From Verrucomicrobiota bacterium (lineage in GTDB: Bacteria > Verrucomicrobiota > Verrucomicrobiia > Limisphaerales > SXTU01): 38,141 nt of DNA. A program made the position numbers and the translations under genes. The notes beneath the pieces are model-generated. The model did not search any database. It saw only the letters and a program-made list of their open reading frames with translations, and was not told the origin of the DNA. The stretch lies in assembly GCA_016235545.1 (NCBI GenBank), contig JACRKB010000083.1, positions 1 through 38,141 on the forward strand, written 5' to 3'. This document shows, piece after piece, positions 1 through 38,141 of the stretch (its first letter is position 1; the number at the start of each line of letters is the position of its first letter).

Positions 1-572
1 AGCAGTGAGAGCAGGTCCTCGCGGTGGTAGAAATCCTCGCTCGTGGAGGCCAGCAGGTAGCGGAAGAGCACTGCACGGCGCGGCTCCTTGTTCCACACGA
101 TGCGGCGGGCCAGCGCCTTGAGCAGCGCCCGGTCCTGGGCGGGCGGGAGCGCGTGGAGGAGCTTGCCCAGCGGGTCGGGGATGAGGACATCCAGGTTTAA
201 CCGGGTGACGAAGCGTTCGAGGCTTACTTCGCGCAGCCTGATGGCATGCGTGGCGCCGTCCTCGGTGATGAGCCGCGCGTTCGTGGGCCGCTGGGCCAGC
301 TTGCGCAGGAGCACGGGCCACTCGCTCGATGGCAATGTCTGCCGGTCGAGCAATTCGGAGAAGGCCGCCTGCTGCGTGAGCGTGGGCGTGAAGAGCGGCG
401 AGAAGAGCAGGTCCACCTCGTAATCCTCCAGCGCGTCGAGCTGGCTGGTGAGGAACGCGCCCAGCTCGTCACGGCTCACCGAGTAGTGGGACGCGAGGTG
501 GTCCACCACCTGTTTGAGGAGCGCGCGGGGCTGTTCCAGCTCCGCCGCCACCGCGTCCACGAAGGCTTGCAT
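1..572 (-). CDS. Hypothetical protein, C-terminus cut by window edge
   Basis: This reading frame is open on the minus strand to the left edge; the ORF track omits it because no stop lies inside the window. Translation from the ATG at 572 begins MQAFVDAVAAELEQPRALLK and gives about 190 residues. It is predicted soluble and mostly helical, with no signal peptide, membrane segment or motif I recognise. The frame extends upstream to another ATG at 656, but that stretch overlaps a dispersed repeat (GGGCGCATCTCA family), so I prefer the internal start. Neither start has a clear ribosome binding site. Third-position GC is high, as in neighbouring real genes. I assign no function. It is divergent from the pilus/secretion genes starting at 995. 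Confidence 0.6.
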   Translation of the reverse strand, partial: MQAFVDAVAAELEQPRALLKQVVDHLASHYSVSRDELGAFLTSQLDALEDYEVDLLFSPLFTPTLTQQAAFSELLDRQTLPSSEWPVLLRKLAQRPTNARLITEDGATHAIRLREVSLERFVTRLNLDVLIPDPLGKLLHALPPAQDRALLKALARRIVWNKEPRRAVLFRYLLASTSEDFYHREDLLSL

Positions 573-637
573 GGCGCGGAGTATGCGGGCGGGCAGGTCG
601 TTTGCAACCGGGAAGCCCCCCGCCGCCGCCGCATTGC

Positions 638-726
638 GGGCGCATCTCAATTTCATGCGGGCCAAAGAGAGATTCGCTGAGGCGACTCCAGCCGGTCGTA
701 GTCCTGATCCAGTGCGGGGAAGGGCG
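638..726. repeat. Decayed copy of GGGCGCATCTCA repeat family
   Basis: The stretch contains gggcgcatctcaatttc and, further on, cctgatccagtgcggggaag. Both blocks recur in the same order in the intact nested palindrome at 36184-36356. The copy is degenerate and lacks the second palindrome arm. It occupies the left half of the 422-bp gap between the first gene and the one at 995; the right half holds a second repeat family. I see no additional gene in the gap. Confidence 0.55.
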
Positions 727-737
727 GGATTTGCCAA

Positions 738-902
738 CGATTCGTTAGCCACGGTTGGAACACGGATCAGACACGGATGGGGACGAGGAAACGCGGCCTC
801 CCAAGGAGACGAGCGCGCACACCAAACGGTGGTGGCGAACACGGCAGGCATCGTCAAGACAGTTGCCTGCTGTTCCGTGTTCCATCCGTGGCTAATGAAT
901 CG
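738..902. repeat. CACGGATGG-family inverted repeat, about 165 bp
   Basis: The left arm (738-766, containing TTAGCCACGGTTGGAACACGG) and the right arm (874-902, containing CCGTGTTCCATCCGTGGCTA) are near-perfect reverse complements separated by about 107 bp. The left half is homologous over about 100 bp to the reverse complement of 3715-3818 and also to 15099-15150. It is a dispersed element lying upstream of the gene at 995. ORFs drawn through it are artefacts. Confidence 0.8.
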
Positions 903-994
903 CTGTCCCAGGCTGTCTTGGCGCCCCGGCATGTGCGTTTGCAAAAGCGCGCTCGACAGCCGCGCGTGCTCCGTGCGACAAAACGCGCGACCAA

Positions 995-1840
995 ATGGCC
1001 GCCCTGACTCCCAGCGAAGAAGCCCAGTTGCAGCAGACGATCGAGATGTTCCGCGTGATCACTCAGTCGCAGCCGCTGGACTATCAGTCGCTGGAAATCC
1101 TCAAGGAAGCCTACATGAAGCTGGGGATGCAGAAGGACGTGGTGGACACGTCCAAGCGCATCGCCGAGGCCTACGTCCAGCTCGGCCAGCTCAGCTCCGC
1201 CATCATGGAGTATGAGACGATCCTCCAGCGGTTCCCCGATGACCCCGACGTGCGCAAGGCGCTCACCGAGATTGAGAACAAGACCAACAGCTTTGCAGGC
1301 CGCGGCACCGAGCCATCCCCGCCACCCAACGCGCTCGCCACCGAACCAGGCAAGGGCAGGCCCGGCAGCCTCGCCGCCAAAGTCGGCGCGGAGCAGGACG
1401 ACGGCAAGGCCGCGATGCAGCGCCTCTTCGTGGACAGCAAGCTGGTCAATGCCCAGGACTTCGGACGCCTCTGGTTCACCCCCGGCGCGGAGCCGCCCAT
1501 GCAGGTCAACGACCCGTTCCTCCAAGTCATGGCGGACAAGGGCGTGCTGGGCATGGACAAGTCTCTCAAACTCGTCATCGAGCGCGCCCGCATCGGCTAC
1601 CTGCCCCTCGACAAATACGAGATAGACAACGATCTCGGGAAGAGCTTCCCGCGCGCTGTCTGCCTCAAGTGGTGCATCCTGCCCTTCGACCGCATGAGCA
1701 AGTCCGTGCTCGTCGCCACAGCCAACCCCTTCAACAAGCAGGCCGCCGCGGAGCTGCAGGCAGCCACCCCCAGCCGCCTGCTCTGGTATATGACCTCGCC
1801 ACCCGACCTGGTGAAGGCCATCAAGAAAATCTTCCGCTAG
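995..1840 (+). CDS. TPR protein with GspE/MshE N-terminal-like domain
   Basis: This 281-residue cytoplasmic protein has an N-terminal helical region resembling tetratricopeptide repeats (about residues 10-95: EILKEAYMKLGMQKD, SAIMEYETILQRFPDDPDVR). A Pro/Ala-rich linker (about 100-130) follows. The C-terminal region (about 135-280) resembles the GspE/MshE N-terminal domain; its segment around LPFDRMSKSVLVATANPFN parallels the equivalent segment (LPVSRLENKLFLAMADPLN) of the next gene product. The stop lies only six bases before the downstream GspE-type ATPase gene, so the two are almost certainly co-transcribed. It has no ATPase motifs. I infer an accessory or regulatory partner of the ATPase in type IV pilus or type II secretion assembly, possibly binding a nucleotide such as c-di-GMP as MshE N-domains do. 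That function is inference only. Confidence 0.85.
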   Translation: MAALTPSEEAQLQQTIEMFRVITQSQPLDYQSLEILKEAYMKLGMQKDVVDTSKRIAEAYVQLGQLSSAIMEYETILQRFPDDPDVRKALTEIENKTNSFAGRGTEPSPPPNALATEPGKGRPGSLAAKVGAEQDDGKAAMQRLFVDSKLVNAQDFGRLWFTPGAEPPMQVNDPFLQVMADKGVLGMDKSLKLVIERARIGYLPLDKYEIDNDLGKSFPRAVCLKWCILPFDRMSKSVLVATANPFNKQAAAELQAATPSRLLWYMTSPPDLVKAIKKIFR

Positions 1841-1846
1841 TCCGCC

Positions 1847-3583
1847 GTGAGCCTCGCACCTGTCAAATCCTTCGGAGAACGCATCGCCGATGCCCTCGTC
1901 GAGGACAACCTCCTGACCGCACAACAGGTCGAGGAACTCGTAGCCCTCCAAAAAAAGGAAGGCACGCGCCTCCTGAAGCTCCTCATAGACAAAGCCTACG
2001 TCAGCGACGCCGACATGGTCGTCGCCATGGGCCGCGTGCTCAACACACCGCCAGTCAACCTCGCCCGCGTCGTCATCCCCCCAGAGATCGCCGGCCTCGT
2101 CCCCCGGGAAGTAGCCCTCAACTACAAAGTCCTCCCCGTCTCCCGCCTCGAGAACAAGCTTTTCCTGGCGATGGCCGACCCGCTCAACGTCCTGGCCCTC
2201 GACGACGTCAAACGGATCACCAAGCTCGAGGTGACGCCCATGATCGCCTCCGAACGGGCGATCCTCGACAAGATTAACAACCTCGAAACCTCCCAGGGCG
2301 GCGGGATGGAGGAGATCATCAAGAAGTCGGCCGAGATGGACGCCGACGCCGAGGGTGCCGAGCTCGTCGCCGAGGAGGCCGACAATGCCAGCGTGGACGC
2401 GCTCGCTGCCGCCGGTGAGGAAGCCCCCGTCATCAAGCTCGCCAACCTCATCCTCGTCCAGGCCATCCGCGACCGGGCCTCCGACATCCACATCGAGCCC
2501 TTCGAGAAATCCGTCCGCCTCCGCTACCGCGTGGACGGAGCGCTGATGGACATGCCACCGCCTCCCAAATCCATGCAGGGGGCGCTCACATCGCGCATCA
2601 AGATCATGTCGAACCTCGACATCGCCGAGCGCCGCCTCCCGCAGGACGGCCGCATGAGGATGCGCGTGTCCGGCAAGGACATTGACCTGCGCGTCTCCAT
2701 GCTCCCCGTCGTCCACGGCGAGAAGGTCGTCCTGCGCGTCCTCGACAAGTCGAACCTCACCGCGAGCATAGACAAGCTCGGCCTCGACGCCGACACCTTC
2801 AAACGCTTCAAGTCCGCCGTGGACGCCCCGCACGGCCTCATCCTCGTCACCGGCCCCACCGGCTCTGGCAAGACCACCACGCTCTACTCCGCCCTCAACG
2901 AGCTTAACAACCCAGACTATAACATCGTCACCGTCGAGGACCCCGTTGAATTCCAAATCCCGGGCATCAACCAGGTGCCGGTGAAGAAGGAGATCGGCCT
3001 CACCTTCGCCGCCGCGCTGCGCTCCATCCTCCGCCAGGACCCGGACATCATCATGCTCGGCGAAATCCGCGACGAGGAGACCGCCGAGATCGCCGTCGAG
3101 GCCGCGCTCACCGGCCACCAGGTGCTCTCCACCATGCACTGCAATGACGCACCCGGGGCCATCTCCCGCCTCGACGACATGGGCATCGCCCCCTTCCTCA
3201 TTTCCAGCTCGGTCATCCTCGCCTGCGCCCAGCGCCTCATGCGCCGCATCTGCCCCGGGTGCAAGGAGCCGGTCAACTACCCGGCCAAGATATTCGAGCA
3301 GCTTGATCTGGATCCCAAGTTCTTCGCCGGCGCCCAGCTGTTCAAAGGCAACGGTTGCGAGCGCTGCAAAAACTCCGGCTACACGGGCCGCTGCGCCATC
3401 ATTGAGGTGATGACTGTCACCGATGACATTCGCAAGCTCGTCATCGCCCGCTCCAGCGCGGCTGAGATCGCCAAGGTCGCCGTCTCGCAAGGCATGAAGA
3501 ACCTTCGCCACTGCGCCCTCGACAAAGTCCACGAAGGCATCTCCACCCTCGAACAAGTGCTCGTCCTCACATCAAGCCACTGA
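1847..3583 (+). CDS. gspE: GspE/PilB-type secretion or pilus assembly ATPase
   Basis: This is a 578-residue hexameric ATPase of the GspE/PulE/PilB family, which drives pseudopilus or type IV pilus polymerisation at the inner membrane. An N-terminal MshEN-type domain occupies about residues 10-150. The catalytic core follows, with Walker A GPTGSGKTTT (336-345), an aspartate-box region, Walker B around DPDIIMLGEIRD (about 400), and a His-box GHQVLSTMH. The four-cysteine zinc-binding motif has CPGC (469-472) and CERC (504-507). Length is normal for the family. The start is GTG at 1847, six bases after the preceding stop, with no strong ribosome binding site. Sequence alone does not separate GspE from PilB, and no other pilus or secretion genes are in the window, so the symbol is provisional. 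Confidence 0.95.
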   Translation: MSLAPVKSFGERIADALVEDNLLTAQQVEELVALQKKEGTRLLKLLIDKAYVSDADMVVAMGRVLNTPPVNLARVVIPPEIAGLVPREVALNYKVLPVSRLENKLFLAMADPLNVLALDDVKRITKLEVTPMIASERAILDKINNLETSQGGGMEEIIKKSAEMDADAEGAELVAEEADNASVDALAAAGEEAPVIKLANLILVQAIRDRASDIHIEPFEKSVRLRYRVDGALMDMPPPPKSMQGALTSRIKIMSNLDIAERRLPQDGRMRMRVSGKDIDLRVSMLPVVHGEKVVLRVLDKSNLTASIDKLGLDADTFKRFKSAVDAPHGLILVTGPTGSGKTTTLYSALNELNNPDYNIVTVEDPVEFQIPGINQVPVKKEIGLTFAAALRSILRQDPDIIMLGEIRDEETAEIAVEAALTGHQVLSTMHCNDAPGAISRLDDMGIAPFLISSSVILACAQRLMRRICPGCKEPVNYPAKIFEQLDLDPKFFAGAQLFKGNGCERCKNSGYTGRCAIIEVMTVTDDIRKLVIARSSAAEIAKVAVSQGMKNLRHCALDKVHEGISTLEQVLVLTSSH

Positions 3584-3678
3584 GCCGGGCACAGGAGCGG
3601 AGGATTTGACAGGAAAGCAGGAGGGATTGCCGCGGATGGCCCCACTATATCCCGGACTCCGAGATGGGAATTGGACAA

Positions 3679-3818
3679 CCACGGATGGACACCGATGCGC
3701 ATGGATGAAAACAAGCCCAAGGCCAGTGTTTGGTGTGTGCACGCAGCTCCTTGGGAGGATGCGTTTTCCTCGTTCCCATCCGTGTGCCTTCTGTGTTCCA
3801 TCCGTGGCTAAAGAATCG
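3679..3818. repeat. CACGGATGG-family inverted repeat, second copy
   Basis: The left arm CCACGGATGGACAC (3679-3692) pairs with GTGTTCCATCCGTGG (3793-3807). Read on the minus strand, about 3715-3818 matches the element starting at 738 over roughly 100 bp, including the internal blocks ACGAGGAAA and CTCCCAAGGAG. It fills much of the 329-bp gap between the ATPase gene (ending 3583) and the DUF1549/DUF1553 gene (starting 3913). The upstream extension of the 3730-6096 ORF reads through it and is not coding. Confidence 0.78.
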
Positions 3819-3912
3819 TTCCGCCGGAGGCTGGTGCCACCCAGCCGGCTTCGGCGTTCGCGGCGTTCCGTTTGAATCGCCCTCACGCGGCCATCATCTA
3901 TCCTCCGCGTCC

Positions 3913-6096
3913 ATGAACCACCTGCGCCTTGCTTTGCCTGTCTCGCTCGCCCTCGCGGTGACGTGCGCCGTCATCAGCGCGGCGGCGGAAAAAAAGGCCC
4001 CGGCGAAGAAAGCCGCGCCACAGACGCCTTGGTCCTTCCTTCCGCTCCGCGAAACGCCGCCGCCCAAAGTCCGCAACACCAGGTGGCCGCAAACCCAGAT
4101 TGACCACTTCCTCCTCGCGAAGATGGACAAGGCCGGCGTGAAGCCCGCCCCGCCCGCCGACCCGCGCACGCTCATCCGCCGCCTTCACTTCGACCTCACC
4201 GGTCTTCCGCCCACACCCGAGGAGGTTGAGGCGTTCGTCCGCGACTTCTCACTTTCCCACTCTCCCACTTTCTCACCGGCAAGCGGCGCAGGTGCGAAAG
4301 TGAGCAGGCGAGAAAATGAGAGCCGAGCCATCACCGCAGCAGTCGAACGCCTCCTCTCCTCCCCCCACTACGGCGAACGCTACGCACGCTACTGGCTCGA
4401 CCTCGCGCGCTATGTGGACAAGACCGGCTCGTGGCTGGAGAAAACCACCTCCGCGCACCTCTACCGCGACTGGGTCATCAAAGCCTTCAACGACGACATG
4501 CCCTACGACCAGTTCGTCATGCGGCAGATCGCAGCCGACCGACTCATCGAAGAAGCCGAGTCCAAAGTCCAAAGTCCAAAGTCCAACGCCGACGCCGCCC
4601 CGGACAAGTCGCCCGCCTCTCAACTATCAACTATCAACTCTCAACCGTCGCGCAGCGACCTCCACGCCCTCGCCTTCCTCGGCCTCGCGCCGACTTACTG
4701 GAAGGAACTCCAGCTCCCGCCTGACCTCATCAAGGGCACCGTCGCCGACGAATGGGAGGAGCACGTGGACACCCTCAGCCGCACCTTCCTCGGCCTCACG
4801 CTCGCCTGCGCCCGCTGCCACGACCACAAGTCCGACCCCATCACCGCCGCCGACTACTACGGCATCGCCGGTGTCTTCGCGAGCGTGCGCCACGCCGAGG
4901 TGCCCACGATGGGCGACCAGTTCTGGCTGCCCGTGAAGAAAGCCCGCGAGTCCGTCGCCGCGCTGGAGAAGGAGCGCGACGAGTTGAAGAAGAAGAAGCC
5001 CGCGCCCGCCAACCTCACCAACCAGGTCGCCGTCATCGAACAGAAAATCACCACCCTCAAGACCAGCACGCCGCACTTCAACATGGCGATGGCCACCGCC
5101 GTCGAGGACGCCGCCCTCTTCGTCATCCCGGCCAGCAACAACAAAGGCACCGTCCTCGACTTCAAGCCCGGCCAGGCTCTCGACCTTGAGCTGATGAAGC
5201 GTGGCGACCCGAACAACACCGGCGATATCGTCCCGCGCCGCTTCCTCTCCGCCTTCCCCGCGAAGGACGGCCAGCCCCGCCGCTTCACCACCGGCAGCGG
5301 ACGCCTCGAACTTGCCCAGGCCATCGTGCAGGAGGCCGCCCCGCTCACCGCCCGCGTCATCGTGAACCGCATCTGGCGGCACCACTTCGGGCGCGGCATC
5401 GTGGACACGCCCAGCGAGTTCGGCGTCACCGGCGACCCGCCCTCGCACCCGGAGTTGCTCGACGACCTCACCGCGCGCTTCATCAAGAACGGCTGGTCCA
5501 TCAAGTGGCTGCACCGCGAAATCCTCCTCTCCGCCGCGTGGCAGCAAAGCTCCCTCGCGCCCGACTCCGAGAAGCGTGACCCGGAGAACCGGCTCTTCGC
5601 CCGCATGCCCCGCCACCGGCTCGACTTCGAGGCGTGGCGCGACACCACGCTCGCCGCCGCCGGCACGCTCGACCGCAGCTTCGGCGGCGTCGCCACGCTG
5701 CTCACCTCTGAGCAAAACCTCCGCCGCACGCTTTACGGCATCGTGGACCGCCACGAACTGGAGCCGATGCTGCGCATCCACGACTTCCCCGACCCCGCCG
5801 CCCACAGCGCCTCGCGCACCGAGACGGCCACCGCGCTGCAAATGCTCTTCTCGTTGAACAGCCCCTTCCTCCTCGCGCAAGCCGACGCCCTCGCCGCGCG
5901 CCTGGAAAAGGAAGCCGGTCCCGCGTTGAGCGACCGCGTCACCCGCGCCCACGCCGTCCTCTTCCAACGCCCGGCGACCGCGAAGGAACTCGCCATGGCG
6001 ACCCGCTTCCTCACCGGCCGCGAGACGGACAAGAAAGCCTGGTCCGAATACGCCCAAGCCCTGCTCGCCAGCAACGAAACGCAGTTTGTGGACTGA
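3913..6096 (+). CDS. DUF1549/DUF1553 secreted protein (lacks PSCyt1)
   Basis: This 727-residue predicted exported protein is of the planctomycete/verrucomicrobial DUF1549-DUF1553 family, whose biochemical role is not established. The start at 3913 gives a classic signal peptide (MNHLRLALPVSLALAVTCAV, cleavage near ISAAA); the track start at 3730 reads through a repeat. DUF1549 covers roughly residues 35-330, with landmarks HFDLTGLPPTPEE, SPHYGERYARYWLDLARY and the hallmark CARCHDHKSDPI near 299. DUF1553 covers about 440-700 (LTARVIVNRIWRHHFGRGIV, HPELLDDL). The cytochrome-c-like PSCyt1 domain often found at the N-terminus is absent. Two in-frame low-complexity insertions (codons covering 4245-4323 and 4558-4645) are repeat-derived. 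Its usual partner, a DUF1501 protein, lies downstream at 7748 but is separated by repeats and a foreign-looking gene. Confidence 0.93.
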   Translation: MNHLRLALPVSLALAVTCAVISAAAEKKAPAKKAAPQTPWSFLPLRETPPPKVRNTRWPQTQIDHFLLAKMDKAGVKPAPPADPRTLIRRLHFDLTGLPPTPEEVEAFVRDFSLSHSPTFSPASGAGAKVSRRENESRAITAAVERLLSSPHYGERYARYWLDLARYVDKTGSWLEKTTSAHLYRDWVIKAFNDDMPYDQFVMRQIAADRLIEEAESKVQSPKSNADAAPDKSPASQLSTINSQPSRSDLHALAFLGLAPTYWKELQLPPDLIKGTVADEWEEHVDTLSRTFLGLTLACARCHDHKSDPITAADYYGIAGVFASVRHAEVPTMGDQFWLPVKKARESVAALEKERDELKKKKPAPANLTNQVAVIEQKITTLKTSTPHFNMAMATAVEDAALFVIPASNNKGTVLDFKPGQALDLELMKRGDPNNTGDIVPRRFLSAFPAKDGQPRRFTTGSGRLELAQAIVQEAAPLTARVIVNRIWRHHFGRGIVDTPSEFGVTGDPPSHPELLDDLTARFIKNGWSIKWLHREILLSAAWQQSSLAPDSEKRDPENRLFARMPRHRLDFEAWRDTTLAAAGTLDRSFGGVATLLTSEQNLRRTLYGIVDRHELEPMLRIHDFPDPAAHSASRTETATALQMLFSLNSPFLLAQADALAARLEKEAGPALSDRVTRAHAVLFQRPATAKELAMATRFLTGRETDKKAWSEYAQALLASNETQFVD
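4245..4323 (+). repeat. In-frame repeat insertion in DUF1549 domain
   Basis: The segment starts with cttctcactttcccactctc and ends with gcgaaagtgagcaggcgaga. The two halves are imperfect reverse complements. It encodes a Ser/Pro-rich stretch (SLSHSPTFSPASGAGAK) between the LPPTPEEVEAFVRD and SPHYGERYARYWLD landmarks, where family members normally have only a short linker. I interpret it as a mobile or expanding repeat tolerated as a surface loop. Confidence 0.6.
4558..4645 (+). repeat. In-frame 7-bp and 9-bp tandem repeats within DUF1549
   Basis: Tandem copies of AAAGTCC (tccaaagtccaaagtccaa, 4561 onward) are followed after a short spacer by tandem CAACTATCAACTATCAACTC (4621-4640). The encoded peptide SKVQSPKSNADAAPDK...SQLSTINSQPSR is low-complexity and unlike the flanking conserved domain. 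The reading frame is preserved. Confidence 0.65.
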
Positions 6097-6158
6097 GGGA
6101 TGAACGCGCCCAACCACCAACCGCTCCCGTCTCCGGCCAATGGTTCCCGGCCTTTGCC

Positions 6159-6308
6159 GGGTGGAACGGGCCACCGGCCCGTTGCGGCGGGCGACCCGCC
6201 CGCCGCCCGTGCGTGCGCCGGGAACGCTGCAATTAATTCGAGCGTCTCCTGTGCCGAAGCTCGGCGGCAGGTTGCCGCCGAGAACGGCCAAGTTGGCCGT
6301 TCCACCCG
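6159..6308. repeat. GGTGGAACGGGCCACC palindromic element, copy 1
   Basis: The element opens with GGGTGGAACGGGCCACCGGC, then contains a GC-rich palindrome (GGCGGGCGACCCGCCCGCC), a second palindrome (CGGCGGCAGGTTGCCGCCG), and closes with GGCCGTTCCACCC. A second copy in opposite orientation lies at 26199-26380. This is the first of three stacked, unrelated elements in the 867-bp gap 6097-6963. The ORF 6100-6942 reads straight through all of them and is rejected as a gene. Confidence 0.8.
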
Positions 6309-6407
6309 GGCAGAGTCCGCCCGCGCTCGTTTCAGTCGGGACGTCATCGCGACCGTGCCGGCGACTTCCAGTCGCCGTCCGTGGGCCGCGCCGGAGATGG
6401 GATGGCT

Positions 6408-6561
6408 ATGGAGTGCGGCGACTCGTCGCCGCTTTCTCCGCTTGGCCGACTTGTCGGCCAAGCAGGGCCGCGCGGAAGCGGCCCGTCGAGAACCCAGCGC
6501 GTGCAGCACTTCGACGGCGACAAGTCGCCTGCGGAAAGCGGTGACGAGTCACCGCACTCCA
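6408..6561. repeat. GGAGTGCGGCGACTCGTCGCC inverted repeat
   Basis: The left arm, around TGGAGTGCGGCGACTCGTCG (6408-6437), pairs with the right arm around CGGTGACGAGTCACCGCACT (6534-6561). Between them are smaller palindromes such as TTGGCCGACTTGTCGGCCAA and GGCGACAAGTCGCC. It is the second stacked element of the 6097-6963 gap. Confidence 0.75.
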
Positions 6562-6608
6562 AAGAGCCGCGCGCCCGCCCTGCCAACTGCGTGCGACGGT
6601 TGCGAGCC

Positions 6609-6810
6609 TTCGCCCTTCGCGGAGCGAGGGGAGAAGGTGGCCGGAGGCCGGATGAGGGGTTTCCTCCCCGTAGGAGACGACGTGAGGAGTCTCACTTCAA
6701 ATGCCGACTGCCGAGGGCGGGCTGCGGAACTCAGTGAGAGCCTCCTCACGTCGGCTCCTACCAGCCAAGGCAACCCCTCACCCCGGCCCTCTCCCCTTGC
6801 TCCGCAAAAG
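6609..6810. repeat. Nested inverted repeat, third element of the gap
   Basis: The outer arms are GAGGGGAGAAGGTGGCCGG...GATGAGGGG (6618-6660) and CCCCTCACCCCGGCCCTCTC (about 6775 onward). The inner arms are GTAGGAGACGACGTGAGGAG (6670-6689) and its near reverse complement CTCCTCACGTCGGCTCCTAC (6742-6761). The remaining 150 bp to the next gene at 6964 shows nothing recognisable. Confidence 0.75.
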
Positions 6811-6963
6811 GAGAGGGAGAAGACCTTCGGCGCAGTCGAGCTTCAGCAAAGCGAAACCGATTCGTGCGTAGGAACGCCCCCAGGTTCGGCGCGATGGCGT
6901 GCCGAACAGCAGCCGGGGCGGCTACGCTGCCACTACTCCTAAGCAACCATCCGCTCTCAAAGT

Positions 6964-7746
6964 ATGTCACGAGTTGTCCAACCTTCGGTTCGTGAAACAG
7001 CGTTTAGCTGTCCTCACTGCTCCGCGCTTACAACACAGTATTGGCACGCACTCTACGCGGCCGAAGTTGAAGGGGGTGACAAACTTCCATTGGTTCTTCG
7101 CGATGACCACAAAAGGAATGTTTTGGCCAATCGCGAGCTGAATGAAGTGGACAAGCAGCAGATGCTGAAGTTCTTCGAAAGGGTAAGACCTGGGCTCCCG
7201 CTGATTGAAGAGAATGAAGGAAAGTATGGGCAGCGTGTCCACAACTTGCACATTAGCAAGTGCTACAACTGCAAGAAAATCGCGGTCTGGCAGCATGAAA
7301 GGCTGCTGTTCCCGGTCACTAAAGGCGGAGTCCTACCAAACGCAGATTTGCCAGACGATGTCGCCCATGACTTCGAAGAGGCAAGAGAGATTGTAAACTC
7401 GTCACCTCGCGGCGCCGCTGCACTGCTTCGTCTTTGTGTCCAGAAGCTATGCAAGCACCTTGGTGAAGCGGGTAAGAACATAGATGACGATATTGCAAGT
7501 CTCGTAAGGAAGGGCCTCAATCCACTCGTCCAGCAGACTTTGGACATTGTGCGGGTAGTCGGAAATGAAGCCGTGCATCCAGGGACGTTAGACCTGAAGG
7601 ATGACACTGACACAGCACTTCGGCTTTTCGAACTGGTCAATGCGATTGCAGAGCAGATGATTTCGCACCCCAAAGTCGTAAGTCAGATGTATGCGAAACT
7701 ACCCGAATCCAAACGAAAAGCGATTCAGGCCCGGGACAAGAAGTAA
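6964..7746 (+). CDS. DUF4145 protein with N-terminal Cys pairs
   Basis: This is a 260-residue predicted cytoplasmic protein. The N-terminal half carries two CxxC pairs (CPHC near residue 16 and CYNC near 100), suggesting a zinc ribbon. The C-terminal half (about 135-235) fits DUF4145: EEAREIVNSSPRGAAALLRL, then a helical segment ending in VRVVGNEAVHPG. DUF4145 is an uncharacterised helical domain that often occurs as a single-gene insertion or near restriction-modification and defence genes. GC content is visibly lower than in the flanking secretome genes and codon use is more mixed, which suggests transfer. The stop is one base before the ATG of the DUF1501 gene, so translation may be coupled. 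It lies between two genes that are normally adjacent. Confidence 0.88.
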   Translation: MSRVVQPSVRETAFSCPHCSALTTQYWHALYAAEVEGGDKLPLVLRDDHKRNVLANRELNEVDKQQMLKFFERVRPGLPLIEENEGKYGQRVHNLHISKCYNCKKIAVWQHERLLFPVTKGGVLPNADLPDDVAHDFEEAREIVNSSPRGAAALLRLCVQKLCKHLGEAGKNIDDDIASLVRKGLNPLVQQTLDIVRVVGNEAVHPGTLDLKDDTDTALRLFELVNAIAEQMISHPKVVSQMYAKLPESKRKAIQARDKK

Positions 7747-7747
7747 C

Positions 7748-9145
7748 ATGAAGACCGACCTCCCCCTCTCCCTCTCCCGCCGCGCCGCCATCGCCCGCTT
7801 CGGTGGCGGGTTGGGCACGCTGGGCTTGCTGGCGTCGCTGCCGGGCGTGGCGTCGGCGTTGCCGAATGCCGCGTCGCCCCTGCGGGCCTTGCCGCACTTC
7901 CGCCCGCGCGCCAAGCGGGTCATCCACCTGTTCATGAACGGCGGCCCGTTCGGCCCGGACTTCTTCGACCCCAAGCCGGACCTGACCAAGTTCGCCGGGC
8001 AGCGGCCCGAGGGCGCGGACTTGCGCACCGAGCGGCCCACGGGTGGCCTGCTGCCGGTGCCGTTCAAGTTCTCGAACCACGGCAAGTCCGGCCTGCCCGT
8101 CAGCGACCTGCTCCCGCTCACCGCGCAGTTCGCCGACGACCTCTGCGTGCTGCGCAGCGTTTACACGGACAACCCGAACCACGGCCCCGCGCTGCTCCTG
8201 ATGAACAACGGCACGATGACGCCGCGCGTGCCCGCGATGGGTTCGTGGTGCAGCTACGGCCTCGGCACGGAGAACGCCAACCTCCCGAGCTACGTGGTGC
8301 TCTGCCCCGGCCGGCCCGTGCGGTTTTCCATCCTCTGGACCAGCGCGTTCCTGCCGTCGCAGCACGGCGGCAGCTACATCAACCACTCGAACCTCGACCC
8401 CAAGGCGATGATTCCGTGGCTGCACAATCCGCGCACCGCGCCGGACGCGCAGCGCAAGCAGCTCGACCTGCTCGGCGAAATGAACCGCGAGCATCTCGCC
8501 ACGCGCGGCGGCGCGGATGCAGCTTTGCAAGGCCGCATCGAGGCGATGGAGACAGCCTACCGGATGCAGTTCGCGGCGACGGACGCCTTCGACATCACGC
8601 GCGAATCGGCGGCAGTGCGCGAGACTTACGGCAAGGGGCATTTCGCGAACGGCTGTCTCATGGCGCGGCGGCTGGCGGAGCGCGGCGTGCGGTTCATCCA
8701 GGTCTATTACGGCAACGGCCAGCCGTGGGACACGCACTCGAACCACGACCCCTCGACGCGCACGCTGGGCAAGGACATTGACCGCCCCATCGCCGCCCTG
8801 CTCGGCGACCTGAAGCAACGCGGCCTGCTCGAAGACACGCTCGTCGTGTGGGGCGGCGAGTTTGGCCGCACGCCGGTGAGCGAGAACGGCAACGGTCGCG
8901 ACCACAACCCGCACGGCTTCTGCATGTTCCTCGCGGGCGGCGGCGCGAAGGGCGGCATGAGCTACGGCGAGACGGACAGCTTCGGCTTCAAGGCGGTTGA
9001 GAACCGGATGCACGTCCACGACCTGCACGCGACGCTGCTGCACCTGTTGGGCGTGGACCACGAGAAGCTCACCTTCCGTTATGCCGGCCGTGATTTCCGC
9101 CTGACGGATGTGCACGGAAACGTGGCGCGGGGGATTCTGACGTAG
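7748..9145 (+). CDS. DUF1501 protein with Tat signal
   Basis: This is a 465-residue DUF1501 protein, a family in the alkaline-phosphatase/sulfatase-like fold group. The start at 7748 places a twin-arginine leader at the N-terminus (SRRAAIARFGGGLGTLGLLA), so export in folded form is likely; the track start at 7691 lies inside the upstream gene. Landmarks include HLFMNGGPFGPDFFDPKP, QPWDTHSNHD, LVVWGGEFGRTP, GRDHNPHGF and the C-terminal HDLHATLLHLLGVDH. The Asp/His positions in the middle and C-terminal motifs are plausible metal ligands. In planctomycetes and verrucomicrobia this family is typically encoded next to a DUF1549/DUF1553 gene, which here is at 3913-6096. The downstream 91 bp to corA shows no obvious terminator. 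Confidence 0.94.
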   Translation: MKTDLPLSLSRRAAIARFGGGLGTLGLLASLPGVASALPNAASPLRALPHFRPRAKRVIHLFMNGGPFGPDFFDPKPDLTKFAGQRPEGADLRTERPTGGLLPVPFKFSNHGKSGLPVSDLLPLTAQFADDLCVLRSVYTDNPNHGPALLLMNNGTMTPRVPAMGSWCSYGLGTENANLPSYVVLCPGRPVRFSILWTSAFLPSQHGGSYINHSNLDPKAMIPWLHNPRTAPDAQRKQLDLLGEMNREHLATRGGADAALQGRIEAMETAYRMQFAATDAFDITRESAAVRETYGKGHFANGCLMARRLAERGVRFIQVYYGNGQPWDTHSNHDPSTRTLGKDIDRPIAALLGDLKQRGLLEDTLVVWGGEFGRTPVSENGNGRDHNPHGFCMFLAGGGAKGGMSYGETDSFGFKAVENRMHVHDLHATLLHLLGVDHEKLTFRYAGRDFRLTDVHGNVARGILT

Positions 9146-9236
9146 GCGGCCGAGTCCGTGTTTGCGCACAGTCTTCGCCTTCCACAGCGTCCTTGCCTCG
9201 ACCCGCGTGCGGCCTTAGCTTTCGCTTGTCCGGCGC

Positions 9237-10235
9237 ATGATTCGCTCCTTTGCCTTCACCACCCAGGGTCGCCTGCACACGCAGGATGTTGACGTCTTCC
9301 TGATGCCCACGCTGCTGGCGGACACGAACCTTTTCCTATGGGTGGACTTGGAGACACCCACGCCGGAGGAGGCCAAGACCATCTTGGAGGGAATTTTTCG
9401 TTTTCACCCGCTCTCCATCGAGGATTGCATCGCCGCCAGCCCGAATCCAAAGGTCGAGGAATACACGCCCAAGGAGGAGGACAAGTTCGCCCCCTATCTG
9501 TTCATGGTCATCCACGCGGTGGACTACAGCCGCAAGGACGGCGTGTTCGCCACCAGCGAGCTGAACTTTTTCCTCGGGAAGAATTTCCTCGTGACCTACC
9601 ACGACGCGCCCCTGCGCAGCGTCTCCGCCACCGCCGAGCGCGCCACCAAGAGCACCATGCACATCGCCCGCGCGCCCGACCGCGTCGCGCACACGCTGCT
9701 CGACTCGATCGTGGACAACTACAAGCCCGCGCTGGAGGAGCTTTCGCTGGAAATCGCCGAGCTGGAGAGCGATGTGGTGGAGCATCCGAACCAGCGGACG
9801 TTGAACAAGATCATCGGCATCAAGCGCGAGGTGCTCCACCTGCGGCAGATCATCGGCCCGCAGCAGGAGGTGCTGAAACGCTTTGCCGAGGGCGAGTTCA
9901 AGCTCATCCGCGCGCACCTCGTCCCCTACTTCCGCGACATTTACGACCGCCTCTTCCACATCGCCACGCTCGCGCAGAACTTCACCGACTCGCTCACCGG
10001 CATCCTGCACATCCACCTGAGCATGACCTCGAACAAGACCGGCGAGACGGTCAAGGCGCTGACGCTCATCACCATCGTCACCACGCCGGCCATGCTTGTG
10101 GGGACATGGTATGGGATGAACTTCGAGGGCATGCCGGAGCTGAAGTGGCTGCACGGCTACTCGTTTGTGTTCAGCCTCACCGCCTTCACCACGCTGGGAA
10201 CCTGGTGGTATGTGAAGAAGCGGAAATGGTTCTGA
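9237..10235 (+). CDS. corA: CorA-family magnesium/divalent cation transporter
   Basis: This 332-residue inner-membrane channel moves Mg2+ (and possibly Co2+ or Ni2+) down the electrochemical gradient as a pentamer. A large cytoplasmic N-terminal alpha/beta domain is followed by the long helical stalk (about residues 160-265, IVDNYKPALEELSLEIAELE) and two C-terminal membrane helices. The first ends in the signature YGMNFEGMPE (GMN at about 293-295), which forms the pore entrance. The C-terminus is the usual basic tail (KKRKWF). Length and architecture are typical. It starts 91 bp after the DUF1501 gene and is followed by a hairpin repeat. Confidence 0.96.
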   Translation: MIRSFAFTTQGRLHTQDVDVFLMPTLLADTNLFLWVDLETPTPEEAKTILEGIFRFHPLSIEDCIAASPNPKVEEYTPKEEDKFAPYLFMVIHAVDYSRKDGVFATSELNFFLGKNFLVTYHDAPLRSVSATAERATKSTMHIARAPDRVAHTLLDSIVDNYKPALEELSLEIAELESDVVEHPNQRTLNKIIGIKREVLHLRQIIGPQQEVLKRFAEGEFKLIRAHLVPYFRDIYDRLFHIATLAQNFTDSLTGILHIHLSMTSNKTGETVKALTLITIVTTPAMLVGTWYGMNFEGMPELKWLHGYSFVFSLTAFTTLGTWWYVKKRKWF

Positions 10236-10296
10236 AGGTGACGGGTGACAAGTGGCAGGTGACAAGTGCCTGCCGCCCACTTGTCACCCGTCACCT
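10236..10296. repeat. GGTGACGGGTGACAAGTGG hairpin
   Basis: AGGTGACGGGTGACAAGTGG (10236-10254 region) is the exact reverse complement of CCACTTGTCACCCGTCACCT (10277-10296), with an internal direct near-copy CAGGTGACAAGTG. It lies between the corA stop and the kinase start at 10309. It is not followed by a T-run, so it looks like a dispersed hairpin rather than an intrinsic terminator. The kinase ORF start in the track (10252) falls inside it. Confidence 0.75.
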
Positions 10297-10308
10297 GTCA
10301 CCTGTCCG

Positions 10309-11559
10309 ATGGCCACCCCAAAATCCAGCTTCCTCGACAAGGTCCTCGGCCGCATCGGGCGGCTCGATGCCGAGGGCCTGCAGACCGTCATCCAGCGGCT
10401 CGCGCGCGAGCGGAGTTTTCTGGAGACGCTCTTCGATGTGATCGAGGACGGCGTGCTGGTCGTGGACGAGCAGGGCCGCGTCCTCTACTTCAACCAGTCC
10501 GTCACCAGCCTGCTGGGCCTCAAGCACGACGCCGACGAGGGCCAGCACATCACCCGGTTCCTGCCGGGCCTCGACTGGAAAAAACTCGCGCGCTGGGACA
10601 AGGCCGGGGGCCCGCAAGTCCTGCGGCACGAGCTGGAAGTCGAGTGGCCGCGTCCGCGCTACCTCCGCCTCTACACCGCGCCGCTGGATGGCGAGGCCAC
10701 TGGCGCGTCCGGTTTCGCGCTGATACTGCACGACGCGACCGAGGCGAGGCAGCAGACCTTCGAGGCGATAGAGAGCGAGCGGATGCAGGCGCTCACGCTG
10801 CTGGCCGCGAGCGTGGCGCACGAGATTGGCAACCCGCTCAACGCCCTGCACATCCACCTCCAGCTCATGGAGCGCGAGCTGAAGAAGCTCCGCACGCCCG
10901 ACTCCGGCCCCAAGCCCGCGCGCCTCACCCGCTACCGCCAGTCCCGCCGCGCCGACGCCGACACGGCCAGCACGGTCGAGAAGCTGCAAAGCTACCTCGA
11001 CGTCGCGAAAGGTGAGATCACGCGGCTCGACTACATCGTCTCGCAATTTCTCCAAGCCCTCCGCCCCTCGCCGCCCAAGCTCCAGCCCGCGTCGCTCAAC
11101 GTGGCCATCCGCGCGTCCCTCGACCTGCTTGGCCCCGAGCTGAAGAACCGGCATCTCCACGTCGAGCCGAAGCTGGCCGCAAGCCTCCCGCTCGCGCCGA
11201 TGGACGGCGCGCAAATCCAGCAGGTGCTGGTGAACCTCATCAAGAACGCGATGCAGGCCATGACCAAGGGCGGCACGCTCACGCTCACGACAGGCGAAGG
11301 CGCGGGCGGCGTGTGGTTCAGCATCAACGACACCGGCGGCGGCATCCCGCAGGAGCAGATCAACCGCATCTTCGAGCCGTTCTACACGACGAAGGCCAAG
11401 GGCAGCGGACTGGGCCTGATGATCGTGCAGCGCATCGTGCGCGAGCACGGCGGGCGCATCGAGCTGGAGAGCCGCGTGGACGAGGGCACCCAGTTCCGCG
11501 TCTGGCTCCCGCTGCATGACCGCAAGCCAAAGCTGCTGGAGGCCAAGCTGCATGATTGA
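10309..11559 (+). CDS. PAS-domain sensor histidine kinase (orphan)
   Basis: This 416-residue soluble histidine kinase of the NtrB/AtoS type has no membrane segments. The start at 10309 (MATPKSSFLDKVLGRIGRLD) avoids the repeat-derived upstream extension. A short N-terminal helix leads into a PAS domain (about residues 35-150, TLFDVIEDGVLVVDEQGRVL). The HisKA H-box ASVAHEIGNPLNAL has the phosphorylated His near 171. The HATPase domain shows the N box NLIKNAMQAM (about 307-316), G1 DTGGGIP, F box FEPFYTT and G2 GSGLGL. No response regulator is adjacent; the next gene is a DUF1080 lipoprotein, so its partner must be encoded elsewhere. The signal sensed is unknown. Confidence 0.94.
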   Translation: MATPKSSFLDKVLGRIGRLDAEGLQTVIQRLARERSFLETLFDVIEDGVLVVDEQGRVLYFNQSVTSLLGLKHDADEGQHITRFLPGLDWKKLARWDKAGGPQVLRHELEVEWPRPRYLRLYTAPLDGEATGASGFALILHDATEARQQTFEAIESERMQALTLLAASVAHEIGNPLNALHIHLQLMERELKKLRTPDSGPKPARLTRYRQSRRADADTASTVEKLQSYLDVAKGEITRLDYIVSQFLQALRPSPPKLQPASLNVAIRASLDLLGPELKNRHLHVEPKLAASLPLAPMDGAQIQQVLVNLIKNAMQAMTKGGTLTLTTGEGAGGVWFSINDTGGGIPQEQINRIFEPFYTTKAKGSGLGLMIVQRIVREHGGRIELESRVDEGTQFRVWLPLHDRKPKLLEAKLHD

Positions 11560-11685
11560 CTTGCTCCGGTGCTCTTCCGCGGCCCTTTCTTTCCCTCAGG
11601 CGCACGAGCCGGGGCCGGGCGCTTGACACCTCTTTTGCTTTCCAACAGCCTGCCGCCACTCGTTCAACGACACATTCACAACACC

Positions 11686-12999
11686 ATGATCCCACATCGC
11701 AGATTCCTTCTCGGCCTTGGCTCAATCGCCCTCGGCGCGGCGGTCTTCATGGGCTGCGCCACGACCAGCCGCGAGGCGGGCTTCCTCCCGATCTTCGACG
11801 GCAAGACGCTCAACGGCTGGAAACTTCTCGGCGGCAAGGGCGACGGCTACGGCGTGAAGGACGGCATCCTCTACTGCGCCAAGGGCGGCGGTGGCAACCT
11901 GCTTTCCGAGCGGCAATACGGCGACTTCATCTTCCGCTTCGAGTTCAAGCTCGAGCCTGGCTCCAACAACGGCATCGCCATCCGCTCGCCCTTCGCCGGC
12001 GGCAGCCTCGCCTACCTCGGCATGGAGGTGCAGGTCCTCGATGACACCGATCCCAAATACGCCAAGCTCAAGCCCGCCCAGTATAACGGCTCCGTCTATC
12101 TCATCGCCGCCGCCAAGCGAGGCGCGCTCCGCCCCGTCGGCGAATGGAACGAGGAGGAGATTTTCTGCCGGGGCCGCCACATCCGCGTGACGCTCAACGG
12201 CAAGGTCATCGTGGACACCAACCTCAACGACGTGACCGACCGCGAGACGCTCAAAAAGCACCCCGGCCTGCTCCGCGACCGAGGCCACCTCGGCTTCCTC
12301 GGCCACAACGACTACGTCGAGTTCCGCAACCTGCGCGTCAAGGAGCTGCCCACCGCGCAGGCCCACAACGTCCCGCCCGCGGGCTTCAAACGGCTCTTCA
12401 ACGGCGAGAATCTCGAAGGCTGGAAAGGGCTTGTAGCAGACCCGCTCCAACGCGCCAGAATGTCCAAGGAGGAGCTCGCCGCCGCCCAGGCCAAGGCAGA
12501 CGACCACATGGCCGCACATTGGGGCGCTGCCGACGGCATGCTCGTCTTCGACGGCAAGGGCCACAGCATCGCCACCGCGCGCGACTACGGTGACGTGGAG
12601 ATTCATTGCGACTGGAAGATCGAGCCGAAAGGCGACAGCGGCATCTACCTGCGCGGCACGCCGCAGATTCAGATTTGGGAGCGAGACACGCCCGGCAACC
12701 CCAAGCGCGCCGGCTCCGGCGGGCTTTATAACAACCTGAAGAACCCCAGCGTCCCCAGCACATGGGCTGACCACGCCCCCGGCCTCTGGAACCGCTTCCG
12801 CATCCTCTCCGTAGGCGACAAGGTCCATGTCTTCCTGAACGACGAACTCGTGGTCAACAACGTGACTTTGGAAAACTACTGGGACCGAAAGCAGCCGCTC
12901 TTCCCCTCCGGCCAGATAGAGCTTCAGGCCCACGGCAGCGTGCTCTGCTTCCGCAACCTGCACATCCGCGAGCTGGCCGCACCGCCGGTGACGAAGTAG
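11686..12999 (+). CDS. Lipoprotein with two DUF1080 (3-keto-disaccharide hydrolase) domains
   Basis: This is a 437-residue predicted lipoprotein. The leader RRFLLGLGSIALGAAVFMGC ends in a lipobox with the modified Cys near residue 26. Two copies of the DUF1080 (3-keto-disaccharide hydrolase) concanavalin-like fold follow. The first (about 33-205) starts FLPIFDGKTLNGWKLLGG, and the second (about 235-430) starts FKRLFNGENLEGW. Both contain the family's NNGI/SGIYLRG-type strand (GSNNGIAIRSP, GDSGIYLRGTPQIQIWE). Such proteins are abundant in Verrucomicrobiota and Planctomycetota and are linked to extracellular glycan breakdown; the substrate here cannot be predicted. The ATG at 11686 is chosen because it yields the lipoprotein leader directly. 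A TTGACA at 11623 has no convincing -10 partner. Confidence 0.93.
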   Translation: MIPHRRFLLGLGSIALGAAVFMGCATTSREAGFLPIFDGKTLNGWKLLGGKGDGYGVKDGILYCAKGGGGNLLSERQYGDFIFRFEFKLEPGSNNGIAIRSPFAGGSLAYLGMEVQVLDDTDPKYAKLKPAQYNGSVYLIAAAKRGALRPVGEWNEEEIFCRGRHIRVTLNGKVIVDTNLNDVTDRETLKKHPGLLRDRGHLGFLGHNDYVEFRNLRVKELPTAQAHNVPPAGFKRLFNGENLEGWKGLVADPLQRARMSKEELAAAQAKADDHMAAHWGAADGMLVFDGKGHSIATARDYGDVEIHCDWKIEPKGDSGIYLRGTPQIQIWERDTPGNPKRAGSGGLYNNLKNPSVPSTWADHAPGLWNRFRILSVGDKVHVFLNDELVVNNVTLENYWDRKQPLFPSGQIELQAHGSVLCFRNLHIRELAAPPVTK

Positions 13000-13008
13000 G
13001 CGGGGAGG

Positions 13009-13092
13009 GGGGAAAGTATTCAGTGTTCAGTATCCAGTGTTCAGAAAAGCACTGGTGTTCCTTTCACCGACTGAACACTGGATACTTTCCCC
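13009..13092. repeat. CAGTGTTCAG hairpin repeat
   Basis: The left block GGGGAAAGTATTCAGTGTTC (from 13009) and a tandem near-copy GTATCCAGTGTTCAG (13030-13044) both match the reverse complement of CTGAACACTGGATACTTTCC (13071-13090). It is a dispersed-type hairpin between the DUF1080 gene and ald, not followed by a T-run. The upstream extension of the ald ORF (13037) passes through it. Confidence 0.75.
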
Positions 13093-13144
13093 CACCCCCT
13101 CCCCCCCCTTGCTTCGGAGTCGCGCCTCCGGTATCCCTTCCGCC

Positions 13145-14248
13145 ATGACCATCGGCGTCCCAAAGGAAATCAAGGCCCAGGAGAACCGCGTCGCACTCCT
13201 GCCCTCGGCGGCTTACCAGCTCATCAAGCGCGGGCACCAAGTCATCGTTGAGCGCGGTGCAGGCACAGGCTCCGGCTATCCTGACAGCGATTACGAGCAG
13301 GCTGGCGCGAGGCTTGTCACCGAGCACGCAGCGGTCTTCGCCGAGGCCGACCTGATAGTGAAGGTGAAGGAGCCGCTCCCCGTGGAGTATCCGCTGCTGC
13401 GCCCCGGCCAGTTGCTTTTCACCTACCTCCACCTCGCCGCGAACCGCGACCTGACCGACGCGTTGCTCAAGTCCGGCGTGACGGGCATCGCCTACGAAAC
13501 CATCGAGGTCAACCGCCGCCTGCCGCTCCTCGAGCCGATGAGCGAAATCGCCGGACGCATGAGCGTGCTCGTGGGCGGCTACTTCCTCGCCAAGCACTGC
13601 GGCGGCAACGGCGTCCTGCTCGGCGGCGTGCCAGGCGTGCTGCCCGGGAAGGTCGTCGTGCTCGGTGGCGGCGCGGCGGGCGTCAACGCCGCGCGCATGG
13701 CGCAGGGCCTCGGCGCGGACGTGACCATCCTCGAAGTGGACGTGGAGCGGATGCGCTTCCTCGACATCACTCTCCACACCGCGCACACGCTCTACTCGAA
13801 CGAGGCCCACTTGATGGAACTCCTTCCCACCGTGGACCTGCTCATCGGCGCTGTGCTCGTGCCCGGCGCGAAGGCACCCAAGCTCATCCACCGCGAGATG
13901 CTCCGGCAGATGCGCCCCGGCAGCGTGCTCGTGGACATCGCGATTGATCAGGGAGGCTGCGCCGAAACCTCCCGCCCCACCACGCACCACGACCCCGTGT
14001 TCAACGAGGAAGGAGTGCTCCACTACTGCGTGGCGAACATGCCCGCCGCCTACGCCCGCACCGCCACGCAGGCGCTCACCAACGTCACCTACCGCTACAT
14101 CGAGCAACTCGCCGACCTCGGCCTTGCGGACGCCTGCGAGCGCCAGCCCGCGCTCTTGGGAGGCATCAACGTGCAGGCCGGACGCGTCACCTGCCGCGCC
14201 GTCGCCGACGCGCACGGGCTTCCGTTCAACTCCGCCGCCCCACGATGA
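13145..14248 (+). CDS. ald: Alanine dehydrogenase
   Basis: This 367-residue cytoplasmic enzyme catalyses NAD+-dependent oxidative deamination of L-alanine to pyruvate and ammonia. The start at 13145 gives the canonical N-terminus [20 protein letters not shown], with substrate-binding Arg15. The substrate-binding/catalytic Lys lies in VKVKEPLP (about 73-75), and the catalytic His in FTYLHLAA (about 96). The Rossmann nucleotide-binding segment is [20 protein letters not shown]. The conserved Asp is in VDIAIDQGG, and [13 protein letters not shown] near the end is also typical. Length matches the family. The adjacent methyltransferase starts 15 bp downstream, so the two may be co-transcribed. Confidence 0.97.
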
Positions 14249-14263
14249 ACCCGGCCTTCCCCT

Positions 14264-15073
14264 ATGTCTGACAGCGCCCGGCAGGCCCGGCTCAAGGCCC
14301 GTTGCGCCGTGTTTTACGCCCTGCGAGTCTATTTGCCGCTTTCCCATCTGGCACGGGCGGTCCGAGCCAGGAGCCGCTCGCTGCGCGGCAAGCCCAGCCG
14401 CCACCAGCAGGACACTCAACTGCCCGACGCGCCGTGGCACCGCTTGTTCCCTTCGCAGCCCGCCTTCATCGTCGAGTCGGCCAAGGCCAACGGCAACGTC
14501 CGCGTGAGCGAGCTGGCCGTGCTCGCCAAGGCCGCCACCACCATCGCGCCGGGCCGGGAGATCGTGGAGATTGGCACCTTCGACGGGCGCACAACGCTCA
14601 ACCTGGCGGTGAACTCCGACCCTGCGACACCCGTGTTCACGCTGGACCTGCCGCCGGATGCGCCCACGAAGTTTGCGCTGGACCACGGCGAGCGGAAGTT
14701 CGTGGACAAGCCTGCGCCGGGCGAGCGGTATCGCCGGTGCGGCGCTCCGTGGAAGGACAGTGCCGGCAAGATCGTGCAGTTGCTCGGTGACTCGGGTTCC
14801 TTCGACTGGTCCGCCCATTTCGGCAAAGCGGGGCTGGTCTTCGTGGACGGCTCGCACGCCTACGACTACGCGCGGCACGACACGGAGATGGCGTTCAAGC
14901 TGGTGTCGCCCGATGGCGTGGTCATCTGGCACGACTACGGCGTGTGGCAGGGCGTCACGCGCGCACTGGAGGAGCTGGAGCGCGAGCGCCACCTCGGCCT
15001 GCGGCAGGTGCGCGGCACCAGTCTGGTTTTCTGGCGCGCGAACGGGCAGCACCTGGCGAAATCTCAAACCTGA
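14264..15073 (+). CDS. Class I SAM-dependent methyltransferase (Methyltransf_24-like)
   Basis: This 269-residue protein has an N-terminal basic helix region (about 1-50) followed by a Rossmann methyltransferase fold. The SAM-binding motif I is EIVEIGTFDGRTTLNLA (about 97-113). Motif II-like acidic residues occur in PVFTLDLPPD, and GLVFVDGSHAYDYARHD is followed by GVVIWHDYG, the DGxHxY plus HDY pattern typical of Methyltransf_24 and cephalosporin-hydroxylase-like enzymes. The substrate is unknown; relatives often act on sugars or secondary metabolites. It follows ald by 15 bp. The tail ends in a repeat-rich gap. Confidence 0.9.
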   Translation: MSDSARQARLKARCAVFYALRVYLPLSHLARAVRARSRSLRGKPSRHQQDTQLPDAPWHRLFPSQPAFIVESAKANGNVRVSELAVLAKAATTIAPGREIVEIGTFDGRTTLNLAVNSDPATPVFTLDLPPDAPTKFALDHGERKFVDKPAPGERYRRCGAPWKDSAGKIVQLLGDSGSFDWSAHFGKAGLVFVDGSHAYDYARHDTEMAFKLVSPDGVVIWHDYGVWQGVTRALEELERERHLGLRQVRGTSLVFWRANGQHLAKSQT

Positions 15074-15098
15074 TTCCGCGTTGACCCAACAGTTTTTT

Positions 15099-15150
15099 GG
15101 CCACGGATGGAACACAGATGGTGACGAAGCGAACGCATCCTCCAAGGGAG
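15099..15150 (+). repeat. CACGGATGG-family repeat, partial copy
   Basis: GGCCACGGATGGAACACAGA continues into GACGAAGCGAACGCATCCTC and matches the left half of the element at 738 and the reverse complement of the element at 3715-3818, with small deletions. The second palindrome arm is missing. It starts 25 bp after the methyltransferase stop, in the 476-bp gap 15074-15549. Confidence 0.7.
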
Positions 15151-15208
15151 GTTGAACGGGCGCATCCCACTTTCTTGAGAGCCAGATATGGCAAGTGAGG
15201 CAGTCGGG

Positions 15209-15451
15209 CCGCTCCTCCTGCTCCTAATCCTGCTCCGCTGACCGAAACGCGAGGGGAGGGATTAGCCCGAACTCCGAAGTTCAGCCGCGAAAGGGCGCAA
15301 AGAGCACAGAGGAGCCGAGTCTGGGATGACTGGAGCGGGGACTGTTTCTAACCGCCCCGTTCTCCTGCCAGAAACTTGGCTTTGCGCTCTTTGCGCCCTT
15401 TCGCGGCCATTCCATTTCGGAGTTCGGGATTAGGATTACGAGCAGGAGCGG
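15209..15451. repeat. Nested inverted repeat with GCGAAAGGGCGCAAAGAGC arms
   Basis: The outer arms CCGCTCCTCCTGCTCCTAAT (15209-15228) and ATTAGGATTACGAGCAGGAG (about 15430 onward) are near reverse complements. The inner arms are CCCGAACTCCGAAGTTC...GCCGCGAAAGGGCGCAAAGAG (about 15266-15303) and TTGCGCTCTTTGCGCCCTTTCGCGG...TTCGGAGTTCGGG (about 15382-15428). The outer arms recur at 36236-36319. The rest of the 15074-15549 gap shows no gene. Confidence 0.78.
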
Positions 15452-15549
15452 AAAAGCCACTGCGTTGCAAGATGGCGAGATAATCCGCAGTTGTGATCGG
15501 TGACACCCGCAGGCTTGACCCGTCGCGCGCTTCACCGAACCCTGCGCGC

Positions 15550-16905
15550 ATGACCACCACGCAGTCGCGCCGGCGCTTCCTCCGCAATTCCGCCACGCTG
15601 TCCCTGCTCGGCCTGGGCGGCGGAATCTTCACGCCTCGCACACACGCCGCGTCGCCGGCTTCTCCGCTCTCGCCGCCGAACGAACGAATCCAGAAGGCCC
15701 GCGAGGTCGCGTTGTCCGTGCTCAAACCCAGCCAGCGCGACTTGGATTATGGCATGAGGCTGCACGCGGAATCCCTTGTCTTCGAAAGCTACGGCTTCGC
15801 CCCGCGCGCTGCTCTGGATGGCGCGAGGTTCGCCGAGTTCGCCAGCGGCGGCGCGACGGACCCGGAGCTGGCGGACTTGCGCGAGGAGATGGGCATGACG
15901 CGCTGGGCCACAGACGCGGGCGAGCGGAAGGAGTTTCTCGAAGCCTTCCGCGCCGCCGGGGTGACGTGCGTTTTCCAAAACACCGGCGAGGAGGGCAGCG
16001 ACCCGCTGCGGCTCATCAAGCGGCTGGCGCGCTTCACTTACGCCACGGACCTCGGCCGCGAGGACTGCTTCAAGGCCACGAAGCCCGACGACATCGTCGC
16101 CGCGAAGAAGGCCGGCAGGCAGTGCCTTTACTTCACGACGAACGGCGTGCCGCTGCGCCAGCAGTGGGAAAGCGTGCGCGACGAGCTGCGGCTCATCCGC
16201 ATTTTTCAGGAGCTCGGCGTGCGCATGATGCACCTGACCTACAACCGCCGGAACCCCATCGGCGACGGCGCGGGCGAGCCGAATGACGGCGGCCTCTCGG
16301 ACTTCGGCCACGCGGTCGTCGCGGAGATGAACCGGCTCGGCGTCATCGTGGACGTGGCGCATTCCGGCTGGCGCACCAGCCTCGAAGCGGCGAAGGCGTC
16401 GCGCAAGCCGATGGTCGCGAGCCACACGACGTGCGCCGGACTTTACAAACACTTTCGCGGCAAACCGGACGAGACGGTGAAGGCCATCTGCGACACCGGC
16501 GGCCTCATTGGCATCTGTTGCATCCCGCGCTTCCTTGGCGCGAACGGCGACCTCGGCGCGTTCCTCGACCACATTGATTACGCGGTTAAGAAGTTTGGCG
16601 CGGACCGCGTGGCCATCGGCGTGGACACTTCCTACACGTCGCGCAACGAGGAGGCCGAGCGAGCGAAGGTGCCCAAGCGCAAGGACGGCTCCTCGCCTGT
16701 CTCCGCCGCCAGCCCGCGCTGGGAACACCTCTGGCCCGCCGATGACTACCGCCCCAAGCCGCACGCAGACCAGAGCCTCGCGTGGACGAACTGGCCGCTC
16801 TTCACCGTCGGCCTCGTCCAGCGCGGCCACAGCGACGCGACGATCCGAAAGATTCTCGGCGAGAATGTCCTCCGCGTCGTGCGCGCAAACTTCACCGGCG
16901 TGTGA
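15550..16905 (+). CDS. Tat-exported M19 membrane dipeptidase-like protein
   Basis: This 451-residue protein resembles renal dipeptidase (peptidase M19), zinc enzymes of the amidohydrolase-like TIM barrel that cleave dipeptides, including D-amino-acid-containing ones. The ATG at 15550 gives a twin-arginine leader, QSRRRFLRNSATLSLLGLGG, so export in folded form is likely. Visible landmarks are IVDVAHSGWRTS and MVASHTTCAGL, which carry the two later His ligands, and the C-terminal ILGENVLRVVR typical of the family. The first metal motif, normally HxD near the N-terminus of the barrel, appears as HAES (LHAESLVFESYGF), so metal binding could differ. The neighbouring gene converges from the other strand. 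Substrate is unknown. Confidence 0.9.
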   Translation: MTTTQSRRRFLRNSATLSLLGLGGGIFTPRTHAASPASPLSPPNERIQKAREVALSVLKPSQRDLDYGMRLHAESLVFESYGFAPRAALDGARFAEFASGGATDPELADLREEMGMTRWATDAGERKEFLEAFRAAGVTCVFQNTGEEGSDPLRLIKRLARFTYATDLGREDCFKATKPDDIVAAKKAGRQCLYFTTNGVPLRQQWESVRDELRLIRIFQELGVRMMHLTYNRRNPIGDGAGEPNDGGLSDFGHAVVAEMNRLGVIVDVAHSGWRTSLEAAKASRKPMVASHTTCAGLYKHFRGKPDETVKAICDTGGLIGICCIPRFLGANGDLGAFLDHIDYAVKKFGADRVAIGVDTSYTSRNEEAERAKVPKRKDGSSPVSAASPRWEHLWPADDYRPKPHADQSLAWTNWPLFTVGLVQRGHSDATIRKILGENVLRVVRANFTGV

Positions 16906-16961
16906 GCTGGCCGGCGAACTCCACGCGCCTCAACCGGAACCATGCAGTTGAAATGGTGGTC

Positions 16962-17090
16962 CGCGCGAAGACCGCGAAGGAGGCAAAGGAACGCGGGAAA
17001 ACCGTGTCCGTGCAAAATCCACTCGACGGTGGGTCGCATGAAGCGTCGCAGTGTCGCTGTTCACTTCGCCTCCTTCGCGGCCTTCGCGCG
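16962..17090. repeat. CGCGCGAAGRCCGCGAAGGAGGC inverted repeat
   Basis: The left arm CGCGCGAAGACCGCGAAGGA (16962-16981) pairs with the right arm TCCTTCGCGGCCTTCGCGCG (17071-17090), with only one mismatch, and the similarity continues inward. It sits in the 216-bp space between two convergent genes and could act as a bidirectional transcription barrier, but it has no T-run on either side. Confidence 0.75.
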
Positions 17091-17121
17091 ACACACCTCT
17101 TTTCCACTGCCTCGTTCCGGC

Positions 17122-18138
17122 TCAACGCACCTTCGGCAGCGACAAGGCCAGCGCCGTCGTCGCCCAACTCGCCGCGCTGATCGAGATGAACTGGTTGGTG
17201 CCGTGCGGGTAGCCCGACTCGTAGTAGGACTGGATCGGCTTGCTGCGCGAAGTCACGAGCCACGAGCCGTCGGCGAGCTGCTTTTCGAGAAGGTAACGCA
17301 GCCCTTTGCGGTAAGTCGCGTCCGTGGTGGCGAGCCCACCGGCTTGATGCAACGCCACGAGCGCCGTGCTGGTCGCGTAGGAGTCCGTCTCCATCCCCGC
17401 GAGTTGCGCCCAGCCACCGTCCGCGCGCTGTGTCTGGAGCAACTCTTGCGCAGCCCTGCTCATGTCTGGCTCCGCTGCGCCCGCGATGTGCAGCGCGCGC
17501 AGGCGGAACACGCGGTCTTCGTTGTCCTGTGCCGGTGTCTTGAGCAGCCACGCGCGAACCTGCTCCGTGCGCTGGCGGATGCGCTCGCGCTGCTCCGGCG
17601 TGCCGAACGTCTTCAGCCCGCGCAGCGCGGCGTGCGTGGAGGTGAACAGGCTCTGCTCCGTCGGCGGCCGGCGCGACTGGGGCCGCCAGTGATCGAGGTC
17701 GCGCTGCCAGAGCAGCAGATATTCGGAGACGGCGGCGGTCGTGCCGTCGGGTTTCCAGCCGCCGTTCTCCAGTGCCCAGAGCGCATAACCGGCGGTATCG
17801 GTCTGGCCACCCTGCCCCTTGCCGGCGACGTAGTTCGTCCGGTTCTTGTCGAGGAAGTCAGCGGTGAACTTGAGCTGCTTCGCCAGCTCATCCGCATCAA
17901 TCTTGAAGCCGCGCGATTGCGCCGCGGCCAGCGCCATGATGGGCAGCCCCTGATTGTGGCAGGTAAAGCATCGTTCGCGCTTCTCCATCGAGCCGCGCGC
18001 TCCGGCGGTGAGCAGCGGCAGCGACTTCTCAACGGCGGCTCTGATGTTGCCGGCGGCGAGTGTCAGGTCTGCGGCGCTGGCTGGAGCGGCGGAGAACGCG
18101 AACGCAAGGCCGATGGCGGCGAGGAGGCGCTTGGGCAT
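17122..18138 (-). CDS. Secreted prenyltransferase/squalene-oxidase-repeat protein with CxxCH
   Basis: This is a 338-residue predicted exported protein. The start at 18138 gives a classical signal peptide (MPKRLLAAIGLAFAFSAAPA, cleavage near ASA-AD). The mature part looks like an alpha/alpha toroid with repeats of the squalene-cyclase/prenyltransferase type (QTDTAGYALWALENGGW, QRADGGWAQLAGMETDSYAT, QLADGSWLV). A CFTCH motif near residue 58 could bind haem c or a metal; a similar CxxCH is common in planctomycete and verrucomicrobial members. The catalytic DxDD motif of squalene-hopene cyclases is not seen, so a cyclase role is unlikely. The function is unknown. It is transcribed divergently from prs and converges with the M19 gene. 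Confidence 0.88.
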   Translation of the reverse strand: MPKRLLAAIGLAFAFSAAPASAADLTLAAGNIRAAVEKSLPLLTAGARGSMEKRERCFTCHNQGLPIMALAAAQSRGFKIDADELAKQLKFTADFLDKNRTNYVAGKGQGGQTDTAGYALWALENGGWKPDGTTAAVSEYLLLWQRDLDHWRPQSRRPPTEQSLFTSTHAALRGLKTFGTPEQRERIRQRTEQVRAWLLKTPAQDNEDRVFRLRALHIAGAAEPDMSRAAQELLQTQRADGGWAQLAGMETDSYATSTALVALHQAGGLATTDATYRKGLRYLLEKQLADGSWLVTSRSKPIQSYYESGYPHGTNQFISISAASWATTALALSLPKVR

Positions 18139-18243
18139 GGCCGAAAGGTTGCCGTTTCTGAGCGGGCGTGAAAGCTGATTTTCAACCGGAGGCTTCGGGC
18201 TTGCCACTCGTGACTTCGTTGTTAGAGTCCGCGCACATTTCAG

Positions 18244-18264
18244 CCGCCGGCAGGGCGGTTTTTT
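18244..18264 (+). terminator. Terminator-like hairpin in the prs leader
   Basis: CCGCC GGCAG GGCGG followed by TTTTTT forms a five-base-pair GC stem with a six-T run, 32 bp upstream of the GTG start proposed for prs. No plus-strand gene lies immediately upstream that would need terminating, since the neighbouring gene is on the minus strand and divergent. It could therefore be an attenuator in the prs leader. If prs instead starts at 18168 these bases would be coding. Confidence 0.4.
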
Positions 18265-18296
18265 GTTCCACCAAACCCAACGGGCACAGCGCACTT

Positions 18297-19241
18297 GTGA
18301 AAATCTTCAGCGGCACCTCGAACCGGCCCCTCGCTCAGGCGATTTGCGACTCCATCAACATGCCGCTGGGCGCGTGCACGTTGGACGCCTTCCCCGACGG
18401 CGAGACATTTGTGAAGATCGATGAGAACGTGCGCGGCGAGGACGTGTTCGTGGTGCAGTCCACCAGCCCGCCGACGAACCACAATCTGATGGAGATGTTC
18501 ATCATGATTGACGCGCTGCGCCGTGCCAGCGCCAAGCGCATCACCGCCGTGCTGCCCTTCTACGGCTACGCGCGCCAGGACCGCAAGGACCAGCCGCGCG
18601 TGCCCATCACCGCGAAGCTCGTTGCGAACCTCATCGTCGCCTCCGGCGCGAACCGCGTGCTCACGATGGACCTTCACGCGCAGCAGATTCAGGGCTTCTT
18701 CGACATCCCGGTGGACCATCTCTACGCCGCGCCGGTGATGTATGACTACCTGAAGACGCTGAACCTGACCGACCTCGTCGTGGTCAGCCCGGACGTGGGC
18801 GGCTTGAAGATGGCGCACGCCTACTCGGAGGTGCTTGGCTGCGGTCTGGCCATCGTGGCCAAGCGGCGCAAGAGCGCGACGGAGGTCGAGTCGATCGCGG
18901 TCATCGGCGAAATTCGCGGCAAGAATGTGCTGCTGGTGGATGACCTGACCGAGACAGCGGGCACGATCACCACCGCCGCGAAGCTCCTGAAACGGAAAGG
19001 GGCGAAGAAGATTTACGCCTGCGTCTCGCACGCAATCCTCAATCCGATGGGCATTGACCGGCTGCGAAATTCGAGGATTGACGAACTTATCACGACTGAT
19101 ACGGTCCTCCGCCCCGCCCTGGACAGGGTGCCGATAAAGACACTGTCCGTGGCGGCGTTGTTGGGCGAAGCCATCAAACGGATTCACAGCAATTCGTCGG
19201 TGACCTCGCTCTTTGAATTTAAGGGCGGACGGACGAGCTGA
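18297..19241 (+). CDS. prs: Ribose-phosphate pyrophosphokinase (PRPP synthetase)
   Basis: This 314-residue cytoplasmic enzyme makes phosphoribosyl pyrophosphate from ribose 5-phosphate and ATP, feeding nucleotide, His and Trp synthesis. I start at the GTG at 18297 because the family begins here (KIFSGTSNRPLA); the track ORF adds 43 residues unlike the family, across a terminator-like hairpin. Landmarks are FPDGETFVKIDENVRGEDVF, the catalytic-flexible-loop region YGYARQDRKDQPR, the conserved MDLHAQQIQGFFDIPVDHL, and the PRPP-binding loop VLLVDDLTETAGTI. Length matches the usual 310-320. It heads the cluster prs-rplY-pth-rpsF-ssb-rplI, all on the same strand. Confidence 0.96.
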   Translation: MKIFSGTSNRPLAQAICDSINMPLGACTLDAFPDGETFVKIDENVRGEDVFVVQSTSPPTNHNLMEMFIMIDALRRASAKRITAVLPFYGYARQDRKDQPRVPITAKLVANLIVASGANRVLTMDLHAQQIQGFFDIPVDHLYAAPVMYDYLKTLNLTDLVVVSPDVGGLKMAHAYSEVLGCGLAIVAKRRKSATEVESIAVIGEIRGKNVLLVDDLTETAGTITTAAKLLKRKGAKKIYACVSHAILNPMGIDRLRNSRIDELITTDTVLRPALDRVPIKTLSVAALLGEAIKRIHSNSSVTSLFEFKGGRTS

Positions 19242-19276
19242 ATGAATCAGCCCGACGATCCGAAGTAGAATCTGAC

Positions 19277-20014
19277 ATGAAATCTGTTGCCATGAATGCG
19301 CAGGCGCGCACGGCGGTGAAGCACGCCGCCGTAAAGAAACTCCGCTCCACCGGTGTCATCCCCGCTGTCATCTATGGCCGCCTCGCGCCGCCTCAGAATC
19401 TCCAACTGAGCTCCCGCGAGTTCGGTGACGCCATCGCCCACCACGCCAGCGAGAACATTCTCATGGATGTCACTGTCGTGGGTGACGCGCGCCCGCAGCG
19501 CCTGGCGCTCGTGCAGGAAATCCAGCACCACCCGGTGTCCCGCCACATCCTCCACGTGGACTTCCACGAGGTGGCCCCGGACGAGAAGGTGACGATTCAG
19601 GTGCCCGTCGAGACCACTGGCGAAGCCGTCGGGGTCAAGACCGGTGGTGGCGTGCTCGGCCACGTCCTGCACCGCCTCAAGGTTCACGCTCTCCCGAAAG
19701 ATTTGCCCGAAGTCATCATCGTGGATGTGACCGCGCTGGAAATCGGCAAGGCCATCCACATCGGCGAGATCGTCCCCCCCGCCGGCTGCGAGATCCTCGG
19801 CAACAAGGAACTCACCGTCCTGGCCGTCTCCGCTCCGATCACGGAAGCTCAGGAAACCGCAGCAGCAGCGGCTGTCGCCGACGCTCCGGCCCAGCCAGAA
19901 ATGCTCAAGGAGAAGAAGGAAGAAGGCAAGGAAGGCGCGGCTCCCTCAAAGGAAGGCGACAAGAAGGCGGACAAGAAGGGGGACGAGAAAAAGCCCGCCG
20001 AAAAGAAGAAGTAA
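19277..20014 (+). CDS. rplY: 50S ribosomal protein L25/Ctc family (bL25)
   Basis: This 245-residue long-form bL25 (TL5/Ctc type) binds 5S rRNA in the large subunit. The N-terminal 5S-binding beta domain (about 1-95) includes LRSTGVIPAVIYGR and VQEIQHHPVSRHILHVDFHE. The C-terminal beta domain (about 96-185) includes VPVETTGEAVGVKTGGGVLG and IPP-region motifs. A strongly charged Lys/Glu/Ala tail follows (about 200-245, KKADKKGDEKKPAEKKK). Such tails are common in this family. The prs-rplY-pth gene order is widely conserved and supports the call. Confidence 0.96.
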   Translation: MKSVAMNAQARTAVKHAAVKKLRSTGVIPAVIYGRLAPPQNLQLSSREFGDAIAHHASENILMDVTVVGDARPQRLALVQEIQHHPVSRHILHVDFHEVAPDEKVTIQVPVETTGEAVGVKTGGGVLGHVLHRLKVHALPKDLPEVIIVDVTALEIGKAIHIGEIVPPAGCEILGNKELTVLAVSAPITEAQETAAAAAVADAPAQPEMLKEKKEEGKEGAAPSKEGDKKADKKGDEKKPAEKKK

Positions 20015-20041
20015 GCACGGGCGCGGAGCCCGTCCCCGCAC

Positions 20042-20653
20042 ATGGAGAATTGGTATCTCATCGTGGGACTGGGCAACCCGGGGCCGGAATACGCCCAGAC
20101 CCGCCACAACGCCGGGTTCCTGCTGGTCGAGCGGTTGGCAGAGCGGTGGCGGGCGAGTTGGGAGCTGGAACGCAAGTTCCAATCCCGTGTGGCGAAGGCC
20201 GAGCGCGACGGACGGCGCGTGTTGCTGGTCCAGCCGCAGACGTTCATGAATTTGAGTGGCGAGGCGGTCGGGGCCGTGAGCGGTTTTTTTCGCGTGCCCC
20301 CCGCGCAGGTGCTGGTGGCAGTGGACGATGCGGATTTGCCCATGGGCGAACTCCGGCTGCGGCCCGGTGGCAGCAGCGGTGGCCATCACGGACTCGAGTC
20401 CGTGGAGCAGCACCTCGCCACGCGGGAGTATCCGCGTCTGAGGATCGGCATCGGCCGGCGAGACGCGGAAGTGCGGGAAATCACCGGGCATGTGCTCGGG
20501 AAATTTGGCGCGGACGAGCGAGAGCTCTTCGCGCAAGTGCTCGCGAAAGCGGGCGAACAAGTCGGGTGCTGGCTCAGTGCCGGCATCCAGAAGGCAATGA
20601 GTCAGTTTAACGGGCAGGCCACAAACCAGCCCCAGCAGAAAGACAAACCGTGA
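20042..20653 (+). CDS. pth: Peptidyl-tRNA hydrolase
   Basis: This 203-residue enzyme releases peptides from prematurely dissociated peptidyl-tRNA and so recycles tRNA. The hallmark N-terminus is YLIVGLGNPGPEYAQTRHNA, with the catalytic His in TRHNAGF. Other conserved blocks are QPQTFMNLSGEAV and VDDADLPMGELRLRPGGSSG followed by GHHGLESV. Length is normal. The final TGA overlaps the GTG start of rpsF by four bases (GTGA), pointing to translational coupling. Confidence 0.97.
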   Translation: MENWYLIVGLGNPGPEYAQTRHNAGFLLVERLAERWRASWELERKFQSRVAKAERDGRRVLLVQPQTFMNLSGEAVGAVSGFFRVPPAQVLVAVDDADLPMGELRLRPGGSSGGHHGLESVEQHLATREYPRLRIGIGRRDAEVREITGHVLGKFGADERELFAQVLAKAGEQVGCWLSAGIQKAMSQFNGQATNQPQQKDKP

Positions 20654-20958
20654 AACGTTACGAAGGCCTGTTCATCCTGAACACCGTTGGAAAAGAAGAA
20701 GGCGTGACCGAGCTCATCGAAAAGGTGCGCGCGGAAATCAATGCCGCTGGCGGAAAAGTCGAAACCGTCCAAAAGATGGACAAGCGGCCGTTCTCTCGCG
20801 TCGCTGACAAGAAGCACTCCTCCGGCTTCTACATGAACGTCATCTTTGAGGCATTGCCCGCAGCCATTGCGCCGATGCGCGCCAAACTGGCATTGAACGC
20901 CGACGTGTTCCGCGTCTCCTTCACTCTCGCGCCCGCCCCCGTCCCCGAGAAGAAGTAA
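20650..20958 (+). CDS. rpsF: 30S ribosomal protein S6 (bS6)
   Basis: This 102-residue small-subunit protein pairs with S18 on the platform. KRYEGLFILNTVGKEEGVTE is the typical N-terminus, followed by GGKVETVQKMDKRPFSR and GFYMNVIFEALP. The start is GTG at 20650, overlapping the pth stop. The ssb gene follows 18 bp downstream, the common rpsF-ssb order. The usual S18 gene, rpsR, is not found between ssb and rplI here. Confidence 0.96.
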   Translation: MKRYEGLFILNTVGKEEGVTELIEKVRAEINAAGGKVETVQKMDKRPFSRVADKKHSSGFYMNVIFEALPAAIAPMRAKLALNADVFRVSFTLAPAPVPEKK

Positions 20959-20976
20959 CCTCCACCGCCACCGCGT

Positions 20977-21447
20977 ATGGCCAGCTTCAACAAAGTCATC
21001 CTTGCCGGGAACCTGACGCGCGACCCTGAGTTGCGCTACACCCCGAAGGGCACGGCCATCGCGAAATTCGGCATCGCCATCAACCGCAAATGGACCGGCG
21101 AGGACGGCCAGAAGCGTGAGGAAGTCACATTTGTGGACGTGGACGCCTTCGAGAAAAAGGCCGAGCTCATCGGTCAGTATTTCCGCAAGGGCAGCCCCAT
21201 CCTCGTCGAAGGCCGCCTCAAGCTCGACCAATGGGATGACAAGCAGACCGGCCAGAAGCGCAGCCGCCTTGGCGTCATCCTCGAATCCCTCTCCTTCCTC
21301 GACAGCGGCAACCGCGACGCCACCGCCGGTGGCGGGGCACCCGCCCCTTCGGCACCTGCTGCGCGTCCAGCCCGCCCCGCAGCCAGCGCCCCGGCCGCCG
21401 AGCCTGGTCCTGATGAACCACCCCAGGGAGACGACGTTCCCTTCTGA
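20977..21447 (+). CDS. ssb: Single-stranded DNA-binding protein
   Basis: This 156-residue SSB coats single-stranded DNA during replication and repair. The OB fold covers about residues 1-110: FNKVILAGNLTRDPELRYTP, AKFGIAINRKWT, VTFVDVDAFEKKAELIGQYF, KGSPILVEGRLKLDQWDDKQ. A Pro/Ala-rich disordered linker and the acidic protein-interaction tip ending GDDVPF complete it. Position between rpsF and rplI is typical. Confidence 0.96.
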   Translation: MASFNKVILAGNLTRDPELRYTPKGTAIAKFGIAINRKWTGEDGQKREEVTFVDVDAFEKKAELIGQYFRKGSPILVEGRLKLDQWDDKQTGQKRSRLGVILESLSFLDSGNRDATAGGGAPAPSAPAARPARPAASAPAAEPGPDEPPQGDDVPF

Positions 21448-21494
21448 ATGCGGCCCGACTCGTAACTCAAAACCCAACGCACAAAACACATTTT

Positions 21495-22088
21495 ATGGCC
21501 AAAGTTGAAGTCATCCTCATCCACCCCATCGTCGGCCTTGGCGCAGAATCCGACCAGGTCAAGGTCGCCGCCGGCTTCGCCCGCAACTACCTCCTCCCGC
21601 AGGGCCTGGCGATCCCCCTCACGCAGAGCAACAAGCGCCGCCTCGAAGCCCTCCGCCAGCGTCGTGCCGAGCGCGAATCGCACGAGTTGAACGCGATGAC
21701 CGAACTGGCCAAGAGCCTCGGCAAAATGACGCTCACCATCGCCGTGAAAACCGGCGATGACGGGAGGATGTTTGGCAGCGTCACCAACGGCACCATTGCC
21801 GACGAGTTGAAGAAACAGTTCGAGGTCTCGCTCGACAAGCGCAAGATTCACATCGAGAAGCCCATCAAGGGCGTCGGCGAGCACGAGGTCGAGATGCGCC
21901 TTCACCAGGGTGTCCACACGATGCTCAAGGTCGTAATCAACAGCAGCAACCCGCTGCCCACGACCGAACCCGCCCCGTCTGCCACCGCCCCCGTGACCGA
22001 GAAGCGCGGCAAGCATCGCGCCGCCGAGGTTGCCGCGCCCGCTGCCGAGGCCAAGCCGGAGCGCAAGGGCAAGACCACGAAGGGCTGA
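21495..22088 (+). CDS. rplI: 50S ribosomal protein L9 (bL9)
   Basis: This 197-residue bL9 has an N-terminal domain with GLGAESDQVKVAAGFARNYL and LPQGLAIPLT. A connecting helix (NKRRLEALRQRRAERESHE) and a C-terminal domain (GRMFGSVTNGTIADELKKQF, HEVEMRLHQGV) follow. An extra Pro/Ala/Lys-rich tail of about 45 residues (about 150-197) extends beyond the usual length, mirroring the charged tails on L25. It is the last gene of the cluster, 23 bp before a strong terminator. Confidence 0.96.
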   Translation: MAKVEVILIHPIVGLGAESDQVKVAAGFARNYLLPQGLAIPLTQSNKRRLEALRQRRAERESHELNAMTELAKSLGKMTLTIAVKTGDDGRMFGSVTNGTIADELKKQFEVSLDKRKIHIEKPIKGVGEHEVEMRLHQGVHTMLKVVINSSNPLPTTEPAPSATAPVTEKRGKHRAAEVAAPAAEAKPERKGKTTKG

Positions 22089-22110
22089 GACCCACTTCCA
22101 GATCTCACTC

Positions 22111-22137
22111 AAAGGCAGGCCTCGCGCCTGCCTTTTG
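22111..22137 (+). terminator. Intrinsic terminator after rplI
   Basis: AAAGGCAGGC and GCCTGCCTTT form a perfect ten-base-pair stem around the five-base loop CTCGC, running into a short T-rich tail. It lies 23 bp after the rplI stop and ends the prs-to-rplI operon. Confidence 0.85.
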
Positions 22138-22243
22138 ATTTTCAGGGGCTGTCAGTTTGCCTGAGATCGGAGCTGTCTGCCTGCCTGGCACCTTGACATC
22201 TCCGCAGTGACCCCGCGACATTCGCCAGCCGACCGACTTCATC

Positions 22244-22963
22244 ATGCCTCCCAACCTCACCGAGCGCCTGCTCACCTTTGCCCCATTCCGTTGGCTCTAC
22301 CTGCTTCGCAAGGTTTTTCTCACGCAATCCTCGCGGCGCTACTGGTCCCAATACGGCGAGGACATCGTGCTGGACCGCGTGCTCAACCTCCGCAAGCCCG
22401 GCTTCTACGTGGATGTGGGCTGCTACCACCCGGTCAAGAACAACAACACCTTCAAGCTCTATCGCCGGGGCTGGCGCGGCATCAACCTGGACATTGATGA
22501 TTTGAAGATTGCCGCGTTCCGTCTGCGCCGGCCCCGTGACCTCAACCTGGTGTGCTGCGTCTCTGAACGGGAAGGAACAACCCGTGTCTTCACTCCCGGC
22601 ATCTACTCCCTGAACCAGACAGCCGACCCGGCAACGGTCGAAAAAATGCGGAAACGCGGAGCCAGTCTGAGAGAGCGCGAGGTGCCGACCCGCACTCTCA
22701 ACAGCATCTTGGATCAGTCTGAATTCCGCGGCCAGGCCATTGACGTGTTGAGCATCGACGTGGAAGGGCACGAGCTGGCGGTGCTTCGGTCGCTCGACTT
22801 CGATCGTTACCAGCCACGTGTCGTCATCATCGAGTCGCACCTCCGGTCGCTGGAGGAGCTGATGGTTTCGGAGGAGTTCAAGCTGCTGCTCGGGAATGGC
22901 TACTCCATGTTCAACTGGACCGGGCCATCCGTCCTGTTCCTGCGCAAGGAAGCAGGGGAGTAG
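22244..22963 (+). CDS. FkbM-family methyltransferase
   Basis: This 239-residue SAM-dependent methyltransferase resembles the FkbM family, members of which O-methylate sugars or small molecules. Landmarks are YWSQYGEDIVLDRVLNLRKP, the SAM-binding region GFYVDVGCYHPVKNNNT, WRGINLDID and the conserved VLSIDVEGHELAVLRSLDF. The protein is soluble with a hydrophobic N-terminal stretch (FAPFRWLYLL) but no clear signal peptide. It is single and downstream of a terminator, so it probably has its own promoter. Its stop abuts the stop of the convergent lipid kinase gene with no gap. Substrate is unknown. Confidence 0.92.
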   Translation: MPPNLTERLLTFAPFRWLYLLRKVFLTQSSRRYWSQYGEDIVLDRVLNLRKPGFYVDVGCYHPVKNNNTFKLYRRGWRGINLDIDDLKIAAFRLRRPRDLNLVCCVSEREGTTRVFTPGIYSLNQTADPATVEKMRKRGASLREREVPTRTLNSILDQSEFRGQAIDVLSIDVEGHELAVLRSLDFDRYQPRVVIIESHLRSLEELMVSEEFKLLLGNGYSMFNWTGPSVLFLRKEAGE

Positions 22964-23854
22964 TCAGCGTGGCGCGACCACGCGCAGCACACCGGGCAGG
23001 ACGCTCAATTCCACCGGCAGCATTCCGCACAAGTCGCCCTCCACCTCGAACGGCACGGAGGCCGCCGTGAGGCGAGCGCGAGGCGCGCGCAGCATCTTCA
23101 CGTCGCGCGGGACGAGCGGGTGGCCCGTCACGAAGCCAAGCGCGTAGCGCGCGATGAGTCCCCACTCGACGCGGGGGAAGACGCACAAGTCCAGCAGGCC
23201 GTCATCCAGCTTGGCGTCGGGGAAAACCGGCAGGCGGCCGCCGTAGAAGCGTCCGTTGCCCACCAGCACCAGCTCGCCCGTCACCGTTCGCCCGTCTGCC
23301 TCGACCGTGATGGGCGGATGCGGCCCGCGCATGGCCTTCATGCCGGCGAGCACGTAGGCGAATTGCGAGAATCGCTTTTTGGTTTCCCAGTCCACGAGGC
23401 TGATGGCCCGGGCATCGAGGCCCGCTCCCGCCATTTGGGCGAAGAAGCGGCGGTGCGATCCCGCCGCGTTCGTGTAATCCGCGAAGGGCACGTCAATCAT
23501 GCGCTCAGTGCCGTTGAGAATCGCCTGCCACGCCGAGCGCAAATGCAGCGGCAGGCCCAGCTCTCGCGCGAAGACGTTCACCGTTCCCAGCGGCAGCACG
23601 GCGAGGCGCGCGCGCGTGAATCCCTCCGGCGCATCGGCCATTCCGTTGAGCACCTCGTTCACAGTGCCATCGCCGCCGGCGGCGACCAGCGTGTCAAACC
23701 CATCACGCACCGCCTCGGCGGCGAGACGGCGGCCGTCACCGGGGGCCTGCGTGGGCTTGAGCGCCACCGCGCCCGCGAACTCGGCAAGGTGTCTGCGAAA
23801 GTGTCGCGCCTTGTCGCCCTTCGCGGTGGGATTGAAAATAATGCAGGCGCGCAC
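22964..23854 (-). CDS. Diacylglycerol kinase-like lipid kinase (YegS/BmrU type)
   Basis: This is a protein of about 296 residues with the DAGK catalytic domain: an N-terminal CIIFNPTAKGDKARHF strand-loop and the nucleotide-binding LVAAGGDGTVNEVLNG, with LAVLPLGTVNVFARELG close behind. The C-terminal beta domain contains FFAQMAGAGLDARAI and DDGLLDLCVFP. The family phosphorylates diacylglycerol, sphingoid or phosphatidylglycerol-type lipids using ATP; the substrate here is undetermined. The track start is a TTG at 23890. I prefer the GTG at 23854 because family members begin just before the NPTAG-like motif, though neither has a clear ribosome binding site. Confidence 0.92.
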   Translation of the reverse strand: MRACIIFNPTAKGDKARHFRRHLAEFAGAVALKPTQAPGDGRRLAAEAVRDGFDTLVAAGGDGTVNEVLNGMADAPEGFTRARLAVLPLGTVNVFARELGLPLHLRSAWQAILNGTERMIDVPFADYTNAAGSHRRFFAQMAGAGLDARAISLVDWETKKRFSQFAYVLAGMKAMRGPHPPITVEADGRTVTGELVLVGNGRFYGGRLPVFPDAKLDDGLLDLCVFPRVEWGLIARYALGFVTGHPLVPRDVKMLRAPRARLTAASVPFEVEGDLCGMLPVELSVLPGVLRVVAPR

Positions 23855-23959
23855 GGCAGCGCAGTCTGCCCAAGAAGGAATTGAACGCAATCACGGGGCT
23901 GGAAAAACCGCGGCCTCACCACCCGCCTGCTGTTCGCTGACCGCTGCCTGCTGTCCCCT

Positions 23960-24754
23960 CTACTGCGGCCTGTAGTTCACCTTCGCCTCCGGCAGCCACT
24001 GTTGGATCTGCTGGATGCGCACCGTGTCGAGCGGGTGCGTGCGGAGGAAGGCCGGGGTGCCGCTGCCGCCCTGATTGCGCGAGTGATCCGCGAAGCGTTG
24101 CCAGAAGCCCACCGCTGCCTCCGGGTCGTAGCCCGCTCGCGCCATGTAAATCAGCCCAATGTGATCCGCCTCGGATTCCTGCCCGCGGCTATGTGGCAGC
24201 TCCCGGCCCAACTTCGCGCCGAGTCCGTAAGCAGTCATCACCAACACCTGCGTGCGCGGGTCGGCGCTCGACAGGCTCGCGCCCAGCAACCCGCCACCGG
24301 TCTGGAGCAAAATCCCCTCGCTGACGCGCTCCGCTCCGTGCCGCGCGACCGCGTGCGCGATCTCATGGCCGATCACCGTGGCCAGGCCGGCCTCGTCCTT
24401 CGTGATGGGCAGGATGCCTGTGTAAATGCCCACCTTGCCGCCGGGCAGGCAGAAGGCGTTGGCCTCCTTGCTGTCGAACACGACGAACTCCCAGTTCGCA
24501 CCGGGCAACTCCGCCACCGCCGCGATGCGCCGGCCCACGCGCTGCACCATCACGTTGATTGCGGGATCGCGGCTGATGGGCGTGTCCTTCTTCATCTGCT
24601 GGAACGCGCTCAAGCCAAGCTGCATTTCCTGCGACGAGGAAATGAGCATGACTTGCCGGCGGCCCGTCTCGGGGACGGTCAGGCAGCCGGTGAGGAGCAG
24701 GAGTCCCAGCAGGAGCGGGACGTGGTGCACGAACGATCTCAGAGGTGATTTCAT
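23960..24754 (-). CDS. M48 family metalloprotease lipoprotein
   Basis: This 264-residue predicted lipoprotein has the leader PLLLGLLLLTGC, with lipobox Cys at about 24. The M48 zinc protease motif HEIAH is at 130-134, and the third ligand is in the ExxAD motif ESEAD (Glu about 193). Other landmarks are NAFCLPGGKVGIYTGILP and FLRTHPLDTVRIQQI near the C-terminus, as in BepA/LoiP-type periplasmic proteases that act in outer-membrane protein quality control. The ATG at 24754 is chosen because it yields the lipoprotein leader; the ORF upstream reads through a repeat. The likely location is the periplasmic face of a membrane. Confidence 0.93.
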   Translation of the reverse strand: MKSPLRSFVHHVPLLLGLLLLTGCLTVPETGRRQVMLISSSQEMQLGLSAFQQMKKDTPISRDPAINVMVQRVGRRIAAVAELPGANWEFVVFDSKEANAFCLPGGKVGIYTGILPITKDEAGLATVIGHEIAHAVARHGAERVSEGILLQTGGGLLGASLSSADPRTQVLVMTAYGLGAKLGRELPHSRGQESEADHIGLIYMARAGYDPEAAVGFWQRFADHSRNQGGSGTPAFLRTHPLDTVRIQQIQQWLPEAKVNYRPQ

Positions 24755-24815
24755 TGCAAACCTACTCTCGCAAAAAGCACTCAACCGAATCCATGGAGTT
24801 GGAGATGGACTTCCT

Positions 24816-24940
24816 TTGACGCAGAGACGCGGAGGACGCGGAGGAACGCAGAGTTGAGCCAGGCAGCTTGTGTTCACGATTTTTTCCTTCGCCGATGGCT
24901 TCTGCGCGCATCGTTGCGTCCTCTGCGTCGCTGCGTTGAA
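24816..24940. repeat. GACGCAGAGACGCGGAGGACGC inverted repeat
   Basis: TTGACGCAGAGACGCGGAGG (24816-24835) and GTCCTCTGCGTCGCTGCGTT (about 24918-24937) are imperfect reverse complements. The element sits between the M48 gene start and the UVR-motif gene end, both minus-strand genes. A related element with CGCAAAGACGCA arms lies at 30020-30165. Confidence 0.7.
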
Positions 24941-24985
24941 CCGAAGCCATCTGGGTTCAATTGCATGGTCCTGGCTCCGGCTCGC

Positions 24986-25780
24986 TTACGGTGCCTTCAA
25001 ATTCCTCAGCGCGTCCCGCACGCGCGCCGCCTGCTCGTAGTCCTCGCGCGACACCGCTTCCTGCAACGCTCGCTCCAGCTTCTGCCGTTCGGAGAGTTGC
25101 AGCGGCTCGCCCTCGGGCTTGTCCCCCCGCTTCTCGCGGTTGTTGCGGAGGTTCTCCAGCCATTGTTCGAGCGAGTGGATTTCGCCCGACTGCTCGGCGA
25201 GGTCGGGCCGCTCGAAGGCGTTGTAAAACTCGCGCAGCGCCGCAATGCCGTTCTCCACCTCGCGGGCCGTGGCGGCGAACTCCTTCTTCTCGAGCGCGAT
25301 CATCCCCTTCGCACGCGTCAGCATCAGAAGAAGCTGCGGGCGGAATTGTTGCAGCGCCCAGGACAGCTCGTCGGTCTCGGCGAACTCATCCACGAAGTCG
25401 AACGCCTCAAGGTTCCGCTCCGCGTCGCGGATGACCGCCGTGTAGTCGCCGAGCTGGTAGAAGCAGATGTAACGGTGGTGATACTGGATGCCCTCCTGCT
25501 GAAGCCGCGCGCAGTCCTCGCCTGTCAGGATGAACTCCTCATCGCTGCCGTCATGCGCCGCGCGGTGCTTCTCCAACTGGCTGACGAGGTGATGGAAGAA
25601 GGACTCGTGCCCGAGCGGGCGTTTGCCGTCGGGGCGACCCTCGGCATCCATCTGAAGCACGCCAAGATCGAGGCGCAGCTGGATTTTTTCCGGGCCGCCC
25701 TTGGGTTTGAAGCGACGGACGAGCACCTGGCCGGGCTTGTATTCCCAAGAGTCGAGCAGGCGCGTGATGTCGAACTTCAT
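24986..25780 (-). CDS. UvrB/UvrC-motif (UVR) domain protein
   Basis: This is a protein of about 264 residues. The N-terminal part is a conserved module seen in verrucomicrobial and planctomycete proteins (MKFDITRLLDSWEYKPGQVL, then IQLRLDLGVLQMDAEGRPDG). The middle part is helical (about 90-210). The C-terminal UVR motif (LERALQEAVSREDYEQAARV, about 232-251) is the short helical hairpin that mediates UvrB-UvrC contacts and also occurs in stress regulators such as McsA and ClpC. I start at the ATG at 25780; an ATG at 25792 is also possible, and the track start lies in non-conserved sequence. It has no catalytic motifs. The function is unknown; it may be an adaptor. Confidence 0.88.
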   Translation of the reverse strand: MKFDITRLLDSWEYKPGQVLVRRFKPKGGPEKIQLRLDLGVLQMDAEGRPDGKRPLGHESFFHHLVSQLEKHRAAHDGSDEEFILTGEDCARLQQEGIQYHHRYICFYQLGDYTAVIRDAERNLEAFDFVDEFAETDELSWALQQFRPQLLLMLTRAKGMIALEKKEFAATAREVENGIAALREFYNAFERPDLAEQSGEIHSLEQWLENLRNNREKRGDKPEGEPLQLSERQKLERALQEAVSREDYEQAARVRDALRNLKAP

Positions 25781-25960
25781 CGAGGCGAACATGGCAGTGG
25801 CGTTGCGAGGCGTCAATTGCCGGAGCGGCAAAACAATCTTGGCAGGGTGAGACTCTGTCGAACCCCATTTTGCGCCGGGTTTGGAGTGAATGCCGAGATG
25901 CGTCTGGCTCGCCTCGCTGCGCTCGAAATGGCGGCTCGACCGAGTCACGCCCTGCCACGA

Positions 25961-26176
25961 TCAGTCGCCCCCGCCGCCGTCTCCTCCTCCACCTCCGTCA
26001 CTGCCGCTGTCGCTGTTGCCGGAATCGGAGCCGTCATGCAAGTGGCCGGAGTCGCTTCCGGAAGACGAGGAGCCACCTGAGTCGCGTTTGTTGCTGGCAC
26101 GCATCGCCGCCACGATGAGCCACACGAGGATGCCGAGCGCGCCGACGGCAACGAAGATGACGATGAGAGAGTTCAT
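25961..26176 (-). CDS. Small membrane protein with Ser/Gly/Asp-rich tail
   Basis: This 71-residue protein has one N-terminal membrane helix (LIVIFVAVGALGILVWLIVA, about 4-23), a short basic boundary (MRASNKR), and a low-complexity tail of Ser, Gly, Asp and His ending GGGGGDGGGGD. It is like other small single-helix proteins with acidic glycine-rich tails found beside unrelated genes. No family is recognised. It lies between a palindromic element and the UVR-motif gene on the same strand. Codon use and the regular hydrophobic pattern suggest a real gene, but homology evidence is lacking. Confidence 0.6.
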   Translation of the reverse strand: MNSLIVIFVAVGALGILVWLIVAAMRASNKRDSGGSSSSGSDSGHLHDGSDSGNSDSGSDGGGGGDGGGGD

Positions 26177-26198
26177 GCGGGGTCACGTTTCAGCCAAC

Positions 26199-26380
26199 CA
26201 TGCCGTTGATGTCTGGGTGGAACGGGCCACCGGCCCGTTCTCGGCGGCAACCTGCCGCCGAGTTTGTTCACACGCAACGCCCAAACCAAATGGTGTGCGC
26301 TTTACGCACCACGAGCGGCGGGCGGGTCGCCCGCCGCAACGGGCCGGTGGCCCGTTCCACCCAGACTCCAACGGCATCGT
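26199..26380. repeat. GGTGGAACGGGCCACC palindromic element, copy 2
   Basis: The left arm reads ATGCCGTTGATGTCTGGGTG then GAACGGGCCACCGGCCCGTT. The right arm is the reverse complement with few changes (AACGGGCCGGTGGCCCGTTC then CACCCAGACTCCAACGGCAT). Internally it holds CGGCGGCAACCTGCCGCCG and GCGGCGGGCGGGTCGCCCGC, the same modules as the element at 6159-6308 but in opposite order. It fills the space between the DUF1501 stop (26392) and the small membrane protein start (26176). Confidence 0.82.
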
Positions 26381-26391
26381 TCCGGTTCAGC

Positions 26392-27522
26392 TCACCCATA
26401 CACCGACTGCAGCTTCAGCTCGAAGGCCGGGAACACCTTCGCCAAGTCCACCTGCGGGCTGTGGCGTTGCAGGATGGGCGCGAGCACGTCGCGGTAGTTG
26501 ATGGTCACGGGCAAATCGCCAGGGCCTTCGAGCACGTCCTTCGTCAAGCCCGGCCACTTTGCCACCACGCGACCGCCCTTCACGCCGCCACCCATCAGGA
26601 ACATCACGCTGCCGCGCCCGTGGTCCGTGCCGAACGCGGAGTTCTCGGCGAGCCGCCGGCCAAACTCCGTCATCACCACCACGGTGACATGCGCCATGTC
26701 CGCCTTGCCCATGTCGCGGTAGAACGCGCTGAGGCCTGCGTTCAGCTTGCGCATCTCCGGGTCCATGACTGCGCTCTGCGTGATGTGCGAGTCCCAGCCG
26801 CCGATGTCCAGCGACACCGCTTCGAGGCCGACGCGCGCCTTGATGAGCCGCGCGACCTGCTTCAAGCCCTGAGAGAAGTCGTCGCGCTCGTAGTTCGCGC
26901 CGTGGGCCGGGGAGTAAGTGGCGTTGCGCAACTTCTCGATGCGGCGGAGGGCTTCGAGCGTGTCTTTGGCGGACGCGCCGAGGGCGTCGTGCTCCTTCGC
27001 GTAGAGTTTCTTCAGGCTGTCCTGGAGCGGGCCGCCACCCTTGCCGAGCGTGAAATCCTCCAGCGACCGCATCACCGTGGCGGAGGGAGCGCCGCGCAGG
27101 CTCTCGGGCAGCGCGCGGCTCACGGCGATGGCCGAGAGCGCGCCGGAGGTCGTCGCGCCACGGAAGCGCAGGTAGCGCCCCAGCCAGCCGCCGGCCACGT
27201 CGCCCGCGCGCTCCATCAAGTCCTGCGCCTCGAAGTGCGACCGCGTGGAGTCCTCGGACCCGACGGCGTGGACCACCGCGAGCGCGCCGTCGTGGTAGGG
27301 CGCGGCGAGGTCTTTGAGAATCGGGTTGAGGACGAAACCGCCGTGGAGCTTCGCAGCGCCGGTGTCCGTGTCCTTGATGGCGATGCGGGGGCGGGCGCGG
27401 TGATAGCCGTCGTCGTGCGCGGGCGCGACCATGTTCAACCCGTCCGCGCCGCCGCGCAGGAAGACGACGACGAGGGTCTTGAGATTGTCGCCGTTGCCGG
27501 TGAGGGAGGCTTTGGTGCTCAT
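26392..27522 (-). CDS. DUF1501 protein without visible export signal
   Basis: This is a 376-residue DUF1501 protein. The core is typical of the DUF1800-associated subgroup: LKTLVVVFLRGGADGLNMVA, SHFEAQDLMERAG, VSLDIGGWDSHITQ, VVVMTEFGRRLAENSAFGTD, HGRGSVMFLMGGGVKGG. Unlike the DUF1501 protein at 7748, it begins MSTKASLTGNGDNLKT with no Tat or Sec leader, and repeats start right after its start codon region. Either it acts with an exported partner or is cytoplasmic, or an upstream leader was lost when repeats inserted. Its presumed partner, the DUF1800 gene, is upstream at 28472-29998 on the same strand. Confidence 0.92.
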   Translation of the reverse strand: MSTKASLTGNGDNLKTLVVVFLRGGADGLNMVAPAHDDGYHRARPRIAIKDTDTGAAKLHGGFVLNPILKDLAAPYHDGALAVVHAVGSEDSTRSHFEAQDLMERAGDVAGGWLGRYLRFRGATTSGALSAIAVSRALPESLRGAPSATVMRSLEDFTLGKGGGPLQDSLKKLYAKEHDALGASAKDTLEALRRIEKLRNATYSPAHGANYERDDFSQGLKQVARLIKARVGLEAVSLDIGGWDSHITQSAVMDPEMRKLNAGLSAFYRDMGKADMAHVTVVVMTEFGRRLAENSAFGTDHGRGSVMFLMGGGVKGGRVVAKWPGLTKDVLEGPGDLPVTINYRDVLAPILQRHSPQVDLAKVFPAFELKLQSVYG

Positions 27523-27603
27523 GGGCGAGGAAAGGTTTGGTCCGGCGGAAGGGATTTATTAGGAGAGCAGGAGGGCAGGAAAGAAACCGGTGTGCGGATG
27601 AAA

Positions 27604-27850
27604 CGCATCGCGCTGGAGGCGCGGTTGAAGGTAGCCGGTGGGAAGCCGCGACCCACGGGAGCGGCGCACCCACCGGACCCAATGCGAAACGCCACGCGCC
27701 CCGGAGGGGCGAATGAGGGCCGTGAAAAGGTGGCGTTCATGCGCCCCTCCGGGGCGCGGGAGATTCGCGGACGTGGACCGGTGGGTGCGCCTGCTGGCGC
27801 AGGCTTCCCACCGGCTACCATCATGCGCGCCTCCGGCGCGAGGCGAATCG
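27604..27850. repeat. 247-bp nested imperfect palindrome
   Basis: Successive arms pair around a centre near 27727: CGCTGGAGGCGCG with CGCGCCTCCGGCG, GGTAGCCGGTGGGAAGCC with GGCTTCCCACCGGCTACC, GGCGCACCCACCGG with CCGGTGGGTGCGCC, and ACGCGCCCCGGAGGGGCG with CGCCCCTCCGGGGCGCG. Each arm also contains small self-palindromes. It fills the first half of the 609-bp space between the DUF1501 start (27522) and the zinc-ribbon gene end (28132). The ORFs through it are rejected. Confidence 0.85.
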
Positions 27851-28061
27851 AATCCCCACGGGATTCCGGCGCAAAGCCCAAGGTTGGGGCGAAGCACCTG
27901 CCTTGGGAACGCGGGGCCGAGGACGACAACCCCAACGGGGTTGTGGCGCGTGCGGCGGATGGGCCGCAACCCCGTTGGGGTTGGGCGGGGTTTTGAATCG
28001 TGTTCCCAGGGTAGCTCGTGCCTCGCAACCCTGGGCTGGAGGCCGGAATCCCATTGGGATT
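27851..28061. repeat. 211-bp nested imperfect palindrome, adjacent element
   Basis: The arms AATCCCCACGGGATTCCGGC (27851-27870) and GCCGGAATCCCATTGGGATT (28042-28061) pair, followed inward by AGCCCAAGGTTG with CAACCCTGGGCT, CTTGGGAAC with GTTCCCAGG, and CAACCCCAACGGGGTTG with CAACCCCGTTGGGGTTG. The centre is near 27956. It directly abuts the previous palindrome but has different sequence. Confidence 0.82.
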
Positions 28062-28073
28062 CAGAGGCAGGCC

Positions 28074-28104
28074 GTTGCCGGTGATGGAGGTTTGGGTGCT
28101 CATG
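28074..28104 (-). repeat. 31-bp near-copy of the DUF1501 5' end
   Basis: The 31 bases at 28074-28104 match 27493-27523, the first codons of the DUF1501 gene, at 28 of 31 positions. The shared codons read MSTKASLTGN in the gene and MSTQTSITGN here. The two copies are direct repeats flanking the pair of nested palindromes. The copy here leads into no open domain and is a gene-start remnant, not a functional gene. Confidence 0.7.
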
Positions 28105-28131
28105 TGATTGGCAGATGGTGCTGCGCGACTT

Positions 28132-28401
28132 TCACCAGTTTAGATTGATGGAGCCGCATTTCTTGCACTCTGCCCGTGTGCTCTCGGCCAGCGGTGTTGA
28201 ACATCTGTGACAGATGCGATTGCTCCGAGAGAGGTGCTGCATCACAGCTTTGGCGTCTCCGAGTTCGACACCAGACAACTCTCGGATGAAACGAATTGCC
28301 TCAATTTGCCGGTTATTCCTTACCAACTGAGCGAACTCAGTTTGTTCGGACTCTAAAACGTGGGGCACGCGAAAGGATGCACCGCACCGTTGGCAGAACA
28401 C
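28132..28401 (-). CDS. Small zinc-ribbon protein with L7/L12 C-terminal-like segment
   Basis: This is a protein of about 89 residues. I start at the GTG at 28401 because GAGGAGG lies eight bases upstream, a rare clear ribosome binding site in this window; the longer ATG options at 28455 and 28554 are in or beyond a dispersed repeat. The protein has CQRC near the N-terminus and CHRC plus CKKC near the C-terminus, consistent with one or two zinc ribbons. Between them, NRQIEAIRFIRELSGVELGD followed by AKAVMQHL resembles the helical face of the ribosomal protein L7/L12 C-terminal domain (IKxVREITGLGLKEAK). GC content is clearly lower than the flanking genes. It lies between DUF1800 and DUF1501, normally adjacent. 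The function is unknown; a translation or degradation adaptor is conceivable. Confidence 0.72.
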   Translation of the reverse strand: MFCQRCGASFRVPHVLESEQTEFAQLVRNNRQIEAIRFIRELSGVELGDAKAVMQHLSRSNRICHRCSTPLAESTRAECKKCGSINLNW

Positions 28402-28443
28402 CGGCTCCGCCTCCTCACGTCGGCGGCTACGGACGTCGTGTGT

Positions 28444-28475
28444 ATCCGGGTTCATCAGTGTCCATCCGTGGTTAG
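28444..28475 (-). repeat. CACGGATGG-family short copy at the DUF1800 stop
   Basis: On the minus strand GCTAACCACGGATGGACACTGATGAACCCGGAT matches the head of the family copies at 738, 3818 and 15099. It starts exactly at the DUF1800 stop codon (TAA within GCTAACCACGG) and contains the ATG that opens the longer version of the zinc-ribbon ORF. Confidence 0.65.
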
Positions 28476-29998
28476 CACTTCTGGAAACGTGGCGAGGCCA
28501 GCAGCAGGGCGAGCGGGGCACCGGATTCCTTGCACGCGGTGATTTCGTCGGCACTCGGGGCGCGGCCGAGCAGGTGGGCCATCTGGTTTTCCTCGGTCGC
28601 GAAGCTGGCGCGGAGCTTGTCGGCGTCGAGCTTGGTTTCCTTGCCGAGTTCGTTCTTGGTCAGCGCGACGGCGAAGTTCCAGCGCCATAGCAGCGTGCCC
28701 AGCCACGGGGCGGCTTCCTCCGGGTAGCCGTCGGGCGTCGGGTAGTGGAAGGGCGCGTGGCCCATGCGCAGGAGGTAGTCCTGAATCGCGTGGCCCGCGT
28801 CGGTGGTGGCGTGCGTGGCGCGCAGCGTGGAGACGATGTAGTGGAACGGGCGCTTGAGCTTGTTGCCGCGCGTGGTGAGGAAGGCGTCGGTGGCGAAGAG
28901 CGCGCGCAGCGTGGCCGGGATGTCGCCACCGGACGCGATGAACTTCTCCGCGACCGTGCTGACGGCGGCGGCGGGCGGGGCGTCCGCGATGAAGCGCTGG
29001 CAGAGCTTGGTGGCGATGAACTTCGCGGTGGCCGGATGCAGGCCCACGATGCCGAGCACGGTGTCCAGTTCGGCGCGGCCCAGCTTCTCGATTTCCGCCG
29101 CGTTGGCCTTCTTCGGAATTGCCGGGATGACGTGACCGAGAACCACCTTTTCACCGCGGTCGTGCTGGAAGGGTTTGAACTCGACGCTGCCGAGGTTGAG
29201 CTTGCTGCGGTGCGTTTCCTGCACGGCCCAGCCGGTGAGGCAACGCGCGACTTCCATCACGTCCTTCTGCGAGTAGCCGCCGTGGACGCCGAGGGTGTGC
29301 AGTTCCAGCAGCTCGCGCGCGTAGTTTTCGTTGGGCTTGTCGGCGTCGTTGGCCTTCTTGTTCACGCGGCCGTCGAGATACCAGAGCATCGCGGGACTGA
29401 GCGCCGAGGCGCGGAGCATGGCGGGGAACTTGCCCAGCGCGTGGGCACGGATGACGTCGCGGTCGTCGGCGACCTTGAGCCACTTGGCGTCGCCCTTGGA
29501 GGGGTCAATGTTGAAGTGGTCGCTCCAGAAATTCACCATCACTTCGTAGAGCTGGCGTTCGGTGAAGACGGCGCGCAGCACGGTGCTGCGGACGAGGGCG
29601 TCGAGCAGGTGCTTCTCCTGATACTCGAAGAGTTCGCCGAGCGGCTCGTTGAGCAACTCGAAGCGGCGGGTGGCGTTCTCGCAGTTCGGGTCGTCAATCT
29701 TCTCGTGCGCGAGCTGCTGGTCGAGGAACGCGGCGAAGGCGGCTTCCTCGGTCACGCCGAGCTTGCGCGTGCGGTGGTAGTCCCAAGGCCGCGCGCCGAA
29801 GGTGAGGCGGTTCAACGCGTGCGAGACGAGGTCAATGTCCTTGCCGGTGGGCGTGGTGTAAGGGCCATCCGGCGGCGCGGCGGCGCGGCGTCCGGGCAGC
29901 AGCGCCGCGGGGACTTCGAGCTTGTCACAGCCGACGGCGACGGCGGCGAGCGACGCGGCGGAACCGGTCTGGAGGAAGTGGCGGCGGGAGAAGTTCAT
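28472..29998 (-). CDS. DUF1800 protein with Tat lipoprotein-like leader
   Basis: This is a 508-residue DUF1800 protein; the family is uncharacterised but almost always encoded beside DUF1501. The leader MNFSRRHFLQTGSAASLAAV carries a twin-arginine motif followed by AVAVGC, which could be a lipobox. DUF1800 landmarks include ALNRLTFGARPWDYHRTRKL, the conserved LYEVMVNFWSDHFNID, NENYARELLELHTLGVHGGY with QKDVMEVARCLTGW, KLCQRFIAD and FHYPTPDGYPEEAAPW. Length is typical. It is followed on the same strand by a small lower-GC gene, stacked palindromes and then the DUF1501 gene. The stop codon coincides with the edge of a dispersed repeat. Confidence 0.94.
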   Translation of the reverse strand: MNFSRRHFLQTGSAASLAAVAVGCDKLEVPAALLPGRRAAAPPDGPYTTPTGKDIDLVSHALNRLTFGARPWDYHRTRKLGVTEEAAFAAFLDQQLAHEKIDDPNCENATRRFELLNEPLGELFEYQEKHLLDALVRSTVLRAVFTERQLYEVMVNFWSDHFNIDPSKGDAKWLKVADDRDVIRAHALGKFPAMLRASALSPAMLWYLDGRVNKKANDADKPNENYARELLELHTLGVHGGYSQKDVMEVARCLTGWAVQETHRSKLNLGSVEFKPFQHDRGEKVVLGHVIPAIPKKANAAEIEKLGRAELDTVLGIVGLHPATAKFIATKLCQRFIADAPPAAAVSTVAEKFIASGGDIPATLRALFATDAFLTTRGNKLKRPFHYIVSTLRATHATTDAGHAIQDYLLRMGHAPFHYPTPDGYPEEAAPWLGTLLWRWNFAVALTKNELGKETKLDADKLRASFATEENQMAHLLGRAPSADEITACKESGAPLALLLASPRFQKC

Positions 29999-30019
29999 CC
30001 TGATTTCGGTAGTTGAAAC

Positions 30020-30165
30020 TTAACGCAAAGACGCAATGGCGCAGAGCTGCAAAGGAAACCGGCTTGGATGGTTGCCCTCCCACACTCTCCGCGCAGGTGA
30101 ACGGGGTTCCGCTTGGCGACACAAACAAATTTCTTCCCCTCTGCGTCTATGCGTCTTTGCGTTAA
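30020..30165. repeat. TTAACGCAAAGACGCA inverted repeat
   Basis: TTAACGCAAAGACGCAATGG (30020-30039) and TATGCGTCTTTGCGTTAA (30148-30165) are reverse-complementary over 16 bases; the similarity continues through GCGCAGAG and CTCTGCGT. It lies between the DUF1800 start and the end of the membrane protein gene, both on the minus strand. Confidence 0.75.
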
Positions 30166-30180
30166 CTGCGGTTTCTAGGT

Positions 30181-30723
30181 TCATGCGGTTACGGGGACGG
30201 CGGTCGGTTCTGTCGTGGGCAGCGCGGGAGTCGCAGTGTTTGCCGCCTTCGCCTCGCGGATAGCGAAGACCAGCGCCGCGAAGCCGCTCACCAGCGTCCA
30301 GATGCTCAGGCCCATCCAGCCGATGAAGGGCAGCAGATACGTGAGCGTGAGCACGATGCCGCCGCGCAGCACGCGCCGCCACGGCTGCGACTCGTCAATG
30401 GGCGAGGGGAGGCCGGCGCCGATGCGCTTGGCGAAGCCGGCGGAGCCAGCGAGGCCACCGATGACCACGACGCCCAGGATGCTGATGGCGGCGATGTTCA
30501 TCAGCGGATTGTTGGCGGCCTTGGAGAGCGCGAGCGCGAGGCCGAGGAGCGGGGCGCACATGGCGAGCCCGGCGAAGGTGAGCTTCCACGGGCGGCGGTA
30601 TTGGTCACGCGCGCGCTCGACGAGGGCGGGGAAGAGCGCCTCGGACGCGAGCCAGAAGGCAAGGTAGATGAGCAGGCCGCCGAGGATGGAGAGGAAGTAT
30701 TTGAGGATGTCTGCCATTATCAT
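30181..30723 (-). CDS. Hypothetical multi-pass membrane protein
   Basis: This 180-residue predicted inner-membrane protein has four or five hydrophobic helices: about 6-28 (FLSILGGLLIYLAFWLAS), 48-67 (LTFAGLAMCAPLLGLALALS), 76-97 (IAAISILGVVVIGGLAG) and one or two within 122-157 (VLTLTYLLPFIGWMGLSIW). A Pro/Thr/Ala-rich tail follows. The start could be at 30723 or at the third codon (30717, MADILKYF). No family or catalytic motif is recognised. It is on the same strand as its neighbours but separated by repeats on both sides. Confidence 0.75.
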   Translation of the reverse strand: MIMADILKYFLSILGGLLIYLAFWLASEALFPALVERARDQYRRPWKLTFAGLAMCAPLLGLALALSKAANNPLMNIAAISILGVVVIGGLAGSAGFAKRIGAGLPSPIDESQPWRRVLRGGIVLTLTYLLPFIGWMGLSIWTLVSGFAALVFAIREAKAANTATPALPTTEPTAVPVTA

Positions 30724-31114
30724 AGGTCAGGTGTGCTGAGGTGACGTTCATGGCAGCCGGTTGTTACGAACTGAGCTAGGGCTGCGCTACGCAAGATACG
30801 ACACGGGGGTTGTGTGGGAAGTTTCAAGTTTGTGCCGGACGCGGCGGGGCGCATCTGCGTTTTCTTTCATCCCGAACTCTGAAGCAGAGGCTGAAGGCCT
30901 GCCGCATAACAGCCCAGAGCGACACCCTGTGTATAAGGAATCAATGCTTCGCCGCCTGAAGGGGCGGGACATTTTTGAGCCGCCCTTTCAGGGCGTTGCC
31001 ATTCGTGGTCGCGTGTCCCGGCGCGTTGCCGCGGGCCGGCATGTGATGCTCCTTCGGAGCGCCGACTTCGGCCCTTGGGCATGGGAGGTGGAATCCGCTT
31101 CGTGAACCCGCCGG
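30724..31114. other. Gene-free gap with repeat relics
   Basis: This 391-bp space holds GGGGCGCATCTGCGTTTTCT (30846 onward) followed by TCCCGAACTCTGAAG, a relic of the family seen at 15209 and 36184. A hairpin CTGAAGGGGCGG...CCGCCCTTTCAG lies around 30957-30992, followed by smaller GC hairpins (CTCCTTCGGAG). The ORF 30761-31105 passes through these and lacks family features, so I do not call it. No clear promoter or terminator is visible. Confidence 0.6.
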
Positions 31115-34100
31115 CTATGGGCGGCGCAGACGAAGGAAGAACGGCCCGCTGCCGAGCGAGTTCGTGGTCACGAAGTCGCTGTTGACGATGGACAGCGTGT
31201 TGGTCGCGTCCACCCAGTTTTGAAGGCCCAGATTTGTCGCTGTCTGGAGGATGAAAGCGGACGCGCTCACGGGCCAGGAGATGACCAGCTTTCCGCCGGA
31301 CAGGGAAAAGCTGAGCGTGGGCGTGACCGCGCCACCGATGAAGGAGTTGAACCGCATCACGAACAAATCCTCACCGCCCGCGCTCGTGGGAGTTCCGTTG
31401 CCCAGCGTGCCGGTGCCGGTGAAGTAGCCGGTCACGACCGCGTTGCCCGCTGCGTCGGCAGCGATGCCCAGGCCGGAGTCGCCGTTCAGGTCCGTGCCGC
31501 CCGCCTGCTGGGCGAAGGTGAAATTCCCGCTCGCGTCCAGCCGTGTCACGAAGGCGTCGAAGGTGCCGATGATGCCGCTCAAGTTGATTGCGCCAAACGA
31601 CGCGGCGCCGCCGAAGTAGCCGGTGACGTGGACGTTGCCGGAGGGGTCCACCGCCACGCCGCGCGCGGCGTCCGCGCTCTGGCCGCCGGCAGACCGCGCC
31701 CAGAGCGCGGAGCCGCTGGTGTTGAACTTGGCGATGAAAATGTCGGACGCCCCGCCGGCACTGGTTAGATTCGTGACGCCAAATGCAGCGGTGCCGCCAA
31801 ACTCGCCGACGATGTGCGCATTGCCGGCGGCGTCCACGGCGAGGCCGTTGGGCCGTTCATCGCCGGTGCCGCCTGCCTGGCGCACCCATAGCAGCGTTCC
31901 GGCTGGGTCAAGCTTGGAGAGGAAAACATCGCCGGAGCCGCGGTTGGTGAGCAGCACGCCGCCGAAGTCCGCCAACGGGCTGAGGAAGGTGCCGGTGACA
32001 TACACGTTGCCGGCCGCGTCCGAGCCGATGCCGGTGCCGGTGTCGTAAGTGCCGCCGCTGAAGCTGCCGGACTTGCGCGCCCACACGGGGTTGCCGGCGT
32101 TGTCATACTTGGCGACCAAGATGCGGCCCAAGTTCGTGAGCGCCGCCGTGCCGAAGGTGTCCTGCACGGAGCGCCCGGTGATCAGCACGTTGCCCGCCGG
32201 GTCCAGCGCGATGGCCTCGCCCGTGTCTGAGGTGAATTCCGCGCCAGTGCCGCGCACCCAGACCAGGTTGCCGGCGGAGTCGTATTTCGCGACGAAGATG
32301 TCCGCGTAGGAAGATGGGCTGCTGTTGCTCAGAGAAGTGGTGGAGAAGGTGGCGACGGCCTCGAAGCTGCCGGTGATGTAGCAGTTGCCGCTGGCATCCA
32401 CGGCGATGCCGGCCCCGGTGTCGAACCCGGGGCCGCCGGCCCTTCGAGCCCAAAGCAGTTGGCCGCTCCCGTCATGCTTGGCCACGAAGATGTCGCTCTG
32501 CCCGGCGCTGGTCAGCGTGGTCGCGCCGAAGGTGGCGGTGCCGTTGAAGGTGCCGGTGACGAAGGCGTTGCCCGCAGGGTCCAGCGCGATGGCGCGGCCG
32601 ACGTCAGAGCCGGAGCCGCCGGCGGTCGAGGCCCACGGCACTGTCACGCTCAGAGGCAGGACGGTGAGCACTGCGGCGGCGCTTGTGCGCTGGCCCAGCG
32701 CGTTGGCGACAGCCAGGGAATAGAGGCCGCTGTGCGAGGCGGCGGCGCTGGCGATGCTGAAGGCGGTGTTGGTCGCGCCGGGCAAATCCGCGCCGTTGAA
32801 GCGCCACTGGTAGGTGAATGGCGCGTTGCCCAGCACCGTGGCTGTGAAGGAAACCTGCGCGCCGGAGGTGACGATCCGGCTGGCCGGCGGGACCACGAAG
32901 AAGGGCGGCGAGTCCACCGTCAGCGTGGCGATGGAGCTGGTGACGGAGCCAAGCGAGTTGGTCACCACGACGGTGTAGCTGCCGGCGTTGGTGATCTGTG
33001 TCACGGGCAGGAACAGTGTGGAGCTGATCGCGCCGGGGACGGTGTTGCCGTTCAACAGCCAGCGGTAGGCCAGCGGTTCGGAGCCGGTGGCGGTGACGCT
33101 GAAGGTCACGGGGTCGCCCGCGACTGCGGCGATGCTTGCCGGCTGCGCTGTGATGGCCGGGGCCGAGTTGACGCCCAGCGTGGCGGTGGCGCTGAAGGTG
33201 AAGCCATTGGAGTTGGCGACGCGCGCGGCGTAACCGCCGGCCTGGGCGAGCTGGACGTTCGTGACGGTGAGCGTGATGTTGGTCTCGCCGGGCAGATTGA
33301 AGCCGTTGAAGCGCCACTGATATGTGAGCGGCGCGGCGCTGAAGGCAGTCAGGCTGAAGGTGGCGGTGGCGCCGGGATTGACTGTCACGTTCAACGGGTT
33401 GGCGGTGATGCGCGGCGGCAGAGTGTCACCGAGCAACTGGACTGCGGCGTTGGGCAGGAGCCAGACGCCCCGGCCCATCGTGCTGACGACCAGCGCGTCC
33501 GTGGCGGCATCGTAGTCCGTGTCCCAGACCAGCGCGTTGGGGAAGGTGCTGCTGACGCGGCTCCACACTCCGGGCTGGTCCGTGCGGGACAGGAAGATGC
33601 CCACGTCCGTGCCGACGAGGATTCCGTTGACGCCGAAGCCCGGCAGATAGCGCAGGCACCAGATGCGGCCCACGCCGGTGAGGTTGCCGGTGAGGTTGCT
33701 CCACGATGTGCCGCCGTTGGCCGTGCGATGGACGGACTGGCTGTCGCACACATACGCGGTCATGAAGTCGGCGGAGTCCAGTGCGATGGCGGTGACGGAA
33801 GTGCCGGGGAAGGGCGAGGTGGTCGGGTTCAGCGCGAGCGAGTTGTTGGTGCGCAGGAGCACCACGCTGCCTTCGCCGACGTAGAGCACGTCAGGATTGG
33901 CCGCGCCGTTGCGACGCCCGCCGTAGGCGAGCGGGGTGGGCGTGGCGTTGGCGAAAATGTTTGTGCCGACCACACGCAAGGTCTCGCCCTGGTCGAATGA
34001 TTCATACACGGCGACGGCCCCCACGAAGACGAGCCGCAGTGGGTCCACCGTGTTGATTTGCGCGGGGTTCACAAAATTTGGGAACTGGCGGAGGGAAACC

Positions 34101-35911
34101 CCATTCGTCACATTCAGCGCCGGAAAATCCACCTGCACCGCGTTGTTGGCCGCATCGAAGACCGTCCTCCGGAACCCGCCGATGTTTTGAAAGCTCGTGT
34201 AAGCCACGGAGAAGCCGGGCCGGCTGCGAGTCTCCACCGCCACGTCGCCACCGTCGCCGTTGTGCATCGCCAGCCACGCCTGCCCGCCGGGCGCGAGCTG
34301 GCGCGTCGTGCCGGTGTCCTGGTTGCCGGACATCACCACGCGCGCGTTGCCATCATAGGCCACGTCATGCGCCTCGGTGATCTGCAAGCCGGAGCCGTTG
34401 AGGGAAAACCAGTCGCCTGTGTTTGTGCGGGCGTTGGTGCGCTTCCAGATGCCGCCGTCGTCGCCCTCGAGCAGATTGCCCGCGGCGTCGAACGCCATGT
34501 CGCGCGAGTCCGCGTGCGGCGCGCTGCTGCTGGCCGTGCCGCCGCCCGCGGCACCGAGGTTGCGGGAGTGCGTGAGATGCACCCACTGGCTGCCGGGCGG
34601 CCGCGATGCATCACCTCGGAAGAGCCGGCCTGAAAAGTCCGTCGCGCCAATGGCGTTGGGGAAACCGAAGAAGTCATTGAAGCCCGCTGGCTGCCGGTCG
34701 CCGCCGACATACACGATGGTCGCGGTGGTCGGGTCCGCCGCGATGGAGAAGTGGATGGTGCCCTGGCTGCCGGGTCCGCCATCGCCCTTGGGCTTGGGAT
34801 GCACGCCCACGGAACCGCCGGCCTCATTCGTCTGCGGCGTGTCCATCAGCGTCCACGTCGTGCCACCGTCGGGCGAGAAGAACAGCCCGGCGAGCTGCCC
34901 ACGGTTGATGATGCCGACGAACACGTTGTTGTTCCGGCCCACGGCGATCTCGATGTTGCTGGTGGTGCCGGCGAGGATGAGCGCGTCCATCGCCGCGCTG
35001 CTCACGCGCGTCCACGTCGCGCCCGTGTCGCTCGATTTGTAGATGCCGTTGTTGGTGGAAAAGTTCAACGGCGCGTAGAGCACCGACTGGTTGACAGGGT
35101 CGGCGGTCAGGTCGTTGCAGACGCCGCCGGGCAGGCCGGTGCCCGCGCCTCCGGAGATTTGCGTGAAGGACGCGCCTCCGTTGACGCTGCGGAAGATGCC
35201 GGTGTTGGGCAGGGAGAAGATGTCGGCTGTGTTGACAGCGACGACGAGCGTGTTCCCCCGCGCCACCACGCCAGAGATGTTCTTGCCCGTGAGCAGGCCG
35301 CCGCCGTTGATCTCTGACCAGGTGCTGCCGCCGTTGACTGTGCGCTGGAGGCCAGTTCGGGGACCGCCCTCCTGCCCGAAACTGCTGAACCGGCCTATGC
35401 CAGCGACAATTGTGTTGTTCGCCCCGTCTGTCGGGTCGAACACCAGCGCGCCGATCGACAGGGAGCCGAGTTGGTCCGTCAGCGGAGTCCACGAGGGCGA
35501 GGCCGACTGAGCGTTGAGCGTGCGCCAGACGCCGCCGTTGACGGTGCCGATGAAGAGCGTGTTCGCATTGGCCGGGTGCGGCGCGACCACATGGACTGCG
35601 CCAGACACTGCATTGCTGAGTGCTGCGTTCTCCGATTGCCCGCCGAATGCCGGGCTGGGGCCTTGGGGAAGCCATGTGATGCTCGTCGAAAACGCGGGCG
35701 GCAGCGCACCCAGTGGAACTTGGTAAGCGGACGCTGCGACCGGCAGGCGTGCCGTGGCCGGCCCTTCGCCCGGTGGTGGAGCGAGCGGCTGCGTCCGGGC
35801 CACCCCTGCGAAAGCGCAAACCAAAGCTCCTGCGAGCCACCACCCGCCGCCGCGCCGCCAGTCAGAACAACGTTCTCGTCTGAGGCGGAATGTCAGCGAT
35901 GGGAAGAGCAT
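31115..35911 (-). CDS. Giant secreted BNR/Ig/SBBP-repeat surface protein
   Basis: This is a 1598-residue exported protein. A leader follows a basic stretch (WWLAGALVCAFAGVARTQ). Residues about 80-825 resemble sortilin/VPS10-type BNR beta-propellers, with repeated Asp-box-like turns (SVNGGASFTQI, SSDTGATWTRV, SPDGGTTWTLM, TANGGTSWSNL). Three Ig-like domains follow (about 828-1088, each with the YQWRFNG or YRWLLNG strand). Seven SBBP beta-propeller repeats (about 1090-1520) share the pattern DxGxxIAxDxxGNxxVTGxF then DIFVAKxDxxGxLLWAR. The C-terminal 70 residues (LSFSLSGGKLVISWPVSA ... FFLRLRRP) resemble the conserved end domain of many verrucomicrobial secreted proteins and may serve sorting or anchoring. 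It is probably an adhesive or carbohydrate-binding surface protein; no catalytic residues are recognised. Confidence 0.92.
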   Translation of the reverse strand: MLFPSLTFRLRRERCSDWRRGGGWWLAGALVCAFAGVARTQPLAPPPGEGPATARLPVAASAYQVPLGALPPAFSTSITWLPQGPSPAFGGQSENAALSNAVSGAVHVVAPHPANANTLFIGTVNGGVWRTLNAQSASPSWTPLTDQLGSLSIGALVFDPTDGANNTIVAGIGRFSSFGQEGGPRTGLQRTVNGGSTWSEINGGGLLTGKNISGVVARGNTLVVAVNTADIFSLPNTGIFRSVNGGASFTQISGGAGTGLPGGVCNDLTADPVNQSVLYAPLNFSTNNGIYKSSDTGATWTRVSSAAMDALILAGTTSNIEIAVGRNNNVFVGIINRGQLAGLFFSPDGGTTWTLMDTPQTNEAGGSVGVHPKPKGDGGPGSQGTIHFSIAADPTTATIVYVGGDRQPAGFNDFFGFPNAIGATDFSGRLFRGDASRPPGSQWVHLTHSRNLGAAGGGTASSSAPHADSRDMAFDAAGNLLEGDDGGIWKRTNARTNTGDWFSLNGSGLQITEAHDVAYDGNARVVMSGNQDTGTTRQLAPGGQAWLAMHNGDGGDVAVETRSRPGFSVAYTSFQNIGGFRRTVFDAANNAVQVDFPALNVTNGVSLRQFPNFVNPAQINTVDPLRLVFVGAVAVYESFDQGETLRVVGTNIFANATPTPLAYGGRRNGAANPDVLYVGEGSVVLLRTNNSLALNPTTSPFPGTSVTAIALDSADFMTAYVCDSQSVHRTANGGTSWSNLTGNLTGVGRIWCLRYLPGFGVNGILVGTDVGIFLSRTDQPGVWSRVSSTFPNALVWDTDYDAATDALVVSTMGRGVWLLPNAAVQLLGDTLPPRITANPLNVTVNPGATATFSLTAFSAAPLTYQWRFNGFNLPGETNITLTVTNVQLAQAGGYAARVANSNGFTFSATATLGVNSAPAITAQPASIAAVAGDPVTFSVTATGSEPLAYRWLLNGNTVPGAISSTLFLPVTQITNAGSYTVVVTNSLGSVTSSIATLTVDSPPFFVVPPASRIVTSGAQVSFTATVLGNAPFTYQWRFNGADLPGATNTAFSIASAAASHSGLYSLAVANALGQRTSAAAVLTVLPLSVTVPWASTAGGSGSDVGRAIALDPAGNAFVTGTFNGTATFGATTLTSAGQSDIFVAKHDGSGQLLWARRAGGPGFDTGAGIAVDASGNCYITGSFEAVATFSTTSLSNSSPSSYADIFVAKYDSAGNLVWVRGTGAEFTSDTGEAIALDPAGNVLITGRSVQDTFGTAALTNLGRILVAKYDNAGNPVWARKSGSFSGGTYDTGTGIGSDAAGNVYVTGTFLSPLADFGGVLLTNRGSGDVFLSKLDPAGTLLWVRQAGGTGDERPNGLAVDAAGNAHIVGEFGGTAAFGVTNLTSAGGASDIFIAKFNTSGSALWARSAGGQSADAARGVAVDPSGNVHVTGYFGGAASFGAINLSGIIGTFDAFVTRLDASGNFTFAQQAGGTDLNGDSGLGIAADAAGNAVVTGYFTGTGTLGNGTPTSAGGEDLFVMRFNSFIGGAVTPTLSFSLSGGKLVISWPVSASAFILQTATNLGLQNWVDATNTLSIVNSDFVTTNSLGSGPFFLRLRRP

Positions 35912-36183
35912 GAAGATGGGGTCGGATGTCGGCGCAGCCTACCGAGCCGCTGCGTGGAAAGTCAAAACTTTCAAGGCCGACAACGGATCCGCAGGTGCAC
36001 CTGAGTTTCGAGCAGCGCGAAGCGCAGGGTGCGGGCAGGCAACGGAGTTGCAACAGAAAACAACCCGCAACGTGAGTCGTGGGCAGATGGGGCCTGCATG
36101 GGGGAGCCGCAGCGCGGCTGCAGAGGAACCGCCATCCATTCATGTCGCAGTCGGAGTCTGCCGCCCCGCTGGGGCTCAGTTTT

Positions 36184-36356
36184 GGGGCGCATCTCAGTTT
36201 CTTGCAGGCGGAATGGTGCGAGCGATACAGTTGGGCCGCTCCTCCTGCTCGTAATCCTGATCATAATCCTGCTCCAGTGCGGGGAAGGGCTGGAAGAGCA
36301 GGATTACGAGCAGGAGCGGAACAGCCTCTGCGTTGCTAGAAACTGAGATGCGCCCC
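36184..36356. repeat. Intact nested palindrome of GGGCGCATCTCA family
   Basis: The outer arms GGGGCGCATCTCAGTTTCT (36184-36202) and AGAAACTGAGATGCGCCCC (36338-36356) are perfect reverse complements. The inner arms CCGCTCCTCCTGCTCGTAAT (36236-36255) and ATTACGAGCAGGAGCGG (36303-36319) also pair. Decayed or partial copies occur at 638-726, 15209-15451, 30846 onward and 36444-36470. Confidence 0.85.
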
Positions 36357-36443
36357 TCAGTTGGGGCGCTGCCACCCAGGGCTTGCGCCAGGGGCTACTC
36401 TCTGCCGCTGCTCCGCAGCTGGGAGAATTCACCTCGTCCAGAG

Positions 36444-36470
36444 CCATTTGCAGGAAAGTGAGATGCGCCC
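36444..36470 (-). repeat. Single-arm fragment of GGGCGCATCTCA family
   Basis: On the minus strand GGGCGCATCTCACTTTCCTG matches the outer arm of the palindrome at 36184 with two or three changes. The remaining parts of the element are missing. Confidence 0.6.
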
Positions 36471-36692
36471 GGTTCACGGCGCGGAAGGAGAAAGCCCTTG
36501 TCAGCCACAGCACGCCCGCTACTGTCCGCCCGCCTGAACGCCGTGAGTGCGGCTGTTCATTAGGGCTGAGAAATGTCGGTCAACACGCAACCTAACCTTC
36601 AACCTCCGTTGCCCTGCAACGCCGGTCGTTAGGCAATGGAGTCTTCGCAGGGCCTTCGCCCGCCGAGCCTCCCGCAGTCACACACGCACAGT

Positions 36693-38141
36693 ATGCTAAC
36701 CATGGAAGAAGCCATGCGCGCGAGCTCCAAGCGCTTCGCCGCAGGTGAAATCGTCAAAGGCCTCATCCTAGAGGTCCGTAACAAGGAAGTCCTCGTGGAC
36801 ATCGGCTACAAGTCCGAGGGAGTCGTCTCTCGCGGCGAGTTCATCGATCCCGAGGCCCTCAAGGTCGGGGACGAGATTGATGTCCTCATCGAGAAGCTCG
36901 AGGACAAGGAGGGCATGGTCATCCTCTCACACGAGCAGGCCGAGTTCCGCAAGAACTGGGACCGCATCAAGACCATCTGCCAGGAGGGCGGCACCATCTC
37001 CGGCAAGGTCAAGGCCGTGGTCAAGGGCGGGCTCATCGTCAACATCGGCGTCGAGGCGTTCCTGCCCGCGTCGCAGATCGACGTCGTCCCGCCCAAGAAC
37101 GTCGCCGCCATGGTCGGCAACCTGTATGACTTCAAGGTCGTCAAAATCAACGAGGACCGCCGCAACATCGTCCTCTCCCGCCGCGAGCTCATCGAGGCCG
37201 AGCGCGCCGGCCGCCGCGCCAAGCTCTTCTCCGAGATGACTCCGGGCGACATCCGCAAGGGCACCGTCAAGAACCTCACCGACTTCGGTGCGTTCATCGA
37301 CCTCAACGGCCTGGACGGCCTGCTGCACATCACCGACATGAGCTGGGGCCGCATCGGCCACCCGAGCGAGATACTCAAGGTCGGCCAGGAGATCGACGTC
37401 GTCGTGCTCGACGTGAACAAGGAGAAGGAACGCGTCAGCCTCGGCCTCAAGCAGAAGCTCGCCAACCCGTGGGAAGCCATCGAGGGCAAGTTCCCCATCG
37501 GCACCAAGGTCAAGGGCAAGGTCGTCAACCTCGTCGCCTACGGTGCGTTCATCGAACTCGAACCCGGCGTCGAAGGCCTCGTCCACGTCACCGAACTGTC
37601 ATGGACCAAGCGCATCGCCAAGCCTTCCGACGTGCTCAAGCCCGGCCAGGAAGTTGAGGCCGTTGTGCTGGGCATCAACCGTGAGGAGCAGAAAATTTCC
37701 CTCGGCATCCGCCAGCTCGAATCCAACCCGTGGGAAGCCGCGCAGGCCAAGTATCCTCCCGGCACCAAGATCAAGGGCAAGGTCCGCAACCTCACCAGCT
37801 ACGGTGCCTTCGTCGAGCTCGAAGAGGGCCTCGATGGCATGGTGCACGTCTCCGACATCTCGTGGACGCGCAAGATCAACCACCCCTCCGAAGTCTTCCA
37901 GAAGGGCGACGAAGTCGAGGCGGTCGTGCTGGAGATCGACAAGGCCAACCAGCGCATTTCGCTGGGCATGAAACAGCTCGGCACCGACCCGTGGTCGGCC
38001 ATTGACCAGTTCTACAAGGTCGGCGACCTCGTCACCGGCAAGGTCAGCAAGCTGGCCAGCTTCGGCGCCTTCATCGGCCTGCAGAACGAAATCGACGGCC
38101 TCGTCCACATCTCCCAGGTGAGCGAGGACCGGGTGGAGAAA
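36693..38141 (+). CDS. rpsA: 30S ribosomal protein S1 (bS1), C-terminus cut by window edge
   Basis: The ORF track omits this gene because it has no stop inside the window. From the ATG at 36693 (MLTMEEAMRASSKRFAAGEI) 483 codons are open; ATGs at 36702 and 36714 in the same frame are alternative starts. Six S1 RNA-binding motifs are visible, starting at about residues 18, 98, 183, 268, 355 and 442, the last truncated. Typical blocks are GTVKNLTDFGAFIDLNGLDG, VVNLVAYGAFIELEPGVEGL and VRNLTSYGAFVELEEGLDGM, each followed by the HxTD/ELSW-type and RxSLGxKQL segments. S1 binds mRNA on the 30S subunit to aid initiation, which matters in genomes such as this where few genes show strong Shine-Dalgarno sequences. 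Confidence 0.96.
   Translation, partial: MLTMEEAMRASSKRFAAGEIVKGLILEVRNKEVLVDIGYKSEGVVSRGEFIDPEALKVGDEIDVLIEKLEDKEGMVILSHEQAEFRKNWDRIKTICQEGGTISGKVKAVVKGGLIVNIGVEAFLPASQIDVVPPKNVAAMVGNLYDFKVVKINEDRRNIVLSRRELIEAERAGRRAKLFSEMTPGDIRKGTVKNLTDFGAFIDLNGLDGLLHITDMSWGRIGHPSEILKVGQEIDVVVLDVNKEKERVSLGLKQKLANPWEAIEGKFPIGTKVKGKVVNLVAYGAFIELEPGVEGLVHVTELSWTKRIAKPSDVLKPGQEVEAVVLGINREEQKISLGIRQLESNPWEAAQAKYPPGTKIKGKVRNLTSYGAFVELEEGLDGMVHVSDISWTRKINHPSEVFQKGDEVEAVVLEIDKANQRISLGMKQLGTDPWSAIDQFYKVGDLVTGKVSKLASFGAFIGLQNEIDGLVHISQVSEDRVEK

Follow-up and report, generated by a model that had tools for sequence, protein, structure and literature searches.

Several described systems come close to the protein end considered here. 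The C-terminal sorting domain of the T9SS (PF18962/TIGR04183) is a beta-sandwich of ~70 residues that follows a linker, stands at the end of varied Sec-exported proteins and occurs in dozens of copies per genome. The PEP-CTERM tail of the exosortase systems, another C-terminal feature of secreted proteins, consists of a short motif, a transmembrane helix and a basic tail. FN3 and Ig modules (PF00041, Ig_3) are extracellular beta-sandwiches, and the secretin operons of the PilMNOPQ and type II secretion kind encode PilM, PilN/O/P-like proteins and a secretin. We analysed a window of 38,141 nucleotides, a stretch of one contig from a Verrucomicrobiota bacterium of the order Limisphaerales, in which a gene for a 1598-residue protein ends in a C-terminal domain (CTD) that can be compared with each of these systems. 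Like the T9SS domain, the CTD is a terminal beta-sandwich (as predicted) of ~70 residues behind a linker, recurs dozens of times per genome and is borne by varied proteins for which Sec export is predicted; it differs in lacking any sequence match to that domain, in that some copies are internal, and in its F-[FY]-R-L end strand. It shares with PEP-CTERM a C-terminal place on secreted proteins and the same genomes, but is a soluble folded domain. With the FN3 and Ig modules it has in common the predicted beta-sandwich and a W-P and Y/F-x-L-[QE] strand pattern, while it differs in falling under Pfam detection, in apparently missing the final strand and in being almost always terminal. We favour, with a rough probability of 0.42, the reading of the CTD as a C-terminal domain for delivery or attachment that uses a secretin route.

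Table 1. Features of the 1598-residue protein, with positions in the window.
Feature	Residues	Positions	Strand	Basis and remarks
Whole gene	1598 aa	31115..35911	-	ATG start at 35911, TAG stop at 31115-31117
Signal peptide	1 to ~40	35792..35911	-	Sequence and crude rule; cleavage site putative
BNR/Asp-box propeller region	~75-825	33437..35689	-	Asp-box motifs
Three Ig domains (Ig_3/I-set)	~830-1087	32651..33424	-	Pfam Ig_3
Seven-bladed SBBP beta-propeller	~1095-1528	31328..32629	-	Pfam, motifs, AlphaFold and Foldseek
Flexible linker	1525-1532	31316..31339	-	pLDDT <50 at model positions 441-448
CTD, VTPTLSFSLSGG...FFLRLRRP	1529-1598	31118..31327	-	Profile searches

The protein is a mosaic (Table 1) that begins with a predicted signal peptide, in which an arginine-rich n-region is joined to the hydrophobic core GWWLAGALVCAFAGVA. 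Motif reading with the pattern S/T-x-D/N-x-G-x-S/T-F/W/L places six Asp boxes in the BNR region, at residues 191, 242, 293, 346, 638 and 730. This region matches Pfam Sortilin-Vps10 at 5.6e-4 and 19.2 bits, under the Pfam cut-off of 33, and the NCBIfam F510_1955 glycosylhydrolase family at 3.2e-15, likewise under its cut-off. Pfam Ig_3 recognises three stretches in the Ig region (2.9e-27), which also finds Ig structures in the PDB at 1e-40. The middle domain is a propeller of the SBBP family (PF06739): Pfam scores six stretches (3.6e-26), seven blades of the form D..GN...tG can be read by motif, and the AlphaFold model of residues 1085-1598 gives the propeller a pLDDT of mostly 80-97, with the CylK propeller as its nearest fold (Foldseek E = 1.6e-24). 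In the same model the CTD stands apart from the propeller, beyond the disordered linker, at lower confidence. The original prediction described a chimera of a sortilin-like BNR propeller, three Ig domains, seven SBBP repeats and a short C-terminal domain; the Ig domains, the SBBP repeats and the separate CTD hold, and the sortilin-like label fits loosely, with a match below the Pfam cut-off and six Asp boxes present. Lying 3' of the gene on the minus strand are an unannotated 180-residue open reading frame and a DUF1800 protein (28472-29998, minus strand; Pfam 3.5e-116), neither of which suggests a function for the CTD.

The last 70 residues of the protein match nothing in Pfam or NCBIfam. A set of 31 CTD members searched against the same two collections at E<=1 gave no meaningful family match, fn3 (PF00041) being unmatched by all 31 in Pfam, and a sequence search of the PDB with a CTD profile returned nothing convincing. 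AlphaFold models the CTD as an all-beta sandwich of six to seven strands (pLDDT 79.9, pTM 0.62). Foldseek gave weak matches only, none at E<=1e-3 and with a query-normalised TM of at most 0.54 among the 50 listed, and many of them are Ig, FN3 and CBM56 proteins. As these matches are weak, though many are to Ig and FN3 proteins, an Ig/FN3-like beta-sandwich is the likely but not certain fold class of the CTD. The conserved positions (W, P, Y/F, L, W and F-Y-R-L) are core-like, and the DSSP assignment of the model suggests that a final strand is apparently missing. To the extent of the Pfam, NCBIfam and PDB profile searches the CTD is an undescribed domain, and it may be a remote relative of a known beta-sandwich family; a search of the open literature found no description of such a tail.

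The CTD recurs widely. In its own genome the 70-residue sequence finds three close paralogues at 41-44% identity, and among 58 related genomes a narrow profile built from four sequences matched 54, the richest of them with 49 copies. A broad profile of 31 sequences found 25 places in the own genome at E<=1, of which 12 are at E<=2e-4, and across the phylum it matched 35 of 195 sampled genomes, in 27 of 108 genera. The recurrence of significant E-values in the own genome, in the relatives and across the phylum shows that the likeness of these tails is no coincidence, and the family is common in the Limisphaerales. These searches bear out the proposal that many secreted proteins in the phylum have ends like this tail. 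When the last 90 residues of 510 own-genome genes, a sample enriched for domain-bearing contigs, were compared with one another by BLAST, two of the clusters (12 and 5 members) corresponded to the CTD on otherwise unrelated partners; the remaining printed clusters of three or more members, judged by eye, appear to be ordinary protein families. The own genome was sampled over ~0.9 Mb, partly picked around CTD matches. Within ~554 kb of own contigs, comprising the window and 37 stretches mostly chosen by contig number, the final profile clearly scores only the 1598-residue protein, and two unscored look-alikes lie in one stretch (L162).

The partners of the CTD are diverse and include subtilase with P-domain, GH26, RCC1, NHL, SBBP, Ig, LamG, beta-helix and DUF1800 proteins. 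In the closest paralogues of the 1598-residue protein the SBBP propeller and the CTD are retained and the modules upstream, towards the N terminus, are swapped. We rejected a role in closing the propeller because the CTD is also borne by proteins that have no propeller, among them subtilases, GH26 and beta-helix proteins, and because a disordered linker intervenes. A crude signal-peptide rule is passed by 38 of 42 carriers; two of the other four have a signal-like hydrophobic N terminus by eye, one has an apparently truncated frame, and the last is L113. This support is weak, since roughly half of the remaining genes pass the rule too. As to the refuting condition that the CTD occurs equally in cytoplasmic proteins, no clear cytoplasmic carrier was found among the 42. 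The converse concern, that the domain might be absent from other secreted proteins, is justified in part, since most of them lack it.

Position and end motif are the most regular properties of the family. Among 114 copies, 102 lie within five residues of the stop and a further 7 within 15; five are clearly internal or N-terminal. The pattern [FYL][FYWL][RQ][LVIMA] is matched by 94 of 101 distinct CTD ends, and in 82 of these 2-4 further residues follow, often as a basic tail such as RKP. When the 510 sampled genes were searched for [FY][FY]R[LVI]x(2-5)-COOH, 16 had it, namely 15 scored CTD carriers and one look-alike. All of the internal and N-terminal copies keep the FYRL strand, so that at least part of the motif's role lies in folding. 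A CTD-like domain stands straight after the signal peptide in three genes (L119 3089-5254, plus strand; L111 4143-7244, minus strand; L115 3911-5200, plus strand), one of which encodes a DUF1800-like protein; the matches in L119 and L115 are weak.

It is chiefly because the internal and N-terminal copies share the strand motif that a second explanation is nearly as likely as a delivery domain. Here the CTD would be a passive extracellular module of FN3/Ig-like type, for adhesion, glycan binding or as an end cap, which tends to be C-terminal and carries no sorting information. The existence of those copies is in keeping with this explanation, as are the Ig, FN3 and CBM56 beta-sandwiches among the weak Foldseek matches, the core-like character of the conserved positions and the other extracellular modules that the CTD adjoins. 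However, ~95% of the copies are terminal, at a near-fixed distance from the carboxyl end, which is not expected of ordinary extracellular modules, and the own genome has hardly any trace of the classical fn3 family, with one marginal match.

Gene order adds a further observation. On contig C147 of the own genome (L010 2050-13660, minus strand) a PilM-N-O-P-secretin operon is followed by two CTD-bearing NHL-propeller genes, with ~20 bp between the secretin and the first CTD gene and an overlap of 4 bp between the two. Pfam supports PilM (1.7e-29) and the secretin (3.6e-40) in this operon, and PilN, PilO and PilP are predicted from gene order and size. We compared 20 PilMNO-secretin loci in this and other genomes, picked by the size of the secretin open reading frame and not by CTD content, except for C147, which was found via its CTD genes. 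In 12 of the 20 the strand that encodes the secretin has a CTD-bearing gene further downstream; one other locus (L188) has the NHL gene but runs off the contig, and seven have no CTD neighbour. The arrangement is a conserved linkage with a putative cargo relation. It resembles the PilMNOPQ and type II secretion operons in its PilM, predicted PilN/O/P-like genes and secretin, and differs from them in the NHL-propeller CTD genes that come next. Secretins occur in all 58 relatives, including genomes with no CTD match, and operons without the CTD make up seven of the 20 loci, so no tight co-occurrence of CTD and secretin emerged, and the linkage may be a property of one conserved NHL family and not of the CTD. 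The gene that follows the operon in one genome (L195 6109-6708, plus strand) has a PEP-CTERM-like tail and not a CTD.

Taken together, the terminal position, the unrelated partners and the operon link lead us to prefer, narrowly, a delivery or attachment domain to a passive module. As a delivery domain, the CTD would act on a mosaic of BNR propeller, three Ig domains and SBBP propeller exported via Sec, and would be recognised after the Sec step, during or after passage of the outer membrane. A PilMNO-secretin machine, of type IV pilus or type II-like character, would be the likeliest gate, because its operon repeatedly precedes genes for CTD-bearing propeller proteins. More speculatively, the CTD could complete a sheet with a partner, since the last strand, F-[FY]-R-L, stops 2-5 residues from the carboxyl end and the domain may thus lack a closing strand. 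The original prediction, that the C-terminal domain is an uncharacterised sorting or anchoring signal, is a good hypothesis and a plausible one: its near-obligate terminal position, its unrelated secreted partners and the secretin-operon linkage of some carriers speak for it. Evidence against a strict sorting signal comes from the ~5% of copies that are internal or N-terminal and from the small share of secreted proteins that bear the domain, and our search for a dedicated sorting system, while it brought out the secretin operon linkage, found no dedicated sorting protein or processing enzyme. A stronger version, in which the order has a C-terminal sorting system of its own, with the CTD as cargo domain of the PilMNO-secretin machine in an evolutionarily separate parallel to the T9SS, seems to us unlikely.

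The open literature that we searched says little on how giant proteins reach the outside of the cell in these bacteria. With a CTD profile, some of the secreted enzymes and adhesins of many genomes could be picked out, and the secretin operon link provides a direct, testable hypothesis on the exit route of the CTD proteins.

We consider it improbable that the CTD marks cargo for a T9SS-like system that has a putative outer-membrane translocon of its own. The logic would be that of T9SS cargo, with a Sec signal, varied modules and a terminal beta-sandwich of ~70 residues in dozens of copies per genome. Against this, none of the 31 CTD members matched Por_Secre_tail, TIGR04183 or TIGR04131 in Pfam and NCBIfam at E<=1, and of the T9SS markers sought in the relatives, Por_Secre_tail and SprA, a single stray Por_Secre_tail match turned up, in one of 58. 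SprA (PF14349) was found in none of the 58, in a search that by itself proves no absence because no control genome gave a match. The stray tail match (L177; G048:C183:5815-6039) is in a genome that is less than 90% complete and is possibly contamination. As a T9SS sorting domain proper the CTD was rejected, on the missing profile matches and the single tail match in the relatives.

Processing of the CTD by exosortase as a PEP-CTERM-like signal is very hard to credit, for although exosortase occurs in 54 of 58 relatives and genomes with more PEP-CTERM proteins also have more CTDs after correction for genome size (partial r 0.62, and 0.51 when each family is represented by one genome, a correlation confounded by secretome size and relatedness), the defining tripartite tail is missing, the all-beta model having no PEP motif and no hydrophobic C-terminal transmembrane helix, no CTD member has a PEP-CTERM match in Pfam, PEP-CTERM proteins coexist with CTD proteins as a separate set, and the number of CTDs does not track that of exosortases once genome size is taken into account (r 0.16, p 0.22).

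The survey of secretins also brought up an unusually large one. A literature search found no description of a secretin with many Secretin_N domains such as that encoded on contig C276 of the own genome (L157 908-12775, plus strand), which has 3955 residues, with 32 scored Secretin_N stretches ahead of one C-terminal Secretin domain; to our knowledge, its N-domains are far more numerous than those of known secretins. Secretin matches within open frames of ~2600-5155 residues occur in at least 15 of the relatives.
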